DNA of 64,000 bases from positions 1-64,000 of the forward strand of contig NZ_VSMB01000017.1 of NCBI RefSeq assembly GCF_009805705.1, in the 5' to 3' direction. Positions within the stretch are counted from its first letter, which is position 1. The number at the start of each line of letters is the position of its first letter. Below the pieces are notes generated by a model that saw only the letters and a list, made by a program, of their open reading frames with translations, did no database searches and was not told where the DNA came from. Origin of the DNA: Ruania rhizosphaerae. GTDB taxonomy: Bacteria; Actinomycetota; Actinomycetes; Actinomycetales; Beutenbergiaceae. The translations under genes and the position numbers were made by a program. This document shows, one piece after another, positions 1 to 64,000 of this stretch.

Positions 1-242
1 TGACCCACCTACTCGCCAATCCGCCCGAAGTTGCATTGACCCCTTGACATCGCCGGCCCAGACGCCGTGGAAGTCAGCGTTCGGCGGGGGAGTTCAACGA
101 GGAGTATGCGGCCGAGCGGCGGCACGACGTCGCGTACCTGGCGGGGCGGGGGATCGAGCAGTTGGTGGCGCTGCCGCCGCGGTGATCTCGTGCGCCCGGC
201 AGGAACGTGTGGGAAGGCAGGTCGCGATGTGAGCGCCCCCAG
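1..242. other. Non-coding left edge with possible gene-tail remnant
   Basis: No convincing gene. One plus-strand frame closes at a TGA at 183-185 after about 31 residues that read like a genuine C-terminal tail (an acidic and hydrophobic stretch beginning near position 90). The frame has no start or recognisable domain upstream and meets a stop at 45. It may be the 3' remnant of a gene broken by an earlier rearrangement, or it may be chance. I could not assign a family. Confidence 0.25.
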
Positions 243-305
243 ATGTGTAAGTTTGGCAGTCGCGAATGTGTAAATTTAGCAGCGCCGCGTGCGTAAACTT
301 GGTAT
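243..305 (+). repeat. Three direct repeats with exact 23-bp period upstream of DUF4143 gene
   Basis: Three copies of a 17-bp AT-rich motif (core GTAAATTTRGCA) start at 243, 266 and 289, exactly 23 bp apart. Copies 1 and 2 match at 15 of 17 positions; copy 3 is weaker (11 of 17 against copy 2). The third copy ends inside a TATCGT box (303-308) that lies six bases before the ATG at 315, so the array would cover roughly -70 to -10 of a leaderless promoter. The AT-rich motif stands out in this GC-rich DNA. It is probably a binding array for a regulator; which one is unknown. Confidence 0.6.
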
Positions 306-314
306 CGTCGGTCC

Positions 315-1541
315 ATGTCGAGCGGTGCTTACACGACGCGGATCGTTGATCCCGTACTGGACGAGCTGCTCGACAACGCCCCTGCGGTCCTCATCACTGG
401 TCCCCGCGCCTGCGGCAAGACCACGACTGCGGGACGTCGCGCGCAGACGATCGTGCGGCTGGACGTTCCCGCGGAAGCGGCGCAGTTTCATAGTGATCCC
501 GATGCAGCGCTGCGTCGGCTCGAGCCTCCTGTGCTCATCGATGAGTGGCAGAACGTTCCGGCGGTGTTACCGGCGATCAAGAGGCTGACCGATGAGGGTT
601 CCGAGCCGGGTGGATTCATCCTGACCGGGAGCATCCGCTTCCATCACGCGCCTGAGTTGTGGCCGGGCACCGGGCGAATCGCACGGTTGCGCATGTTCGG
701 CCTGACGGAAGCCGAACTGGCCGGGGGCCCTGACCTGGACGTGCTCATCCCCAGGCTGGTCGACGGCGAACTTCAGGGGCCGCGCTCGCCAGAGGACCTT
801 CCCGGGTACCTCAGCCGCGCGGTGCGCGGCGGCATGCCGACGCCTGCGCTGGGCGAGCGCACGGGGGCGCGTTGGTACGGCGACTATCTCGAACAGTTCG
901 TCGACAGCGATCTCGCCTCGGCCGGTGCGACAGTCGACGGTGGTCGATTGATGGCGTACCTCATGGCCCTGGCCGAGAACACAGCAGGTGCGCCCAGCGA
1001 TGCGACTCTCTACACGGCCGCTGGAGTCACGGCGAAGACCGCCCGCCGCTATGACGAGTTGCTCGCCGGACTCGGAATCGTCGATCTCGCCCCGGCATGG
1101 ACGACGAACCGGATCAAGAGGCTCTCCTCCCGCCGCAAGGTTTACATGACTGATACCGGCCTCACGGCCGCAGCGTTGCAGGCGGACGTGGACGACATCC
1201 TGGCGGACGGCCATCTGTTCGGGCGGATGATCGATTCGTTCGTTGCCGCCCAGCTTCGCCCGGTTCTCGCCGCGACGCGGCGGCGAACGCTGCACCATGT
1301 GCGGTCCTCCGATGGTCGGCACGAGGTCGACCTCCTGATCGACCTCGGGCATCGGGGAGTGGTCGCCATCGAGATCAAGGCTGCTGCGGCGGTGACCGCG
1401 AAGGACGCGCGCCATCTCACGTGGTTGCGGGACAGTCTCGGCTCACGATTCGCGCGCGGCATCGTGCTGCACACAGGGCCGACCACGTTCGAGCTGGGTG
1501 ATCGGATCGTTGCTGCACCGATCAGCGCGCTCTGGGCATGA
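315..1541 (+). CDS. AAA ATPase with C-terminal DUF4143 domain
   Basis: This 408-residue protein has the two-part architecture of the AAA_14/DUF4143 family. The N-terminal P-loop ATPase has its Walker A (GPRACGKTTT) near residues 29-38 and a Walker B/LIDEWQ motif near residue 75. The C-terminal DUF4143 half has a PD-(D/E)XK-like signature (EVDLLID followed by AIEIK) near residues 340-360. Family members are common accessory ATPases of uncertain role, sometimes compared to the archaeal MloA-type proteins. No Shine-Dalgarno is visible; a TATCGT box six bases before the ATG suggests a leaderless transcript. The upstream triple repeat implies dedicated regulation. The gene stands alone. The family call is firm; the function is unknown. 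Confidence 0.88.
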   Translation: MSSGAYTTRIVDPVLDELLDNAPAVLITGPRACGKTTTAGRRAQTIVRLDVPAEAAQFHSDPDAALRRLEPPVLIDEWQNVPAVLPAIKRLTDEGSEPGGFILTGSIRFHHAPELWPGTGRIARLRMFGLTEAELAGGPDLDVLIPRLVDGELQGPRSPEDLPGYLSRAVRGGMPTPALGERTGARWYGDYLEQFVDSDLASAGATVDGGRLMAYLMALAENTAGAPSDATLYTAAGVTAKTARRYDELLAGLGIVDLAPAWTTNRIKRLSSRRKVYMTDTGLTAAALQADVDDILADGHLFGRMIDSFVAAQLRPVLAATRRRTLHHVRSSDGRHEVDLLIDLGHRGVVAIEIKAAAAVTAKDARHLTWLRDSLGSRFARGIVLHTGPTTFELGDRIVAAPISALWA

Positions 1542-1571
1542 GTGCGAGCGATCGAGTGCGGATTCGTCCTC

Positions 1572-1603
1572 ACTTCTGCAGTATTTGAGGAAGTTGCAGA
1601 AGT
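1572..1603. repeat. 9-bp inverted repeat (hairpin) after DUF4143 gene
   Basis: ACTTCTGCA at 1572-1580 and TGCAGAAGT at 1595-1603 are perfectly complementary with a 14-nt loop. It lies 30 bp after the DUF4143 stop and about 60 bp before the arsenic promoter. There is no T-run, so it is a weak terminator candidate; an operator is the alternative. Confidence 0.4.
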
Positions 1604-1663
1604 CGGCGTGGACGGATGTGACGGGCGGGCGCGGTGAGCTCGGGGTGGGTGGGAGTGCGACGC

Positions 1664-1699
1664 TTGACGCACTGTATCGATATCCATCAATATTGAGTC
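1664..1699 (+). promoter_or_regulatory. Leaderless ars promoter with overlapping ArsR-type operator
   Basis: A TTGACG box at 1664-1669 and CAATAT at 1688-1693 are 18 bp apart, which puts the transcription start at or next to the A of the ATG at 1700. There is no Shine-Dalgarno, so acr3 is probably leaderless. Between the boxes lies an imperfect inverted repeat, ATCGATAT (1676-1683) and ATATTGAG (1690-1697), 6 of 8 arm positions symmetric. It overlaps the -10 region as expected for an ArsR repressor site. The operon encodes its own ArsR domain in the second gene, so autoregulation by arsenite is likely. Confidence 0.6.
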
Positions 1700-2830
1700 A
1701 TGTCGATACAGCAGGCTCCCGCTCGCCTCTCCGCCCTCGACCGTGGCCTCCCGCTCTGGATCGGCCTCGCGATGGTCGCCGGGCTGGTCCTCGGCCGCTT
1801 CGTCCCCGCGCTGAGCGAACTGCTCGCCCGGCTCGAGATCGGCGGGATCTCCCTGCCGATCGCGCTCGGCCTGCTGGTGATGATGTACCCAGTGCTGGCC
1901 AAGGTCCGCTACGACAAGGTGGCCGCCGTCACCGGCGACCGTAAACTCCTGCTCGCCTCGCTCGCGCTGAACTGGCTGCTCGGCCCGCTGCTGATGTTCG
2001 CCCTGGCCTGGATCTTCCTCGCCGATCTGCCCGAGTACCGCACCGGTCTGATCATCGTGGGCCTGGCCCGGTGCATCGCCATGGTGGTCATCTGGAACGA
2101 CCTCGCCTGCGGGGACCGGGAAGCGGCTGCCGTGCTCGTCGCCCTCAACTCCGTCTTCCAGGTGCTCGCCTTCAGCCTCCTCGGCTACTTCTACCTCGCC
2201 GTGCTGCCCGACTGGCTTGGCCTCGAGGGTGCTGCCCTGGACGTCTCCATGGGGAAGATCGCCGTCAATGTGCTCGTCTTTCTCGGGATACCGCTCCTGG
2301 CCGGCTTCCTCTCTCGCCTGATCGGTGAACGCGCCCGCGGACGCGACTGGTACGAGGAGCGCTTCGTTCCCCGCATCGGACCGTGGGCCCTCTACGGTCT
2401 GTTGTTCACCATCGTGCTGCTGTTCGCGCTCCAGGGCGAGGCGGTCACCTCCAACCCCTGGGACGTCGTCCGCATCGCCCTGCCGCTGCTCGTCTACTTC
2501 GCACTCATGTGGGGCCTGGGGATGGTCACCGGCAAGGCTCTCGGGCTGGGCTACGGACGGTCCACCACCCTCGCATTCACGGCAGCCGGCAACAACTTCG
2601 AACTCGCGATCGCCGTGGCGATCGGGACGTTCGGAGCCACCTCCGGGCAGGCGCTCGCCGGCGTCGTCGGCCCGCTCATCGAGGTCCCTGTGCTCGTGGG
2701 CCTCGTCTATGTCTCCCTGTGGGTCGGCCGCCGTTGGTGGGGCCATGATCCACGCAGCCCTCGGGGCTCACAGGGCGACACCACCGTCACCGTTGACACC
2801 CCCACCTCCCACGAGGAGATCCGCTCATGA
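1700..2830 (+). CDS. acr3: ACR3-family arsenite efflux permease
   Basis: This 376-residue polytopic membrane protein has the size and sequence character of ACR3-type arsenite/H+ antiporters. The start region reads LDRGLPLWIGLAMVAG, the usual ACR3 opening, and about ten hydrophobic segments follow; conserved stretches include NDLACGDREAA in the middle and FTAAGNNFELAIAVAI near residue 300, typical of the family. It exports As(III) produced by the arsenate reductases encoded next to it. The start at 1700 fits a leaderless mRNA. The stop overlaps the next start by four bases (ATGA), so the genes are translationally coupled. Confidence 0.95.
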   Translation: MSIQQAPARLSALDRGLPLWIGLAMVAGLVLGRFVPALSELLARLEIGGISLPIALGLLVMMYPVLAKVRYDKVAAVTGDRKLLLASLALNWLLGPLLMFALAWIFLADLPEYRTGLIIVGLARCIAMVVIWNDLACGDREAAAVLVALNSVFQVLAFSLLGYFYLAVLPDWLGLEGAALDVSMGKIAVNVLVFLGIPLLAGFLSRLIGERARGRDWYEERFVPRIGPWALYGLLFTIVLLFALQGEAVTSNPWDVVRIALPLLVYFALMWGLGMVTGKALGLGYGRSTTLAFTAAGNNFELAIAVAIGTFGATSGQALAGVVGPLIEVPVLVGLVYVSLWVGRRWWGHDPRSPRGSQGDTTVTVDTPTSHEEIRS

Positions 2831-3888
2831 CCACCTCCGAGCTCCAGCCCCTGTCCACCGACCCCGACTGTGCCCCGGCCCTCGAAGCGCGCGCCATCGA
2901 CCGCTCCGTCGCCGACCAGGTTGGCGCCGCCCTCAAGGCGCTCTCCGATCCGCTCCGGTTGCGGATGCTTTCCTTCATCTCCGCCGCTCAGGGCGGCCAG
3001 GCGTGCGTGTGCGATCTCACCGCGCTCACCGACCTGTCCCAGCCGACCGTCTCCCACCACCTCAAGGTGCTCCGCGAGGTGGGCGTGCTCACCAGCGAGC
3101 GCCGCGGCACCTGGGTCTGGTACTCCATCACCCCCGGGTACCGCAGCGCCGTCACCGCGCTGCTCGACTCTTTCGCCCCGGCGGCGCTCGCCGCTCACGG
3201 CGACTCCCCGCATCTGACCGGTCTGACCGATGTCGAGCTCGCGCTGGAACACCTCACCACTGCGATGACCGGCCGATTCGCTGACGTCGACGCCACTCTT
3301 GTGCGGGCGATCGTCCGGGAGTCCTACACCGGGCTCGCCCGTACCGCCACCATCAGCGCCCACCTGGTGCCGCTCACCGAGCGCTTCGCCCGTCAGCGCC
3401 TGGTCGACATCACCCGTGACCGCGCGAGCACCCCACCCCAGGTGCTGTTCGTCTGCGTGGCCAACGCCGGCCGCTCCCAGCTTGCGGCGGCTCTGGTACG
3501 GCACTACGCCGGAGACCGGGTGACCGTCCGCTCGGCAGGGTCCACTCCGGCGTCGGAGATCCACGCGGGCGTGCGCGACGCGCTCGATTCTCTCGGCACT
3601 GCCGCCGACGCCTTCCCCAAGCCGCTCACTGACGACGCCGTCCGCGCCGCCGACGTGGTCGTGACCATGGGCTGCGGTGACGTCTGCCCGGTGATCCCCG
3701 GCGTGCGCTACGAGGACTGGCAGGTGGGTGACCCGGCCCTCGCCTCGGCCGCCGGCGTCGCCGCCATCCAAGCCGAGATCGACTCCCACGTGCGCGAGTT
3801 GCTCGCCACCCTCGTACCCGATCTGACCATTCCCGACGGTGGCCCTTCCGCCGCCCAGTCCACCCATCTTGAGGAGAATGATGACTGA
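2827..3888 (+). CDS. ArsR regulator fused to thioredoxin-type arsenate reductase
   Basis: The 353-residue protein joins two functions. Residues about 28-110 form an ArsR winged helix with a metal-site motif (C60 and C62 in ACVCDLT) and a recognition helix around SQPTVSHHLKVL. Residues about 130-200 are a helical linker of the kind seen in actinobacterial phosphatase/reductase fusions. Residues about 205-340 form a low-molecular-weight phosphatase-fold ArsC with the catalytic C210-X5-R216 loop (CVANAGR) and the second cysteine pair C283/C287 in MGCGDVCP, as in thioredoxin-coupled arsenate reductases. One polypeptide could thus sense arsenite and make it. The frame is continuous across the join, so the fusion is real in this sequence. 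Confidence 0.93.
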   Translation: MTTSELQPLSTDPDCAPALEARAIDRSVADQVGAALKALSDPLRLRMLSFISAAQGGQACVCDLTALTDLSQPTVSHHLKVLREVGVLTSERRGTWVWYSITPGYRSAVTALLDSFAPAALAAHGDSPHLTGLTDVELALEHLTTAMTGRFADVDATLVRAIVRESYTGLARTATISAHLVPLTERFARQRLVDITRDRASTPPQVLFVCVANAGRSQLAAALVRHYAGDRVTVRSAGSTPASEIHAGVRDALDSLGTAADAFPKPLTDDAVRAADVVVTMGCGDVCPVIPGVRYEDWQVGDPALASAAGVAAIQAEIDSHVRELLATLVPDLTIPDGGPSAAQSTHLEENDD

Positions 3889-4303
3889 CAAGCCCAGCGT
3901 CCTGTTCGTCTGCGTGCACAACGCCGGGCGCTCGCAGATGGCCGCCGGCTTCCTGCGTGCACTCGGCGGTGACGGCGTCGAGGTCCGGTCGGCCGGGTCG
4001 GCGCCGGCGGATCAGATCAATCCGGTCGCGGTGGAGGCGATGGCCGAGCTCGGCATCGACATCACCGCCGAGCAGCCCAAGGTGCTCACCACCGACGCCG
4101 TCCAGGCCTCCGACGTCGTGATCACGATGGGCTGCGGGGACGCCTGCCCGATCTTCCCCGGCAAGCGGTACGAGGACTGGGAACTGCAGGACCCCGCCGG
4201 GCAGGGGATCGAGGCCGTGCGCCCGATCCGGGACGAGATCCGGGGACGCATCGTCGCGCTGCTCGAGGACCTGGGCGTGGTGGCGGCCGCCGTCCCGAAC
4301 TGA
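3881..4303 (+). CDS. arsC: Arsenate reductase, LMW-phosphatase fold
   Basis: This 140-residue enzyme reduces arsenate to arsenite for export by ACR3. It has the catalytic loop C11-X5-R17 (CVHNAGR) and the redox pair C85/C89 in MGCGDACP, matching the thioredoxin- or mycoredoxin-coupled class. The ATG at 3881 is preferred because GAGGAG at 3871-3876 lies four bases upstream; an ATG at 3878 is too close to it. The start overlaps the fusion gene's end by eight bases. It is the second ArsC catalytic unit in the operon, about half identical by eye to the domain in the preceding gene, so a local duplication is likely. Confidence 0.94.
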   Translation: MTDKPSVLFVCVHNAGRSQMAAGFLRALGGDGVEVRSAGSAPADQINPVAVEAMAELGIDITAEQPKVLTTDAVQASDVVITMGCGDACPIFPGKRYEDWELQDPAGQGIEAVRPIRDEIRGRIVALLEDLGVVAAAVPN

Positions 4304-4408
4304 CGGCCCTCAGGCATGTCGTGCCAATAGTGGCGCGGCGTGCTCCTGGCCCGTCTGTTGTGTACCCGCTGGCTGGGGCGGTGACCTCCCGTCGGTCGTA
4401 CCGGAGGA

Positions 4409-5194
4409 TCACGCATACTCCGGTGGCATCCGGCCCGAGTACCAGCCGAGCTCATTGTCCCGGACAAAGGTGGACAGCGTCTGCTCCTTGCTGAGCGGCC
4501 AAGGGTGGAATGACTCCAGCAGGTCCATGTAGGCCTTCCCGGACTCCATGCTGGGTTGGTGCAGTAGCTCGGCTGCCGCACGCGCATACTCGTCGGGCAC
4601 ATGCCCGGCCGAAGCGAGCATCTCGTCCAGGTATTTGTGCCCCTTGAACAGGGTCCGGTTCAGGGCAAGCAGCGCCCGGCCACCGGCGGTGACGGCGTGG
4701 ACAGCGGCATGGTGCAGCAGATGAGTGTTGTCGAGTATGACCGCCTGCTTCAGGAAGTAGCCACCATGCAGCCGCGCCTGCGCGATGAACGACGCCATCC
4801 GGTCCTCCCAGAGGTCCGCGGGCAGCACCGGAATCGCCGCGACCACCTCTTCCAGACCCTCTATCCGAGACCAGGCAACCCGCGCGCCGATCATCGAATG
4901 GCGCATCGCATCGTCCCCGTCCCGTGCTGCCCGGCGCAGGAAGTCGGCGCTCGCCACCTTGATGTCGACGTAGCCACCGTCGTAGGTGGCCACGTCCCGG
5001 ACGACGTAGCTCAGTCGGTTCTGCTCCCACGCCTGAGCGAACGCCTCCTCGGTCAGGACGAGCTGGACGTCCACATCGGAGTCGGGGCGTTCGGTCCCGT
5101 GGGCTACTGATCCGGTGACCACCACGCCCACTGCGTCAGGGTCGTGGCGGACGTGCTCGACGAAGGCGGCGAGGGTGTCCTGGTGATGCTGCAT
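4409..5194 (-). CDS. Nucleotidyltransferase-fold protein
   Basis: This 261-residue protein has an N-terminal Pol-beta-type nucleotidyltransferase motif: GSVAHG followed by DSDVDV near residues 28-43, with the two metal-binding aspartates present. The middle is helical and the C-terminus is rich in aromatic residues (a DUF4037-like layout). Relatives include antibiotic nucleotidyltransferases, but no substrate can be named. It faces the arsenic operon tail to tail and is divergent from the drug exporter. Reading from its own strand, a TAGGTT box lies six bases before the ATG with no Shine-Dalgarno, so it is probably leaderless. Confidence 0.82.
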   Translation of the reverse strand: MQHHQDTLAAFVEHVRHDPDAVGVVVTGSVAHGTERPDSDVDVQLVLTEEAFAQAWEQNRLSYVVRDVATYDGGYVDIKVASADFLRRAARDGDDAMRHSMIGARVAWSRIEGLEEVVAAIPVLPADLWEDRMASFIAQARLHGGYFLKQAVILDNTHLLHHAAVHAVTAGGRALLALNRTLFKGHKYLDEMLASAGHVPDEYARAAAELLHQPSMESGKAYMDLLESFHPWPLSKEQTLSTFVRDNELGWYSGRMPPEYA

Positions 5195-5244
5195 GGTGAA
5201 AACCTATTGCGTGCGAGCAGGCGGGTCGACGTAGTGTTCAGGGC

Positions 5245-5313
5245 ATGTCCACCCCTGAGGCATCCACGGTGGGGCTGCCGGTCACGCCGTCAGTCCCTGA
5301 ATCACTGAGTTGA
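5245..5313 (+). CDS. Possible 22-aa leader peptide of the exporter gene
   Basis: A short frame of 22 codons (MSTPEAST...) begins at 5245 and ends 105 bp before the exporter ATG. A TAGTGT box at 5232-5237 lies seven bases before its ATG, so it could be the first thing translated from a leaderless mRNA. Chloramphenicol exporters of the Cmx/CmrA type in actinobacteria are known to use leader-peptide attenuation, and their leader also begins MST. The link here is inferred from position only. Confidence 0.35.
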   Translation: MSTPEASTVGLPVTPSVPESLS

Positions 5314-5355
5314 ACCATTGAGCTGAGCCGCAGCGCCTGCTGAGGTGCACACGGA

Positions 5356-5410
5356 TCCGGGCGCTGGCCGCGGTGACGAGACGACCCCTGTTCGCTCTCT
5401 CCCACCCGGA
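5356..5410 (+). promoter_or_regulatory. Possible Shine-Dalgarno-sequestering stem before exporter
   Basis: TCCGGG at 5356-5361 is the exact complement of CCCGGA at 5405-5410, which contains most of the GGAG Shine-Dalgarno of the exporter (ATG at 5419). Pairing would hide the ribosome site. With the upstream short frame this fits translational attenuation. The stem is only six base pairs, so confidence is low. Confidence 0.3.
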
Positions 5411-5418
5411 GTTCTTCG

Positions 5419-6591
5419 ATGCCTCGTCCGCTGTACCTCCTTGCCCTGGCGATCTTCGCCATGGGGACCTCAGAGTTCATGCTCGCCGGCCTCATCCCGG
5501 ACATCGCCGCCGACCTCGATGTGACGGTGGGTGCCACCGGCCTGCTCACCTCAGCCTTCGCCGTCGGGATGGTGGTGGGCGCACCCCTGACGGCGGCCCT
5601 CGCCCGCCGCTGGCCCAGCCGCAGGGCACTGCTCGGGTTCCTGCTGCTCTTTGGCGCCGTTCACGTACTCGGTGCCCTGACTCCCAGCTTCGGCGTCTTG
5701 CTCGCCACCCGGGTGGTGGCCGCACTCGCCAACGCCGGATTCCTCGCCGTGGCTCTGCGCACAGCTGCCACCCTGGTGGCTCCCGAACAGACCGGGCGAG
5801 CGTTGGCGGTCCTCCTGTCCGGTATCACCGTGGCCACGGTGGCCGGTGTGCCCGGTGGAGCGCTTCTCGGTTCGATGCTGGGCTGGCGCGCCACGTTCTG
5901 GGCGATCGCGGTGCTCTGCCTACCGGCTGCGGTCGGCATTGCGCTCGGCCTGAAGCCGCACGACGGCGCGCCGGCAGTCCGGCAGGTGTCGTTGCGGACG
6001 GAGATCGCCCAGCTGCGCCGGCCAGGCCTGGTGATGGCCATGCTGCTCGGATCCCTGGTCAACGCTGCCACTTTCGCCACCTTCACCTTTCTGGCTCCGA
6101 TCGTGACCGACGTCGCGGGGCTCGGAAGCTTGTGGGTCTCGGTGGCGCTGATGTGCTTCGGAGTGGGCTCGTTCTCCGGTGTCACGGTCGCGGGCGGGTT
6201 CTCAGATCGCCGCCCCGGTGCGCTCATCGGATTCGGAACCCCACTGCTGCTGATCGGTTGGATCGCGGTGGCCATGACGAGCGGTTCACCGGTGGCCCTG
6301 ATCGTCCTGGTGTTCATCCAGGGGATGCTGTCCTTCGCCGTGGGCAGCACGTTGATCACGCGCGTGCTGTACGAAGCGGCTGGCGCTCCCACCATGGCTG
6401 GTTCGTATGCCACGGCGGCGCTCAACGTCGGTGCCGCCGCTGGCCCCGCCCTGGCGGTGGTCGCGCTCGGGATCGGCGGTGGCCCACTCAGCCCGGTGTG
6501 GGTGAGCGCGGCGCTGGTGGCTCTCGTGGGCGTCGGCCTCGTGTCCTGGTGGTTCAGCACGCTCCGGGGATCGTCTCGCCAGTTGTCGTAA
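5419..6591 (+). CDS. MFS drug exporter, Cmx/CmrA chloramphenicol type
   Basis: At 390 residues this major-facilitator protein matches the length and opening of Cmx-type chloramphenicol exporters: FAMGTSEFMLAGLIPDIA in the first membrane helix, then LLTSAFAVGMVVGAP and the motif-A region RRWPSRRALL. Twelve hydrophobic segments are visible. Family members expel chloramphenicol or florfenicol by proton antiport; the substrate here is inferred. GGAG at 5408-5411 is seven bases before the ATG. A possible leader peptide and a Shine-Dalgarno-masking stem lie upstream, as in characterised relatives. The nearby oxidoreductases and regulators are not obviously linked. Confidence 0.85.
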   Translation: MPRPLYLLALAIFAMGTSEFMLAGLIPDIAADLDVTVGATGLLTSAFAVGMVVGAPLTAALARRWPSRRALLGFLLLFGAVHVLGALTPSFGVLLATRVVAALANAGFLAVALRTAATLVAPEQTGRALAVLLSGITVATVAGVPGGALLGSMLGWRATFWAIAVLCLPAAVGIALGLKPHDGAPAVRQVSLRTEIAQLRRPGLVMAMLLGSLVNAATFATFTFLAPIVTDVAGLGSLWVSVALMCFGVGSFSGVTVAGGFSDRRPGALIGFGTPLLLIGWIAVAMTSGSPVALIVLVFIQGMLSFAVGSTLITRVLYEAAGAPTMAGSYATAALNVGAAAGPALAVVALGIGGGPLSPVWVSAALVALVGVGLVSWWFSTLRGSSRQLS

Positions 6592-6708
6592 GCAATCGAG
6601 CGACGGTAGTGCCCTGCCTCCCTCGCCGGGAGAATATCCACGTAGTGCGGGTTGTGCATCAGACCGAGCCACATTGCCGAACGGGTCCACGACTCGAAAG
6701 CTGGTGAC
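6592..6708 (-). pseudogene. Frameshifted remnant of a VOC/glyoxalase-family gene
   Basis: Between the convergent exporter and HxlR genes, the minus strand encodes FRVVDPFGN in one frame and, immediately after, WLGLMHNPHYVDILPAR in another. Together these are the C-terminal signature of a vicinal-oxygen-chelate (glyoxalase/bleomycin-type) protein, which ends with a DPFGN motif followed by a conserved tail. The break is a single-base frame change at about 6674. No N-terminal part is found upstream, so only the last 35-40 codons survive. It is a decayed gene, not an expressed one. Confidence 0.6.
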
Positions 6709-6751
6709 GTGGTGTGGCGACGATTGATCTGGGTGCCGTCGGGTCGCCGGC

Positions 6752-7117
6752 TCAGGCTTGGCGGACCTGCCACGCGGTCTCGGCCTCCCGGCTGAGTACA
6801 GCACCCCACGCATCCATGGCCGCTACGACCTCCCGCAGCGAGGCCCCGAGCTCAGTGAGGCTGTACTCCACCCGCGGAGGCACCTCGGCGTACACCTCAC
6901 GATGCACCAACCCGTCCGTCTCCAGCTCACGCAGCTGGCGTGCCAGCGTTCGCTCGCTCACTGGGCCGACCGCGCGGCGCAGTTCGCCGAATCGGAATGT
7001 GCCCGCGAGCAGATGCTTGACGATGGTGAGCTTCCACGCACCGCCCACGGCGCTGATCGCCACCTCGACCGGGCAGACCTCCAGAGCATTGATCACCGAT
7101 GCGCGCATGACCTCCAT
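6752..7117 (-). CDS. HxlR-family winged-helix regulator
   Basis: The 121-residue protein shows the HxlR (DUF24) pattern: a single cysteine in CPVEVAISAVGGAWK near the N-terminus, then KHLL and FGELRR, the recognition stretch SERTLARQLRELETDGLV, and the wing VPPRVEYSLTELG. Members often sense electrophiles, quinones or redox change through the N-terminal cysteine. It is transcribed away from an NAD(P)H oxidoreductase gene 74 bp off, the usual arrangement for a regulator and its quinone-reductase target. The start is uncertain: ATG 7117 or ATG 7108; the latter has GGAGG but only two bases away. Confidence 0.9.
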   Translation of the reverse strand: MEVMRASVINALEVCPVEVAISAVGGAWKLTIVKHLLAGTFRFGELRRAVGPVSERTLARQLRELETDGLVHREVYAEVPPRVEYSLTELGASLREVVAAMDAWGAVLSREAETAWQVRQA

Positions 7118-7191
7118 ACTTACACAACTGTCGGTACATGCAATCCAGGACCGTACTTGTGCCTAGTCGTGGTACCACGTCAGATGGAGTC

Positions 7192-7971
7192 ATGACCGAC
7201 ACCTCATCCGCCCTCTGGCTCTCCGCACACCCCACCGACCGGTCCCTCAACGGCGCCCTCCGCGCCGCGGGCGTGGCGCACCTGAGCCGGGACCACGCCG
7301 TCGCCACCTCCGACCTGTACGCCATGGGTTGGCAGGCCGCTCTCACCGAGGACGACCTCGGAGGCGTGGGTGGTGACCAGACCTTCGGCACCCGCACGCG
7401 GGAGGCGCATCTGGCTGGCACCCTCGCTCCGGACATCCGGGCCGAGCAGACCAAGCTGCGGGAATCCGACCTTCTGGTGCTGCAGTTCCCTCTCTGGTGG
7501 GGCGGGATGCCGGCGATTCTCAAGGGCTGGTTCGACCGGGTGTTCGTGAACGGGTTCGCGTTCAACGTCACCAACGCGGCCGGTCGCACGTTGAAGTACG
7601 GCGAAGGCGGTCTGGAGGGGAAACGAGCACTCGTCGTGGTCACCGCCGGGGACCGTGAGCCGTCGTTCGCCGCTGGGGGAGTGAACGGGCATCTCGAGGC
7701 ACTGCTGTTTCCGTTGCTGCACGGCATCCTCTGGTACACGGGTATCCAGCCGCTGCGCCCACACCTGATCGCCGCGACCGACCGGCGCGAGTTCGCAGGG
7801 CTCAACCATGAGCGTGAGCGCCTCCTGACGCGGCTGGACGGATTGCCCGCCGAGGAACCGATCGATTACCGCACGTTGCGCCATGGTGGCTACGACCGGG
7901 ACCAGCGCCTGGTCACCGACGCCGCACCGCTGGACCTGGGGATCCACGAGTGCGTCGCCGTCCCGGCCTGA
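7192..7971 (+). CDS. Flavodoxin-fold NAD(P)H oxidoreductase (quinone-reductase type)
   Basis: A 259-residue member of the flavodoxin-like-2/NQO1-KefF family. The N-terminal strand-loop reads LWLSAHPTDRSLNGAL, the FMN/FAD phosphate region; QFPLWWGGMPAILKGWFDRVF in the middle is the family's flavin/nicotinamide motif. It should reduce quinones or nitro-compounds with two electrons. The ATG at 7192 is chosen because GGAG lies three to four bases upstream and an earlier in-frame ATG (7138) would add 18 residues of non-family sequence. It is divergent from the HxlR gene, its likely regulator. Confidence 0.9.
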   Translation: MTDTSSALWLSAHPTDRSLNGALRAAGVAHLSRDHAVATSDLYAMGWQAALTEDDLGGVGGDQTFGTRTREAHLAGTLAPDIRAEQTKLRESDLLVLQFPLWWGGMPAILKGWFDRVFVNGFAFNVTNAAGRTLKYGEGGLEGKRALVVVTAGDREPSFAAGGVNGHLEALLFPLLHGILWYTGIQPLRPHLIAATDRREFAGLNHERERLLTRLDGLPAEEPIDYRTLRHGGYDRDQRLVTDAAPLDLGIHECVAVPA

Positions 7972-7992
7972 CGGTGCGGCCCGCCGTCTCGG

Positions 7993-8047
7993 TAGGCGCC
8001 ATGGTCCGTCGCTTCCACTGCGGGTTGGCGACGGATGGTGGCGCCTA
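7993..8047 (+). terminator. Long imperfect hairpin after oxidoreductase gene
   Basis: TAGGCGCCATGGTCCGTCG (7993-8011) and its near complement (8029-8047) form a stem of seven plus nine base pairs around a three-base mismatch, with a 17-nt loop. It begins 21 bp after the oxidoreductase stop. There is no T-run, but GC-rich hairpins without U-tracts are common terminators in actinobacteria. Confidence 0.55.
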
Positions 8048-8183
8048 GGACGCGGGGGTCTGTCAGGTGGGTGCCATCCTCTGTCGGTTCCGGGACCACA
8101 TACCGACGATGGGTGGCACCTCGCGGTGGGAGGGGGCACCCGGCATGATGGGAGCGAGGAGTCCCGACGGCGAGGAGCAAGCG

Positions 8184-9008
8184 ATGAACGAGAAGGTCGC
8201 CCTGGTCACCGGGGCTTCGTCCGGGATCGGGGAGGTGGTGGCTCGCCGCCTCGCTGAGCAGGGCTACGTCACCTACGGCGCCGCCCGCCGCACCGACAGG
8301 ATGAAGCCGCTGGCCGCCGTCGGTATCCGCACCCTGAGCCTGGACGTGACGGACGAGGACTCCACAAGGGACGCCGTCGGGCAGATCCTGGCCGAGACCG
8401 GGCGCTTGGACGTCCTCGTGAACAACGCCGGCTACGGCTCCTACGGGGCGATCGAGGACGTGCCGATCGACGAAGCCCGGCAGCAGTTCGAGGTGAACGT
8501 GTTCGGTGCGATGCGGCTGGCCCAGCTGGTGGCGCCGACGATGCGGGAGCAGCGGTCGGGCCGGATCGTCAATATCTCCTCGATGGGTGGTGAGATCTAC
8601 ACCCCGCTCGGCGGCTGGTACCACGGAACGAAGTTCGCCCTCGAAGGCCTCAGTGACTGTCTGCGCCTGGAGCTCGCTCCGTTCGGGGTGGACGTGGTGG
8701 TGATCCAGCCTGGCGGGATCCGCTCCGAGTGGGGCACCATCGCGGCCGAGAATGTCGTTCGCACCTCCGGGTCGGGACCCTATAGGAGGCAGGCGAGCGC
8801 CGTGGCGGGGATGCTCGCTGCGAGCGGGGAGCGGGACTCGTCCCCGGACGTGGTGGCTGACGCCGTCGAGCGGGCCGTCACGGCCACCAGGCCGCGCACG
8901 AGATACGCCATCGGTTTCGGGGCCAAGCCCTTGATCGGGCTGCGACGGGTGCTGCCGGACCGGGCGTTCGATGCGCTCATGCGGCGGATGGCCACCATGG
9001 TCGGGTAG
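8184..9008 (+). CDS. Short-chain dehydrogenase/reductase
   Basis: This 274-residue classical SDR has the nucleotide-binding motif TGASSGIG near residues 9-16, the NNAG motif near 84, the active-site serine in ISS and the Y-X3-K pair in YHGTK near 150. It oxidises or reduces an unidentified carbonyl/alcohol with NAD(P). The ATG at 8184 is preceded by GAGGAG six bases upstream; longer in-frame starts lack a ribosome site. It stands alone, separated from the upstream oxidoreductase by a strong hairpin. Confidence 0.93.
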   Translation: MNEKVALVTGASSGIGEVVARRLAEQGYVTYGAARRTDRMKPLAAVGIRTLSLDVTDEDSTRDAVGQILAETGRLDVLVNNAGYGSYGAIEDVPIDEARQQFEVNVFGAMRLAQLVAPTMREQRSGRIVNISSMGGEIYTPLGGWYHGTKFALEGLSDCLRLELAPFGVDVVVIQPGGIRSEWGTIAAENVVRTSGSGPYRRQASAVAGMLAASGERDSSPDVVADAVERAVTATRPRTRYAIGFGAKPLIGLRRVLPDRAFDALMRRMATMVG

Positions 9009-9053
9009 GAGGACCTGCGCCGGAGATTGCCCGAACCGTTCCGCAAGGGTGAC

Positions 9054-10037
9054 TCACTCAGGGCCGGCGAACGGGAAGGGCGCGGCAGGCTCGAAGAGCG
9101 CTGACGCGTCGCCGCCCTGTGCCGGCGGCAGGCCCCCGGTGAGGTCGAGTTTCTGCGGTGACGCCGACTCGGAGAAGTCGAGGTCGCTCAGGTCGACCCA
9201 GATGACACTGGGCCAGAGCACCGAGTCGAAGTAGTACCGGCCATCCTTGTGGTCGGCCACGGTGCGCCACCGCGTGGAGGAGATGTTCGGCTGGCCCGGT
9301 GTGGTGATTCCGTACGGCACCGAAGCGTTGCGGATCACGCCGAACACGGCGGCCGTCGCAATGGTTCGGTCCTCAACCTGAGGGACGGCGTTGACGTAGA
9401 AGCTCGCCCGTACATACCGGTCGGCGGCACGATTGGTCCCGGGCATCATCACGGTGCCACCGATCTCGTCCCAGTAGCTGTTGATCGCGAGCTGCTGCGC
9501 ATAGGGCGGCGAGTTCGTCATCACCTGGTAGGACCGATCATGGTGGACCGTGAGCTCACCGTCGAGGTATTCGAAGATGGCGCTGTCGCCGCTCGAATCG
9601 GACAGGGCGAGGTGCATCGTGGCGTCCCGCTCCTGACCCGGCACGGTGGAGGTGGCGACGGTGAAGGTCTCGGCGGAGAGTTCCCTGACCGCCTCGGCGA
9701 CGGTCGCGAAGTTGTCGAGGGCGTACTGTGCCCATGCCGCGATCGAGAGTGTGGGCCGGCGTTCGTGCGGATCCGGGTACCTCGACTCAACCAGCCACAG
9801 AGCATTGGCGACGAGTCCCTTCTCGTTCATGCCATCGGCGGTTGCCAGCTCGTAGGCACTGGAGACGACACTGCCGTAGCGAGAGGTCCAGGTGATCGAG
9901 TGGGGGCCGGCGGCGCCATCGCGCTTCATCCCCCGGGGGAACAGCCAGATGTTGGTGCCCAGGTCCACGTTCCAGTCCATCGACCGCGCCGTGATGACGC
10001 GGTCACCTTCACCCAGGTAGACAACTCTCGTGCACAT
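9054..10037 (-). CDS. Ntn linear-amide hydrolase (choloylglycine/penicillin V acylase type)
   Basis: The true start is ATG at 10037, giving 327 residues beginning MCTR. Removal of Met exposes Cys2, the catalytic nucleophile of N-terminal-nucleophile choloylglycine-hydrolase-family enzymes. Further family marks are RSMDW near residue 20, the NEKGL motif in DGMNEKGLVANAL, and TNSPPY. Members cleave bile-salt amides, penicillin V or acyl-homoserine lactones; the substrate is not predictable. Minus-strand GGAAGGATC lies just before the start. No signal peptide is present. It is divergent from the LPXTG surface-protein gene, with 169 bp between. Confidence 0.92.
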   Translation of the reverse strand: MCTRVVYLGEGDRVITARSMDWNVDLGTNIWLFPRGMKRDGAAGPHSITWTSRYGSVVSSAYELATADGMNEKGLVANALWLVESRYPDPHERRPTLSIAAWAQYALDNFATVAEAVRELSAETFTVATSTVPGQERDATMHLALSDSSGDSAIFEYLDGELTVHHDRSYQVMTNSPPYAQQLAINSYWDEIGGTVMMPGTNRAADRYVRASFYVNAVPQVEDRTIATAAVFGVIRNASVPYGITTPGQPNISSTRWRTVADHKDGRYYFDSVLWPSVIWVDLSDLDFSESASPQKLDLTGGLPPAQGGDASALFEPAAPFPFAGPE

Positions 10038-10206
10038 CACGGGATCCTTCCGGTTGATGCGGGCGCAGGGCGCCAATGCTGTGCCCCCGACGGCATCCAG
10101 TCTTGCGCCACCGTGCGCCTCGATCAAGCCCAACGAGGACGTCGCATGCAGGGTGCGCTTCGGCCGAGGGCTAGAAGTTCGTCGACTCGTGCGCGAGGAT
10201 GCAGAG

Positions 10207-11652
10207 ATGCTGCACAAGCCGCGTACCCGCATGACGATGGCCGGAGGGCTCCTCGCTGCTGTTGGTGCCACCCTCCTGGTGGCCCAATCCGCTGTGGCCG
10301 CGCCAGGCGACACCATCGGACCGCTGAACCCGGTGACCTATCCGCTCGGGCAGTCGACGTCCGAGCGCCCCGCGAACAGTAATTTCCTGGTGTTCGTCGA
10401 AGGGGATGTGCAGCTGAACGCCGATGAAGCCGAAGGAACGATGGCTCTCGGTGGGGATCTGTTGTTCGCGTCCTCGTACAACGTCATGAGCCCACGTGAG
10501 ACCTTCACGGCGCCTGGCGACACTGTTCCGGTGGCCCTGTTCGTCGGCGGCGGAGTGGACTGGTCCGGCGGGCCCCAGGTGCTCTCGGTGCTCGGCGGTG
10601 GGTACGTGAAGATCGCTGACACCAGCACCTACGACGCCTTCAACACCGACTCGAACGGGGCGAACGTGAACGCCCGCGTCGTTCCGCCCGGGGCAAGCTA
10701 TGAATCGAGCCCGCCACGTATCGATCTCACCTCGCCGCAGTCGCCGGCCTCCATCAGCGCTCCCGTCTCGGCGGACCTGGTCGACATCGAGACCGCGTTC
10801 GAGCATTACCGGCCGACATCGACGTTGCTCGGTCAGTGCGCTCCCACCGTGCAACTGCTGAACCGCGACGACGGCTCCCCAGTCGCGTCCCCCCTCGCCC
10901 CTGGGGCTAACGTGCGCCTGCCGATCGAATCCGACCAGACCAACGTCCTGAACATCACCACCGATGACCTGGCGAACATCGCGGAGATCAGCTTTCCGGA
11001 CCCGCCCACCGCATCCTCACCGCTCCTGGTGAACGTCGTCGGCGCCTCGTTCGCGGGCGCGTTCCCGAACCAGGCCGGAGTCGGAGAGGCGGATGCGCCG
11101 TCGATCCTCTACAACTTCGTCGACGCGACCTCCGTCGTCGTCAATGGGGGCGACAGCGTGAACGGGACGATCTACGCGCCCCACGCCGTGCTCAACTGGC
11201 AGGTCACTCAGAACATCGCCGGGAACGTGATCGCCGCATCGTTCATCCATGGCATCCCGACTCAGGCTCCGCCGGGGGTGCCGCGCGAAGTGCATGACTT
11301 CCCGTTCGCCGCTGAGTTGACCTGCCGTGAGGCAGGTGCCACGCCCACGCCGACCCCCACCGTCACCGCCACCCCAACGCCCACGCCGACCCCCACCCCA
11401 ACGCCCACGCCGACCCCGACCCCCACTCCCACCCCGACCTCGGTACCCAGCCCCACCCCTGGGCCCTCGGCATCCCCTGGGCCGGTGGAGCCATCCGAGC
11501 CCGGAGGGGGCGACGGCCCCGGCACCCTGCCAGACACGGGCGGACCGATCGATGGGGTGACCGCGTCAACGGTCGGCCTCACGCTGCTCGCCGGCGGCTT
11601 GGTGCTCGTGGCTGCGGCTCAATTGCGGACGCGGCGCCGCGATCGGGTGTGA
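10207..11652 (+). CDS. Choice-of-anchor A surface protein with LPXTG sorting signal
   Basis: A 481-residue secreted protein. Residues 1-32 are a signal peptide (basic start, hydrophobic core, AVAA cleavage region). A choice-of-anchor A domain follows, to about residue 375 (FLVFVEGDVQLNADEAEGTMALGGDL and later GTIYAPHAVLNW are typical). A Thr-Pro repeat linker then spans the wall, and the end carries LPDTG (441-445), a hydrophobic helix and RTRRRD, a sortase anchor. GAGG at 10195-10198 supports the ATG at 10207. Its function is probably adhesive or structural; no ligand can be named. The last 34 bases overlap the convergent GH13 gene. Confidence 0.93.
   Translation: MLHKPRTRMTMAGGLLAAVGATLLVAQSAVAAPGDTIGPLNPVTYPLGQSTSERPANSNFLVFVEGDVQLNADEAEGTMALGGDLLFASSYNVMSPRETFTAPGDTVPVALFVGGGVDWSGGPQVLSVLGGGYVKIADTSTYDAFNTDSNGANVNARVVPPGASYESSPPRIDLTSPQSPASISAPVSADLVDIETAFEHYRPTSTLLGQCAPTVQLLNRDDGSPVASPLAPGANVRLPIESDQTNVLNITTDDLANIAEISFPDPPTASSPLLVNVVGASFAGAFPNQAGVGEADAPSILYNFVDATSVVVNGGDSVNGTIYAPHAVLNWQVTQNIAGNVIAASFIHGIPTQAPPGVPREVHDFPFAAELTCREAGATPTPTPTVTATPTPTPTPTPTPTPTPTPTPTPTSVPSPTPGPSASPGPVEPSEPGGGDGPGTLPDTGGPIDGVTASTVGLTLLAGGLVLVAAAQLRTRRRDRV
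11340..11455 (+). repeat. Thr-Pro coding microrepeat
   Basis: A tract of tandem ACGCCC/ACCCCC-type hexamers encodes about 18 Thr-Pro dipeptides in the surface protein's cell-wall-spanning linker. It is low-complexity DNA prone to length change by slippage; linker length may therefore vary between strains. Confidence 0.85.
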
Positions 11653-12956
11653 GGCGCCGCCACCCCCTTCGTCGAGGCAGCCGTCTCGGTGACCGCCCAC
11701 CCGTGCGGGCCGACCACCAGCTCCTCGCCATCCAGCCCGGCGTCGTGGCCGGCGAGGACGGTGCCCGCACCGGGGGTGCGTACCTCGCTGTCGCCGATAT
11801 TCAGACATACGATCAGCGCCTGGTCCGGGCCGGCCACCTCTAGGGCGATCGTGTCATTCCCGACGGCGACCGTCCGGCTTCGCGCGGTGTGTAGCCAGGG
11901 GTGCCGCCTGCGTAGGCCGATGAGCTCCTGGTGCAGGGTGAAGACCTCCGGCTTCGCGCCGTCGATCTCGTCGCGGCTGGCGCCGAAAGCGGGCCGGATG
12001 GCATCGTCCCCACCGAACCGCTCCTCCTTGACCGCCTGGAGGCCCAGCTCATCGCCGTAGTACACCGAGGGGGTCCCTCCGAGGGTGAACAGCAGGGCGA
12101 TCGCATGCGGGAGGTGACGCGCGTCCTCGACCTGGCTGGCGATCCGCGTGACGTCATGGTTGCCCACGAACGTGTAGGGCACGAAGGCGTCCAGGAAGGC
12201 GTTGTGCCGGCCGAGTGCGTGGTCGAGCTCGTGGAAGTTGCGGTCGGCGATGGAGTGCCAGATGCCTTGCCACAACTCGTACTGGGTGACGGCATCCAGG
12301 CCGCCGTCGCGGGTGAATGCGACGTAGTCGCCGTGCAGTACCTCACCCATCACGTAGACCTGCGGGTGGCGCTCGCGGACGGCGGGTAGCACCGTGGTCC
12401 AGAACTCCACCGGGACGCTGTAGGCGGCATCGAGACGCCACGCATCCACACCTCTGTCACACCAATAGGTCATGACATCAGTGACCAACGTGGCCACCTC
12501 GGGTGCGCCATGGTTCACCGTGATCAAGCCGCCGTGCCCCTCGAAGGTGACCGGTCCGCCGTCGGGGTTCTGCGCGAACAGGTGCGCCTCGGGGGAGGCG
12601 GGGTCCTCGCGGGCGGCGAGCAATGCCGGGAACTCGGGGCCGACATGATTGAACACGCCGTCGAGCATCACCTGGATTCCCCGGCTGTGGGCGGCATCGA
12701 TGAGTGCGACCAGATCGGCCTCGGTGCCCAGGCGCGGATCGATGCGGAAGTAGTCGATCGTGTCGTAGCCGTGCGTGGAGGACTCGAACACCGGTCCCAG
12801 TGCGAGCCCGTTCGCCCCCAGCTCGAGCAGGTGGTCCAGCCATCCGATCAGGGCGGGCAGCCGGGTGGCCGGAGTGCGGTCGGCGCCGGTGGTGTCCGTT
12901 CCCAGGAAGCCCAGAGGGAAGACGTGCCACCAGATGGTGTGCTCGGTGGAACTCAT
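11619..12956 (-). CDS. GH13 alpha-amylase-family glycosidase
   Basis: This 445-residue cytoplasmic enzyme has the complete GH13 signature: DGVFNHVG (region I, near 99-106), WRLDAAY with nucleophile D176, MGEV with acid/base E205, and FVGNHD with D268. There is no signal peptide, so it acts on imported or internal alpha-glucans, perhaps as a maltodextrin glucosidase or neopullulanase-like enzyme. A small C-terminal beta domain follows the barrel. The N-terminus (IWWHVFPLGF) is normal for the family. It stands alone; its promoter region contains a perfect 18-bp inverted repeat. Confidence 0.93.
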   Translation of the reverse strand: MSSTEHTIWWHVFPLGFLGTDTTGADRTPATRLPALIGWLDHLLELGANGLALGPVFESSTHGYDTIDYFRIDPRLGTEADLVALIDAAHSRGIQVMLDGVFNHVGPEFPALLAAREDPASPEAHLFAQNPDGGPVTFEGHGGLITVNHGAPEVATLVTDVMTYWCDRGVDAWRLDAAYSVPVEFWTTVLPAVRERHPQVYVMGEVLHGDYVAFTRDGGLDAVTQYELWQGIWHSIADRNFHELDHALGRHNAFLDAFVPYTFVGNHDVTRIASQVEDARHLPHAIALLFTLGGTPSVYYGDELGLQAVKEERFGGDDAIRPAFGASRDEIDGAKPEVFTLHQELIGLRRRHPWLHTARSRTVAVGNDTIALEVAGPDQALIVCLNIGDSEVRTPGAGTVLAGHDAGLDGEELVVGPHGWAVTETAASTKGVAAPHTRSRRRVRN

Positions 12957-12997
12957 ACGTCAACGTACAACGCGCCCGGGGGCGTCTGACATACCGC

Positions 12998-13047
12998 CGG
13001 CAGACTGACACACGGCTGGCCGGGGTGATCCGTGTGTCAGTCTGCCG
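12998..13047. repeat. Perfect 18-bp inverted repeat between divergent genes
   Basis: CGGCAGACTGACACACGG (12998-13015) and its exact reverse complement (13030-13047) flank a 14-bp loop. The element sits between the GH13 start (12956, minus) and the ArsR promoter (13085, plus), so it is upstream of both genes and cannot terminate either. Candidates are a large operator, a cruciform-forming element or a small mobile repeat. No coding frame uses it. Confidence 0.7.
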
Positions 13048-13072
13048 AACCTGCGTCAGCCGGTCACCGTAT

Positions 13073-13137
13073 TCAACCAAGAGGTTGACAGCGATCGAGT
13101 CCGTGCCTACGCTCGTCGTATTCAACCAATCAGTTGA
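13073..13137 (+). promoter_or_regulatory. Consensus promoter with two ArsR-type operators
   Basis: TTGACA (13085-13090) and TACGCT (13108-13113) are 17 bp apart, a strong sigma-70-type promoter. Two near-identical palindromes flank it: TCAACC-AAGA-GGTTGA (13073-13088, perfect) overlapping the -35 box, and TCAACC-AATC-AGTTGA (13122-13137, five of six) just after the start point. The next gene is an ArsR-type repressor, so autoregulation by two-site binding is the natural reading. Confidence 0.75.
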
Positions 13138-13150
13138 GGAGGCGAGTCTT

Positions 13151-13504
13151 GTGGCGGATCGGCTCTCCCACGTGTTCCAGGCACTCGCAGACGACACCCG
13201 GCGCGACATGGTCGCCCGGCTCGCCACTGGTGACGCGACGGTCGGGGAGCTCGCCGAGCCGTATGACATGAGCCTGCAGGCCGTCTCCAAGCACCTGAGG
13301 GTGCTCGAGGATGCCGGTCTGGTGAGCAGACGCAAGGAAGCGCAGAAGCGTCCTGTGCACCTGGAGGCGGAGGTGCTCGATCTGATGACCGGATGGATCG
13401 AGCGCTACCGGCGCCAGGCGGAGGAGCGGTTCCAGCGCTTGGACGCACTCTTGGCCGACATGGCCGACGACGAGAACCCACACCACGAAGGAGCAGCATC
13501 ATGA
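13151..13504 (+). CDS. ArsR-type winged-helix repressor
   Basis: The 117-residue protein has the metal-independent ArsR subgroup pattern: VFQALADDTRRDMVARL, then VGELAEPYDMSLQAVSKHLRVLEDAGLVSRR (helix-turn-helix) and a charged C-terminal helix. It lacks the cysteine metal site. The GTG start at 13151 has GAGGAGG eight bases upstream. Its stop overlaps the next gene's ATG (ATGA). ArsR-SRPBCC pairs are widespread; the SRPBCC protein is thought to bind a small hydrophobic ligand. The two palindromes upstream are its likely targets. Confidence 0.9.
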   Translation: MADRLSHVFQALADDTRRDMVARLATGDATVGELAEPYDMSLQAVSKHLRVLEDAGLVSRRKEAQKRPVHLEAEVLDLMTGWIERYRRQAEERFQRLDALLADMADDENPHHEGAAS

Positions 13505-13992
13505 GTACCACCACCCGCGAAGCGCAGATCGAGGCCGACCCCACCATCCCCGTCATCACCATCACCCGCGAGTTCGACGCCCCGCCCGAGCGCGTCTACC
13601 GCGCGTGGGCCGAGCCGGAGCTGGTGAAGCGGTGGATGGGCCCTCGGTCGGTCGAGATGGACATCGCGACATGGGATTGCCAGACCGGGGGCAGCTACCG
13701 CTACAACGCCATCCAGAACGGTGAGGTAGTGGCGCACTTCTTCGGCTGCTTCCACGACGCCATCCCGGGGGAGAAGCTCGTGCAGACCTTCGGGTTCGAG
13801 GAGATGCGTGACGCCGTCGCCCTGGAGATCATGACGTTCGAGCCGCTCGAGGGCGGCCGCACGCGGATCGTGTCCAAGTCGATCGTGGAGTCGATGGAGG
13901 CGCAGCAGGGCATGCTCGCCAGCGGTATGGAGGTCGGTATCAACGAGGGCTACGAGAAGCTCGACGAGCTGCTCGCCGAGGGCGCGGTGTGA
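13501..13992 (+). CDS. SRPBCC (AHSA1-like) protein
   Basis: 163 residues with the AHSA1/START-like opening TREFDAPPERVYRAWAEPELVKRWMGP and a later GGSYRYNA strand, typical of the SRPBCC helix-grip fold that binds small hydrophobic ligands. The biological ligand is unknown. It overlaps the ArsR gene by four bases and the following gene by four (GTGA), so the three form one translationally coupled unit. Confidence 0.9.
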   Translation: MSTTTREAQIEADPTIPVITITREFDAPPERVYRAWAEPELVKRWMGPRSVEMDIATWDCQTGGSYRYNAIQNGEVVAHFFGCFHDAIPGEKLVQTFGFEEMRDAVALEIMTFEPLEGGRTRIVSKSIVESMEAQQGMLASGMEVGINEGYEKLDELLAEGAV

Positions 13993-14537
13993 CTCCCGCA
14001 GAGGAGCATCGCCGGATCGCCGGGGTGTTCGCCGACCGGGTGCGTGGCACCCGGGACTGGGACGCCCCGGCCCCGGTGGGAGGCTGGACTGCTCGGGATG
14101 TGGTGCGTCACCTCCTCACCTGGTTCCCCGGATTCCTCAAGGCGGGGGCCGGGATCGAGCTGCCCGCCGGCGATGTGGATGCCGATCCCGTGGCTGCCTG
14201 GCAGGTACACGCCGACGGCGTGCAGGCACTGCTCGATGATCCGGCGACGGCGGAGCTCACCTTCTCCAATCCTCACACCGGGGAGCTTCCGCTCGCCCAG
14301 GCGATCGACCAGTTCTATACCGCCGACGTGTTCATGCACACCTGGGACCTGGCGCGTGCGACGGGGCAGGACGAAAGGCTGGATCCTGAGAAGTGCCGGG
14401 AGTTGCTCCGCGGGATGGAGCCGATCGAGGAGCTGATCCGCGCGAGTGGCCAGTACGGTCCGCGGGTGGACGTGCCGGAAGGCTCAGACGTACAGACGCG
14501 GTTGCTGGGGTTCATCGGGCGGGACCCGCTGGGCTGA
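13989..14537 (+). CDS. TIGR03086/DinB-like mycothiol-type protein
   Basis: A 182-residue member of the TIGR03086 family, related to mycothiol-dependent maleylpyruvate isomerase and DinB four-helix-bundle metal proteins. Marks are GGWTARDVVRHLLTWF near the N-terminus and DVFMHTWDLARATGQ near residue 115; the histidines H41 and H117 fit the expected metal ligands. The GTG start at 13989 overlaps the SRPBCC stop. It probably performs a thiol-linked transferase or detoxification reaction; substrate unknown. A short hairpin (GGTTGC to GCAACC, about 14589-14613) follows. Confidence 0.85.
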   Translation: MTPAEEHRRIAGVFADRVRGTRDWDAPAPVGGWTARDVVRHLLTWFPGFLKAGAGIELPAGDVDADPVAAWQVHADGVQALLDDPATAELTFSNPHTGELPLAQAIDQFYTADVFMHTWDLARATGQDERLDPEKCRELLRGMEPIEELIRASGQYGPRVDVPEGSDVQTRLLGFIGRDPLG

Positions 14538-14654
14538 GACCGCTACCGGTGGGTCCAGCAGGTGTGCCGGGGTCCATGCGCACGCAAGGTTGCGCTGCAC
14601 CCAGCAGTGGCAACCGTCGAGGCGACCGTGGTGTGCACGTGGGAGCATCGGGGA

Positions 14655-15578
14655 ATGTCGGAGATTCGCATCAGCGTGCAGGCCGAGCCTCGCGACCTCA
14701 ACTCCTGGCTGGCCCTGGCGCGCCGGCTGGAGGCGAGCGGATTCGAGGCGCTCCTGATGGGAGATCACCCGGGATCGGGGGCCTCGCCCTGGCCGGCGCT
14801 CGGCGCTGCCGCGGCCGTCACCTCGACGCTGCGGCTGGGGACGTGCGTGCTGCAGACGGGTGTCCGAGAACCTTTGCAGGTAGCCACGGACGCGGCGACC
14901 CTCGACGCCTTGGCGCCTGGTCGGGTGATTCTCGGCTTGGGTGCCGGGCACACGTTCCGAGAGTGGGAGGTGAGCGGCCGACGGTGGCCCTCGCCCGCCG
15001 ATCGGATCGGTCGCCTTGCCGAGTTCGTCCCGGCAGTGGCGCAGCTTCTCGACGGGGAGCATGTCACCGCGACGGGTCGATTCCTCGAGCTCGATGATGC
15101 CGTGCTCGAGGATGTGCCGGCCACCGGCAGGGTCCGGATCGCCGTCGGAGGGGCGCACCCGGAGTTGCTCCGGCTAGCGGCCCGTACTGCCGATGTGGTC
15201 GGTCTGAGCGGTCTCGGCCGCACGCTGCCGGACGGGCACCGTCACGAGGTGCGATGGAGTAAGGAGAAGCTCCGCGCGCAGCTGGCGATCGTCCAGGACG
15301 AGAGTGCGCGGACAGGGACGGCACCCGAGGTCGAGGCGCTCGTGCAGGTGGTGACAGAGACCGACGATCGCCGGGCTGTGCTGACCGAGCTCGCCGAGCG
15401 ACTCCCCGGTTCGACCGCGGACGACCTTGCCCAGGCGCCATTCCTCTTGGTGGGCACGCGTGAGGACATGGCCGCGCAGCTCAAGCGCCAAGCGCGAGAA
15501 CTGGGCATCGCGCGATACGTGGTCCGTGAATCTGCGCTGGTGACCATGGAGAAGGTCATCGCACTGCTCGATTCCTAG
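14655..15578 (+). CDS. LLM-class (luciferase-like) flavin oxidoreductase
   Basis: The 307-residue protein has the luciferase-like TIM-barrel pattern: LARRLEASGFEALLMGDHP, LGTCVLQTG, then DALAPGRVILGLGAGH, the classic LLM motif. Actinobacterial members usually use F420 or FMN. The ATG at 14655 aligns with the family's start; upstream in-frame sequence does not. The ribosome site is weak (GGGGA directly before). The last four bases overlap the convergent phosphotransferase gene. Confidence 0.88.
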   Translation: MSEIRISVQAEPRDLNSWLALARRLEASGFEALLMGDHPGSGASPWPALGAAAAVTSTLRLGTCVLQTGVREPLQVATDAATLDALAPGRVILGLGAGHTFREWEVSGRRWPSPADRIGRLAEFVPAVAQLLDGEHVTATGRFLELDDAVLEDVPATGRVRIAVGGAHPELLRLAARTADVVGLSGLGRTLPDGHRHEVRWSKEKLRAQLAIVQDESARTGTAPEVEALVQVVTETDDRRAVLTELAERLPGSTADDLAQAPFLLVGTREDMAAQLKRQARELGIARYVVRESALVTMEKVIALLDS

Positions 15579-16474
15579 GCTGAGTCGCGCAGCAGCGGGA
15601 CCACTCTCTCGATCATGCGATGGCCCTCAGCTTCGAACCCCCGGTCCCTGACCTGGTACGCCCAAGCCGCCGTGCCGATCGCCTCCCGAGCCCGGCACCG
15701 TAGCCACGACTCGGGCTCCCGCGGGTCCGTACCGTAGCCCGAGAAGAAGGCTCGTTCGAGTGTCGGGTCCCGGTTGAAGTCGCGGGCTGCCAACCGCGCG
15801 AGATCGGTGTAGGCCGGTCGCCATGCGGCGCGACCGAAGTCGATGACGCGTACCTCGCTGCCATCGATCAGCCAGTTGCGCGGCTGCCAGTCGCCGTGCG
15901 TGGGCACGAGGGTCGCCGGTGGTGTCGGCCAGGCCGCGATCGAGTTCCGCAGGACTGCCTCATGCACCGGATCGATCCGGTGTGGGCGGTCCAGCCAGTC
16001 GAGGATCTTGGTGTTCTCCCGCAGTTCCCAGTCGGGCTCGGTCAGAGCGGCTTGCCCGTGGAAAGAGGCCAGGAGTGCGCCGGCCCGGCGGTAGACCTCG
16101 GGATCTTCCTCGGCCGGAGTGTCGAGAGCGAGGTGACCGGTGAGGTAGGTGGTGACGAGGAGTTTCGCGTCGCGATCGCAGTGCCAGAGCCGGGCCGCGT
16201 GGCCGGTCTCGGTCCACGGCGCGGTCCACTCGCGGTGGGCCCGGATCTCTCGTTCGATGTGATGATCCGATGGTCCGCCTGCCTTGATGACCACCTGGGT
16301 GCCGTCCCCTGTGGACCCGTGGAGCACGGTGGTCTCGACCAGGTCCCAACTGAGGTCCGCGAGGATCGTGAGCTCAGGGATCCAGCCTGCCAGGAGGGAG
16401 CGTTGTTCAGAAGTGAGCCGAGCCAGGGAGCGGTCGCGCATCGATCGACGATATCTGAGCGATGCCTTCTCCAT
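15575..16474 (-). CDS. Aminoglycoside-phosphotransferase-fold kinase
   Basis: About 299 residues with the APH kinase signatures: the catalytic loop HGDWQPRNWL (Brenner motif) and the DFGRA metal site, preceded by VVIKAGG with the ATP-lysine. The family includes antibiotic kinases but also choline and sugar kinases, so the substrate is open. The start is uncertain: ATG at 16474 is used, ATG at 16441 is equally possible and neither has a clear Shine-Dalgarno. It is convergent with the LLM gene. Confidence 0.82.
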   Translation of the reverse strand: MEKASLRYRRSMRDRSLARLTSEQRSLLAGWIPELTILADLSWDLVETTVLHGSTGDGTQVVIKAGGPSDHHIEREIRAHREWTAPWTETGHAARLWHCDRDAKLLVTTYLTGHLALDTPAEEDPEVYRRAGALLASFHGQAALTEPDWELRENTKILDWLDRPHRIDPVHEAVLRNSIAAWPTPPATLVPTHGDWQPRNWLIDGSEVRVIDFGRAAWRPAYTDLARLAARDFNRDPTLERAFFSGYGTDPREPESWLRCRAREAIGTAAWAYQVRDRGFEAEGHRMIERVVPLLRDSA

Positions 16475-16670
16475 GGGCGAGGGCGTGCCTGTCTCCACCG
16501 TGCGGCACGACATCAACGTCTATGACGTGCTGATCGCGCTGGAGGGTGTGGATGTCGAGGCTCCGGAACACCTGGACGTCCCGCGGCACGCGTTGGTGTG
16601 TGAGTACGCCCACGCCCACCTGGTCTCGCTGGTGCAGCGCGCCTCGGTGCATCGTTCGGGCTCCCGCCGG

Positions 16671-17822
16671 TCAGAAGGTGGCAGTGGAAGCCCTGCGACC
16701 ATGTCCCGCGGTGGTGACGGCGTGCCCGACGGCGTCCAGCCGCGGTTGGGACAGCAGGCCGAGGTGGTAGAGGTAGACGTCATCGAGCCCTTCGATCAGC
16801 GCGGGCCACTGGGTGCGGATCGATGCCGGTTCCATCGGCGGCAGGCCCATGAGGTAGCCGCCGAGTCTGCTGCCGTTCAACCGGGCGCGTAGGTCATGGG
16901 CGCCTCCGTCCGCGAGGCGGTGAGCGGGGACCACGATTCCGTGCATGTCGTCGGCGTCGTCGAACAGAGCCGCGAACGGCCCGGTGCTCCACGGCTCCGG
17001 GTCCGCGTGGAACACCGTCCGTTCGACGCCCGCGCAACTGGCGAGCACGTTCCGGAGCAGCTCGCGGCGACTGTGTGTGCGCACCGCGAGCACTCCCTGG
17101 GCCTCACGCACGTGGGACTCGACCTCGCCGTGCTTCCCCTCCGCTTCGGCCCGCACTCCGTTCACGACGTCCGCCCGCACGCGTTCGGTGTCGATGCCTG
17201 CCCGCTGATAGGCAGCCTGGCACCAGCCACAGAAGCAGATCGAGAGCAAGTTCTGCGCTGTCTCGGTCCAGTCGGCACCCGCGGTCTTCTCGTGGCGACC
17301 CACATGGCCGAGCCCCATCGGACCGCACGCCTCGATCATCAGGCCGTCCACCGCGAATCGGTCCCGCACACTGCGTATCAGACGGGTGGCGTAGTCGCGC
17401 ACGGCTGGCGAGGTGGGGCAGAGGGCGTACGGATACATCTCTCCCCACGCGTTCACCGCAGCGTGATCGGGATGACGGCGGCCCACCTGAGTGGAGTGAG
17501 TCAGCACCACCCAGGCCTCGACTCGCAGGCCCGCCCGGCGGGAGAGCTCCGCGGCGCGGCCGAATGCGTCCGATCCGGTCCAGGGCGTGTCGGTCTGCGG
17601 CAGAAGCGTGCTGCCGGTCCAGATGTGCGGCGCGCGGTCGATGTACAAGGCCGACTCGGCGGCGTCGATCACCATGTGGCCCGGGTGCAGCGGGGTCGCG
17701 GCGCGCACGGAGTGGTACGCAGCGGCGATCGCCACGCCGGTAGCTCCGGCGCGCCTCACGCGATCGAATACCCCGGGATCGTCGAGGATGTCCCACGGAT
17801 AGGCGCAGAAGGTCGTGGTCAC
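16671..17822 (-). CDS. Unrecognised TIM-barrel (glycosidase-like) protein in uronate operon
   Basis: A 383-residue cytoplasmic protein I cannot name. Its layout resembles glycoside-hydrolase-like TIM barrels: an N-terminal strand (TFCAYPWDI), VEAWVVLTHS near 102-110, a strand ending DGLMIEACGP with a candidate catalytic acid E164, then a C-X-C-X2-C motif at C196, C198 and C201 (CFCGWC) that could bind metal. The stop of the IclR gene overlaps its start (ATGA), and a uronate-dehydrogenase-like gene precedes both, so it belongs to the uronate locus. It may release glucuronate from an imported glycoside or open the aldarolactone made by the dehydrogenase; both ideas are inference. Confidence 0.7.
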   Translation of the reverse strand: MTTTFCAYPWDILDDPGVFDRVRRAGATGVAIAAAYHSVRAATPLHPGHMVIDAAESALYIDRAPHIWTGSTLLPQTDTPWTGSDAFGRAAELSRRAGLRVEAWVVLTHSTQVGRRHPDHAAVNAWGEMYPYALCPTSPAVRDYATRLIRSVRDRFAVDGLMIEACGPMGLGHVGRHEKTAGADWTETAQNLLSICFCGWCQAAYQRAGIDTERVRADVVNGVRAEAEGKHGEVESHVREAQGVLAVRTHSRRELLRNVLASCAGVERTVFHADPEPWSTGPFAALFDDADDMHGIVVPAHRLADGGAHDLRARLNGSRLGGYLMGLPPMEPASIRTQWPALIEGLDDVYLYHLGLLSQPRLDAVGHAVTTAGHGRRASTATF

Positions 17823-18622
17823 CGCACGCCTGCCGAACGCAGCTGTGTGGCGAGGTCGTGCGCGGCACTGGCCAACTTGCTCCCCACGTTCTCCAGTTCC
17901 TCGGTAGTGGCGCGGTCACTGGGGATCGAACAGCTGATCGCATCGGTGGCTGGTATCCGGTAGGAGATCGTGGTCGCCACACAGCAGACGCCGGGAGTGT
18001 TCTCCTCCCGCTCGACCGCGTATCCCGTGCGCCGGACCTTTTCCAGCGACTGGGTGAGGAGATCGCGCTCCACGATGGTCTGAGGCGTCAGTTGCGCCAG
18101 CGGCTCCTCGCCCAGCGCCTCGTCGAGCTCAGCCGCGCTCAGCTCGGCGAGCAACGCCTTGCCGAGCGAGGTGGCGTGGGCGGGTAACCGCCGACCCACG
18201 CGCGAGGTCGCGCGTGAGGAGTTGGTGGTCTCGCGCGTGGCCAGATAGAGGATGTGGGCATCGTCGCGCCGGGCATAGTGCGTGGTGTAGCCCGTGCTGT
18301 CGCGGACGCGCTCGAGCGTGGCCTGAGCCAGTGGCAACGCAGGCTCGCGGTCGAGGTAGGAGGTTCCGACGACGAGTGCATGGGCCCCGATCCGGACCTC
18401 CCCGGCTTCGGTCAGCTCGACCCAGCCGCTGGCGGCCATCGTGTGAATGAGCTGATGGAGGCTGGAACGTGGGTAACCGACACGGCGGTGCAACTCGGCC
18501 ATCGGCAGCGGAGCGCCTGCCGCGGCGAGGGCGTCGAGCAGGTGGAGCGTTCGCTCGGCCGACTTCACTCGCCGGCCGGCGGTCTCCTCCGGTTCGGCCC
18601 GGGCGGCGGAAGTGGTGCTCAC
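17819..18622 (-). CDS. IclR-family regulator of the uronate locus
   Basis: The 267-residue protein has the IclR two-domain plan: an N-terminal winged helix (VKSAERTLHLLDALAAAG, then YPRSSLHQLIHTMAASGWVE) and a C-terminal effector domain (SLGKALLAEL, ending with GVCCVATTI). IclR proteins commonly control sugar-acid and aromatic catabolism. It overlaps its neighbours by four bases on both sides and is cotranscribed with the uronate dehydrogenase-like gene. Palindromes in the divergent promoter region at 19492-19530 are its probable sites; the effector may be glucarate or a uronate. Confidence 0.92.
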   Translation of the reverse strand: MSTTSAARAEPEETAGRRVKSAERTLHLLDALAAAGAPLPMAELHRRVGYPRSSLHQLIHTMAASGWVELTEAGEVRIGAHALVVGTSYLDREPALPLAQATLERVRDSTGYTTHYARRDDAHILYLATRETTNSSRATSRVGRRLPAHATSLGKALLAELSAAELDEALGEEPLAQLTPQTIVERDLLTQSLEKVRRTGYAVEREENTPGVCCVATTISYRIPATDAISCSIPSDRATTEELENVGSKLASAAHDLATQLRSAGVR

Positions 18623-19410
18623 CAGTGAACTCCTAATGGATGGGTGTCGTCTGCGAATGCGCCTCCGATCAGACCATTCTGATCGATCGGGTCATCGGAG
18701 ACAGTGTCGGCGAAATCTTCGGCGTTGTCCTTCGGCTCGTAGCCGATCCGTCGGCCGGGCTCCAGGGAGAACCAGCCGCGGGAGTTGGCAGAGACAGCCC
18801 AGACCAGATGTGCCCCCGCTCGCTGGTACCTCGCAGTTGCCTCGACGAGTCGCGCGAGGTCCGGAAGTGAAAGCCAGGTCGAGAGCGTACGAACGCTGTT
18901 GGGCTTGTCATGGATCGTGCCGATCCGGGCGAGTGAGATGACGAGATCATGGCGATCGGCATACGCGGAAGCAAGAGCTTCCATGGCCGCCTTGCTCACG
19001 CCGTAGAGGCTGTCTGGGCGGATGGGGAGGTAGTCGACCAGCTCCTCGGGGATTGGCCAGACGCCGACGGCGTGGGTGGAGCTGGCGATCAGCAGGTGCC
19101 GGACCCCTTCCAACCGTGCCGCTTCGAGCACTGTCCGGGTGCCCTCGACGTTGACCTGTGCCAGCTCATCCCAGGACTGCTCGCGGCTGTGGCCCCCGAG
19201 ATGCACGATGACGTCCACGCCCCGCGCGGCAGCACGAACCGCGTCGAGATCTGTGAGGTCTGCCACGATCGCCGTCTCGGTGGTCGTGGGTGCCGTTGGC
19301 AGCTTGTCGAGCAGGCGCACCCGGTGCCCACGGTCCTGCAGTACCGGCCGCAGTCCGGAACCGCTGAGGCCGGCGGCTCCGGTGAGCAGGATCGTCAACG
19401 GTGAGTCCAC
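18619..19410 (-). CDS. Uronate dehydrogenase-like extended SDR
   Basis: A 263-residue NAD(P)-dependent enzyme with TGAAGLSGSGLRPVL as the nucleotide motif, STHAVG at the active-site serine and YGVSKAAME giving the Tyr/Lys pair. Its size and sequence match uronate dehydrogenases (about 265 residues), which oxidise glucuronate or galacturonate to the aldarolactone. The next steps are encoded on the opposite strand. The GTG at 19410 is chosen because AGAGGAA lies about seven bases upstream; a longer frame adds non-family sequence. No lactonase is seen, so lactone opening may be spontaneous or done elsewhere. Confidence in the fold is high, in the substrate moderate. Confidence 0.85.
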   Translation of the reverse strand: MDSPLTILLTGAAGLSGSGLRPVLQDRGHRVRLLDKLPTAPTTTETAIVADLTDLDAVRAAARGVDVIVHLGGHSREQSWDELAQVNVEGTRTVLEAARLEGVRHLLIASSTHAVGVWPIPEELVDYLPIRPDSLYGVSKAAMEALASAYADRHDLVISLARIGTIHDKPNSVRTLSTWLSLPDLARLVEATARYQRAGAHLVWAVSANSRGWFSLEPGRRIGYEPKDNAEDFADTVSDDPIDQNGLIGGAFADDTHPLGVHW

Positions 19411-19459
19411 GACGCAGTTCCTCTCGGTCGAGCGACGAAGGTTGCGGCTCTCTGCCGCA

Positions 19460-19530
19460 TTGACAGCTATGTGGCTCAACATTAGCATCGTGAACGCGTT
19501 CGCAGAAGCGGACGAGTTCACATATGCGAA
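19460..19530 (+). promoter_or_regulatory. Promoter and operator candidates of the uronate import operon
   Basis: TTGACA (19460-19465) and TAGCAT (19483-19488) are 17 bp apart, a near-consensus promoter for the plus-strand operon. At the start point lies the palindrome GAACGCGTTC (19492-19501), and further down TTCACATATGCGAA (19517-19530), symmetric at six of seven arm positions. Both sit where a repressor would block transcription; the IclR protein encoded divergently is the likely binder. A short stem GCGGC-TCTCT-GCCGC (19445-19459) precedes the -35 box. Confidence 0.65.
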
Positions 19531-19542
19531 AGTAGGGTATCA

Positions 19543-20877
19543 ATGAGGAATCCCCGCTCGATGAGGTTCGTCTCATGCGCCGCGGCGGCATCGATCCTGC
19601 TCACGGTCGCCGCCTGCGCTTCGGACGGCGAAGCAGGTGACGATGCCGATCAGAGCCTTGAGGTGTGGGCCCGCAGCGATGAAGCCTCCGCAGTCAGTTG
19701 GCAGTTCATGCTCGACGAGTTCACCGAGCAGACAGGGATCGAGGTCGAGTACCAAGCGGTCCAGGAGTTCGACACTCAGCTGCAGGCACGTGCCTCGCAG
19801 GGCGATCTGCCCGACCTGCTGGTCAACGACGCGGGCTCGCTCGGCAACTACGTGGCGCAAGGTCTGGTGCTCCCGGTCGACCAAGCGGCGATCGAGGGCA
19901 ACGACGAAGTACCGCAGCGCATCTGGGACGAGAGTATCGGGCCCGACGGGGAACTGTACGGCGTGCCGTTCTCTCGCCAGGCCAGTATCACCATCCTCCG
20001 CAAGGACTGGCGCGAGAACCTCGGTTACGACGTCCCGACCACCTGGGACGAGCTGACTGAGCTCGCTGAGGCGTTCGCAACCGAAGATCCGGACGGCAAC
20101 GGTGAGGACGATACCTACGGCATGGTCGTCCCAGGGTCCGCGCAGAGCGGCTACATCTACCGCTGGGCCAACCCCTACATCCTGCAGGCCGGAGGCGACG
20201 CGCTCGAGCGCAGCGAGGACGGCACCTTCTCCGTGGTCTTCGACTCTCCAGAGGTGAACGAGGCGGTGGAGTGGGTGCAGGAGCAGTTCTGCACCGAGGG
20301 TGTGACCGTGCCGGGCTCGATCAACCTGACCACGGCAGACACTCCGTTCTTCCAGCAGGGGACCGCGGGCATCTACAGCACGGGCCCGTACAACATCTCG
20401 ACCTTCAGCGAGGCTGTCGGAGCCGAGAACGTCGAGATCATTCCCGCGCCCGCAGGGCCGGAGGGCACCACGGCCTGGGCGGAGGGCGAGAACATCTACT
20501 TCGGCGCCAGCTCGGACAAGCTCGAACTGCAGCAGCAACTGGCCTCCTTCCTCATCTCCGCCGAGGCGCAGGAGATCGGGATGTCGAACGAGGAGAACGA
20601 CGAGGGTGTCGCGGCTCAAGCCGTGGTCCGGATTCCGGTCAACGAGAATGTCGACGCCGCACAGGTCACCGGGGACGAGCGACTCGCGGTTGCCCAGGAG
20701 GCATACGCCGACTCCGAGCCGTTCCCGTGGTCGATCGACTACCTGCCCTACCGCCAGATCGTCGCCGACGGGCTCAACGCCATCGCGGCCGACTGCAACG
20801 CCGACGTGGCCGAGGGTGTGACGTCGATCGCCGCGCAGCTGCAAGAGCAGCTCGAGCGCGATGAGTTCGCCGGATGA
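19543..20877 (+). CDS. Sugar ABC transporter substrate-binding lipoprotein
   Basis: A 444-residue family-1 extracellular binding protein. The signal peptide ends in a lipobox with C25 (LTVAAC), so the mature protein is lipid-anchored outside the membrane. The body has typical marks such as LPDLLVNDAGSLGNYVAQGLVLPVD and GVPFSRQASITILRKDW. The genes that follow degrade glucarate, so the ligand is probably a hexuronate, an aldarate or an oligouronide. ATG 19543 has a weak AGGG site; ATG 19561 is an alternative. The stop overlaps the permease start by four bases. Confidence 0.93.
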   Translation: MRNPRSMRFVSCAAAASILLTVAACASDGEAGDDADQSLEVWARSDEASAVSWQFMLDEFTEQTGIEVEYQAVQEFDTQLQARASQGDLPDLLVNDAGSLGNYVAQGLVLPVDQAAIEGNDEVPQRIWDESIGPDGELYGVPFSRQASITILRKDWRENLGYDVPTTWDELTELAEAFATEDPDGNGEDDTYGMVVPGSAQSGYIYRWANPYILQAGGDALERSEDGTFSVVFDSPEVNEAVEWVQEQFCTEGVTVPGSINLTTADTPFFQQGTAGIYSTGPYNISTFSEAVGAENVEIIPAPAGPEGTTAWAEGENIYFGASSDKLELQQQLASFLISAEAQEIGMSNEENDEGVAAQAVVRIPVNENVDAAQVTGDERLAVAQEAYADSEPFPWSIDYLPYRQIVADGLNAIAADCNADVAEGVTSIAAQLQEQLERDEFAG

Positions 20878-21824
20878 CGAGCGCGCTCGCGCATGAGCGG
20901 ACCCCGCTCCAGGGCTCGGGCTCTGGAGCGGGGCGCCGCCGCCCCTTGTCATGGCCCCGGATCAAGCGTCAGCTCATCCCGTGGTTCTTCGTGCTGCCTG
21001 GGCTCGTGCTGGCAGTGCTGTTCAAGTTCCATCCGGCCGTCGACGGCATCTGGATGAGTTTCCAGAAGGTGCAACCGTTCCTCGGCAACGAATGGATCGG
21101 GCTGCAGAACTATGCCGACGTCCTCGGCGATCAACGCTTCATCGATGCGATGGAGCACACCGTGCTACTAGCCGTCGGGCAGACCACTGGTGCGGTGCTG
21201 CTGGCGTTCTGCCTGGCCCTCCTCATGGAGGGAGCGTCGCGCCCACTGCGCTGGGCGCGCACCGCCGTCTTCCTCCCGGTCGTCACCGCGCTGGCGATCA
21301 TCGGTGAGGTCTGGCGGATCCTTCTCTTCCCCTCCGAGTCCGGGTTCGCCAACTCTGTGCTCTCGCTCTTCGGGCTTCCGACGCAGCAGTTCCTGAGTGA
21401 CCCCTCGCAGGCACTGTGGTGGGTGATGATGGTCGGCATCTGGACGGCAGCGCCCTACAACATGATCATCATCATGGCCGGGCTCGTCGGGATCGATCGC
21501 TCGCTCTACGAGGCGGCGGCGATGGACGGGATCACCACGCGGCAGCGCATCTGGTACATCGTGCTGCCCGCGCTGCGACCTGCGATCAGCGTGGTTCTCA
21601 CGCTCGCGGCCATCCGCTCACTGCGCATCTTCACCGAGGTGTACGTTCTCACCGGTGGTGGACCAGCGGGGGCAACCGAGGTGTGGATGACCCGCACATT
21701 CTCGTTGGGCTTCGATTCCAATAATCTCGGCGTCGCCTCCGCCGCCTCCGTGCTGCTCCTGCTGGTCACTCTCGCTCTCACGGTGGCCACTCGAGCGATC
21801 ACTCACCGCAAGGAAACCTCATGA
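20874..21824 (+). CDS. Sugar ABC transporter permease (first)
   Basis: The 316-residue MalF/UgpA-type membrane protein has a basic cytoplasmic N-terminus, six hydrophobic helices and the EAA loop YEAAAMDGITTRQRIWYIVLP near residue 212-232, the contact site for the ATPase. No ATPase gene is present in the operon, so a shared MsiK-type ATPase encoded elsewhere is presumed, as usual in actinobacteria. Codons about 9-20 form a perfect 11-bp hairpin (20900-20931). Confidence 0.93.
   Translation: MTSALAHERTPLQGSGSGAGRRRPLSWPRIKRQLIPWFFVLPGLVLAVLFKFHPAVDGIWMSFQKVQPFLGNEWIGLQNYADVLGDQRFIDAMEHTVLLAVGQTTGAVLLAFCLALLMEGASRPLRWARTAVFLPVVTALAIIGEVWRILLFPSESGFANSVLSLFGLPTQQFLSDPSQALWWVMMVGIWTAAPYNMIIIMAGLVGIDRSLYEAAAMDGITTRQRIWYIVLPALRPAISVVLTLAAIRSLRIFTEVYVLTGGGPAGATEVWMTRTFSLGFDSNNLGVASAASVLLLLVTLALTVATRAITHRKETS
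20900..20931 (+). other. 11-bp hairpin at binding-protein/permease junction
   Basis: CCCCGCTCCAG (20900-20910) and CTGGAGCGGGG (20921-20931) pair perfectly around a 10-nt loop. It starts 23 nt after the binding-protein stop and lies inside the permease's first 20 codons. A plausible role is to protect the binding-protein mRNA from 3' decay or slow entry into the permease, giving excess binding protein. Similar structures occur at two other transporter junctions in this window. Confidence 0.65.
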
Positions 21825-22735
21825 CGATGCGAGCCAACGCCCCGTCTGCGGCGAAGCAGCGCAAGGTCCATGCCGAGGGCCGCTTCGACAGTGCGCTCGG
21901 ATGGGCTCCCGGTTGGAAGATCTCGAACGTGGTCCGGGTGCTGCTGTGCCTGGTGGTGCTCGCGGTGTTCGCCCTCCCGTTCCTGCTCGTGCTCTCCGGG
22001 GCGTTCGACGCCCAGGGAGATTCCACCTCGCTCCGGCTCATCCCCGCCGAACCCTCACTGGCCTCCGTGCGCGCGGCGGAGCGCCTCGGTGTCTTCGGCT
22101 ACTTCGCCAACTCCTTCATCATCGTCGGAGGGGGCCTGCTGCTCCAGGTCGCGGTCGCCGTCCTGACCTCATATGCGCTGGCGCGCCACCGGTTCCGAGG
22201 GCGCGCGCTCGTCTTCATGCTCTTCCTGACCACGATGATGCTTCCCGAAGAGGTCATCGCGATCCCACTGTCGCAAGTGCTGGGCGATGTTGCGGGAACC
22301 GGTCTGAGTGTGCGTGGCACGCCCTGGGGTGTGATTCTGCCGGTTGCCGTCTGGGGTTTCTCCATCCTGGTGATGACCGAGTTCATGAAGGACATCCCCG
22401 GCGAGATCGAGGAGGCCGCGCGCTTGGACGGCGTCGGCGAGCTGCGGATGCTCTGGAGCATCGTTCTACCGCTGTGCAAGCCGGTGCTCGGCGTGGTCAC
22501 CATCTTCGGCTTCATGATGATCTGGGATCAGTACCTGCTCCCTCTCATCGCAGCGGACTCACCCGCCGACTACACCCTCACCGTGGCGCTCGGCGTGCTT
22601 CGCAACGACCCCGAGACCGGCACCGGCGTGCTGTTGTTCGGTGCACTGCTGGCACTGTTGCCGAGCCTCATCATCTATCTGCTCATGCAGAAGTCGCTGA
22701 TCCGCGGCATCTCATCGGGCGCGACGAAAGGATAG
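21821..22735 (+). CDS. Sugar ABC transporter permease (second)
   Basis: The 304-residue MalG/UgpE-type permease overlaps its partner by four bases. Six hydrophobic helices are visible, with the EAA loop IEEAARLDGVGELRMLWSIVLP near residues 191-212. It pairs with the preceding permease to form the membrane channel of the presumed uronate/aldarate importer. AAAGGA near its end serves as the ribosome site of the following glucarate dehydratase gene. Confidence 0.93.
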   Translation: MTMRANAPSAAKQRKVHAEGRFDSALGWAPGWKISNVVRVLLCLVVLAVFALPFLLVLSGAFDAQGDSTSLRLIPAEPSLASVRAAERLGVFGYFANSFIIVGGGLLLQVAVAVLTSYALARHRFRGRALVFMLFLTTMMLPEEVIAIPLSQVLGDVAGTGLSVRGTPWGVILPVAVWGFSILVMTEFMKDIPGEIEEAARLDGVGELRMLWSIVLPLCKPVLGVVTIFGFMMIWDQYLLPLIAADSPADYTLTVALGVLRNDPETGTGVLLFGALLALLPSLIIYLLMQKSLIRGISSGATKG

Positions 22736-22738
22736 TCC

Positions 22739-23998
22739 GTGATCATCCGGGACATCACTGTCACACCGATCGCTTTCCGCGATCCACCGTTGCTGAACGC
22801 CGTCGGTCTGCACGAACCACTCGCGCTGCGCACGATCGTGCAGCTGCACGTCGAGGGCGGGATCGTCGGTCTGGGCGAGGGCAGCGGTGGCATGGACGTC
22901 GCCGACCGATTGCGGCAGGTCGCCGATGAAGTGATCGGGTTGAACGTGTTCGACCTGAATGGCATCGAGGCCGCAGTGAACCGGGTGCTCGGTGGGGATG
23001 CGGGTTCCTTGACACGGCGAGAGCGGCGCGAGGTCTATGCCATTCTCGATGTCGCCGCACACGACGCACAGGGTCATCTGACCGGGCTACCGGTGTCTGA
23101 GCTGCTCGGTGGCCGGGTACGTGACTCCGTGGACTACAGCGCCTACCTGTTCTACAAGTACGCCGGCCATCCGGATCCGGCCAGGTCTACCGATCCTGCC
23201 GACGCCGCGCCAGACGAGTGGGGCGCGGCCCTCGACCCGGCCGGGATCGTCGCTCAGGCGCGCACGCTGATCGAACGATACGGCTTCTCCTCGATCAAGC
23301 TGAAGGCTGGTGTGTTTCCTCCCGAGCAGGAGGTGGCCGCGATGCGAGCGCTCGCCGAGGCGTTCCCGGGCTACCCGTTGCGTATCGACCCCAATGGCGC
23401 GTGGAGCCACGAGACTGCCGTGGCGGTCTGCGCCGAGCTGGGTGAGCTACTCGAGTACTTCGAGGACCCTGTGCTCGGGATCGACGGCATGGCGGCCGTG
23501 GCGCGTGAGGTGGAACGCCCGCTGGCGACGAATATGTGCGTCGTCGCCTTCGAACACCTTCCCGAAGCCTTCGCCAAGGATGCCGTGCAGATCGTGCTCT
23601 CGGACCACCACTACTGGGGCGGGCTGCGGCACACCCGCGAACTGGCTGCGATCTGCGGTCACTGGGGTGTGGGCGTCTCCATGCATTCGAACTCCCATCT
23701 CGGGATCTCGCTGGCTGCGATGACCCACGTGGCAGCAGCAACGCCGGAGCTGGCCTACGCCTGCGACACGCACTATCCGTGGAACCGCGAAGACGACATC
23801 GTCCGCCCCGGCGTGCTCGAGATCGTCGACGGCGCCGTCGCGGTCCCACGAGCGCCGGGCCTCGGGGTCGAACTCGACCCTGCGGCGTTGGAACGCCAGC
23901 ACCAGGTGTTCCTCGACTCCGGCCGTACCCACCGTGACGATTCCGGGTACATCCAGCAGTTCCAGCCTGACTTCTCTTCGACCCTGCCGAGGTTCTGA
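22739..23998 (+). CDS. gudD: Glucarate dehydratase (enolase superfamily)
   Basis: The 419-residue enzyme converts D-glucarate to 5-keto-4-deoxyglucarate. The glucarate-dehydratase subgroup marks are all present: KLK at 187-189 (K189 as base), metal ligands D217 (RIDPNGAW), E242 (YFEDP) and N265 (ATNMCV), and the D289 plus H316 dyad in SDHHYWGG and MHSNSHLGIS. The GTG start at 22739 follows AAAGGA. It sits after the importer and before KDG dehydratase, in pathway order. Galactarate use is possible as well but the sequence favours GudD. Confidence 0.93.
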   Translation: MIIRDITVTPIAFRDPPLLNAVGLHEPLALRTIVQLHVEGGIVGLGEGSGGMDVADRLRQVADEVIGLNVFDLNGIEAAVNRVLGGDAGSLTRRERREVYAILDVAAHDAQGHLTGLPVSELLGGRVRDSVDYSAYLFYKYAGHPDPARSTDPADAAPDEWGAALDPAGIVAQARTLIERYGFSSIKLKAGVFPPEQEVAAMRALAEAFPGYPLRIDPNGAWSHETAVAVCAELGELLEYFEDPVLGIDGMAAVAREVERPLATNMCVVAFEHLPEAFAKDAVQIVLSDHHYWGGLRHTRELAAICGHWGVGVSMHSNSHLGISLAAMTHVAAATPELAYACDTHYPWNREDDIVRPGVLEIVDGAVAVPRAPGLGVELDPAALERQHQVFLDSGRTHRDDSGYIQQFQPDFSSTLPRF

Positions 23999-23999
23999 C

Positions 24000-24947
24000 A
24001 TGACTGCCCACCCACCCGCCCTGCCCCAGTTCGCCGGGGTCCTCTACTTCCCGGTGACACCGTTCACCCGAAGCGACGCCGTGAACGAGGACCTCCTCTC
24101 GCAGCTCGTCCGGGACGGATTCGACAGCCGGGCCGGAGCCGCGTTCCTCGGGTGCGGTACTGGGGAGTATCACGCCCTCTCATCCTCGGAGTACGCACAA
24201 GTGATTCGTGCCGGGCTTGCCGGTGCCGTGGGGCACGGTCCTGCGATCGCCGGGGTCGGGGGCCCGCTAGGCCATGCTCGAGACTGCGCTCGGGTCGCGG
24301 AGGAGGCGGGTGCTGACGGGCTGCTGGTGATGCCCCCGTACCTCGTCTCCGGCCCGCAAGCGGGGCTGGTGGACTACTTCGAAGCGATCGGTGCAGTGAC
24401 GTCGCTGCCCTTGATCGCGTACCACCGGGGCAGCGGCACACTCAGTGATGACGCGGTGTGCCGGTTGCTGGAGAACCCGCAGCTCGCGGGGATCAAGGAC
24501 GGCGTCGGGGATGTGGCGCTGATGCAGCGCTTCGTGCTGGCCGCCGGGAGGCTCGGCCGCTCCGACGTGCAGTTCTTCAACGGGCTCCTCACCGCTGAGG
24601 CCAGTCAGGCTGCCTACCGGGCTATCGGCGTACCGCTGTACTCCTCGGCGACGTTCGCGATGTCGCCGGCCATCGCCAATGCTTTCTACGCTGCCTATAT
24701 CGCCGGGGACCACAGGGCGCAGCGCGACCTCCTCGATGGCTTCTACAGTCCGCTGATCGCACTGCGGGACGAGACTCCCGGTTTCGCGGTCTCGTTGATC
24801 AAGGCCGGCCTTCGCTTCAAGGGCTGGGACGTCGGCTCCGTGCGGGCCCCACTGGTCGATCCGACAGCCGAGCAAACCGCGCGCCTGTCCGCCATTCTCG
24901 ACCGTGGTGAGCAGCTGGCGCAGAGCATGAGGAAGGTGATCGCATGA
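24000..24947 (+). CDS. kdgD: 5-dehydro-4-deoxyglucarate dehydratase
   Basis: This 315-residue DHDPS-superfamily enzyme decarboxylates and dehydrates 5-keto-4-deoxyglucarate to 2-oxoglutarate semialdehyde. The Schiff-base lysine is K166 in AGIKDGVGD, and Y141 supplies the conserved tyrosine; FPVTPF and GCGTGEYHALS are typical of the KdgD branch. The ATG at 24000 lies one base after the gudD stop. The stop overlaps the aldehyde dehydrogenase start. Placement between GudD and the semialdehyde dehydrogenase confirms the assignment. Confidence 0.93.
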   Translation: MTAHPPALPQFAGVLYFPVTPFTRSDAVNEDLLSQLVRDGFDSRAGAAFLGCGTGEYHALSSSEYAQVIRAGLAGAVGHGPAIAGVGGPLGHARDCARVAEEAGADGLLVMPPYLVSGPQAGLVDYFEAIGAVTSLPLIAYHRGSGTLSDDAVCRLLENPQLAGIKDGVGDVALMQRFVLAAGRLGRSDVQFFNGLLTAEASQAAYRAIGVPLYSSATFAMSPAIANAFYAAYIAGDHRAQRDLLDGFYSPLIALRDETPGFAVSLIKAGLRFKGWDVGSVRAPLVDPTAEQTARLSAILDRGEQLAQSMRKVIA

Positions 24948-26392
24948 CCGAGCCAAGCACCACGGTGGACATCCCGGCGGAGGCTGCTGCTGCGGCCTTC
25001 GCTGTCACCTCGTCCGCTCCCGACCGGACCCGAGCTGGGTGGCTGCACGCCATCGCCGACGCGCTGGACGCTGCGGCCGAGGAACTGGTCGATCTCGCGG
25101 CCGAGGAGACCGGCCTGGGAGTGGTGCGACTCACCGGCGAGGTGGCACGGACCACGAATCAGCTGCGGATGTTCGCTGACGTGATCGATGAGGGCTCCTA
25201 CCTCGAGGCCACCATCGACCACGTCAACCCGGACGCCACGCCGCCCGTGCCGGATCTGCGCCGCATGCTGCGGCCGGTCGGTCCCGTGGCGGTGTTTGCC
25301 GCCTCCAACTTCCCCTTCGCGTTCTCGGTCGCCGGAGGTGATACGGCATCTGCGCTCGCCGTCGGCGCTCCGGTGATCGTCAAGTCGCATCCGGGCCATC
25401 CGCGTACGTCCCGGCGCACCGCCGAGATCGTCATCGATGCCCTGAACACCCATGGCGCTCCTGAAGGGACGTTCGCGATGGTGGAGGGATTCGATGCCGG
25501 CCTCGCGCTCGTCGACCACCCCGCTATCGCGGCGGTCGGCTTCACGGGATCGCTGCGTGGTGGTCGCGCACTCTTTGACCGGGCTGCGGCACGTCCGGAC
25601 CCGATCCCGTTCTACGGTGAGCTCGGGTCCCTGAACCCCGTGGTGGTCACCGCCCGGGCGGATGCCGCTCGCGGCGCGGAACTGGCCGAGGGCCTGGCTG
25701 GCTCCTTCCAGTTGGGTGTCGGGCAGTTCTGCACGAAGCCAGGCGTGGTCCTGGTCCCCGAGGGGTCGGATCTCGAGGGAAGCCTCGCTCGCCATCTCGC
25801 GCCTCAGCCACGCATGCTGACGAGCTCGATCGCTGAGGGATACGCCGCAGGCGCGGATCGCGCGACCGCCATCCCGGGCGTCGAGATCGTGGGCCGAGCG
25901 GAGTCGGATGAGGGTCCGGCTGCGCTGGTGATCGCCGCCGATGCCCGTACGGTCATCGCGCACCGGGGCGAGCTGCTGGAGGAGGTCTTCGGTCCGATCA
26001 CGTTGCTGGTGCGCTATGCGGGCCAGAGTGAGCTGCTTGAGCTGATCGGCGCGGTCCCTGGGAGCCTGACCGCGACTGTGCACGCCGAGCGTGAGGAATC
26101 GGTCGAGGAGGTACTCACGGCCCTCGAACGCATTGCCGGGCGGGTGCTCTTCGACGGATGGCCGACCGGCGTCGCGGTCAGCTGGGCGCAGCAGCACGGT
26201 GGTCCGTGGCCGGCTACCACGTCCCTGTTCACCTCCGTCGGTGCGACGGCGGTGCGCCGCTTCCAGCGCCCGGTCGCCTATCAAGGGGCGCCGGCGGAGC
26301 TGCTGCCACCCGCGTTGCAGGAGGACAACCCGCTCAACATTCCTCGGCGGGTGGACGGTGTGCTCCGGCTCCCGGCGAACGGGGAGGTGTAG
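24944..26392 (+). CDS. 2-oxoglutarate semialdehyde dehydrogenase
   Basis: A 482-residue aldehyde dehydrogenase of the KGSADH (type III) branch: N122 in ASNFPFAF, cofactor lysine K147, FTGSLRGG, E226 in YGELGS and the nucleophile C263 in GQFCTKPG. It oxidises 2-oxoglutarate semialdehyde to 2-oxoglutarate with NAD(P)+, the last step of the oxidative uronate/aldarate pathway. With the preceding genes the operon is complete from import to the TCA cycle, apart from lactone opening. The gene is convergent with an ABC permease gene 79 bp away. Confidence 0.93.
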   Translation: MTEPSTTVDIPAEAAAAAFAVTSSAPDRTRAGWLHAIADALDAAAEELVDLAAEETGLGVVRLTGEVARTTNQLRMFADVIDEGSYLEATIDHVNPDATPPVPDLRRMLRPVGPVAVFAASNFPFAFSVAGGDTASALAVGAPVIVKSHPGHPRTSRRTAEIVIDALNTHGAPEGTFAMVEGFDAGLALVDHPAIAAVGFTGSLRGGRALFDRAAARPDPIPFYGELGSLNPVVVTARADAARGAELAEGLAGSFQLGVGQFCTKPGVVLVPEGSDLEGSLARHLAPQPRMLTSSIAEGYAAGADRATAIPGVEIVGRAESDEGPAALVIAADARTVIAHRGELLEEVFGPITLLVRYAGQSELLELIGAVPGSLTATVHAEREESVEEVLTALERIAGRVLFDGWPTGVAVSWAQQHGGPWPATTSLFTSVGATAVRRFQRPVAYQGAPAELLPPALQEDNPLNIPRRVDGVLRLPANGEV

Positions 26393-26471
26393 AAGTCCGC
26401 GGGATGGGCCACGCGGCAGTGGTGCGGTGCGCACCGGTGGTGCGGAGCGGCCCCGGTCTGCACTACCGCTG

Positions 26472-27290
26472 CTAGACCAACGACACCCGCCGCTTCCAGG
26501 AGCGCACACTCCACACCAGGCACACGGCCGTGGTGAGCACCAGCGCCGGCACGAACCCGATCGGCATCACCTCGGCCGAACTCGAATCGGCGGCCATCTC
26601 GGCGAACAGGTCGAAGCGCACCAGCCCCAGCCGCTCGCCGTCCATGCCGATCGCCAGCGGCAGGGCGACGAAGGAGGCGAACGTGACGATCTGGACCGCG
26701 ATGTAGACCGCGAAGTAGATCACCACCGGGCCCCCGATACCCCAGCGGTTCATGGGCGCCTGGCTGCCGATGGAGGCCGCGAAGAAGTACTGCGTCGGCC
26801 AGATCAGGATCATGACGGCGAAGGTCACCACTGCGGCCACCACGCCCCAGGCTGGGGTCACCTGTGTGAGCTGCTCCCATCCCTCGCGCAGCGAGGTGAT
26901 GACCGTCAAGGGCTCGCCGGTGCTGAGTGTGATCAACGGCGAGGCGGCCAGGCCCATGCCGATACTCAGGACGGTGCCGACGAGCGAGACGAGCCATGCC
27001 CAGGTCATCTTGGCCCAGTAGATGCGCGAGCCGTTCACAGGCAGCGTCTGAGTCAGGTAGCCGCCGCGACCGTAGCTGGATTGCCAGTACCGCACGACGA
27101 GCAGGATCTGCGCGATCGGGACCAGTCCGAGCACGGCCATCACCGCGACGGCGATCCCGATCTGGGAGATCGCGGGCCAGCCGGTGGCCGCAAGCAGGCT
27201 GCCGGCCAGGGTGACGAGCAGCGCCGCCCCGGCCGTGAGCGCGAGCATGCCGCGGGTCTGGATGAACTCGTGCTTGAGGAGGGTCATCAT
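26472..27290 (-). CDS. ABC transporter membrane subunit
   Basis: A 272-residue integral membrane protein with about six hydrophobic segments and a charged loop, beginning TLLKHEFIQTRGMLALTAG, the pattern of ABC-2-type permeases paired with a separate ATPase. It overlaps the ATPase gene by four bases and is the last gene of a GntR-ATPase-permease trio. Such YtrA-type units often respond to cell-wall-active compounds or solvents; the substrate here is unknown. Confidence 0.85.
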   Translation of the reverse strand: MMTLLKHEFIQTRGMLALTAGAALLVTLAGSLLAATGWPAISQIGIAVAVMAVLGLVPIAQILLVVRYWQSSYGRGGYLTQTLPVNGSRIYWAKMTWAWLVSLVGTVLSIGMGLAASPLITLSTGEPLTVITSLREGWEQLTQVTPAWGVVAAVVTFAVMILIWPTQYFFAASIGSQAPMNRWGIGGPVVIYFAVYIAVQIVTFASFVALPLAIGMDGERLGLVRFDLFAEMAADSSSAEVMPIGFVPALVLTTAVCLVWSVRSWKRRVSLV

Positions 27291-28036
27291 GAGCGGTACA
27301 CCTTTCGGAAGATCTGCTCGAGACTGGTGCCGTGCTCGGCGCGGAGATCGTCGACCTGTCCGGTGAGCAGGACGCTGCCGTGGCGCATCATCACCACCGA
27401 GTCCAGCGACGTCTCGAGGTCGTGCACCAGGTGCGTGGCGATCAGCAAGAGGGAGTCCGGTTCAAGAGTGCGCAGGATCGCCTCGAGAATCCCCTCGCGG
27501 GCGGAGGGGTCGACGCCGGAGATCGGCTCATCGAGCAGGTATACCCGGGCGCGGCGCGCCATGGTCAGGGCGACGTGCACCTTCTCGCGCATCCCCTTGG
27601 ACATCTCCTTCAGCTTCATCGACTCTTCCAGCCCGAAGCCCTCGATGAGCTCGGTGGCCTTCGCCCGGTCGAAGTCGGTGAAGAAGTCCTCGAACAGGTC
27701 GAGGAAGTAGTGGACTCGGTAGCGCTCGGGTAGGGCGCTGCGGTCGGGGAGGTAGGAGACGATCGCCTTCGTCTGCGGTCCGAGCGGCCGGCCGGCGATA
27801 CGGATCTCTCCGCTGTGGTCGGCGTAGACGCCGGCGAGCGTCTTCAGCAGTGTGGACTTTCCGCAACCGTTCTCACCGAGAAGCCCGACGATCTGGCCTC
27901 CGGCGAGGTTGAGGTCGAGGTGGTCGACGGCTCGGCGCTGGCCGTAGCGCACCGTCAGGTCGCGGACGCTGATGAGGGAGTCGTTCTCGGTCATCGCCGG
28001 ATCACGCTCTCTGCGTGTGCTGGTGGTCGTGGTCAT
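27287..28036 (-). CDS. ABC transporter ATPase
   Basis: The 249-residue ATPase has Walker A (GENGCGKST) near residue 54, a shortened signature region (LKEMSKGMREKV), Walker B (VYLLDEPISGVD) and the H-loop (ATHLVHD). The signature is MSKGM rather than the usual LSGGQ, a variation common in YtrB-type exporters. The ATG at 28036 is chosen because GAGGAGAG lies just upstream on this strand; an ATG at 27994 is possible. It overlaps the GntR gene by 35 bases. Confidence 0.9.
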   Translation of the reverse strand: MTTTTSTRRERDPAMTENDSLISVRDLTVRYGQRRAVDHLDLNLAGGQIVGLLGENGCGKSTLLKTLAGVYADHSGEIRIAGRPLGPQTKAIVSYLPDRSALPERYRVHYFLDLFEDFFTDFDRAKATELIEGFGLEESMKLKEMSKGMREKVHVALTMARRARVYLLDEPISGVDPSAREGILEAILRTLEPDSLLLIATHLVHDLETSLDSVVMMRHGSVLLTGQVDDLRAEHGTSLEQIFRKVYRS

Positions 28037-28385
28037 TCCATCTCTCCTCGATCAGTCGCCGGGCCTGCGCGGGGGGCATCCCCAGTCCGCTGGCGCGGCG
28101 GATGAAGTCATCGGCTGCGTCTTGGGCGAGCTCGGCCCGGAGGGCGTCGATGTGGCCCTCCTCGGCGGTGACGAACCGGCCCGCGGTGCGTTCCGAGCGG
28201 CACAGCTCGCGGCGTTCCAGCTCCGCCAGGGCGCGCTGAACCGTGTTCGGGTTCACGCCCAGCTCACTGGCGAGGTCGCGCACACCGGCGATCCGGCCCC
28301 CGGCCGGCCACTCGCCGGTGACGATCCGCCGGGAGAACTCGGTCACGAGCTGGCCCCAGATGGGGGAGCTGGTGTCGAACTCCAT
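28002..28385 (-). CDS. GntR regulator, YtrA subfamily
   Basis: The 127-residue protein has a GntR winged helix (PIWGQLVTEFSRRIVTGEWPAGGRIAGVRDLASELGVNPNTVQRALAELE, read across residues 8-57) and only a short helical tail of about 50 residues, which defines the YtrA subfamily. These repressors control the ABC transporter genes that follow them. GGAGGGG precedes the ATG at 28385. A 34-bp palindrome 13 bp upstream is its obvious operator. Confidence 0.92.
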   Translation of the reverse strand: MEFDTSSPIWGQLVTEFSRRIVTGEWPAGGRIAGVRDLASELGVNPNTVQRALAELERRELCRSERTAGRFVTAEEGHIDALRAELAQDAADDFIRRASGLGMPPAQARRLIEERWNDHDHQHTQRA

Positions 28386-28397
28386 GGCGGCCCCTCC

Positions 28398-28431
28398 GTG
28401 TCACTGTATTAGGTACTTAATACAATGACAC
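28398..28431 (-). promoter_or_regulatory. 34-bp palindromic YtrA-type operator
   Basis: GTGTCACTGTATTA (28398-28411) and TAATACAATGACAC (28418-28431) are complementary at 13 of 14 positions around a 6-bp centre (GGTACT). The core GTATTA...TAATAC has the form expected of YtrA-subfamily operators. It overlaps the promoter region of the GntR-ABC operon, 13 bp before its first codon, so autorepression is expected. Confidence 0.8.
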
Positions 28432-28497
28432 GACCTGGGTTGGGAGTCAATCTCCGCGCGGCCGGGGCTGCCGCCCCAACTGCCCGAGTCGTCCCAC

Positions 28498-28542
28498 TGT
28501 GCGGTTGCGTCCGGTCACCCGGTGACTGCCCTCAACCGCACA
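28498..28542 (-). terminator. Nested hairpin at the end of the AbiEi-like gene
   Basis: An outer 10-bp stem TGTGCGGTTG (28498-28507) with CAACCGCACA (28533-28542) encloses a second 6-bp stem GTCACC/GGTGAC (28514-28526). It overlaps the last codons of the AbiEi-like gene, which is read towards it, and probably terminates it. The outer stem shares its GCGGTTG core with the hairpin on the gene's other side. Confidence 0.55.
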
Positions 28543-29530
28543 AGGGGACTGTGAGTGAGGCTGGGCAGGCCGGGCAGCGCCGCGGTGATCCGCTCCAGCC
28601 GCGTGCCTGCAAACCGGCGGCAATCCGCATCGCAGTCGCGCACGATCGGTCGAACACCTGCCCCCACCCGAGTCGCAGGGTCAGCCGGTCCGTGGCGGCC
28701 GCATCAAGATCGCGTTCGTGGTCCCGGTCGCGATCTCTCGTGGAACTATGGTCGAGCCGTCCGTCCAGCTCCACGAGTAGTGCCTGGTCCTCGTAGTACA
28801 CGTCTCGGTAGAGCGATCTTTTGAGCGACTCGCGGAACTGGCGCTTGGCAGGGGGAAGGCGGTGTGCCCGCTCGACCCGGGTGAAGTAGCCATGCTCGAG
28901 CGTGGAGCAGGTTCCCGCGCGGAGATCGTCGATGACGCTGGCCAGGAAGGCCCGTCGAGCGAACCGTTCCCGGTGCGCCAGGGCGGCGGCGAGTCGCTCC
29001 GGTGTCGTGATGCGCGCACCCAGGGCGTCGGCGAGGTGCGCAACTGCGTCGACGTCAGACCGGGCGGTCGCCGCCAGTTCCAACGCGACGTACTCGATCC
29101 GCTGGCGCGGCGGCGAGGTGTTCCAGAGGCAGGAGTCGCGAAGGTGTGCCGAGCGACGGATGACGATTCCTTCGTCAGGGGAGAGGTGTCGGTGTCGGTC
29201 CACTACGAGGTGAATGGCGCTGTCGTCGCCGCGTTCTGATCGTCGCGCGCCTGCTACGGTCCGTCGCGCCGACTCGCCGGCCAGCGCGGCCGGCCAGTAT
29301 GCGAGAACGGCGGCCCACGCGCGTTGGCCCCATGTCCGCGGCCCGGTGTGATCGACGTAGATGCCGGTGTGCACCGTGGTCAGGAGACGACGGCGCCGCA
29401 GTCGGCGTAAGTCGTTGTCGGTGAGCCCGCATGCGTGGGCTTGGCCGCGGCTGATCACGCCCTCTTGCTGCGTGAGCGTCGACGCGATCAAGCTCAGGGC
29501 GGGGTCCAGTGTCATCGCAGGGTCGGCCAT
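28532..29530 (-). CDS. AbiEi-antitoxin/DUF559-like protein
   Basis: A 332-residue protein with a helical winged-helix-like N-terminus (GVISRGQAHACGLTDNDLRRLRRRRLLTTVHTGIYVD spans about residues 19-56), the pattern of the AbiEi antitoxin domain, and a C-terminal segment resembling Vsr/DUF559 endonucleases (ALLVELDGRLDH followed by charged RDRDHERDLDA). Such proteins are abundant single genes in actinobacteria; whether they regulate, cut DNA or neutralise a toxin is not known. No AbiEii toxin is adjacent. The ATG at 29530 has AGGA eight bases upstream. Hairpins with a shared core bracket the gene. Confidence 0.75.
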   Translation of the reverse strand: MADPAMTLDPALSLIASTLTQQEGVISRGQAHACGLTDNDLRRLRRRRLLTTVHTGIYVDHTGPRTWGQRAWAAVLAYWPAALAGESARRTVAGARRSERGDDSAIHLVVDRHRHLSPDEGIVIRRSAHLRDSCLWNTSPPRQRIEYVALELAATARSDVDAVAHLADALGARITTPERLAAALAHRERFARRAFLASVIDDLRAGTCSTLEHGYFTRVERAHRLPPAKRQFRESLKRSLYRDVYYEDQALLVELDGRLDHSSTRDRDRDHERDLDAAATDRLTLRLGWGQVFDRSCATAMRIAAGLQARGWSGSPRRCPACPASLTVPLCG

Positions 29531-29605
29531 GTGCCGATCCTGGTGAGATCGCCTCATCGACGGGTGTGCCCGCAGGGGGGTTGTGGAGCGCCTGTCACCA
29601 GCTAC

Positions 29606-29644
29606 GCGGTTGTGGGCGGTCGTCGGCTGACGGCTCACAACCGC
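29606..29644. repeat. 9-bp inverted repeat upstream of AbiEi-like gene
   Basis: GCGGTTGTG (29606-29614) and CACAACCGC (29636-29644) are perfect complements around a 21-nt loop. It shares the GCGGTTG core with the hairpin at 28498-28542, so the AbiEi-like gene lies between two related inverted repeats. It is 76 bp upstream of that gene's start and 270 bp before dnaK. Confidence 0.5.
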
Positions 29645-29788
29645 CTAGGTGCTACCGCCCCCGCCGCCACGCCCACCGCCACCCCCACGCCTACCGCCGC
29701 CCCCACTCGCTACCAGCGCGAACGGCAGCCGCGCCACGTCCAACGTGAGGTGAGGGACGCCGTCGGGAATAGAATCCACTACCCCACA
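29645..29788. other. Intergenic C-rich stretch before the dnaK control region
   Basis: This stretch is dominated by short CCGCCCCC/CCACCGCC-type runs and contains no supported gene or clear promoter box. It separates the AbiEi-like gene from the HspR-controlled region of dnaK. Confidence 0.5.
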
Positions 29789-29872
29789 GTTGAGCCGAAT
29801 AGACTCAAGTTTGGACTACTGGATTTGATCTTCCGATCGGACCGTCACACACTTGAGTGCGGAAGACTCAAC
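29789..29872 (+). promoter_or_regulatory. Two HAIR operators (HspR sites) upstream of dnaK
   Basis: HspR-associated inverted repeats have the form CTTGAGT-N7-ACTCAAG. Here GTTGAGC-N7-ACTCAAG lies at 29789-29809 and CTTGAGT-N7-ACTCAAC at 29852-29872, each one arm perfect and the other with one or two changes, 63 bp apart start to start. A TTGATC box (29825-29830) lies between them. Two sites fit cooperative repression of the dnaK operon by the HspR encoded as its last gene, with DnaK as co-repressor as known in Streptomyces and Mycobacterium. Confidence 0.88.
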
Positions 29873-29915
29873 TAGTCGCATCCGGCGCCGCCGGAGCGGA
29901 AGGAGCTGCAGGAAC

Positions 29916-31795
<1,880 letters not shown>

Positions 31796-31799
<4 letters not shown>

Positions 31800-32455
31800 C
31801 CGAGTCTCAACCACCTGAGGAGCAGCCGGTCGTGCGCGACAAGCGCCGCCTGGACCCGACCACGGGTGAGCTCCGTACCCCGGAGGAGGTGGCCGCAGCC
31901 GAGGCTGTGGCCACCGCCACGGAGCAGATTCCCGACGGCGCAGCCTCCGAGTCCTCTGACGGCACCACTCCCGAAGGTTCCGAGGGCGGACAGGCTGAGG
32001 ACCCGGTCGCTGCCGCCAAGGCGGAGGCCGCCGACCTGCAGGACCAGCTCGCGCGTGCGAAGGCCGACCTGTACAACCTCGACCAGCGGTTCAACCAGTT
32101 CGTCAAGCGCTCCCGCGTGGAAGCGCAGGCGGAAAAGGGGCGCGGTGTCGAGTCGGTCGTGGAGGCGCTGATCCCGGTGCTCGACGACGTCGACGCCGCA
32201 CGTCAGCACGGCGGTCTCGAAGGTCCGTTGGCGTCGGTGGTGGAGAAGCTCGAATCCACGCTGACCACTCGCTTCGAGGTGGAGCGCTTCGGTGCGCCGG
32301 GGGAGGAGTTCGACCCGACGGTGCACGAGGCGCTCATGCACTCCACGAGTGAGGACGTCGAGGCCGAGACTGTGTCTCAGGTGCTCCAGCCCGGCTACCG
32401 GGTGGGCGAGCGAGTGGTGCGCCCGGCCCGCGTGGCGGTGACCGGACCGCAGTGA
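31796..32455 (+). CDS. grpE: DnaK nucleotide-exchange factor GrpE
   Basis: 219 residues. A long acidic, low-complexity N-terminus (about 80 residues) is followed by the GrpE coiled coil ([28 protein letters not shown]) and the beta-wing region [21 protein letters not shown], ending in [16 protein letters not shown]. It releases ADP from DnaK. The GTG start overlaps the dnaK stop by four bases. The N-terminal extension is longer than in enterobacteria, as is usual for actinobacteria. Confidence 0.97.
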
Positions 32456-32525
32456 CCGCGCAGCTGCCGAAAGGTGGGACCAGCCCGGATGCAGGAGGAA
32501 GAATGATCGAAGGAGGTGTGGCGCG

Positions 32526-33557
<1,032 letters not shown>

Positions 33558-33564
33558 GGTCATC

Positions 33565-33972
33565 GTGGCGGCGGGTTATGACGCACCGGTCTTCCTGATC
33601 TCGATCGCCGCTGAGCGCGCTGGGATGCACGCCCAGACCTTGCGGCAGTACGACCGGCTCGGTCTGGTGGTGCCCCGGCGTGCTCAGGGGAGGGGACGTC
33701 GGTATTCCCAGCGCGATGTTGACGTGCTGCGTGAGGTCCAGCGTCTCTCGCAGGAGGAGGGCATCAATCTCGCCGGGATCAAACGGATCCTTGAGCTGGC
33801 CGCCGAGAACGAGCGCCTCGAGGTGGAGAACGCCCGCCTCCGTGAGCGGGCCGGGGTGAACCGGCGCGTCTTCACCGCCGACGCCTCCGGTGATGTTGTC
33901 GCGGTGCCGCTCGGCACCCGGTTGCGCCGGGTGGAATCGAACGCCCTGGTGCTCTGGCGACCGCACCGCTGA
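33565..33972 (+). CDS. hspR: Heat-shock repressor HspR (MerR family)
   Basis: The 135-residue MerR-type protein has the HspR opening FLISIAAERAGMHAQTLRQYDRLGLVVPRR, then GRRYSQRDVDVLREVQRLSQEEGINLAGIKRILEL and a heptad helix. It represses the dnaK operon by binding the HAIR sites upstream of dnaK. The GTG start lies seven bases after the dnaJ stop. The C-terminal tail (ALVLWRPHR) is typical. Autoregulation follows from its place as fourth gene of the operon. Confidence 0.96.
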   Translation: MAAGYDAPVFLISIAAERAGMHAQTLRQYDRLGLVVPRRAQGRGRRYSQRDVDVLREVQRLSQEEGINLAGIKRILELAAENERLEVENARLRERAGVNRRVFTADASGDVVAVPLGTRLRRVESNALVLWRPHR

Positions 33973-34054
33973 CGAGATTGGCGGCCTTCTCTTCGCCCGG
34001 GCCGGCGTTCGCGCGACGACAACCACGCTTGCACCGCCCGCTGGGGCCCGGCGT

Positions 34055-34115
34055 CAGCCATCGAATCCCCCTGCGGGTGTCCGGAGCTGGATTCGATGGC
34101 TGCAGGGGGATTCGA
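34055..34115. repeat. One left arm with two alternative right arms
   Basis: CAGCCATCGAATCC (34055-34068) is the perfect complement of GGATTCGATGGCTG (34089-34102). The overlapping left segment TCGAATCCCCCTG (34061-34073) is the perfect complement of CAGGGGGATTCGA (34103-34115). The two right arms are directly adjacent, and the left arm can pair with only one at a time (14 or 13 bp). It lies between hspR and the DUF4282 gene. It could be a switch, a terminator/antiterminator pair or a duplicated repeat. Confidence 0.65.
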
Positions 34116-34187
34116 ACGGGACTCGTGGTCGGCTCGGCTGGTGGCTAGGGTTCAGGGAGTATCACCCGCATCCTGGAGGAGATTGTC

Positions 34188-34994
34188 GTGTCCTACACCC
34201 CGCCCCCGCCCGATCCCAACGAGCAGGATCCCGTGTACGGGCAGCAGCCGCCACCGCCGGGCACGCCCTCCTTCGGTGCCTCTTCCGAGCACCCCGCTGC
34301 CGCGGCCGACCAGTCGCCTTCGTACGGCGCGGGATCGCAGCAGCCGGCCGCTGAGGGAACTCCGTACGGACCGGGTTCGCAGCAGCCGCCGTCGTACGGG
34401 TCGGCCTCCCAGCAGCCGCAGGACCCTGGTACACCGGCTGCACCCGTCTACGGCGCACCCCAGCAGCCTGCACCTCAGCAGCCCGCTCAGCCCGGTCCAC
34501 CTCAGCCCGGCACTGCGGTTCCTGGGTACGGGGCCCAGCAGCCCCCGGCTGGGTACGGCGCCCAGCAGCCCCCGGCCGGCTATGGACCGCCACCCGGAGG
34601 CGGATATGGGCAGCCCTCCTACCCGCAAGCCAGCGGAGGCGGAGGGGGTGGCAACGGCTTCTTCGGTGCCTTCTTCGACTTCTCCTTCTCGAAGTACGTC
34701 ACCCTGACGTTCGCCAAGGTCATCTTCATCATCGCGATCATCATCGCGGCGCTCTGGTGGCTCGGCGCCATCATCAGCGGCTTCGGCGCGGGTGCGTTCA
34801 GCAGCATGATGAACCCGTACAGCGGCGGGGGTGGTGGCGCGATCCTCGGCGTGCTGGCGATCCTGTTCGGCTGGATCCCACCGGCGCTGTTCCTGATCGG
34901 GGTCCGCATCGGCCTGGAGTTCACGGTCGCCACGATCAAGACTTCCCAGAACACCTCCGTGCTTGCCGCGCGCGAGGGCTCCGAAGGCGACTGA
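34188..34994 (+). CDS. Proline/glutamine-rich DUF4282 membrane protein
   Basis: A 268-residue protein in two parts. Residues 1-155 are a low-complexity, cytoplasmic-type region rich in Pro, Gln, Tyr and Gly with repeated AQQPPAGYG/SQQP units. Residues about 160-255 carry the DUF4282 domain: FFDFSFSKYVTLTFAKVIF, then two membrane helices, and a conserved LEFTVATIK end. Its function is unknown; such proteins are common in actinobacteria. The GTG at 34188 has GGAGGAG eight bases upstream. A GC-rich hairpin ends the gene. Confidence 0.88.
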   Translation: MSYTPPPPDPNEQDPVYGQQPPPPGTPSFGASSEHPAAAADQSPSYGAGSQQPAAEGTPYGPGSQQPPSYGSASQQPQDPGTPAAPVYGAPQQPAPQQPAQPGPPQPGTAVPGYGAQQPPAGYGAQQPPAGYGPPPGGGYGQPSYPQASGGGGGGNGFFGAFFDFSFSKYVTLTFAKVIFIIAIIIAALWWLGAIISGFGAGAFSSMMNPYSGGGGGAILGVLAILFGWIPPALFLIGVRIGLEFTVATIKTSQNTSVLAAREGSEGD

Positions 34995-35024
34995 GCGATC
35001 AGCCCGATCCTTGCCTCGCCGTTC

Positions 35025-37340
35025 TCACACTGCGCCCCGGCCCGCCTTGTGCGGGTCGGGGCCGTCCCCTTCTGACTCCGAGCCCTCCCGTCGGCTCCTC
35101 GACAGCTCGGCGGTGAGCACGCGAGATGTCGGAGTCGCATAGTCGATGTAGTCGGCCACGTGCCCCTCGAACAGGACGGCGCCCCCATGGCGGCCCGGCC
35201 CGGGACCGAGGTCGATGAGCCAGTCAGCGTGCCGAATCACCGCGAGATTGTGCTCGATGACGATCACGGAGTGACCGTCATCGAGGAGCTGGTCCAGCAC
35301 CTGCAGCAGCGTTGCTACATCTGCCATGTGCAGGCCGGTTGTGGGCTCATCGAGCACGTACGTCGTCGGACGCTTCGCCAGCCGGAGCTGCTTGGCGATC
35401 TTGACGCGTTGGCATTCCCCACCGGAGAGGGTGTTCAAGGACTGGCCGAGCCGAAGGTAGCCGAGGCCCACGGCAGCCAACTGGCTGAGCGCACTGCGGA
35501 TCCTCTCGTCGGGTAGCTCGGCGATGGCGTGGTCGATGGTGAGCCCCTCGACGTCGGCGATCGAGAGTCCGTGCACCGTGTGGGAGAGGGCTTCGGCATT
35601 GAAGCGCTGGCCCCCGCATGTCTCGCACACCACTTCCTGGGCGTCCATGAACGCGAGATCGGTGCGGATGACTCCGAGCCCTCCGCAGTCTGGGCACGCC
35701 CCCTCGGCATTGGCGCTGAAGAGGCCGGTGGCGGCCTGGTTCGTGGTCGCGAACAACGAGCGGATAGCGGGCGCGATCCCGGTGTAGGTGATCGGAGTGG
35801 AGCGACGGTTGGCGCTGACCGGCCGCTGGTCGATCACGGTCGCCTCGTGCTGGTCCACCAACTCGTGGGCCAGGCTGGACTTGCCGGACCCGGCGACACC
35901 GGTCAGCACCGTCATGACCCCGGTGGGGAGCTGGACAGTGACGTCGCGGAGGTTGTTGCGGCGGGCATGGGCGACAGTGATGCTCCCCGCACCGTGACGA
36001 GGGCGACGCTCCGCCGAGCCGTGCTTGCGCAGCGCTCGACCCGTCGGTGTGTCAGCGCATCGGAGGGTGGCGTGGCTGCCTTGGAAGATGAGTTGCCCGC
36101 CTGCCTCGCCACCACCGGGGCCGATCTCGATGATCTGGTCGGCCCGGGCCATCACTGCCGGGTCGTGCTCGACGACGAGAACGGTATTGCCGCGGTCACG
36201 AAGACGCGCCAGCAGCTCGATCATCGAGTCGACGTCGGTGGGATGGAGACCGACCGTGGGTTCGTCGACGATGTATGTCATCTCGGTCAGACTGGAGGCG
36301 AGGTGCTTGACGGTCTTGATCCGTTGCGACTCCCCGCCGGAGAGTGTCGTCGTCGCTCGCCCGAGCGTGAGGTAGCCGAGGCCGATGGTGACCATCGCTT
36401 CCAACCGGGCCGTGGCTGCCTCGACCACCGGCTCGACATGGGCGGAGTCGATGGTGCGGAGCACCTCCGTCAGTTCGGCAACCTCCATCCGTGCCATCTC
36501 GCCGATGGTGCGGCCGAGCACTGTTGCGGTTCGCGCGACCTCGTTCAGCCGGTCTCCTGCGCACTCCGGGCACGTATCGGACCGGGTGAACCGGCGAATG
36601 ACGTCCTCCTTGCGCTCGGACAGGTTGTCGGAGGTGTGCAGGTAGATGCGCTCGAAGCGCTCCAGGATGCCTTCGTAGTCACTCGGGGGGCGGCGACCCA
36701 GCGCTGCAGCGGCCTGGCCGCCGCGCAGGAGTGCATCTCGTTCGGCCGCGCTCCACTCCCGGAGCGGTGTGTGGGCATTGAAGGAACCGATGTCGGCGTA
36801 CTGCGAGTACCAATAGCCGCCCGCGCCGAACCCAGGTACGCGGATTGCACCGCCGGCCAGCGACTTGTCCAGATCCAGGAACCGGTCGGCGGCGCTGACG
36901 ACCACCACGCCGAGCCCGGAGCAGGTCGGGCACATGCCAGCAGGATCGTTGAAGGAGAAGCGCCCCGACTCGCCCACATGTGGGTGGCTGAGCCGGGAGA
37001 AGAGGAGCCGCAGATAGGTCCAGATCTCAGTGATCGTGCCGACCGTCGAGCGGGCGTTGCCACCGATACGCCGCTGATCGATGACGATGGCAGGCGTCAG
37101 GCCGCTGATCTGCTCGACCTCCGGTCGAGTCCATGTCGGCAGCCGGTTCCTGGCGAACGGAGGGAATGTCTCGTTGAGCTGGAAGCCTGCCTCCGCCGCG
37201 ATCGTGTCGAACACCAGCGATGACTTGCCGGATCCGGATACGCCGACGAAGACGACCAGCAGCTTCCGCGGGATGTCGACGTCCAGGTCGGCCAGGTTGT
37301 TGGTCCGGACGCGGCGCAGGGAGATGGCGGGCTCAGTCAT
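35025..37340 (-). CDS. UvrA-like tandem ABC ATPase (UvrA paralogue)
   Basis: 771 residues against about 950 for housekeeping UvrA. Two ABC ATPase units are intact: Walker A GVSGSGKSS and GVAGSGKSS, signatures LSGGESQR and LSGGECQR, and zinc-type motifs CPTC, CPEC and CPDC...CETC. The shorter length is due to loss of the UvrB-binding and part of the insertion domains, as in UvrA2/DrrC-type proteins linked to antibiotic tolerance. It probably protects DNA or ribosomes from a drug rather than performing standard excision repair. A TAGCGT box seven bases before ATG 37340 suggests a leaderless mRNA; GTG 37349 is an alternative start. It is divergent from the WYL regulator. Confidence 0.92.
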   Translation of the reverse strand: MTEPAISLRRVRTNNLADLDVDIPRKLLVVFVGVSGSGKSSLVFDTIAAEAGFQLNETFPPFARNRLPTWTRPEVEQISGLTPAIVIDQRRIGGNARSTVGTITEIWTYLRLLFSRLSHPHVGESGRFSFNDPAGMCPTCSGLGVVVVSAADRFLDLDKSLAGGAIRVPGFGAGGYWYSQYADIGSFNAHTPLREWSAAERDALLRGGQAAAALGRRPPSDYEGILERFERIYLHTSDNLSERKEDVIRRFTRSDTCPECAGDRLNEVARTATVLGRTIGEMARMEVAELTEVLRTIDSAHVEPVVEAATARLEAMVTIGLGYLTLGRATTTLSGGESQRIKTVKHLASSLTEMTYIVDEPTVGLHPTDVDSMIELLARLRDRGNTVLVVEHDPAVMARADQIIEIGPGGGEAGGQLIFQGSHATLRCADTPTGRALRKHGSAERRPRHGAGSITVAHARRNNLRDVTVQLPTGVMTVLTGVAGSGKSSLAHELVDQHEATVIDQRPVSANRRSTPITYTGIAPAIRSLFATTNQAATGLFSANAEGACPDCGGLGVIRTDLAFMDAQEVVCETCGGQRFNAEALSHTVHGLSIADVEGLTIDHAIAELPDERIRSALSQLAAVGLGYLRLGQSLNTLSGGECQRVKIAKQLRLAKRPTTYVLDEPTTGLHMADVATLLQVLDQLLDDGHSVIVIEHNLAVIRHADWLIDLGPGPGRHGGAVLFEGHVADYIDYATPTSRVLTAELSRSRREGSESEGDGPDPHKAGRGAV
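35034..35062 (+). terminator. GC-rich hairpin terminating the DUF4282 gene
   Basis: GCCCCGGCCCGC (35034-35045) pairs with GCGGGTCGGGGC (35051-35062) at 11 of 12 positions plus one G-T pair, loop of five, followed by CGTCCCCTTCT. It begins 40 bp after the DUF4282 stop and lies in the last codons of the convergent UvrA-like gene. Confidence 0.65.
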
Positions 37341-37402
37341 GATCGCCACGCTAGGTGTAGACGTGGCCGCTTTCTGACCGGATTTCGTGGAACCATCGGT
37401 TC

Positions 37403-38386
37403 ATGGCTGATGTCACGGGACGCATGCTGGCGCTGCTCGCGACACTGCAGACCGGACGCTCATTCGCCAGCGAGGAGCTGACGCAGCGGCTCGGGGTGAG
37501 CCCGAGGACCTTGCGTCGCGACGTCGACCGGTTGCGTGGCTACGGGTACCCCGTGCAGACCCGTCCGGGCCCGGGCGGGTACTACCGTCTCGCCCCTGGT
37601 CGATCCTTGCCACCACTCGTACTCGACGACGATGAGGCGGTAGCCACCGTGATCGCGCTCGCCGCGCTGGGGGCAGCCGAGCAGTCCATCGCCGGCAGGC
37701 TCGATGACGCCGCGACCCGTGCCTATGGCAAGATCGACCAGTTCCTTCCCGCTCGGCTGCGTCCACACCTGATCTCCGTTCGTTCGAGCCTGGAGACGAG
37801 CCGCCATGCAGTGCCTGGTCCGGCCGCTGCGCACCTGACCACGGTGGCCGACGCGATCGCCGGCCAGGAGACGATCACCTTCTCCTATCGAGATGCGCGT
37901 GATGTGCCGACCGATCGACGGGTCGAACCGTATCGACAGGTGCACCACCTGCTGCGGTGGTACCTGGTGGCGTTCGATCTCGACCGCGAGGACTGGCGCA
38001 CCTTCCGCCTCGACCGGGTAGCTGAGCTCCGTAGGACCGGCCGGAGATACCGCTCCCGCCCGCTGCCGGCTGAGTCTGCTCTGGACCTGCTGCGGCAGGG
38101 CTTTGCTGCCGGGAAGGAGGTCGTGACGGTGGTGGTCGATGCCAGGGCCGAGACCGTCGCCGACGCACTCGTGCACCAGGACGCGGAGATCGAGTCGATC
38201 GCCGAGAACCGGACCCGCGTGCGACTCGCGCTGGAGCACTGGCAGTGGGTCCTCCTCCCGCTCGCCTTCCTCGGCGTCGACTTCCGGATCGAAGCGAAGG
38301 CGGACCTGGCTCACGCCTTCCGCTCCTTCGGGGAACGACTCGTAGCGGCGACCGACGGCGGCGGAAGTGCACACGGTGGGGGGTAG
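37403..38386 (+). CDS. HTH-WYL domain transcriptional regulator
   Basis: 327 residues: an N-terminal HTH_11 domain (LLATLQTGRSFASEELTQRLGVSPRTLRRDVDRLRGYGYPV over residues about 10-50), then a WYL ligand-binding domain (ITFSYRDARD, RRVEPYRQVHHLLRWYLVAFDLDREDWRTFRLDRV) and a C-terminal WCX extension. WYL regulators bind nucleotides, oligonucleotides or unknown ligands and often govern stress or defence genes. It is divergent from the UvrA-like gene across 62 bp; the small palindrome GAACC-ATC-GGTTC (37392-37404) overlaps its start and may be its own site. Confidence 0.9.
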   Translation: MADVTGRMLALLATLQTGRSFASEELTQRLGVSPRTLRRDVDRLRGYGYPVQTRPGPGGYYRLAPGRSLPPLVLDDDEAVATVIALAALGAAEQSIAGRLDDAATRAYGKIDQFLPARLRPHLISVRSSLETSRHAVPGPAAAHLTTVADAIAGQETITFSYRDARDVPTDRRVEPYRQVHHLLRWYLVAFDLDREDWRTFRLDRVAELRRTGRRYRSRPLPAESALDLLRQGFAAGKEVVTVVVDARAETVADALVHQDAEIESIAENRTRVRLALEHWQWVLLPLAFLGVDFRIEAKADLAHAFRSFGERLVAATDGGGSAHGGG

Positions 38387-38571
38387 CGAGCCCACCGTCC
38401 TCGCTTGACGCGATGGGTGCGCAGCGCGTTGAGATCACGACGCCAGACCAGCCACGGCCACCATGGGCACACCTGCCTCGTCCGGACCGGGAGCAGGTGC
38501 GTACGGCGGTGACCGGTACCTGGGCGCTCACACAGTTGGCGGTGACGCGGCCCGCCGGTCATGATCGGAGT

Positions 38572-39222
38572 ATGAGTCTGCGGATCTTGCTGCGCGAGCT
38601 ACCGGGCCTCGACCGCGACGCCCTGGTGGCATTCGACCCGGCAAGCGCCCCGCAGGACCCGGCCGAACTGTTCGTCTCCTGGCTCACTCTCGCCGCCGAA
38701 CGGCAGGTGCCGCTGCCACACGCGATGAACCTCGCGACGGCCACAGGCACGGGCGAGGTCGGCGCCCGGACCGTCCTTCTCCGGAACATCACGGCCGGTT
38801 CCTGGATCATCGCCACCGATGCACGCAGCCCCAAGGCTCAAGCGATGACACAGAACCCGATGGCGGCGCTGACATCATTCTGGGCACCGCTCGGCCGGCA
38901 GGTCCGCATCACCGGGGTGGTCACCGACCTGGGTGAGGAGGCCGGCGCCGCGGACTTCCTCGAGCGCCATCCGGGTTCCCGCGCGGCAGCGACCACTGGG
39001 GTGCAGAGTGCCCCGCTGGACTCTCTGGAGACCTACGATCGCGCCTACGCTGAGGCGAGGGACGCCGTCGAGAAACATCCCGGCCGCGTACCTACCACCT
39101 GGCGGTGCTACGGGATTGCCGCGACCACTGTGGAGTTCTGGGCCGCCAGGCCGAGCGGCGGTCAGATCCGGCTGAGGTACACCCTCGAACAGACCTGGCA
39201 GAGAGGACTGGTGTGGCCATGA
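38572..39222 (+). CDS. Pyridoxamine-phosphate-oxidase-like flavin enzyme
   Basis: The 216-residue protein resembles PNPOx: PLPHAMNLATATGTGEVGARTVLLRNI (FMN-binding strand), SPKAQAMTQNPMAALTSFWAPLGRQVRI, and the C-terminal RLRYTLEQTWQRGLVWP, close to the R-L-X-P motif of true PNPOx. It may make pyridoxal phosphate or be a related FMN-binding enzyme. The ATG at 38572 aligns with the family. No spaced ribosome site is present; GGAG is adjacent, and a CATGAT box six bases upstream could give a leaderless mRNA. It overlaps the next gene by four bases. Confidence 0.85.
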   Translation: MSLRILLRELPGLDRDALVAFDPASAPQDPAELFVSWLTLAAERQVPLPHAMNLATATGTGEVGARTVLLRNITAGSWIIATDARSPKAQAMTQNPMAALTSFWAPLGRQVRITGVVTDLGEEAGAADFLERHPGSRAAATTGVQSAPLDSLETYDRAYAEARDAVEKHPGRVPTTWRCYGIAATTVEFWAARPSGGQIRLRYTLEQTWQRGLVWP

Positions 39223-40001
39223 ACCCGACCGAACCGACCACCGACCACGTGCGCGCGGTGGACGAGGCCGAAGCCGCGCTCGACTCGATCATCGAAGCTG
39301 TCGGGGAGTTCGAAGGTTCCGACCTGTCGGTGCCGGTCGCTCTGGCCGGGTGGACCCGCGGCCACGTGCTCGCCCACGTGGAGGTGGTGGGGGAGGCGCT
39401 CGCGGTGCAGGTGGAGCAGGCGGCCCGTGGACGTCAGGTGCCGTTCCTGGAGGGAGGGCGCGCAGCTCTGGAGCGGGCTGTCGAGACGGGTGCCCAGCGC
39501 ACCCGCGAGGAACACCTGGCCGCGCTGCGCACGTTGCGCGACCGGCATCACGCCAGCCGACCCGACGCCGACGACCTCGTCTGGTACGAACCGGTCTCGT
39601 TCCGGGACGGCACGGTGGTCGACGTGGCCTTGGCCTGGTGGCGTGAGAGCCGGGTGCATCTGGTCGATCTCAACTGCGGAGCGCGCCCGGAGGACGTCTG
39701 GTCCCGCGAGCTCGCCGAACACCTCGTCGACTTCCTCTCGGTGCGGTTGCCTGGTCACGTCGAGATCGCTCTTGATGCACCGGCGGACGGGTTCAACTAC
39801 ACAGTCACCGGGCCGAGTCCCGCAACGGGCCCCCTGGTGCGGATCCCCGAGAAGCCACTCATCATCACCGGAACGCTCATCGAGTTGACGGCGTGGCTCG
39901 CCGGCCGTGATCTGGCCGAGCCGCCGACCGCCCTCCAGGGCGATCAGGAGGTACCGCTGCCTGAGCTGGGGCCGTGGCCCTCGGCGCTGCGGGCCGGGTA
40001 G
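39219..40001 (+). CDS. Maleylpyruvate isomerase-family mycothiol-dependent enzyme
   Basis: 260 residues of the TIGR03083 family: SVPVALAGWTRGHVLAHVEVVGEAL at the N-terminus holds the first metal histidine(s), and WWRESRVHLVDLNCGARPEDV the second cluster. A C-terminal MDMPI-C domain (PLVRIPEKPLIITGTLIELTAWLAGRD) follows. Members are metal enzymes that use mycothiol; the substrate is unknown. The start overlaps the PNPOx-like stop (ATGA). The presence of this family supports an actinobacterial host. Confidence 0.88.
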   Translation: MNPTEPTTDHVRAVDEAEAALDSIIEAVGEFEGSDLSVPVALAGWTRGHVLAHVEVVGEALAVQVEQAARGRQVPFLEGGRAALERAVETGAQRTREEHLAALRTLRDRHHASRPDADDLVWYEPVSFRDGTVVDVALAWWRESRVHLVDLNCGARPEDVWSRELAEHLVDFLSVRLPGHVEIALDAPADGFNYTVTGPSPATGPLVRIPEKPLIITGTLIELTAWLAGRDLAEPPTALQGDQEVPLPELGPWPSALRAG

Positions 40002-40004
40002 TGA

Positions 40005-40451
40005 CTACCAGCGCCGGTAGGGCCCGTTGTGGTCAGGTGAGACCGCCAAGGGTTCACTGACCTCCCATCCACAGGAGCGCAGCGTCTCGGCGGCCTCGTG
40101 CTGGAGGTCTCTGACTGCTGCGCGGAGTTGGCGGCGGCGCCATGCCTCGCGTCCATCGGCGACTGCTTGTCGCCAGTAGGCGGCGAAGTCTGTGCGCGAG
40201 GTCTTGAGGTGTTCGTTTCGTCGATCGAGCTCCTGATGGAGCGAGAAACTCAGATCTGCATAGCGCTCGCCGTCGATGAACAGCGGGATCCGCTGTGAGT
40301 ATGCGCCCTCCCCTTCGGGACGAATCACGTACCGTTGCGCGAATTTGACGGAAATGATGCGCTTGTCGTGCGGTAGTACGGCATCGAGTAATCGCTGCAC
40401 GTCCTCGGCGAACGCGGCGGAACGTGCAGCGAGGTCAGGCGTCTCGCTCAT
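40005..40451 (-). CDS. Unknown 148-aa protein, second gene of a small pair
   Basis: I do not recognise this protein. It is soluble, helical and charged (RRNEHLKTSRTDFAAYWRQAVADGREAWRRRQLRAAVRDLQHEA in the second half) with a beta-rich middle (KFAQRYVIRPEGEGAYSQRIPLFIDGERYADLSFSL). There is no signal peptide or membrane helix. The ATG at 40451 lies inside the last codons of the preceding 64-residue gene (17-bp overlap), so the two are cotranslated. The small-plus-larger arrangement resembles toxin-antitoxin modules, but no known toxin motif is seen. Confidence 0.7.
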   Translation of the reverse strand: MSETPDLAARSAAFAEDVQRLLDAVLPHDKRIISVKFAQRYVIRPEGEGAYSQRIPLFIDGERYADLSFSLHQELDRRNEHLKTSRTDFAAYWRQAVADGREAWRRRQLRAAVRDLQHEAAETLRSCGWEVSEPLAVSPDHNGPYRRW

Positions 40452-40629
40452 CGTCAAGCAAGAAGGCGATCTCCTCGCGGTCCTGAGCCGCGTACCATTC
40501 GTCGCCGACCAACGCCCCCTCGGCAACCCGCCGTTCGAAGGTGCGTCGATCCACCCCGAGGTGCTGAAGGATCTGCTCTCGGCGCTCGAGGAGTTCGTCT
40601 CTGGTGACTGTGATGGTGCGCGGACTCAT
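40435..40629 (-). CDS. Unknown 64-aa acidic protein, first gene of a small pair
   Basis: A 64-residue acidic protein opening SPRTITVTRDELLERREQIL, with a helical middle that could hold a small DNA-binding fold (HLGVDRRTFERRVAEGAL) and an acidic end (LLDDERDA). GAAGGGAAG lies upstream of its ATG. Its overlap with the 148-residue gene and its antitoxin-like size and charge suggest a two-gene module; the function is not established. Confidence 0.65.
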   Translation of the reverse strand: MSPRTITVTRDELLERREQILQHLGVDRRTFERRVAEGALVGDEWYAAQDREEIAFLLDDERDA

Positions 40630-40743
40630 GGGATCACTTCCCTTCTGAAGACTGCGCTCACCGTAGCGCCGACCACTGACAGTCCTCGGGTGGTCCAGGC
40701 TTGCTGCCCTTGTGGAACTGCCGCCAGGATACGCCCCACGACC

Positions 40744-42810
40744 TCATAGGCGCAGCCGCTCGGCCAGGAACCGGTAGGCGAGCGCGCTCATATGTGCCGC
40801 CTGGGCGTTGGTCGCGGCCCCGCCGTGCCCGCCCTCGATGTTCTCGTAGTAGGTCACGTCCGTGCCGGCGGCCAGCATCTGCGCCGCCATCTTGCGTGCG
40901 TGCCCGGGGTGCACCCGGTCGTCGCGGGTGGACGTGGTGAAGAGAACCGGGGGGTAGGAGGTGTCGGGATCGAACAGGTGATATGGCGAGAACGTGCGGA
41001 TGAACTCCCACTGCTCGGGGTCGTCCGGGTCGCCGTACTCAGCCATCCAGGAGGCGCCGGCTAGCAGGTGGGAGTAGCGCTTCATGTCGAGCAGCGGTAC
41101 CTGGATGACCACGGCACCGAACAGCTCGGGGTACTGGGTGAGCATGTTCCCGGTGAGCAGCCCCCCGTTGGAGCCGCCCTGCACGCCGAGGTGTTCTGCG
41201 CTGGTCACTCCGCGGGCCACCAGATCCTTCGCGACGGCGGCCATGTCCTCGTACGCCTTGTGCCGCTTCTCCTTCAGGGCCGCCTGGTGCCATCCCGGCC
41301 CGTACTCCCCGCCGCCGCGGATGTTCGCCAGCGCGAACACCCCGCCGTGTTCCAACCATGCGCTCCCTCGTGCACCCGAGTAGGTCGGTGTCAGCGAGAT
41401 CTCGAAGCCGCCGTAGCCGTAGAGCAGGGTCGGGTTGGACCCGTCCAGGGTGAGGTTCTCTCGGCGCACGAGGAAGTACGGAACCTGCGTACCGTCGTCG
41501 GAGGTGGCGAAGTGCTGCTCCATCACCAGGCCGGCGGGATCGAAGAACTGCGGCATCGCCTTCAGCGGCTCCGGCTCGGCACCGATCTCAGCCAGCGACA
41601 GGGTGGTCGGGGTGAGGAAGTCGGTGGCGTACACCCACACCGCATCCGAACTGCGTGGATCCACCGGGCCGACCTCCACGGTGCCCACCTGCGGGGCGCC
41701 CACGAACTCCGACTCCCGGAAGCGTCCGCCGTCGGGGGTGAGCACGACCAACCGGTTCGTGACGTCGTCCAGCACGTTCAGCACGAGGTGGCGCCTGGTC
41801 CACGTGTACTCCGCCAGCGACGTGCTCGGTGTGGGTTCGTAGAGCACGTGGAAGTCGCGCGAGCCTGCAAGGAAGGGGTCCAGCCCGAGCGCCAGCAGCG
41901 AACCCCCACGGTAGGTCTGGGTGATCGTGCGCCCGGCTTCGTCGGTGTCCTCCACGGTCCAGTCCTCACGCAGCTCGACCGTGAGCCATTCGCGGTGGAG
42001 CCCAGGGTTGGCTGACCGAGGCACATCGATCCGGGTGAGCGTGCCGTCGTCGTCGAGCAGGTAGAGCTCGTGCTCATAGAAGGCGATGGCCCGCGAGACC
42101 AGGTTCCGCTCGAATGCGGGGGTGGAGTCGTGCATCGCGGCGATGTACAAGTCCTCCACCTCGCCCTCGTAGACGATCTCCGCCTGCTCAAGCGCGGTGC
42201 CGCGGCGCCACCGGCGAGCGATGCGCGGGTACCCGGAGGAGGTCATCGAGCCGTCACCGGTGTCGGTGAACACGAACAGGGTGTCCGAGTCGATCCAGGA
42301 CGTGCCACCCTTGGACTCGGGCCGGTAGAAGCCGCCGTCGACGAACTGCTTGGCGTGCAGATCGAACTCGCGGGAGACGTCCGCGTCGGCGCCGCCGCGG
42401 GAGAGGTCCACGATCGCCAGACGGTAGGCATCCGGTCCGGTGCGCAGCACGCTGGCTCCGTGCCAGACCCAGTTCGCATCCTCGGCCTCGTTCAGGGCGT
42501 CGATGTCGAGGACGATCTCCCAGTCGGGGTTCTCGCTGCGGTAGGACTCCAGGGTGGTGCGTCGCCAGATGCCGCGCTCATGCGCAGCGTCCCGCCAGAA
42601 GTTGTAGTAGTACTCGCCCACCTTGGAGATGCCCGGGATCTTCTCGTCGGAGTCAAGGATGGAGCGGATCCGGTCTCGAGTGGCGGTGAACTCCGTCGTC
42701 TCGGCGAGGGTGGCGGCCTGTTCGGCGTTGCGGGCGCGGACCCAGTCCAGGGATTCCGGGCTCTCGACGTCTTCGAGCCAGATGTACGGGTCATGGAGGG
42801 CGTCGGTCAC
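40744..42810 (-). CDS. Prolyl oligopeptidase-family serine peptidase (S9A)
   Basis: A 688-residue cytoplasmic enzyme: an N-terminal seven-blade propeller region (WLEDVESPESLDWVRARN at the start is typical) and a C-terminal alpha/beta-hydrolase domain with the nucleophile serine in GGSNGGLL, the aspartate in STRDDRVHPGHARK and the histidine in EGGHGG. It cleaves short peptides after proline. The GTG start at 42810 is chosen because GGAAGGA lies about seven bases upstream; a longer frame adds an odd basic stretch. No signal peptide. It stands alone. Confidence 0.94.
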   Translation of the reverse strand: MTDALHDPYIWLEDVESPESLDWVRARNAEQAATLAETTEFTATRDRIRSILDSDEKIPGISKVGEYYYNFWRDAAHERGIWRRTTLESYRSENPDWEIVLDIDALNEAEDANWVWHGASVLRTGPDAYRLAIVDLSRGGADADVSREFDLHAKQFVDGGFYRPESKGGTSWIDSDTLFVFTDTGDGSMTSSGYPRIARRWRRGTALEQAEIVYEGEVEDLYIAAMHDSTPAFERNLVSRAIAFYEHELYLLDDDGTLTRIDVPRSANPGLHREWLTVELREDWTVEDTDEAGRTITQTYRGGSLLALGLDPFLAGSRDFHVLYEPTPSTSLAEYTWTRRHLVLNVLDDVTNRLVVLTPDGGRFRESEFVGAPQVGTVEVGPVDPRSSDAVWVYATDFLTPTTLSLAEIGAEPEPLKAMPQFFDPAGLVMEQHFATSDDGTQVPYFLVRRENLTLDGSNPTLLYGYGGFEISLTPTYSGARGSAWLEHGGVFALANIRGGGEYGPGWHQAALKEKRHKAYEDMAAVAKDLVARGVTSAEHLGVQGGSNGGLLTGNMLTQYPELFGAVVIQVPLLDMKRYSHLLAGASWMAEYGDPDDPEQWEFIRTFSPYHLFDPDTSYPPVLFTTSTRDDRVHPGHARKMAAQMLAAGTDVTYYENIEGGHGGAATNAQAAHMSALAYRFLAERLRL

Positions 42811-42874
42811 CGCAAGGTCCTTCCGATCGGGTGGAGGGCTCAGCCTATGTGTGACAAGCACCGGGCCTTGCGGC

Positions 42875-42907
42875 GTAATCGATTACCGTCTACGGTTAAC
42901 CGTTAAC
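42875..42907 (+). promoter_or_regulatory. Palindromic operator cluster before the GntR-TTT operon
   Basis: GTAATCGATTAC (42875-42886) is a perfect 12-bp palindrome. Eight bases on, GGTTAACC (42894-42901) is a second palindrome, and GTTAAC is repeated at 42895-42900 and 42902-42907. The AT-rich cluster lies 35-67 bp before the GntR ATG (42942; GAGGAGG is the ribosome site). These are probably sites for the GntR/FCD protein itself or for a LacI-type activator/repressor. Confidence 0.6.
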
Positions 42908-42941
42908 GAGACATGATCGAGCTCAATGAGGAGGTCACTGG

Positions 42942-43652
42942 ATGGACAGCCGTAGCGCTTGGCGTGAGTCCGTCGCCGCCGTGCGCCCGGCCCCCGCGCT
43001 CGGCCAGCATGTGGTGGACCACCTGCGCCGCCTGATCATCACCGGTGAACTCCTTCCAGGCACGCACCTGGTGGAGGCGCAGCTGTCCGACACCTTCGAC
43101 GTCAGCCGCGGACCGATCCGGGATGCCCTGCGCCTGCTGGAGACCGAAGGGCTCGTGGAGTCCCGCCGTCGCGGAGTGTTCGTGATCGGCCTCAGCGTCG
43201 ACGACATCGACGAGCTCTACTCCCTCCGCCGGCTCATCGAGACCCGTGCCGTCGCCCTGTGCATGGAGGGTGCCGAGCGCGACTTCACGGCCGCCCGCGG
43301 TGCCATCGAGCAGATGGCCCAGGCTGCCGCCCGTCAGGACTCGGCCGACTTCGCCCGCGCAGATCTCGACTTCCACAGCGCCTTCTACACGGTCTCGGGG
43401 CACCGCCGCCTGGAATCGGTCTGGCTGCAGTACCGCCCGACCTTCGCCACCATGCTCTCGGTCACGAACGCCGAGGACCGGGATCTCGGCCCCACCTACC
43501 GCGATCACGTGAAGCTGCTGCAGAGGATCAGCGACCGCTCCACCGACGCTCTCGAGCTCCTGGACGAGCACCTGGAGGGCTCACGCCGACGCATGCTCAC
43601 CGCCTACACCCGCCACTTCGACACCACGTCAACGAAGGAGTTGTCCTCATGA
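42942..43652 (+). CDS. GntR/FCD regulator of the TTT operon
   Basis: 236 residues: an N-terminal GntR winged helix (DHLRRLIITGELLPGTHLVEAQLSDTFDVSRGPIRDALRLLETEGLV over residues about 26-73) and a C-terminal FCD effector domain with the metal-ligand pattern D-X3-H (RADLDFHSAFY) and later HVKLL and EHLEGS histidines. FCD regulators respond to organic acids and sugar acids. It overlaps tctC by four bases and heads the transporter operon. Confidence 0.93.
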   Translation: MDSRSAWRESVAAVRPAPALGQHVVDHLRRLIITGELLPGTHLVEAQLSDTFDVSRGPIRDALRLLETEGLVESRRRGVFVIGLSVDDIDELYSLRRLIETRAVALCMEGAERDFTAARGAIEQMAQAAARQDSADFARADLDFHSAFYTVSGHRRLESVWLQYRPTFATMLSVTNAEDRDLGPTYRDHVKLLQRISDRSTDALELLDEHLEGSRRRMLTAYTRHFDTTSTKELSS

Positions 43653-44614
43653 ACCGCACCCCCCGTATCGCCGCTACCGCCGCCCTGGCGGCCTCCGCCC
43701 TCACCCTCGCCGCCTGCAGCAGCGGTGGTGACGCCGGAGCGGACTCCGGAGCCTTCCCCGAGGAAGACATCACCCTGATCGTCCAGGCTGCGGCCGGTGG
43801 CGGCTCCGACCTCTCCTCCAGGGCGCTGGCCACCGAGCTGGAAGAGATCCTGGGAGTCTCCATCGTGGTGGAGAACCGGCCCGGAGCCTCCGGCTCCACG
43901 GCGATGCAGTACGTCGCCGACCAGGAGCCCGACGGCTACACGATCGGTTTCGTCCCCGTCGAGATTGCCATGCTCGGCCACCAGAACTTCGATGTGGACC
44001 CGGCCAACTACGATTTCCTCGGCCAGATCATGCTCGCTCCGGGCGTCATCTCGGTGCCCACCGACAGCCCGCATGAGACCCTCGACGACCTCGTCACCGC
44101 GGCGCAGTCCGAGCCGCTGTCCGTGGCCAACTCCGGCGCCGGTTCGATCTGGGAGGCGGCAGCGCTCGGCCTCGCGGACTCCTCCGGTGCCCAACTGACC
44201 TCGGTCCCGTTCGATGGTGGCGCCGAGGCGGTCACCGCAGTTATCGGCGGCCAGGTGGATGCCGCTGTCGGTGGCACCGGTGAGACCTCCGCCGCCTACG
44301 CCGACGGGCAGCTGCGCCCGCTCGCAGTGTTCCACGACGAACGCCACCCGGCGCTGGAGGACGTTCCGACCGCGGCCGAGGCCGGCTACGACCTGGAGTT
44401 CGGTGGCTGGGGTGGCATCTACGCTCCGCTCGACCTGCCGAACGAGGTCCGCGCCACGCTCGAGTCGGCGATCGAGGAAGCCGCTACCTCGGAGAGCTTC
44501 GTGAGCACGATCGAGAACACTGGCGCCATCGCGGTCTACAAGAACGCCGACGAGTTCACCGAGTTCGTCAACGCTGAGTACGAGCGCTTCGGTGGGCTGC
44601 TCGGAGACAGCTGA
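43649..44614 (+). CDS. tctC: TTT substrate-binding lipoprotein (TctC/Bug)
   Basis: 321 residues: a signal peptide with lipobox C23 (LTLAAC), then the Bug fold with ITLIVQAAAGGGSDLSSRALA, VENRPGASGSTAMQYVADQEPDGYTIGF and PTAAEAGYDLEFGGWGGIYAP, all classic family motifs. It captures an organic acid outside the membrane for the TctAB carrier. The substrate is unknown; gene context suggests a sugar acid. The stop codon overlaps the tctB start by one base. Confidence 0.94.
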   Translation: MNRTPRIAATAALAASALTLAACSSGGDAGADSGAFPEEDITLIVQAAAGGGSDLSSRALATELEEILGVSIVVENRPGASGSTAMQYVADQEPDGYTIGFVPVEIAMLGHQNFDVDPANYDFLGQIMLAPGVISVPTDSPHETLDDLVTAAQSEPLSVANSGAGSIWEAAALGLADSSGAQLTSVPFDGGAEAVTAVIGGQVDAAVGGTGETSAAYADGQLRPLAVFHDERHPALEDVPTAAEAGYDLEFGGWGGIYAPLDLPNEVRATLESAIEEAATSESFVSTIENTGAIAVYKNADEFTEFVNAEYERFGGLLGDS

Positions 44615-45117
44615 TGCAGGCATTGGAGCCCGGCCCGGCACCAGCGCCTGAGAACCAGGCACTGGTCGCCGGGTCGTCGCGGCGGCTGGAGATCATCTGC
44701 GCAGTGATCGCCATCGTGGGGAGTGCGCTGCTGGTGTTCGCGGCTCAGCAGATCGAGGTGCGTAACGAGACCGGCGGGATCGATCCTCGCTGGTGGCCCA
44801 CCGTCCTCGGCGCTGCCGCCCTCGCGTTTGGCGTCGTCCTCGCGGCGGTGGCCGTTCTGCGCCCGCCGTTCTCCCGGGACGAACTGGAATCCGCCACCCG
44901 GGCCGGATGGGTGCGGCTCGCCGTGTCCGTTGCCATCGCGATGGTCTACCTCGTCCTCTGGCCGTGGACCGGCTATCTGATCGCCACGTTGCCGATGCTC
45001 GTGGTCCTCACCTGGCTGTTCGGTGGTCGCGGCTGGAAAACTCTGGCTGTCTTCCCGGTGGTCATGACGGCTTTCACTTATGCCCTCTTCCACCTCGTCC
45101 TGAAGGTTCCGCTATGA
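44614..45117 (+). CDS. tctB: TTT small membrane subunit (TctB)
   Basis: 167 residues with four hydrophobic helices and the DUF1468/TctB pattern (GIDPRWWPTVLGAAALAFG in the first half). It has an Ala/Pro-rich cytoplasmic lead of about 25 residues. Together with TctA it forms the sodium- or proton-driven carrier. A compound hairpin (44629-44673) folds within codons 6-20. Confidence 0.9.
   Translation: MQALEPGPAPAPENQALVAGSSRRLEIICAVIAIVGSALLVFAAQQIEVRNETGGIDPRWWPTVLGAAALAFGVVLAAVAVLRPPFSRDELESATRAGWVRLAVSVAIAMVYLVLWPWTGYLIATLPMLVVLTWLFGGRGWKTLAVFPVVMTAFTYALFHLVLKVPL
44629..44673 (+). other. Compound hairpin at tctC/tctB junction
   Basis: Nested arms: CCCGGC (44629-44634) with GCCGGG (44668-44673), CCAG (44641-44644) with CTGG (44662-44665), and GCCTG (44646-44650) with CAGGC (44656-44660), loop of five. 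It starts 15 nt after the tctC stop. The position matches hairpins in both sugar ABC operons here and may set the binding-protein to membrane-protein ratio. Confidence 0.55.
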
Positions 45118-46625
45118 GTGCGTTCGCCGAGGGCCTCAATGCCCTGCTCGACCCGACGGTCGCCGTGTGCCTGCTGGTCGGCCTCCTCATCGGGACTTTG
45201 GTCGGGATGTTCCCCGGCGTGACGGGCTCGATGGCGGTGGCACTGGCTGCCGGGTTCACGCTCACACTCGAGCCCGTCCAGGGCCTTGCCGTGCTGCTCA
45301 CCATCTACGTGGGCGCCAACTACGGGGACCGCATCCCCGCGATCCTCGTCAACACCCCCGGCACGCCGGCCGCCATCGCCACCACCCTCGATGGCTATCC
45401 GCTGGCGAAACAGGGTAAGGGTGGCCTGGCGCTGGTGAGCTCGGCGATGGTGACCACCGGTGGAATCCTGCTCTCGGTGGTGGTGTTCATCTTCGCTGCC
45501 CGGCCGGTTGCCTCGATCGCCCTCGAATTCGGTCCGGCGGAGATGTTCGCTTTGGTGGTCTTCGGGCTGACGGTGATGATCTCGATTTCGTCCCGGTCCC
45601 TGCTCAAGGGGCTACTGGCAGGGATCGCCGGTCTTGCGATCGCGACCATCGGCCGTGACCCGATCACCGGGGACGAGCGTTTCGTCTTCGGCCTCAACGA
45701 CCTCAACAGCGGTCTGCCGTTCATCGCGGTGATCATCGGCCTGTTCGGTATCGCCGAGCTCTTCGACCAGCTCCTCACCCACCACCCCGGCACCGCCCAG
45801 ATCGTCTCCAGCCTCGGGCGCTGGTGGCCCACTCGCGCCGAGTACAAGCAGATGGCACGCCCGTTCGCCCTCTCCTCGGTGCTCGGTACCGTGGTGGGTG
45901 CGGTCCCGGCGGCCGGCGGTGACATCGCCGGGCTGATCGGCTGGGACCGGGCGAAGCGGATGTCCAAGCACCCGGAGAAGTTCGGAAAGGGCTCCCTGGA
46001 GGGCCTCACCGCTGCGGACACCGCCTCCTCGGCCACGCTCGGCGGCTCCCTCACGACCACCATGGCCCTCGGTGTCCCCGGCGACTCGGTGATGGCGGTG
46101 ATGCTCGGCTCGATGCTCATCTGGGGACTGCAGCCCGGACCGTCGATGTTCGTGCAGAGCCCTGAGCTGGTCGCCTCCATCGCCGGGATCATGATCATCG
46201 CCACGGTGCTCTCGCTCGGCATCAGCCTGGTGCGCAGCCAGGGCATGGTAAAGATCCTCGACCTGCCACGGCACTACATCTGGGTCGGCATCCTGCTGTT
46301 CTGCATCGTCGGCACCTACACCACGTCGAACAACATGTACACGGTCTGGGTGATGCTGCTCTCGGGTGTGGTGGGTGTGATCATGAAGCGCACCGGCTTC
46401 CCACCCGGCCCCGTCGTTCTCGGCCTGCTGCTCGGCCCGCTCGCGGAGTCGAACCTGCGCCGCGCGCTGCTCATTGACGGTCCCGCGTCGCTGGTGACTC
46501 AGCCGATCGCCGCGAGTCTACTGCTGCTCGCTGCCTTCTCCCTGGCGATGCCGCTGATCCGCCGGGCACGGGCCGCTCGCAGAGACGGAGCCCCACCGCA
46601 GCCGATTGAGGTGGACCGCACGTGA
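45114..46625 (+). CDS. tctA: TTT large membrane subunit (TctA)
   Basis: 503 residues with about twelve hydrophobic segments. The TctA signatures are clear: GLLIGTLVGMFPGVTGSMAVAL, GANYGDRIPAILVNTPGTPAAIATTLDGYPLA and the repeat-like ALGVPGDSVMAVMLGSMLIWGLQPGP. It is the main transport channel. It overlaps tctB by four bases and the next gene by four. The organic-acid substrate cannot be read from the sequence. Confidence 0.95.
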   Translation: MSAFAEGLNALLDPTVAVCLLVGLLIGTLVGMFPGVTGSMAVALAAGFTLTLEPVQGLAVLLTIYVGANYGDRIPAILVNTPGTPAAIATTLDGYPLAKQGKGGLALVSSAMVTTGGILLSVVVFIFAARPVASIALEFGPAEMFALVVFGLTVMISISSRSLLKGLLAGIAGLAIATIGRDPITGDERFVFGLNDLNSGLPFIAVIIGLFGIAELFDQLLTHHPGTAQIVSSLGRWWPTRAEYKQMARPFALSSVLGTVVGAVPAAGGDIAGLIGWDRAKRMSKHPEKFGKGSLEGLTAADTASSATLGGSLTTTMALGVPGDSVMAVMLGSMLIWGLQPGPSMFVQSPELVASIAGIMIIATVLSLGISLVRSQGMVKILDLPRHYIWVGILLFCIVGTYTTSNNMYTVWVMLLSGVVGVIMKRTGFPPGPVVLGLLLGPLAESNLRRALLIDGPASLVTQPIAASLLLLAAFSLAMPLIRRARAARRDGAPPQPIEVDRT

Positions 46626-47725
46626 GCACCCCACCCGGGCGGGTTCCGGACTTCCTCCGGCGCGAGTTCGTCGCCGTCGATCACCCTGCCTGGCGGCAGG
46701 CGCACGCCTCCAGCGTGCTGATGGCCGACGGCGCAGCCCTGGTTGCCTGGTTCGGTGGCACTCGGGAGGGCACACCGGACAACCGCATCTTCCTGGCCCG
46801 CCGGGATGCCGGCGCCTGGTCCACCCCCGAAGTGATCGCTGAGGGCGATGTGGCGCACTGGAACCCGGTGCTCGCTGCCGGCCCGGACGGCCAGACTTGG
46901 CTGTTCTTCAAGCGAGGCAGCCGGATCTCGACCTGGCGCACCTGGGTGCGACGCTCGGACGACGGTGGCCGCACCTGGTCCGAGCCCGCCGAACTCATCC
47001 CCGGTCCGGACGGTGCGGCGGGGCGCGGACCGGTGAAGAACCCACCCCTGTGGCTCCCCGGAACCTGGCTGGCACCCGCCTCGACCGAGACCTCAGGCAC
47101 CGAGGAGCCCGCCAGGTGGGAGCCGTTCGTGGACCGTTCCAGCGACAGCGGCCGCACCTGGACGCCCGTGCCGATCCCCGTGGACCGGACTGCTTTGCAT
47201 GGGCCGGGTCTGATCCAGCCGGCCCTCGTCGCCCGCCCCTGGGGGGTGCTGGCGCTGATGCGCAGCACCGAAGGCGTGGTGTACCGATCAGAGTCCACCG
47301 ACGGCGGCCGCACGTGGTCTCAGGCAGCACCCACCTCATTACCGAACAACAACTCTGGACTCACCGCCCTATCCCTGCCCGACGGGCTGGTGGCGTGCGT
47401 GCACAACCCGGTCTCTGGGGACTGGGCACCTCGGTGCCCGCTGGTGCTCTCGGTGAGCGAGGACGACGGGCACACCTGGTGGACCGCCGTCGTGTTGGAG
47501 GATGGACGTACGCCCGTGCACCCGGACCGGCCACCGCGCCTTCCGATGTCGGACCCGTTCGACGCAGCTGATGACGGCGTCCGCACCACCGGCGTGGGCG
47601 AGTACTCCTACCCGGCGGCCGTCCTGGACGGCCACGACTTGCACATCACCTACACCTGGCAGCGCCGCGGCATCGTCGCGGCGAGCCTGCCGCTCGAGAA
47701 AGCTCTAGGAAGGAACCTCGCGTGA
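46622..47725 (+). CDS. BNR_2 sialidase-like beta-propeller protein
   Basis: A 367-residue six-blade propeller with four Asp-boxes (SDDGGRTW 112-119, SSDSGRTW 173-180, STDGGRTW 225-232, SEDDGHTW 279-286) and the BNR_2 (PF13088) opening LVAWFGGTREGTPDNRIFLAR. No signal peptide or lipobox is present, so it acts in the cytoplasm on imported material, unlike secreted sialidases. The sialidase FRIP motif is not evident, so the true reaction is open: hydrolase or lyase on a sugar-acid glycoside. The GTG start overlaps tctA. Confidence 0.85.
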   Translation: MSTPPGRVPDFLRREFVAVDHPAWRQAHASSVLMADGAALVAWFGGTREGTPDNRIFLARRDAGAWSTPEVIAEGDVAHWNPVLAAGPDGQTWLFFKRGSRISTWRTWVRRSDDGGRTWSEPAELIPGPDGAAGRGPVKNPPLWLPGTWLAPASTETSGTEEPARWEPFVDRSSDSGRTWTPVPIPVDRTALHGPGLIQPALVARPWGVLALMRSTEGVVYRSESTDGGRTWSQAAPTSLPNNNSGLTALSLPDGLVACVHNPVSGDWAPRCPLVLSVSEDDGHTWWTAVVLEDGRTPVHPDRPPRLPMSDPFDAADDGVRTTGVGEYSYPAAVLDGHDLHITYTWQRRGIVAASLPLEKALGRNLA

Positions 47726-48594
47726 CCGCATCCCGTACCTGCTCCATCATCAGCGCCGTCCCCGTGCCGTTCGCCCCCGCCGGTGAGCTCGACCTCGACA
47801 CCTTCGCGGCGACCCTGCGCGGGATCGACGCACACGTGGACGGCGCGCTGATCGCCGGCACGACGGGCGAGTTCCCAGCGCTGGACGACGCCGAGCGGCT
47901 CGAGCTGTTCCAGGTCGGCGTGGACGTGCTCGGAGCCGACCGGGTGATCGCGCATCTCGGGCACGGCAGCAGCCGGCAGGTACTCCGGCTGGCGAACGGC
48001 ACCGCAGCGCTGGGCATCACCCGATTCGCCCTGCTCTCGCCGTACTACCTGCCCACCGACGACGATGGCGTGGTGGAGTTCTTCGCGGCCCTCTGCCGGG
48101 CGCACCCCACAGCGAGCGTCTATGCCTACCTGTTCCCGGAGCGGACCGGGATGGACATCTCCGCCGAGGTCCTCGGCCGGGTGATGGCATTGCCGGGCAT
48201 GGTCGGGGTGAAGCTCTCCGGTGGAGCCTCGGAGCAGATCGCCGAGTACGCCGCCGTGCTGCAGGATGGCCAGGAGCTCTACTCCGGCAACGACGCGACC
48301 CTGCCCGGCGTGCTGGACGCGGGCGGGACCGGTGTGGTCTCGGGGGTCTCCTCGGCCTTCCCGGAGACGTTCTCGAGGCTTGCCCAGGCCCTGCGGTCCG
48401 GGGACGAGCAGGAGATCGCCGCTACGCAGGCCGACGCCGCCGGTGCGGTGGCGCTCGCCGGTCCGAGTGTGACCCGGCTGAAGGTGGCCCTCGCCGCCCG
48501 CAGCGGTGCGCCATGGGCCAGCCGGATGGCGCTGCCAGCGGTCGATGACGTGACCCAGACGGAGATCAGGGCGGCGGTAGCACAGCACGGCTGA
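47722..48594 (+). CDS. DHDPS/N-acetylneuraminate-lyase-family aldolase
   Basis: 290 residues with the class-I aldolase pattern: AGTTGEFPAL near 45-54 (the GTTGE motif), Y134 in VYAYLFP and the Schiff-base lysine K164 in GVKLSGG. It should cleave or dehydrate a 2-keto-3-deoxy sugar acid. The GTG start overlaps the BNR gene by four bases. With the transporter and the BNR protein it outlines an import, processing and aldol-cleavage route for an unknown acidic sugar, perhaps related to sialic acid or another ulosonic acid. Confidence 0.88.
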   Translation: MTASRTCSIISAVPVPFAPAGELDLDTFAATLRGIDAHVDGALIAGTTGEFPALDDAERLELFQVGVDVLGADRVIAHLGHGSSRQVLRLANGTAALGITRFALLSPYYLPTDDDGVVEFFAALCRAHPTASVYAYLFPERTGMDISAEVLGRVMALPGMVGVKLSGGASEQIAEYAAVLQDGQELYSGNDATLPGVLDAGGTGVVSGVSSAFPETFSRLAQALRSGDEQEIAATQADAAGAVALAGPSVTRLKVALAARSGAPWASRMALPAVDDVTQTEIRAAVAQHG

Positions 48595-48652
48595 GCGTTG
48601 CGTCGGTGAAATTGAATCGACATGGCCGGCGCAGCCGACGCACTCTGCTGAC

Positions 48653-49060
48653 ATGACCTCACGTATCTCGCACACCTCCGTTGACTCCCATGACGCCTAT
48701 GCCCAGTCGGTCTTCTGGCGGGAGGTCCTCGGCTACCTTGAGGATCCCGAAGATCCGAACCTGCCCGGGCATGCCCAGTGCATGACCTTCTCTCCGGATG
48801 GGCGCCACAGGGTGCTCTTCATCGAGGTTCCTGAGGCCAAGCCGGTGAAGAACCGGCTGCACTTCGACCTCGCGCCCACCGATCTCACTCGCGAGCAGGA
48901 AGTGGAGCGGATCCTGGCGCTCGGGGCCACGCAGATGGCCGACCGCCGCCGGCCTGACGGTGGGGGCTGGGTCACCCTCGCAGACCCCGAGGGGAACGAG
49001 TTCTGCGTGCTCCAGGGTGACCTGGACCGGGAGGACCCCTGGGCGCACATGGTGCACTGA
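48653..49060 (+). CDS. VOC-family (glyoxalase-like) protein
   Basis: 135 residues of the vicinal-oxygen-chelate fold: SRISHTSVDSHDAYAQSVFWREVLGYLEDPEDPN, then KNRLHFDLAPTD and VTLADPEGNEFCVLQGD. The DPEGNEFC motif holds a family metal-ligand glutamate. It resembles the actinobacterial glyoxalase-like domain group of unknown substrate. It is separated by 58 bp from the TTT operon and may be a separate unit. Confidence 0.9.
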   Translation: MTSRISHTSVDSHDAYAQSVFWREVLGYLEDPEDPNLPGHAQCMTFSPDGRHRVLFIEVPEAKPVKNRLHFDLAPTDLTREQEVERILALGATQMADRRRPDGGGWVTLADPEGNEFCVLQGDLDREDPWAHMVH

Positions 49061-49139
49061 TGCCCGATGGCGACCGTTGCCGGGCTTGAATCCACGTTCG
49101 GCTGCGGTCGCCGGACCGAACCGACGGCCCCTGGCGACA

Positions 49140-49159
49140 CTGTGCCACATCAGGCACAG
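49140..49159. terminator. 7-bp hairpin between convergent VOC and kbl genes
   Basis: CTGTGCC (49140-49146) and GGCACAG (49153-49159) pair perfectly around a 6-nt loop, 80 bp after the VOC stop and 16 bp after the kbl stop on the other strand. It can serve both genes. No T-run on either side. Confidence 0.5.
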
Positions 49160-49174
49160 CATCGCCGTGGCCTG

Positions 49175-50398
49175 TCAGTTCTGTACGGCATCCCGCGCCG
49201 CCACGAACGCCGCGACGCACGCCTCGACATCCGCGGCTGAGTGTGCGGCCGAGAGTTGCACCCGGATCCGTGCCTTCCCCCGCGGCACCACCGGGAAACT
49301 GAACGCTGTCACGTACACCCCGTGGGCGAGCATGGCGTCGGCGATCTGGGCGGCGAGGGCGGCATCGCCGAACATCACCGGCACGATGGCGTGCTCCCCG
49401 GGAAGCAGGTCGAAGCCCGCCGCCGCCATGCGCTCTCGGAACAGCGCGGCGTTGGCGCCCAGCCGATCCCGCAGCTCGCCGGCGCCGCTGATCAGATCCA
49501 GTGCCGTCAGCGTCGCGGACACGATCGCCGGGGCCAGGGAGTTGGAGAACAGATACGGCCGCGCCCGCTGGCGCAGCAGCTCCACGATCTCGGCCCGCCC
49601 GGAGACGTATCCGCCGGAGGCACCGCCCAGCGCCTTGCCGAAGGTTCCCGTGGTCAGGTCCACCCGGTCAGACACGCCGGCATGTTCCGGAGTCCCCGCC
49701 CCTGTCGGCCCCATGAACCCGACGGCGTGGGAGTCGTCCACCATCACCAGCGCACCGAACTCTTCGGCCAGATCGCAGATCTGGGCCAGTGGCGCCAGGT
49801 AGCCGTCCATGGAGAACACGCCATCGGTGACCACCAGAATCCGCCGCGCTCCGCCCTCCTTCGCCCGGGTGAGCTGCGCCCGCAGATCAGTCATATCCCG
49901 GTTCGCATACCGGAACCGTGCCGCCTTGCACAGCCGGATCCCGTCGATGATCGAGGCATGGTTGAGCTCGTCGGAGATCACTGCGTCCTCGGCACTGAGC
50001 AGCGTCTCGAAGACTCCGCCGTTGGCATCGAAGCAGGAGCCGAACAGGATCGTGCCCTCAGTGCCCAGGAACTGCGAGACCCGTCGCTCCAGCTCCAGGT
50101 GCAGATCCTGGGTGCCGCAGATGAACCGCACCGATGCCATCCCGAAACCGCGCTCGTCCAGTGCCCGGTGGGCTGCGGCGATGATGTCCGGGTGCCCGGC
50201 GAGCCCGAGGTAGTTGTTCGCGCAGAAGTTGAGCACCTCGGCAGGTGCGTTCGCCGTCGCTGCGGAAGGGCCGCCGTCGGGAGGGGAGGCCAGCACATGC
50301 GCGGACTGGGGCGAGGCGATGGCCCGCTCGTGCTTGTACAGCCCGGACGAGCGCAATTCGTCCAGCTCGGCGCGCAGATCCTCAGCGATCGTGTACAT
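49175..50398 (-). CDS. kbl: Glycine C-acetyltransferase (2-amino-3-ketobutyrate CoA ligase)
   Basis: 407 residues of the PLP alpha-oxoamine synthase family: [35 protein letters not shown] (PLP ring stacking and aspartate) and the Schiff-base lysine in [15 protein letters not shown]. It converts 2-amino-3-ketobutyrate and CoA to glycine and acetyl-CoA. It follows tdh by nine bases, so both steps of threonine breakdown are cotranscribed. Length and motifs match Kbl; 8-amino-7-oxononanoate synthase is excluded by the tdh context. Confidence 0.95.
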
Positions 50399-50407
50399 CG
50401 GTGCTCC

Positions 50408-51463
50408 TCACAACCTCGTCCAGTCCAGCACGACCTTGCCGCTCGTGGCCGACTTCGCGGCCGCGAACCCCGCTTCCCACTGCGACGCCGGGAGCCGGTC
50501 GGTCACCACCGAGGTGACGGCGTCGAGCAGCCACTCGGAGGTCTGCAGCATCGAGCTCATCGCGTTCCACGTCTCGAACATCTCCCTCCCGTAGATCCCC
50601 TGCAGTGTCAGCATCTGGGTGACCACCAGCGACCAGTCCATGTCGATCGGTTCGCTCGGTAGCCCCAGGATGGCGATCTTCCCCCCGTGGTTCATCACGG
50701 TGATCATCTCCGGCAGGGCACTGGGGTGGCCCGACATCTCCAGCCCGACGTCGAAGCCCTCCCGCAGGTGCAGCAGTTCCTCGGCACGATTGACCGGAGT
50801 GGTGGAGACATTCAGCGCCAGATCCACGCCCATCCGTTCGGCCAGCGCCAGCCGCTCGGGGGAGACGTCGGTGATAGCGACGTACCGGGCACCGGCATGG
50901 CGTACCACCGCCGCGGCCATCAGCCCGATCGGCCCGGCGCCGGTGATCAGCACATCCTCGCCGACCACGCCGAACTTCAGCGCGGTGTGCACCGCGTTGC
51001 CGAAGGGGTCGAAGATGGCGCCGAGCTCCGGGCTGACGGCGTGGCCTCCCTCGCGGGTGTGGGACCACACGTTCTCCTGCGGGATCACCACGTACTCGGC
51101 GAAGGCACCGTCGCGTTGCACGCCGATCGAGATGGTCCGGATGCACAATTGCCGCCGGCCGGCCCGGCAGTTGCGGCACATCCCGCACACAATGTGCCCC
51201 TCACCGGAGACCAGCTCACCGACCTCGACGTCGTGGATCATGTCTCCGACCGCGACGACCTCGCCGTAGAACTCGTGCCCGGGGATCATCGGCGACGTCA
51301 CCATCGAGGCAGCCCAGTGATCCCAGTCGAGGATGTGCAGGTCGGTGCCGCAGATGCCGGTGGTGTGCACGCGGATCTTCACCTCGTGCGGGCCGGGCTC
51401 CGGCTCGGGTCGGTCAACGAGCTCCAGCCCGGGGTGAGGGCCGGTCTTATACAAGGCCTTCAT
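50408..51463 (-). CDS. tdh: L-threonine 3-dehydrogenase
   Basis: 351 residues of the zinc medium-chain dehydrogenase family. Catalytic zinc ligands lie in GICGTDLH and GHEFYGE; the structural zinc has four cysteines ([15 protein letters not shown]); the NAD fold carries [10 protein letters not shown]. It oxidises L-threonine to 2-amino-3-ketobutyrate, which Kbl cleaves. AGGAGG lies ten bases before the ATG at 51463. Upstream (51490-51506) the imperfect palindrome GATAGTGGAACGCTATC may hold an operator. Confidence 0.95.
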
Positions 51464-51643
51464 TCTTGGCGTTCCTCCTGGGTTGTCCAGATAGTGGAAC
51501 GCTATCAAGGGTGCGGGTAGTCGTCCGATTCCGGCCAGGCAGGGGGACCGGCGGTAGGTGGAGCGGGCCGGGTGGTGGACGATCCTCTCGTCGGGGACTG
51601 CTACCCATGGGCGACCGGCAGCGGTGCGGGCTAGCGTGGAGGA

Positions 51644-52291
51644 GTGACCTACCCTGCCCCGCCCGCGAAGACCTCGACCACTGGTCCGAAGATCCTCACC
51701 TTCGGTGGCATCGGTCTGCTGGTGGTCACCGCGGTGCTCGCGGTGTTCGTGGTGCGATTGTTCCTCTCGGTGCTCCCGCTCGGGATCGTCGACTCCGACG
51801 GCTCACCGGGGCCGGACGCGGTCGGCGGCACCGATGTGCCTGGCAGTGTGACCCTCACCCTGGAGACCGACACCGCGTACACGGTCTACCTCGCGTTCCC
51901 GAGCAACACCGCCGCCGCGCTCAGCGAGGACCCGACGGTCACCGACGCGATGGGCACGATCTTGCCCGGGCTCCCCGCCCCGGCCAGCACCTCCACCATC
52001 GGAGGGGTCTCCGCGGAAGGTGTGCACACCTTCCGTACGAGCGCCGCTGGTGAGTACACGATCGACGTCCCAGAGCTCGCCGACCCGGACTCCACCCCGT
52101 GGGCCACCGCAGTGGTGACCGAGGGTGACGACTTGCCTGCCTTCTTCTCCGGACTGTTCGGCACCGTGTTCGGGGTGTTCCTCGCGATCGGACTGGGGGT
52201 GCTCGGGTTGGGGATGGTCGTCGGTGGCGGGATCTGGTGGTACATGCGTTCCCGTGTTCGCAACACTCCGGGGATGCAGCGGCCCGGATAG
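51644..52291 (+). CDS. Unknown protein with two membrane helices
   Basis: 215 residues, not recognised. A short cytoplasmic start is followed by a membrane helix (residues about 17-47), a roughly 120-residue extracellular beta-rich Thr/Ala domain ([37 protein letters not shown]) and a second helix (about 172-200) with a basic end. The outer part resembles small extracytoplasmic beta-sandwiches found in other actinobacterial membrane proteins. The GTG start lies six bases after TAGCGT, a leaderless pattern; GGAGG is too close to act as a ribosome site. Confidence 0.75.
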
Positions 52292-52352
52292 TCCTATCGC
52301 TGCCGTCGATCGGGCGCTCAGCGCGCCGAGAGATCCGTCGTAGGATCCCTCC

Positions 52353-53369
52353 ATGCCGAGAGGGCAACGCGGGCGAGTGACGATCGCCGATGTCGCTGCA
52401 TCAGCAGGCGTGTCGAAGATGACCGTCTCGCTCACGATGAACGACCGGCCCGGCATCTCTGCGCAGACCCGGCACCGAGTCCGCGAGGCTGCGGCGGCAC
52501 TGGGGTGGGAGCCCGACAGCACGGCGCGCCGGCTCGCGGGTGCGGGCGCGGGTGCGGTGGGCCTGGTCATTCGGCGCCCCGCTCACCACGTGTCGGCGGA
52601 TACCTTCTACATGCAACTGATCGCGGCGATGGGGTCGCACCTGACGTCGAACGGCCTTGCGCTGACGCTCAACGTTGCCGAGTCGGTAGCCATCGAAGAA
52701 GAGATCTACGCATCCTTCGCGCGCCGGCGCTCCGTGGACGCCGTGCTGGTGACCGACGTCGCCGCCGATGATCCGCGCGCGAGTCTCCTGGAGGAACTCG
52801 GACTCCCCAGCGTCGCGCTGGGCGGGCCGGGGACGCAGTTTCCCACGTTGGCCGCAGACGTCTCCGGTGCAGCGGAGCAGATCGTCGACCACTTGGCCGA
52901 TCGCGGCCACCGCTGTATCGGACGCGTGGCGGCAACACCCGATTTCTATTACTCCAGGGCCCGTTCGGAGGCGTTCGCCGCGTGTGCAGCCACGCTCGAC
53001 CTCACCGTGCACGTCCTCGAAGGCGCGAGGACGATGGCCGACAGTGAGGTGATGACGGAGGCGCTACTCGAGCGTGGCGTGACCGCGCTCGTCTATGACA
53101 GCGATCCGCTCATGCTCGGTGGACTCGCGGCGGCGCGACGATCGGGACGTGCAATTCCGGCGGATCTGGCCGTCGTCTCCTGGGATGGTTCCGGACTGAC
53201 CCCCTATCTCGCGCCCTCGCCCACGCTGATCAGACGTGATGTGGCGGCGTTGGGGATCGGGGCTGCCGAGGCGCTGATGGACGCTGCTCGTACGCCGCTG
53301 TATCCAGGCTTCCTGGCCGAGGGGCGGGACTTGTCCGTCCCCACACTGCACCTGGGAGACACCACCTAG
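52353..53369 (+). CDS. LacI-family regulator of the glycan locus
   Basis: 338 residues: a LacI helix-turn-helix (VTIADVAASAGVSKMTVSLTMNDRPGISAQTRHRVREAAAALGW over residues about 9-52) followed by a periplasmic-binding-protein-like sugar domain ending in DLAVVSWDGSGLTPYLAPSPT. It precedes the beta-mannosidase gene by 24 bp and should repress it in the absence of a mannoside-type sugar. TAGGAT six bases before its ATG suggests a leaderless mRNA. Confidence 0.93.
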   Translation: MPRGQRGRVTIADVAASAGVSKMTVSLTMNDRPGISAQTRHRVREAAAALGWEPDSTARRLAGAGAGAVGLVIRRPAHHVSADTFYMQLIAAMGSHLTSNGLALTLNVAESVAIEEEIYASFARRRSVDAVLVTDVAADDPRASLLEELGLPSVALGGPGTQFPTLAADVSGAAEQIVDHLADRGHRCIGRVAATPDFYYSRARSEAFAACAATLDLTVHVLEGARTMADSEVMTEALLERGVTALVYDSDPLMLGGLAAARRSGRAIPADLAVVSWDGSGLTPYLAPSPTLIRRDVAALGIGAAEALMDAARTPLYPGFLAEGRDLSVPTLHLGDTT

Positions 53370-53371
53370 CG

Positions 53372-53385
53372 TTGTACCGGTAAAG
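53372..53385 (+). promoter_or_regulatory. LacI-type operator overlapping the beta-mannosidase promoter
   Basis: TTGTACCGGTAAAG is a CG-centred inverted repeat (arms TTGTACC and GGTAAAG, five of seven symmetric), the form of LacI-family sites. It overlaps the TAAAGT -10 box (53381-53386), which lies seven bases before the ATG at 53394. The LacI gene ends three bases upstream. Confidence 0.55.
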
Positions 53386-53393
53386 TAGTGGAG

Positions 53394-55892
53394 ATGGAGA
53401 GCATCGACGCCGTCCGCTGGCCGCTGGAGGACTGGTCTCTGGACCTCGCCGATCGTGGGAGCACGCACGTGCCGCCGCACGTGCGTGAGGCTCTGCCGAT
53501 CCCCTCATCTGTACCGGGAACCGTCCACCTGGACCTGTTGGCCGCGCGGCTGATCCCGGATCCGTACCTGGACCGGAACGAACTTCGCAGCGACTGGATC
53601 GGACGAGTCGAATGGGTCGTCCACCGGGACGTCCAGATCCCACCGGAGTGGTTCACCGCCGAGGGCGGGCTCGTGGACGGTACGGACGTGACTCTTCAGT
53701 TCGACGGGGTGGACACGATCGCCACCATCCGCGTCAACGACATCGAGGTCGCCCAGACGCAGAACATGCACCGTCGCTACGACGTGCCCCTGGCCGGTGC
53801 GCTCCGCCCCGGACGCAATCACATCGCCGTCCAGCTGCACTCGGCCTGGCAGTACGCCGAGGCGTATCGGGATCGGACGCCGCCGATGCCGAACGCCTAC
53901 CCGGCACCGTTCAACTTCATCCGCAAGAACGCCAGCAACTTCGGGTGGGACTGGGGGCCGACCCTGGTTACCGCCGGACTCTGGCGCCAGGTGCGCCTGG
54001 TGCGCAGCGTGGCCGGCCGGCTCACCTCGGTGCGGCCGCAGGCGTGGCTCGAGGGCTCGGACGGGCGCGTGATCGTCGATGTCGATCTCGACCGGCACAT
54101 CGTCGACGGCGACACTCGCCTCGTGGCCTCCGTTGCTGGCGTCACCGCGGTGCAGGAGGTGACCTCGGGCAGCTCCCGCCTCGTTCTGGACGTGCCCGAT
54201 CCCGACCTGTGGTGGCCGCGCGACCTCGGCGGCCAACCGCTGTACGACCTTGACGTGAGCCTGGAGGAGAACGGGCGCCCCGTTGATCGGTGGTTGGCCA
54301 GAGTGGGCTTCCGCAGCCTGCGCCTGCTGACCGAGAAGGACGAGGCCGGCTCCGAGTTCGCTTTCGAGATCAACGGGGTGGTGATCCCGGTGCGTGGGGC
54401 GAACTGGATCCCCGACGACTGCTTCCTTCCGCGGGTCGACGAGCGCCGACTGGCCGAGCGCCTCGATCAGGCCGTGGATGCGAATCTGAACCTGCTGCGG
54501 GTGTGGGGCGGCGGTGTGTACGAGAGCAGGGAGTTCTACGAGGCATGCGATGAACGCGGACTTCTCGTCTGGCAGGACTTCCTCTTCGCGTGTGCAGCCT
54601 ATCCGGAGGACGAGCCGTTACGCGGCCAGGTGCGCGCCGAAGCCCGGGACAACGTCGAGCGCCTCATGCCGCACCCGAGTCTGGTGCTGTGGAACGGCAA
54701 CAACGAGAACATCTGGGGCTGGCACGACTGGGGCTGGCAGGAGGTGCTCGATGGGCGGCCGTGGGGAGAGGCTTACTACCTTCATGATCTGCCCGAGATC
54801 GTCACTGCCGTCGATCCCTCTCGGCCCTACTGGCCGGGGAGTCCGTACTCCGGTGGAGGGGTTCACCCGAATGACCCCGCCCACGGATGCACCCACGAGT
54901 GGGGGGTGTGGAACAAGAAGGAGTGGCGCCACTACTCCGATGCCGCACCACGGTTCGTCTCGGAGTTCGGGTGGCAGGGTCCGCCGACGTGGTCGACGAT
55001 CACGAGGTCGATCTCTGATGATCCCCTCACTCCTGGATCCGTCGGGATGCTTCATCACCAGAAGGCCGAAGACGGGAACGGGAAACTGTCCCGCGGCCTG
55101 GAACCGCACCTGCCGGTGCCAAGCGACATGGTCGACTGGCACTACGCCATGCAACTCAACCAGGCACACGCCATCCAGTACGCCATCGAGCACTATCGAT
55201 CGTTGCGGCCCTCCAACACTGGCGTGGTGATCTGGCAGCTGAATGACTGCTGGCCCGTGACCTCGTGGGCCGCGATCGATGGGTACGGCCGGAAGAAGCC
55301 GCTGTGGTACGCGATGCGTGACGCCTTCGCCCCGCGGCTGCTCACGACCAGCACGATCGAGGGCGACCTGCAGGTGGTGGCGGTCAACGACGGCGGCGAC
55401 ACCTGGCGCGAGGAAGTCACGATCGCGCGCCTCGACTTCGACGGGAACGTGCTGGCCACGCAGACGCTCCGGCTACCGGTCGACCGACTGAGTGCAGCGC
55501 GCGCCCTGATCGACGAGCGGGTGGCACGTCCTGGCGACCCGAGCAACGAGCTGGTGCACCTGTCCACACCGTCCGGGGTTGAGGCCACCCACTTCTTCGC
55601 GGTGGACAAGGAACTGCGGCTCGCCGACCCGGACGTGCGCACCGAGGTCGCCATGGACGGGACCGAGGCGGTACTCACGGTCCGGGCCCAGTCCGTCGTG
55701 AAGGATCTCTGCGTGTTCGCCGACCGGGTCGCTCCGGCGGCCGAGGCCGATCAGATGATGCTCACGCTGCTGCCCGGCCGCACGTACGAGATCCGGGTGC
55801 AGGGCGTGCCCGCCGAGCGGGCCCGTGAACTGGTGGAGGCGCCCGTTCTCCGCTCGCTCAACGAGCTCGTGGTGGGGTCGGCGGGGGAGTGA
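53394..55892 (+). CDS. GH2 beta-mannosidase
   Basis: An 832-residue cytoplasmic GH2 enzyme. The sugar-binding domain has SVPGTVHLDLLAA and NASNFGWDWGP, typical of beta-mannosidases; then come the Ig-like domain and the barrel. The acid/base is E438 in WNGNNENIW, the nucleophile E524 in SEFGWQ. It removes terminal beta-mannose from oligosaccharides brought in by a transporter, perhaps the neighbouring ABC system. A leaderless start at ATG 53394 is favoured over GTG 53388. It is convergent with the YesL gene and followed by a short stem (GAGGGC/GCCCTC, 55891-55908). Confidence 0.94.
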   Translation: MESIDAVRWPLEDWSLDLADRGSTHVPPHVREALPIPSSVPGTVHLDLLAARLIPDPYLDRNELRSDWIGRVEWVVHRDVQIPPEWFTAEGGLVDGTDVTLQFDGVDTIATIRVNDIEVAQTQNMHRRYDVPLAGALRPGRNHIAVQLHSAWQYAEAYRDRTPPMPNAYPAPFNFIRKNASNFGWDWGPTLVTAGLWRQVRLVRSVAGRLTSVRPQAWLEGSDGRVIVDVDLDRHIVDGDTRLVASVAGVTAVQEVTSGSSRLVLDVPDPDLWWPRDLGGQPLYDLDVSLEENGRPVDRWLARVGFRSLRLLTEKDEAGSEFAFEINGVVIPVRGANWIPDDCFLPRVDERRLAERLDQAVDANLNLLRVWGGGVYESREFYEACDERGLLVWQDFLFACAAYPEDEPLRGQVRAEARDNVERLMPHPSLVLWNGNNENIWGWHDWGWQEVLDGRPWGEAYYLHDLPEIVTAVDPSRPYWPGSPYSGGGVHPNDPAHGCTHEWGVWNKKEWRHYSDAAPRFVSEFGWQGPPTWSTITRSISDDPLTPGSVGMLHHQKAEDGNGKLSRGLEPHLPVPSDMVDWHYAMQLNQAHAIQYAIEHYRSLRPSNTGVVIWQLNDCWPVTSWAAIDGYGRKKPLWYAMRDAFAPRLLTTSTIEGDLQVVAVNDGGDTWREEVTIARLDFDGNVLATQTLRLPVDRLSAARALIDERVARPGDPSNELVHLSTPSGVEATHFFAVDKELRLADPDVRTEVAMDGTEAVLTVRAQSVVKDLCVFADRVAPAAEADQMMLTLLPGRTYEIRVQGVPAERARELVEAPVLRSLNELVVGSAGE

Positions 55893-55931
55893 GGGCTGCG
55901 GGGCCCTCGGTCTCGCAGGTGCTGCGCGCGC

Positions 55932-56573
55932 TCAGGCGGGCAGGTGTGCCACGCGTCGCAGCGCGAGAGCGTCCATGCGTTCCGCGCAGCGGCGCCAACC
56001 CATCACGCTCACGTGGGCGAGCACACCGGGAACGATCAGGATCGCCAAGGGAACAGCAAGCACCAGAGCGGCGCCGACGGCGCTCGCGAACACCACGTTC
56101 GCGGCACTGAGCGGAGATGCCGCAATCGCGGTCGCGGCCGTGCGGACTGTCAGGCGCAGGTGCACGCCTGAGTCGTGACCGTCGAACCTGCCCACGGCCG
56201 CGATCGCAGCCGGCAGCACCGCGCCGAACAGCGCGAGCGTCGCTGCCACGCCAAGGAGTCCCAGCAGCACCGGAACACGTGCGGCGCCGAGCTGGGAAAC
56301 GACCGAGAAGTTCACGGCCAGCACAGCAACGGCCAGGAGCCACAGCCCCAGGACGGCCGTGGACGTGCCCATGCGGGCCACCGCGCTGCGGACAAAGGCG
56401 CGGGTCACGGAGCCGTGCAGTTCGCCACACTGCCGCAGGCGGGCGACCTCCACGAGCGCTGCCGTGCCGGCCGGTGCAGTGACCACGAGCAGCACACTGC
56501 CGACCCAGAGTGCGCTCAGCCACATCGTCTCCAACACCCGGGAGAGGAACTCGAAGAGCCCGTCGAGGCGCAT
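55932..56573 (-). CDS. YesL/DUF624 membrane protein, last gene of glycan operon
   Basis: 213 residues with five to six hydrophobic segments and the YesL opening (LDGLFEFLSRVLETMWLSALWVGSVL). DUF624 proteins are nearly always attached to sugar ABC transporter operons and may help the importer or act as small regulators; their task is unknown. The ATG is two bases after the permease stop on the same strand. It ends an eight-gene operon. Confidence 0.88.
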   Translation of the reverse strand: MRLDGLFEFLSRVLETMWLSALWVGSVLLVVTAPAGTAALVEVARLRQCGELHGSVTRAFVRSAVARMGTSTAVLGLWLLAVAVLAVNFSVVSQLGAARVPVLLGLLGVAATLALFGAVLPAAIAAVGRFDGHDSGVHLRLTVRTAATAIAASPLSAANVVFASAVGAALVLAVPLAILIVPGVLAHVSVMGWRRCAERMDALALRRVAHLPA

Positions 56574-56575
56574 CG

Positions 56576-57493
56576 TCAGCCCTTCAGCCCGGTGGTGGAA
56601 ATACCTTCCACGATCTGTCGCTGGAAGAGCACGAACATGACGACCAGCGGCAGCAGTGACAGCGTGCTCATCGCAAGCATCGGCCCCCAGGCGGACTCGC
56701 CCGTGGTGTCCAGGAACATGCGCAGCGCCAGGGGGACTGTGTACAGGGCGGTGTCGGAGATATAGATGAGTTGTGAGAAGAAGTCGTTGTACGTCCAGAT
56801 GGTGGTGAAGATGGCCCCCGTCACCAGAGCCGGGCGAAGCAGCGGGAAGATGATCGTCGTGTAGATCCGCAGTGGCCCTGCGCCGTCGATCTGCGCGGCC
56901 TGGTCCAGCTCCTTCGGAATTCCTCGGATGAACTGCACGAAGAGGAAGATGAAGAACGCATCCGTAGCCAAGAACTTCGGTACGGTCAGCGGGAGGAACG
57001 AGTTCACCCACCCCAGTTCGTAGAACAGGGTGTACTGCGGGATCAGCGTCGCGTGGTACGGGAGCATGATGGTCCCGAGCATCACTGCGAACCAGAGGGC
57101 GCGCATCCGGAACCTCAGCCGGGCGAACGCATAGGCGGCCATGGAGCACGTGAGCAGGTTTCCTGCCACCGCGAGGGCGCTGATGATGAATGAGTTGAGG
57201 TAGAAGGTCTCGAAGGGTTCGCGTAACCCGTTCCATCCCTCGGCGTAGTTCTCCCATCGAAATGTCTCGGGGAGCAGGTTCGCGCTTCCGGAGAAGATCT
57301 CCGAGTCGGGCTTGAGCGAACTGGAAGCCATCCACAGCACCGGGTAGATCATGGCGAGCGCACCCGCTGCCACCAGCAACTGGATCGGGATTCGGCGCAT
57401 CCATTGGCCACCGCTCCTGCTGCGATTGGTGGGCGGCTGGCGTCGATCGCCGGCCGCCGGACCACGTGATGTGGGTGCAGTGAGGGTAGACAT
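56576..57493 (-). CDS. Sugar ABC transporter permease (MalG type)
   Basis: 305 residues with six membrane helices and the EAA loop PKELDQAAQIDGAGPLRIYTTIIFP in the second half. The ATG at 57493 is favoured because GGAGGA lies five bases upstream; ATG 57496 is the alternative. It overlaps the partner permease's end. No ATPase gene is in the operon, so a shared MsiK-type ATPase is presumed. Confidence 0.92.
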   Translation of the reverse strand: MSTLTAPTSRGPAAGDRRQPPTNRSRSGGQWMRRIPIQLLVAAGALAMIYPVLWMASSSLKPDSEIFSGSANLLPETFRWENYAEGWNGLREPFETFYLNSFIISALAVAGNLLTCSMAAYAFARLRFRMRALWFAVMLGTIMLPYHATLIPQYTLFYELGWVNSFLPLTVPKFLATDAFFIFLFVQFIRGIPKELDQAAQIDGAGPLRIYTTIIFPLLRPALVTGAIFTTIWTYNDFFSQLIYISDTALYTVPLALRMFLDTTGESAWGPMLAMSTLSLLPLVVMFVLFQRQIVEGISTTGLKG

Positions 57494-58461
57494 CATCGTC
57501 CTCCGTCTTCGTAGTGCACCCAGAACCTGCTGAGTGCGAAGTTGATCGCTGTGAAGAGCGCGATGATCGCCAGGAGGACCCAGGCGAGCGCTGAGGCATA
57601 GCCCATCCGGAAACTGGTGAAGCCCTCGATGTAGATGTACAGCGTGTAGAAGAGCGTGGAGTCCGACGGCCCGCCGGTGCCACCGCTGACGATGAACGCA
57701 GAGTTGAACGCCTGGAATGCGCCGATGAGCTGAAGGATCGCATTGAGGAAGATGACCGGAGTGATGATCGGTAGCGTGATCTTGAAGAAGCGCTGCAGCG
57801 CTGTGGCGCCATCGACGTGGGCGGCTTCGTAGTACTCGGCAGGCACCTGGCGAAGTCCGGCGAGGAAGATGACCATGGGGGAACCGAACTCCCAGACCCG
57901 AAGCAGGATGAGGGTCCACAGCGCGAAGTCCGGATCGGCGATCCACGTCGGAGGGTTCTCCCACCCGAGGCCGCGCAGGACCACATTGACGACGCCTTCA
58001 CGGCCGAACACCTGCCGCCAGAGGACCGCGATGGCTACGCTGCCCCCGAGCAGGCTGGGCAGGTAGTAGAGAGCGCGGTAGGCGCTCACCCCGCGCATCG
58101 CCCGGTTGAGCAGCACAGCCACCAAGAGGGCGAAGGCGAGCTGGAGTGGGACCGAGACGAAGACGTACGTCAGCGTCACGGCGACCGAGGAGAGGAACCG
58201 GTCGTCCTCGGTGAACATGCGCTCGTAGTTGTCCAGGCCGATCCAATTGGCACTGGAGAGCAATGAGAAGTCGGTGAACGAATAGTAGAGCGAGACGAGC
58301 ATCGGACCCGCGGTCAGGATCACGAGCCCGATGAGCCACGGCGTCAGGAACAGGTACCCCCAGCGGCCCTCCGAGGCATGTATCGCGTTCCGGCGGCGCC
58401 GGCCCGGGGGCTCAGCCCCGGGCGCGGCGCCGGCCGGCCGGCGTGTCAGCAGCGAGGTCAT
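57493..58461 (-). CDS. Sugar ABC transporter permease (MalF type)
   Basis: 322 residues with a basic, Pro/Gly/Ala-rich cytoplasmic N-terminus, six membrane helices and the EAA loop AEYYEAAHVDGATALQRFFKITLP. Codons 11-23 fold into a strong GC hairpin (58395-58431). It overlaps the binding-protein gene by four bases (ATGA). Confidence 0.92.
   Translation of the reverse strand: MTSLLTRRPAGAAPGAEPPGRRRRNAIHASEGRWGYLFLTPWLIGLVILTAGPMLVSLYYSFTDFSLLSSANWIGLDNYERMFTEDDRFLSSVAVTLTYVFVSVPLQLAFALLVAVLLNRAMRGVSAYRALYYLPSLLGGSVAIAVLWRQVFGREGVVNVVLRGLGWENPPTWIADPDFALWTLILLRVWEFGSPMVIFLAGLRQVPAEYYEAAHVDGATALQRFFKITLPIITPVIFLNAILQLIGAFQAFNSAFIVSGGTGGPSDSTLFYTLYIYIEGFTSFRMGYASALAWVLLAIIALFTAINFALSRFWVHYEDGGR
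58395..58431 (-). other. GC hairpin at binding-protein/permease junction
   Basis: GGCGCC (58395-58400) pairs with GGCGCC (58426-58431), and CCCGGGG (58403-58409) with CCCCGGG (58416-58422), loop of six, with a small internal bulge: about 14-15 base pairs. On the transcribed strand it begins 27 nt after the binding-protein stop. It matches the placement of the hairpins at 20900-20931 and 44629-44673. Confidence 0.65.
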
Positions 58462-59750
58462 GACTCGAGGGCTCGCTCAGCGGTTTCGAAGAACTCGTCG
58501 ACGGCCTCGTCGATGCTCGAGTCACCGAACATCACACTCTCCGTGGCGGCGCCGAAGGCCGTGTTCACATCTGGATAGCCGATGGGGAACTCCTGATCCA
58601 GGCTGATCGCCTCATCGGCTAGCTCGTCGGCGATGAGGTTGATGTAGTCGACGAAGTTCTGTTCGGCGTCGTTGTACTCGAGTTCGTCACGCAGTGCGCG
58701 GTTCGGCGGAGCACCGAACTCTGCCCCCAGCACCCCCACAGCGCCGGGGTCGTTGAAGATGAAGTTGAGGAAGTCGACGGCCGTGTCCGGATCGCCGGTC
58801 TCGGAGAACACTGAGACCCAGTTCGAGCCACGGAGGAAGTGCCCACTGCCTTGACCGTCCGGATCGATCGGGAGCGTGGTCAGCGCGAGACGGCTCTCGG
58901 TGAGCGCCTGCATCGAGTTCAACGCGTTGGCGTAGGTCTGGTGGTTGATGGCGTACCCGCGGATCAGCGCGGAACTCTCGAACGTGCCGGCCTCGGCCGT
59001 GATGTCCGAGGGAGGTGCAGCGCCCTCCTCGCGGAGCATTTCCCAGTAGGTGATCCAGTCCTCGAGGTCGCTCCGTTCGAATCCGAGCTGGCCATCGGCC
59101 GTGAAGGCGTACTTGCCGCGCTGCAGCAACCAGACCTTGAACCCTTGATCGAGCTGCGTGGAGCGGTCCTCGGTCCCGTAGAAGTCGCCGTCGACGGCCC
59201 GGGAGATATCGGCGCTGAAGGTGAGCAGGTCCTCCCAGGTGTAGCCCGGTTCGGGCAGTTGCATACCCAGGCTCTCCAGGCGATCGACGTCGTAGATCAC
59301 TCCGTGCGCATTGTCGCCGTAGCTCAGGGCGTTGACCGAACCGTCGATGCGGCCGAGGTCCACGATGCCCTCGGTGAACTCCGAGACGTCGAGCCCCGCG
59401 CCGAGGTAGTCGTCGAGGGTCAAGAGGGCATCCTGGCGCGCGAACGTGGCAATGTTGCCATGAAAGATGGCCATGATGTCGGGGGCGTTGCCGCCGCTGA
59501 CCTGAGTGGCGAGCCGGTCGATGTAGTTGTCCACGCTCGCAGCGTCGAGGCCGATGCTGCGATCCGGGTTCGCCTCGGTGTAGAGCCCGAAGACCTGCTC
59601 GAGCAGATCGAGTCGGCTCGAACTGCCGTACTGAGACATGGTCAGTGAGCCGGACCCGCCTGAGTCGCTACCGCACGCGGCGAGCCCGGTTCCCAGCGTC
59701 GCCCCGGCGCCGAGTCCGGCCGTGGCTTTCAAGAACATCCTGCGATCCAT
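58458..59750 (-). CDS. Sugar ABC transporter substrate-binding lipoprotein
   Basis: 430 residues of the family-1 solute-binding fold. The N-terminus has a twin-arginine motif (DRRMFLK) and a lipobox with C26 (GLAACG), so it is likely exported folded by Tat and lipid-anchored. Later marks are IMAIFHGNIATFARQDALLTLDDY and RGSNWVSVFSETGDPDTAVDFLNF. It delivers an unknown oligosaccharide, probably one that the apiosidase-like enzyme or the beta-mannosidase attacks. Confidence 0.92.
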   Translation of the reverse strand: MDRRMFLKATAGLGAGATLGTGLAACGSDSGGSGSLTMSQYGSSSRLDLLEQVFGLYTEANPDRSIGLDAASVDNYIDRLATQVSGGNAPDIMAIFHGNIATFARQDALLTLDDYLGAGLDVSEFTEGIVDLGRIDGSVNALSYGDNAHGVIYDVDRLESLGMQLPEPGYTWEDLLTFSADISRAVDGDFYGTEDRSTQLDQGFKVWLLQRGKYAFTADGQLGFERSDLEDWITYWEMLREEGAAPPSDITAEAGTFESSALIRGYAINHQTYANALNSMQALTESRLALTTLPIDPDGQGSGHFLRGSNWVSVFSETGDPDTAVDFLNFIFNDPGAVGVLGAEFGAPPNRALRDELEYNDAEQNFVDYINLIADELADEAISLDQEFPIGYPDVNTAFGAATESVMFGDSSIDEAVDEFFETAERALES

Positions 59751-59795
59751 CTGTATCTCCTTTGATGTGGTGGGTCTGGTGGGGTGTGGCGGGGC

Positions 59796-61376
59796 TCAGT
59801 TCACGTGCAGCACGGTGAGCGTCCAGTCCGACGGGGGCGTCAGCGTGTGGGTTCCGCTGGTGAGTGCGCCGATCTGCTGACGCTCGCCGGTGAGGGGAGC
59901 GAGCCACGTAGCGTGCAACTCGCCGTCGTCGGCACGGATGTCGATCTCGATCTCGGTCGCCGTGTCGGTCATGGCCACGTACTCGCGGCCGATCTCCCCG
60001 CGCACCATGACGGGTACCTCAGCCCGTGCAACTCCGGCGAGCGGGACCAGCCGCCGATGGTCGATGCCTCCCCAGAAGTCGGAGAGAACGCGGGCAGCGC
60101 GGTAACCGGGAGGCTCCGGGAACGGGATGAAGAGACTCCAGGCGGTGTTCCGGTAGTAGTAGTTCGGGTATGCCCCGCCCAGCACGATGTGCCACATCCG
60201 GCGCGTGACCTCCTGCCAGGACTGGTCATGGTCGGGGTGGTCGGAGGGGAGGTCGTCGATTCCGGACTCGTAGCCGAACTCGATGTTGATGTAGGGCTTC
60301 GCCCAGCGCCGGTGATGCTCGACCGCATCGGCGTGGATGTCCTGCAGGATCTGGTCGGCGGTGACGTCCGTCAGTGCGTCGATCAGCTCGTTCTCGAAGC
60401 GGACGAACTGCCGGCCCCAGTCCACCCGAGGTGGGGGGTTGGTGTCGTGAGCGGTGACGAGCCGTTGGTAGCCATCGAGGTGTCGGAACAACGCCAGGCG
60501 CGTCCAGATGTACTCGGCCGGGCGGTGGTAGGTCTCCTTGGCCACGTCCCAGATGATCGAGCCGAACGCTTGGTACCGCGCGATGATCTGCCGCCAGTAG
60601 CGCTCGTCGTCCGCAGTTCCGGGCTCGGGCCAGTTCACGTCCTTGTTGTAGACATGAACCATCAGGTGGGTGACGAGGCCCGCCTCGTGCAGCAGACTGA
60701 TCGCGCGATCCATGTGTGCGAAGAACGAGGGGTCGAGCCGGCTGTAGTCGGGTGAATCGTTGCCCCCGGGCCAGGGGGCGATAGTCGGCACTACCCATCG
60801 AGGGTCTGCCTCGAGGTCTTCGTCGACGTACTGCCGGAAGGAGTGGGCGTAGGCGTTGACGGTGACGGCCGTGAACCCTGCGCTGGAGATCGAATCGACG
60901 ACCTCTCGCACGCGGGTCAGCTCCTCGTCGCGCTGATCGACCATGAGCAGCCAGTCGGCCTCGTAGCCGAGGAAGAAGAAGCTTGTCTGGTCCGCCCAGC
61001 GGAAGTGGCGGGGGAAGTCCGGGTCGGTGCCGAGCGCCCCACGCCCGGCGCGTTCGGACGAGACGTCGGCCTCGAGTTCGGTGGCACTCAGCAGGACCCC
61101 CTCCGTGCCGTGCACCGTGACCCGCCACGCACCGGCGTGAGGGAAACTCACGCGAGCGCGCAATCCGAGTGCCTCGTCGTAGAAGGCGGGCACAGTGATC
61201 ACGACGGCGTCCGGGCCGGTGAGGGTGACACTCACGTCCAGGTCGAGAGGGTTCGCGCCCGGTGCAAGGGCATCGCCGAGAACGGCATCCAGTGTGATGT
61301 CGACGACGCGATCTCGGGCGATATGGATCCGGTCACCAAGGGTGTGACTCGGGATCGGTGCGGTGACGGTGGTCAT
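59796..61376 (-). CDS. DUF5060/DUF4038 apiosidase-like glycoside hydrolase
   Basis: 526 residues with no signal peptide. A beta-sandwich of DUF5060 type occupies about residues 1-110 and a TIM barrel of DUF4038 type (GH140 apiosidase-like) about 125-430, with RWADQTSFFFLGYEADWLL at the entry, HLMVHVYNKDVNWPEPG, and NIEFGYESG, whose glutamate is a likely catalytic residue; a small C-terminal beta domain (EIEIDIRADDGELHATWLAPLTGE) ends it. Relatives release apiose from rhamnogalacturonan-II. The cytoplasmic site implies action on imported fragments. Confidence 0.82.
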   Translation of the reverse strand: MTTVTAPIPSHTLGDRIHIARDRVVDITLDAVLGDALAPGANPLDLDVSVTLTGPDAVVITVPAFYDEALGLRARVSFPHAGAWRVTVHGTEGVLLSATELEADVSSERAGRGALGTDPDFPRHFRWADQTSFFFLGYEADWLLMVDQRDEELTRVREVVDSISSAGFTAVTVNAYAHSFRQYVDEDLEADPRWVVPTIAPWPGGNDSPDYSRLDPSFFAHMDRAISLLHEAGLVTHLMVHVYNKDVNWPEPGTADDERYWRQIIARYQAFGSIIWDVAKETYHRPAEYIWTRLALFRHLDGYQRLVTAHDTNPPPRVDWGRQFVRFENELIDALTDVTADQILQDIHADAVEHHRRWAKPYINIEFGYESGIDDLPSDHPDHDQSWQEVTRRMWHIVLGGAYPNYYYRNTAWSLFIPFPEPPGYRAARVLSDFWGGIDHRRLVPLAGVARAEVPVMVRGEIGREYVAMTDTATEIEIDIRADDGELHATWLAPLTGERQQIGALTSGTHTLTPPSDWTLTVLHVN

Positions 61377-61417
61377 GGGTCTCCTCCTCGTCGAGGGGTG
61401 TACTGGGGCCGACTGGA

Positions 61418-62110
61418 CTAGCTGGACGTCGGCGTGGGCACGTTCATGAAGCCGAAGCTGGCGTTGAGGAATGCGATGTTCTCGGCGCGGACGCGCTCGA
61501 GATGCGCTTCGTGGACCGAGCGCGCACCGTCACCGTCACCGGCGACGAGTGCTTCGTGCATCGCGCGGTGCTCTCGCGCGGAGATGATCGCGCCCTCGGG
61601 GCGGATGTTCAGCGACAGGAACCTCACGCGGTGGATCACGGTCTCGACTCGCTCCAGCATCGAGTCGAGGAGTGGGTTTCCCCCGAGAGTGCGCAGGAGA
61701 TGGTGGAACTCCTCGTCGCCGGCGACCCACTCCTGCTGGTCCCCGGTTTGCGCCGCGTCCTCCATCCGAGCGATGGCTCGGTCGAGTGCGTCTCCCTGTT
61801 CCGGGCTGACATGGGCCGCGAGCTTGCGCACCAGCATGCCCTCGAGCGCCATGGCGATCTCGTACGCTTGCTCGACGGCGTCAACGGTGAGTGGGCGTAC
61901 CCACGCCGCGCGGTTGTCCTCCATGTCGACCAGGCCATCGGCTTTCAGCCGATGCAGTGCTGTGCGCACCGGCGTGCGTGAGATGCCGAGGTCTGTCGCC
62001 AATCGGACGCTTGTCAACCGCTCGCCGGGTGTGTAACGACCTCGGAGGATCGCTTCGCGCAGTCGCAGGTAGCACCGCTCGGCCACCGAGGTGTCCTCTG
62101 ACTCAGCCAC
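61418..62110 (-). CDS. GntR/FCD regulator inside the glycan operon
   Basis: 230 residues: a GntR winged helix (REAILRGRYTPGERLTSVRLATDLGISRTPVRTALHRLKADGLVDM over residues about 17-62) and an FCD domain (DEEFHHLLRTLGGNPLLDSML and REHRAMHEALVAGD supply the metal-type histidines). The GTG start at 62110 has AGGAGGT about nine bases upstream and overlaps the preceding gene by eight. It is the third gene of the operon, so autoregulation is likely; the effector is probably a sugar acid or keto sugar. Confidence 0.9.
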   Translation of the reverse strand: MAESEDTSVAERCYLRLREAILRGRYTPGERLTSVRLATDLGISRTPVRTALHRLKADGLVDMEDNRAAWVRPLTVDAVEQAYEIAMALEGMLVRKLAAHVSPEQGDALDRAIARMEDAAQTGDQQEWVAGDEEFHHLLRTLGGNPLLDSMLERVETVIHRVRFLSLNIRPEGAIISAREHRAMHEALVAGDGDGARSVHEAHLERVRAENIAFLNASFGFMNVPTPTSS

Positions 62111-62954
62111 GGGCGACCACCTCCTGCGTAGCCAGCCGCGGGTGAGAGGCCGCGGTGCGTGCGGAGTGTCGGCGCCAGTCTGTCTCGGTGGCAACGGTGG
62201 CTTCGGGAGTGCCTTCCCACGGCGACCACTGCTCAAGTACGACCGCCAGCTCTGCTTCGACACCCAGCGGAGCATTCTCGGCGACGGCGTCCAGCACGGC
62301 TTCTACATCGGTCGTGCCCTCGCCCAGCGGGGTCCCGAGGATCGAGGCGCCGACGCCGTTGGTGCCCGGCTCGATCCGGTAGTCCTTGAGGTGAACGCAC
62401 CGTGCGTAGGGTGCGAGCGCCGCGATCGTCTCGTGCGGCCATTCCTGGCACACGATCGAGTTCGCGACATCGAGCGTGACCCCCACAGCCGGTGAGTCGA
62501 TCCGGTGGAGGGCCTCGACCATGCGAGGGCTGGGGGTCAGGAAGTGGTTCTCGATCGCGAGCACGATCCCGGCCGCCTCGAAGTCCGGTGCGCAGGCGGC
62601 CAGTGCTGCCACGGCCGAGTCCTCGTCGGGTACGTTCGGGCCGTGCATCACCACCCGGACCAGGTCGCACCCGAGCAGTTGCGCGATGCGCAACTGGTGC
62701 TTCAATCGCGGGACCGTGGCGCCGCTGAAGCCTGATTGCAACTGGATGCGGAGTGCCTCGGCGTTCGCGCGGATGTCGGTCAGCTGGCCGTCGGTCGCGG
62801 TCTCCAGGGATTCGACGTCAGCAAGCTGGAGTACGCCGCAGCCCAGCATCGCGGTCTCCTGGAGCACGGCCTGCAGCGCGCTCAGTGGTGCTGGTTGGGT
62901 CGAGTTGATGCCCAACTGCCAGCGGAAGGCGTAGCTACCCAAGCCGAGGCGCAT
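62103..62954 (-). CDS. Sugar phosphate isomerase/epimerase-like TIM barrel (second)
   Basis: 283 residues of the xylose-isomerase-like (IolE/hydroxypyruvate-isomerase) TIM-barrel superfamily: LGLGSYAFRW at strand 1, VLAIENHFLTPS with a metal glutamate, VGVTLDVANSIV with a metal aspartate, and RCVHLKDYRI with a histidine. It should isomerise or epimerise an unknown keto sugar. It overlaps the first isomerase by one base (TGATG-type junction on this strand) and the GntR gene by eight. Confidence 0.88.
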   Translation of the reverse strand: MRLGLGSYAFRWQLGINSTQPAPLSALQAVLQETAMLGCGVLQLADVESLETATDGQLTDIRANAEALRIQLQSGFSGATVPRLKHQLRIAQLLGCDLVRVVMHGPNVPDEDSAVAALAACAPDFEAAGIVLAIENHFLTPSPRMVEALHRIDSPAVGVTLDVANSIVCQEWPHETIAALAPYARCVHLKDYRIEPGTNGVGASILGTPLGEGTTDVEAVLDAVAENAPLGVEAELAVVLEQWSPWEGTPEATVATETDWRRHSARTAASHPRLATQEVVARG

Positions 62955-63916
62955 CAGTCCACCAGAGCCGTGATCAGGTGGGCGGTCGCTTGCGCCGGGT
63001 CGGCGTTGTCGATGAGGTCCTGCAAGGTATCGCGGCCCAGGCGCTCGACGAGCTTCTCCAGCGCCTCCATGGACCGAAGAGTCGCGTCGAAAGCCTCGGC
63101 AGGGTCCCCGTGCTTGGTGAAGACGTCGTAGGCCAGCCAGCCGTCCCAGCCCATCCGGTCGAGGTAGAAGAGGGTCTCGACCATCTCCCACAGGTTCACG
63201 GCGCCGGGAACGATGTCCCAGTCCCATCCCCGGTTGTTGTCGTTGAAGTGGACGTAGAAGAGCCGGCCGGCCTCGTGAGCCATGGCGGCGCTCATGGCCG
63301 GGGTCTCCTGGGCGATCAGCGCATGGCCGACGTCCATGGTCACCCCGACGTTGTCGAGGCCGATCCTGTCGCACAGGTGCAAGGTGGTGCCGATGTCCGG
63401 GACGACGATGCGAGTGCGGGACTCGAAAGCCTTGTATTCGATGCTGACGCGCACGTCGTCACGGTGGGAGGCGCCGGCCCGAAGGCCCTCGATGAGCCAG
63501 GACCACTGCTTGGCGTAGTCGACCTGGAAGCTGTAGTCCCACCCGTCCATCAACGGACACACCGTCACCATGGATGCGCCGAGCTCAGCGGAGAGGTCCA
63601 TTGCCGTGGTCAGCCACTGCACGGCCTCGCGGCGTGTGGCTGCGTCCGGGTTGGTGAAGGAGCCATTGCGCCAGCGCGGATCTCCCTTGATGTTGAGATT
63701 GACGGCGGAGACCTCCAGCCCGGAGGTCGCGACGAGTTCTTTCGCTCGTTCGATGTCGCCGAGGTCGGCTGGGTAGACCAACTCCACGCCCTGGGCGCCG
63801 GGCAGTGCCGCAGCCTGTTCCATCCGGCGCTCCAGCGGTACCGCCGGTTGGAACTCCGTGAAGCGGTCTGCGTACCGGTCGAGAATGCCGACCATGATCG
63901 AGTGCCGAAGCCTCAT
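62954..63916 (-). CDS. Sugar phosphate isomerase/epimerase-like TIM barrel (first)
   Basis: 320 residues of the same superfamily: GAQGVELVYPADLGD, SIEYKAFESRTRIVVP with a glutamate ligand, VGVTMDVGHALIAQETPA with an aspartate, and YVHFNDNNRGWDWDI with a histidine. The size and the NDNNRGWDWD motif resemble L-rhamnose-isomerase/D-tagatose-3-epimerase-like enzymes. The ATG at 63916 is preferred; a GTG at 63955 would add 13 residues. It is the first gene of the eight-gene operon. A direct repeat GGATCCAC/GGAATCCAC (63938-63955) lies just upstream. Confidence 0.88.
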   Translation of the reverse strand: MRLRHSIMVGILDRYADRFTEFQPAVPLERRMEQAAALPGAQGVELVYPADLGDIERAKELVATSGLEVSAVNLNIKGDPRWRNGSFTNPDAATRREAVQWLTTAMDLSAELGASMVTVCPLMDGWDYSFQVDYAKQWSWLIEGLRAGASHRDDVRVSIEYKAFESRTRIVVPDIGTTLHLCDRIGLDNVGVTMDVGHALIAQETPAMSAAMAHEAGRLFYVHFNDNNRGWDWDIVPGAVNLWEMVETLFYLDRMGWDGWLAYDVFTKHGDPAEAFDATLRSMEALEKLVERLGRDTLQDLIDNADPAQATAHLITALVD

Positions 63917-63937
63917 CGCTTTTGTATCCCTTTCTGG

Positions 63938-64000
63938 ATCCACTTTGGAATCCACTCAGCGTAGGTGGGGTTGGCCGACGCGTCAATAGGGGTAGGGATC
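63938..64000 (-). promoter_or_regulatory. Promoter region of the eight-gene glycan operon (incomplete)
   Basis: The right edge holds GGATCCAC and GGAATCCAC as a direct repeat (63938-63955), in a TGGATTCCA-like context that fits GntR/FCD-type sites (TGG...CCA). The -35 region is near or past the window edge, so the promoter cannot be placed fully. Confidence 0.4.

Follow-up and report, generated by a model that had tools for sequence, protein, structure and literature searches.

Among the closest described counterparts of the locus presented here is the E. coli nan operon (nanATEKQ), with which it has in common ulosonic acid import and Schiff-base aldol cleavage to pyruvate and an aldose, with an anomerase-family partner in some loci. 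Pectic rhamnogalacturonan II contains two ulosonic acids, Kdo and Dha. A Kdo aldolase activity (EC 4.1.2.23) was reportedly described by Ghalambor and Heath in 1966; to our knowledge it has no known sequence. The activity appears, marked 'difficult', in a table of a 2007 orphan-enzyme survey (PMC1940265), and Kdo is described as a component of lipopolysaccharide in most Gram-negative bacteria (PMC3967223) and of plant pectin (PMC12168206). Neu5Ac lyases are reported to make Kdo from pyruvate and D-arabinose at 1-1.5% of their ManNAc activity (PMC4016182). No paper on Kdo catabolic genes was found among the literature matches listed, judged by titles and abstract openings.

We analyzed a window of 64,000 nucleotides from Ruania rhizosphaerae (contig NZ_VSMB01000017.1), in which a six-gene operon probably serves the uptake and breakdown of Kdo. 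Its features are:

42892..42903, strand not applicable: candidate GntR operator, palindrome ACGGTTAACCGT (wider form approximately GTTRACNGTTAACNGTYAAC), recurring before relatives' operons
42942..43652, + strand: GntR/FCD-family regulator (Pfam GntR 1.3e-17, FCD 2.9e-18)
43649..44614, + strand: TctC substrate-binding protein of a tripartite tricarboxylate transporter (PF03401, 8.9e-43)
44614..45117, + strand: TctB small membrane subunit (PF07331, 4.3e-17)
45114..46625, + strand: TctA large membrane subunit (PF01970, 2.3e-133)
46622..47725, + strand: BNR_2 sialidase-fold protein, cytoplasmic, proposed ulosonate (Kdo) ketosidase (PF13088, 2.9e-64; H28, E49, Q199, R214, R271, Y330)
47722..48594, + strand: DHDPS-superfamily Schiff-base aldolase, proposed Kdo aldolase (PF00701, 8.5e-37, 126.9 bits; K164, Y136, R141, TTGE at 47-50)

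The six + strand reading frames, in the order GntR, TctC, TctB, TctA, BNR_2, DHDPS, overlap successively by 4, 1, 4, 4 and 4 bases. An earlier sequence-only reading had treated six genes overlapping by one to four bases as one unit, which the coordinates and the conserved order bear out; its interval of 42875-48594 needs correcting at the start, which includes the operator region, since the first of the six genes begins at 42942. The set is retained in the four genomes, among the 396 of the order, that have close BNR orthologs. Because identical order recurs in G005 (where the BNR gene is split over two frames), G009, G008 (where the contig terminates at TctC, so that GntR is not visible) and Isoptericola halalbus (L060), the arrangement is not due to chance, and the linkage, whose lack of conservation the sequence-only reading had named as counter-evidence, is conserved in relatives' loci. 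Reading frames in high-GC loci were taken as the longest, and some of their N-termini are overlong. A first scan of the genome contigs with a single query sequence gave 92 stretches, none of them confirmed. The genes, the operon and its conservation, the common operator, the fold and the recurrent isomerase and kinase partners in relatives are all read from sequence.

The same 12-base palindrome ACGGTTAACCGT lies upstream of GntR in G005, L060 and L058 and upstream of BNR in L057 and L056; G009 has AACTGTTAACAGTT upstream of GntR, and in L059, L061 and L192-L197 there are GTTAACNGTTAAC-like sites, with one or two mismatches, close to the regulator or to the gene that opens the operon. The palindrome was not found in L034 (G008). 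A 25-base form derived from the sites of the window and of G005 has a single match in the Ruania genome at up to three mismatches (control 0). The operator sits between LacI/FucI-like and GntR-Tct-BNR-DHDPS in Isoptericola L060, and Streptomyces L057 has it upstream of BNR-FucI-like and at the 5' end of the DHDPS frame, as well as a site with two mismatches upstream of GntR. The regulator falls under every NCBIfam cut-off (for example NanR, 58.1 against 260 bits), and its predicted effect would be control of the six-gene operon through the ACGGTTAACCGT operator.

The tripartite tricarboxylate transporter (TTT) is complete, with TctA, TctB and TctC each above the Pfam cut-off; TctC carries a lipobox-like LTLAAC at its N-terminus (by eye), and TctA is 39% identical to that of a Proteus BNR operon. 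TctCBA would import its substrate presumably as Kdo or as a small Kdo ketoside, and a TTT is reported to be able to take acidic oligosaccharides (PMC13390454). Paired BNR and aldolase genes are found across Actinomycetota, Bacillota and Pseudomonadota, where the carrier may be of the TTT, MFS or ABC type; TTT is one among several, at 10 of 78 anchored BNR loci (L101 and L118 of 80 were left out as having no anchor ORF). Pairing of BNR_2 with the aldolase is not rare, occurring at 29/78 anchored loci. No system combining TTT, sialidase and DHDPS was described in the literature searched by title and abstract opening.

The sequence-only reading held that the substrate could not be named. It can be, because relatives hold an isomerase and a kinase that the operon is without, and Kdo is the best candidate. 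In Paenibacillus thalictri (L103) the order is BNR, aldolase, FucI (TIGR01089 1040.6, cut-off 850; all FucI domains above cut-off) and ribulokinase (TIGR01234 732.1, cut-off 583.25), and in Anaerovirgula (L114) it is BNR, aldolase, TctCBA, IclR, an isomerase assigned by its clustering with the L103 FucI, and ribulokinase (TIGR01234 748.7). A Klebsiella plasmid (L048) has an FGGY pentulose kinase (TIGR01315 564.3, cut-off 408.7), FucI-like isomerase, aldolase, BNR and MFS; Proteus has the same first four genes followed by TctCBA. FucI is reported to interconvert D-arabinose and D-ribulose as well as L-fucose and L-fuculose (PMC6894278). An isomerase lies within 8 kb of BNR at 13/29 anchored loci with DHDPS and 1/49 without (near-copies L069 and L085 are both counted), and with the seven Proteus loci taken once the counts are 7/23 and 1/49 (Fisher 0.001, a value that ignores phylogeny). 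A pentose isomerase and a pentulose kinase in relatives therefore point to a pentose, most simply D-arabinose, as the aldolase product, and hence to Kdo as the substrate.

The FucI-like type is distantly homologous to FucI, by hhalign (94.5%, 8e-8) and by a visual alignment of the metal-ligand Glu/Asp/His motifs, and in it Fucose_iso_C alone is matched, above the cut-off of 29.3 in L057 (34.8) and below it in L048 (23.8). A phmmer search with it against the PDB gave no match; in a Foldseek search with the L060 model (pLDDT 76.8), all 41 matches at E <= 0.001 were fucose, D-arabinose or L-arabinose isomerases. Order-wide, 14 of the 17 genomes with a window-type aldolase (E <= 1e-45) also have a FucI-like gene (E <= 1e-60), which is present in 46/396 genomes, and by coordinates the two are about 3 kb or less apart in 6/17. 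As 32 of those 46 genomes have no aldolase match at 1e-45, the FucI-like isomerase has other roles. L195 and L196 hold BNR-less operons (GntR-TctCBA-DHDPS-FGGY-FucI-like) with operator-like sites, which suggests a core operon to which BNR is an add-on. One pathway plan is common to these loci, which draw on two distinct clades of aldolase, two types of isomerase and several carriers. Some findings count against the Kdo reading: the Ruania FucI-like gene lies outside this contig, with LacI genes close by and no operator found in its vicinity, and no gene of that genome passes TIGR01315 (best 249.6, cut-off 408.7); G008, an 89%-complete assembly, gave no FucI-like match. The proposed pathway would lead from Kdo to pyruvate and D-arabinose, and the latter may be passed via D-ribulose to ribulose-5-phosphate by a FucI-like isomerase and a pentulose kinase whose genes lie outside the operon; gene company suggests the substrate of each enzyme, and the kinase that serves here is a presumed one.

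The BNR_2 model (AF2, pLDDT 91.8) has GH33 sialidases as its best PDB matches (Foldseek 1wcq 5.2e-15, 1eus 9.0e-15; TM 0.73), and its N-terminus has no hydrophobic stretch (by eye), bearing out the view that it lacks a signal peptide. Plasmid records label proteins of this group exo-alpha-sialidase or sialidase family protein. We compared 62 aligned rows, the window and 61 of 89 collected BNR stretches (near-copies and some second copies were removed by hand), with four of six sialidase loci, L211 and L212 being without a FRIP-type motif. Among the catalytic residues of sialidases, the arginine triad is incomplete, with R214 and R271 retained and the first Arg replaced by H28 (H in 62/62; the assignment to the FRIP Arg extends the hhalign alignment ungapped by four residues), and so is the Tyr nucleophile/Glu base pair, with Y330 in 62/62 and Q199 at the Glu position in 62/62. 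The Asp acid/base region is gapped; R48 falls on the Asp and an invariant E49 adjoins. Since the first Arg has become His and the catalytic Glu has become Gln in 62/62, BNR_2 is not a standard sialidase.

The cytoplasmic BNR_2 would release Kdo from a ketoside much as a sialidase does, with its changed set of catalytic residues, a putative hydrolytic role. It is rather unlikely that the pathway is the same with BNR_2 a non-glycosidase, that is, a lactonase or an anomerase/mutarotase that readies free Kdo. NanM is a propeller mutarotase of this kind, and both replacements fit, as does an operon without an aglycone-degrading gene and with a signal-less BNR_2. However, the sialidase-site Tyr and two Arg are retained, BNR-less operons exist, and L069, L078 and L085 have YhcH/DUF386 genes no more than 3 kb away, with 6/78 loci having them within 8 kb, this being the family of a reported Neu5Ac anomerase (PMC8141875). 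At 49/78 loci there is no DHDPS within 8 kb, and some of these loci adjoin GH29/GH95/GH78 genes; a further 11 BNR loci, more distant ones from relatives of the window (L036-L046), have no GntR, Tct or good DHDPS match. The BNR family is thus wider than Kdo, which counts against the Kdo reading. A further reading, less likely than not, is that the BNR_2 type comprises new cytoplasmic ulosonate ketosidases with a reworked sialidase site, in a Kdo branch with pentose isomerase/kinase partners and a Dha branch with four-carbon acid partners, and that the paired DHDPS proteins from two clades are encoded by the genes for the orphan Kdo aldolase.

The aldolase has the catalytic residues of the DHDPS superfamily, K164 and Y136 aligning with DapA K161 and Y133, which confirms the position first given for the Schiff-base lysine. 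It falls below the NanA NCBIfam cut-offs (49/382 and 57.6/281 bits) and the DapA equivalog cut-off (113/206.15 bits), and in a tree it forms a clade separate from NanA and from a second BNR-linked aldolase type (54/71 rows with repeat loci removed, three long-branched E. coli references; used solely for splitting the two BNR-linked clades, and NanA from both). A tblastn search on plasmids gave 189 records, two with 80% cover and all below 60% identity. The enzyme would cleave Kdo through a Schiff base on K164 to pyruvate and D-arabinose.

R141 stands at the position of DapA R138, which holds the carboxylate of aspartate semialdehyde, whereas the aldehyde half of Kdo has no carboxylate for such an Arg, which counts against Kdo. 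Dha as the substrate of the window aldolase is nevertheless improbable. The DapA substrate is a C4 semialdehyde acid, and more distant BNR_2 genes sit with DHDPS, Fe-alcohol dehydrogenase, PdxA and a four-carbon acid sugar kinase (at one distant locus a nucleotide-binding protein takes the kinase's place, and at another no separate gene does), a combination suited to a C4 acid. Against this, four-carbon acid sugar kinase and PdxA queries gave 0/78 matches within 8 kb in the closer branch, and the window-type aldolase travels with FucI-like and FGGY genes while keeping R141 (15/17 rows, including L193-L196 adjoining FucI-like genes). Moreover, the kinase-linked Rhizobium L052 differs at K97 (T) and Q199 (H), and two other distant rows differ at one or both. 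We had at first read R141 as a sign of Dha for the window, a view that lost weight with the pentose genes of the closer branch and its own R141. The term heptulosaric acid was absent among the literature matches listed.

Returning to Kdo, two further readings fare worse. A dehydratase or KDG-type aldolase of uronate catabolism, with BNR as a lyase or hydrolase on uronides, is very unlikely: KdgD and KDG aldolases belong to the DHDPS superfamily (the aldolase matches both in NCBIfam, far under cut-off) and some BNR loci lie near rhamnosidases, but it would leave the pentose isomerase/kinase partners unexplained, and we rejected the KdgD route as the six genes include no uronate isomerase, dehydratase or KDG kinase. 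Ordinary Neu5Ac catabolism with an unusual carrier, for which the sialidase fold, a superfamily that contains NanA and the weak NanR match speak, is scarcely credible and was rejected on the NanA scores, the aldolase's own clade, the altered sialidase site and the near-absence of NanE (0/78 BNR loci) and NanK (1/78, none within 5 kb). The sequence-only reading was thus right to see acidic-sugar or ulosonic-acid uptake and Schiff-base aldol cleavage outside the standard sialic-acid route, and its two checks agree: the aldolase does not group with NanA, and a full sialidase site is not kept.

The gene sets of relatives indicate which genes may encode an enzyme activity that has long lacked any. 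They offer testable candidates for the carrier, the ketosidase and the aldolase of Kdo, suggest a possible ligand for a TTT and give a candidate function to the group labelled exo-alpha-sialidase or sialidase family protein.

Compared with the nan operon, the aldolase is not NanA, NanE and NanK are absent from the six genes, the carrier is a TTT, the partner is a cytoplasmic sialidase-fold protein and relatives hold a pentose isomerase and a pentulose kinase instead. GH33 exo-sialidases share with BNR_2 the propeller fold (TM 0.73) and the site Tyr and two Arg, but BNR_2 has His for the first Arg and Gln for the catalytic Glu, and it has no signal peptide. The TTT for alginate oligosaccharides reported in Vibrio sp. 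C42 likewise handles an acidic saccharide, its substrates being unsaturated uronides and not ulosonates (PMC13390454), and the Helicobacter LPS Kdo hydrolase HP0579/HP0580 has Kdo removal in common, although it is described as a two-gene lipopolysaccharide-modifying system (PMC5371381). The FucI/D-arabinose isomerase and ribulokinase route shares its isomerase and kinase families with L103 and L114, whose genes, in contrast, adjoin an aldolase that would supply D-arabinose inside the cell. The reaction of EC 4.1.2.23, Kdo to pyruvate and D-arabinose, is the one proposed here, where it is predicted from genes.

The window operon spans 42942-48594 and consists of six genes with consecutive overlaps of 4, 1, 4, 4 and 4 bases, assigned by Pfam to GntR/FCD, TctC, TctB, TctA (TctCBA being a tripartite tricarboxylate transporter, TTT), BNR_2 and DHDPS. 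None of the six passes an NCBIfam cut-off, and the aldolase remains under those of both DapA (113 of 206 bits) and NanA (49 of 382 bits). The neighbors are of a different theme, with an S9 oligopeptidase on the opposite strand upstream, and a glyoxalase-like gene and the Kbl/Tdh threonine genes downstream. The latter (49175-51508, minus strand) are an ordinary threonine-degradation pair, both above NCBIfam cut-offs.

A profile scan of named genomes with one peptide pattern gave a sample of at least 80 BNR loci, 78 of which have an anchor ORF. Among these 78, DHDPS lies within 8 kb of BNR in 29, an L-fucose-isomerase-type gene in 14, an FGGY kinase in 14 and TTT in 10; NanE was found in 0/78 and NanK in 1/78. 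The isomerase is present in 13/29 loci with DHDPS vs. 1/49 without, and the same figures hold for FGGY (13/29 vs. 1/49). Proteus accounts for seven of the 13 loci with isomerase and DHDPS; counted once, the comparison becomes 7/23 vs. 1/49 (Fisher 0.001, which ignores phylogeny). TTT accompanies DHDPS in Isoptericola, Anaerovirgula and seven Proteus loci, and occurs without it in Treponema socranskii. The aldolase-BNR pair is also plasmid-borne, alongside TctCBA in Martelella and with FGGY, isomerase, MFS and LacI in Klebsiella. In the Klebsiella plasmid (L048, 2734-15055), typed as conjugative, two IS5-family transposase genes flank the kinase-isomerase-aldolase-BNR-MFS-LacI set and an IS110 gene adjoins LacI. 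A Pandoraea plasmid (L047, 8992-10029) carries a BNR_2 gene similar to the Klebsiella type amid annotated hypothetical proteins, with no annotated aldolase or carrier next to it. Eleven Paenibacillus loci (L068, L082, L086, L089, L090, L092, L095, L098, L099, L107, L110) encode a pair of distinct BNR_2 proteins separated by a few kb, in clusters whose representatives are GH95, GH29, GH78 and MGH1-like enzymes; DHDPS is in the stretch only at L082, L090 and L092.

The isomerase and kinase partners point to a substrate. Paenibacillus thalictri (L103) encodes, directly 3' of the aldolase, a complete L-fucose isomerase that scores 1040.6 bits against TIGR01089 (cut-off 850), with a ribulokinase next in line (TIGR01234, 732.1 bits, cut-off 583.25). 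In Anaerovirgula multivorans (L114), BNR, aldolase and TctCBA come with IclR, an isomerase that falls into one sequence cluster with that of L103, and a ribulokinase (748.7 bits). The FucI substrate pairs are L-fucose/L-fuculose and D-arabinose/D-ribulose (PMC6894278). The pairing with ribulokinase fits D-arabinose; on inspection of the genes by eye, no fuculose-phosphate aldolase stood out in L103 or L114. An aldolase yielding pyruvate and D-arabinose would have Kdo as its substrate, and Neu5Ac lyases of the superfamily run this reaction slowly in the synthetic direction (PMC4016182). The Klebsiella plasmid kinase scores 564.3 bits against TIGR01315, a subfamily of pentulose kinases, and so lies above its cut-off of 408.7. 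The isomerases of the Klebsiella plasmid, Proteus and actinobacterial loci are remote FucI relatives: Fucose_iso_C is weak in L048 and above cut-off in L057 (Streptomyces), hhalign to FucI gives 94.5% and 8e-8, and the motifs with the metal ligands Glu, Asp and His, as named in PMC6894278, align by eye. With an Isoptericola halalbus (L060) model of pLDDT 76.8, all 41 Foldseek matches (E <= 0.001) are fucose, D-arabinose or L-arabinose isomerases, at TM 0.38-0.45 and rmsd > 20.

Within the order, a close BNR ortholog (E < 1e-100) occurs in 4/396 genomes (G000, the window's own, G005, G008 and G009), with identical gene order to the extent of the contigs. In G005, the nearest relative, the BNR gene is split into two overlapping frames (L033, 8172-9149 and 8441-9265; parts 88-89% identical), an apparent frameshift or sequencing error. 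Isoptericola halalbus has the full window set (BNR identity 63%), from which genes for a FucI-like isomerase and LacI run divergently. At 11 more distant BNR loci in relatives (L036-L046) no other window gene was matched, except DHDPS weakly in L042. Of the 396 genomes, 17 have the window-type aldolase (E <= 1e-45), 46 the FucI-like gene (E <= 1e-60) and 14 both; G008, G328 and G341 have this aldolase and no FucI-like match. The two genes lie within about 3 kb of each other in six of the 17 (G131, G214, G335, G344, G361, G391). Operons L195 and L196 comprise GntR, TctC, TctB, TctA, DHDPS, FGGY and FucI-like genes and have no BNR match, L195 with a LacI-like gene interposed; L193 is similar but lacks a recognized kinase, and sugar ABC permeases replace TctCBA in L192, L194 and L197. 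The carrier-aldolase-isomerase-kinase core thus occurs without BNR, as would be expected if BNR merely extends the diet to ketosides.

A candidate operator lies ahead of the window operon:

42892-42903, 5' of GntR: ACGGTTAACCGT, palindrome

The same site precedes GntR in G005, L060 and L058, and G009 has AACTGTTAACAGTT at the corresponding place. Exact palindromes are located ahead of BNR in L056 and, in L057, at two positions 5' of BNR and one at the 5' end of the DHDPS frame, with a two-mismatch site ahead of GntR. Sites resembling GTTRACTGTTAACAGT lie by GntR, or between it and the adjoining gene, in L059 and L193-L197; L061 and L192 each have a single site with one mismatch, and L034 (G008) has none. 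A 25-base form of the site occurs once in the window's own genome. That genome's FucI-like gene, on contig C41, is 84% identical to that of Isoptericola. No operator site was found there in the stretches scanned, and the gene lies close to LacI genes and apparent ara and rha genes (named by eye), so its participation in a Kdo pathway here is only putative. The C41 region at ~155000-192000 (L148, L149) clusters apparent araBA, sugar ABC, FucI-like and rhaI/rhaD/rhaB genes, again by eye.

The Kdo reading is not tidy. BNR loci without DHDPS speak against it, as do the unlinked isomerase of the own genome, the absence of a FucI-like gene from G008, the wide spread of FucI-like genes in genomes lacking the aldolase, and the aldolase's own R141. 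A Kdo aldolase (EC 4.1.2.23) was reportedly purified from Aerobacter cloacae in 1966. The table of PMC1940265 gives the EC number alone, marked "difficult." A literature search, with most subscription literature outside its reach, found no paper on Kdo catabolism genes.

A distant BNR_2 branch is a candidate for a Dha or C7-ulosonate pathway. A few matches selected out of 311 records, which hence give no frequency, place its proteins on alphaproteobacterial and Burkholderiales plasmids beside DHDPS, an Fe-alcohol dehydrogenase, PdxA and a four-carbon acid sugar kinase. The kinase is annotated in Methylobacterium, Roseicitreum and Rhizobium, three of five loci (L220, L221, L222, L218, L052); a nucleotide-binding protein takes its place in Azospirillum, and Caballeronia has a single 2.3 kb PdxA-annotated gene with no separate kinase. 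Pantoea piersonii shows BNR, YhcH, SDR and a symporter with no DHDPS in view, the Pararhizobium locus carries no annotation, and a Paraburkholderia locus, with sugar ABC genes and PdxA-less, lacks the whole partner set. A C4 acid product would agree with Dha. In plants, rhamnogalacturonan II is the sole location of both Kdo and Dha (PMC12168206).

BNR-linked aldolases fall into two separate DHDPS-superfamily clades (17 and 27 rows, support 100/100 each). The window type has the active-site words TTGE, Y and K, with a DapA-like Arg in 15/17 rows, and the other QSSE, YECP and K; isomerase and kinase genes accompany both. The carrier slot holds TctCBA in Proteus and MFS at the same place in Klebsiella, and a Nonomuraea MFS 53% identical to the latter lies next to DHDPS, BNR and FucI-like genes. 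Two clades with exchanged carriers suggest convergence. In L069, L078 and L085 a YhcH/DUF386 gene, of the Neu5Ac anomerase family, is found no more than 3 kb from BNR; that of L069 scores above the YhcH family cut-off and at 119/160 bits for the anomerase equivalog.

The proposed Kdo ketosidase itself can be compared with sialidases. Its AF2 model (pLDDT 91.8) has GH33 sialidases as nearest solved structures, at ~17% identity. An hhalign comparison with four FRIP/YRIP sialidase-like proteins of the order (L213-L216; 99.4%, 3.7e-21) equates R214 and R271 with two triad arginines, Y330 with the catalytic Tyr and Q199 with the catalytic Glu; H28 matches the first triad Arg when the alignment is extended by four residues. 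PDB profile alignments, judged by eye, concur: several sialidases bear out Q199 and R214, and 9db6 bears out R271. NanC has Tyr at both 328 and 330, of which only 330 is invariant in the BNR rows. H28, E49, Q199, R214, R271 and Y330 are invariant in 62/62 aligned BNR rows; a second alignment, including three more distant members, keeps all but Q199 in 10/10, and Q199 in 8/10, with His in the remaining two. The BNR active site is thus conserved, yet unlike that of a standard sialidase.
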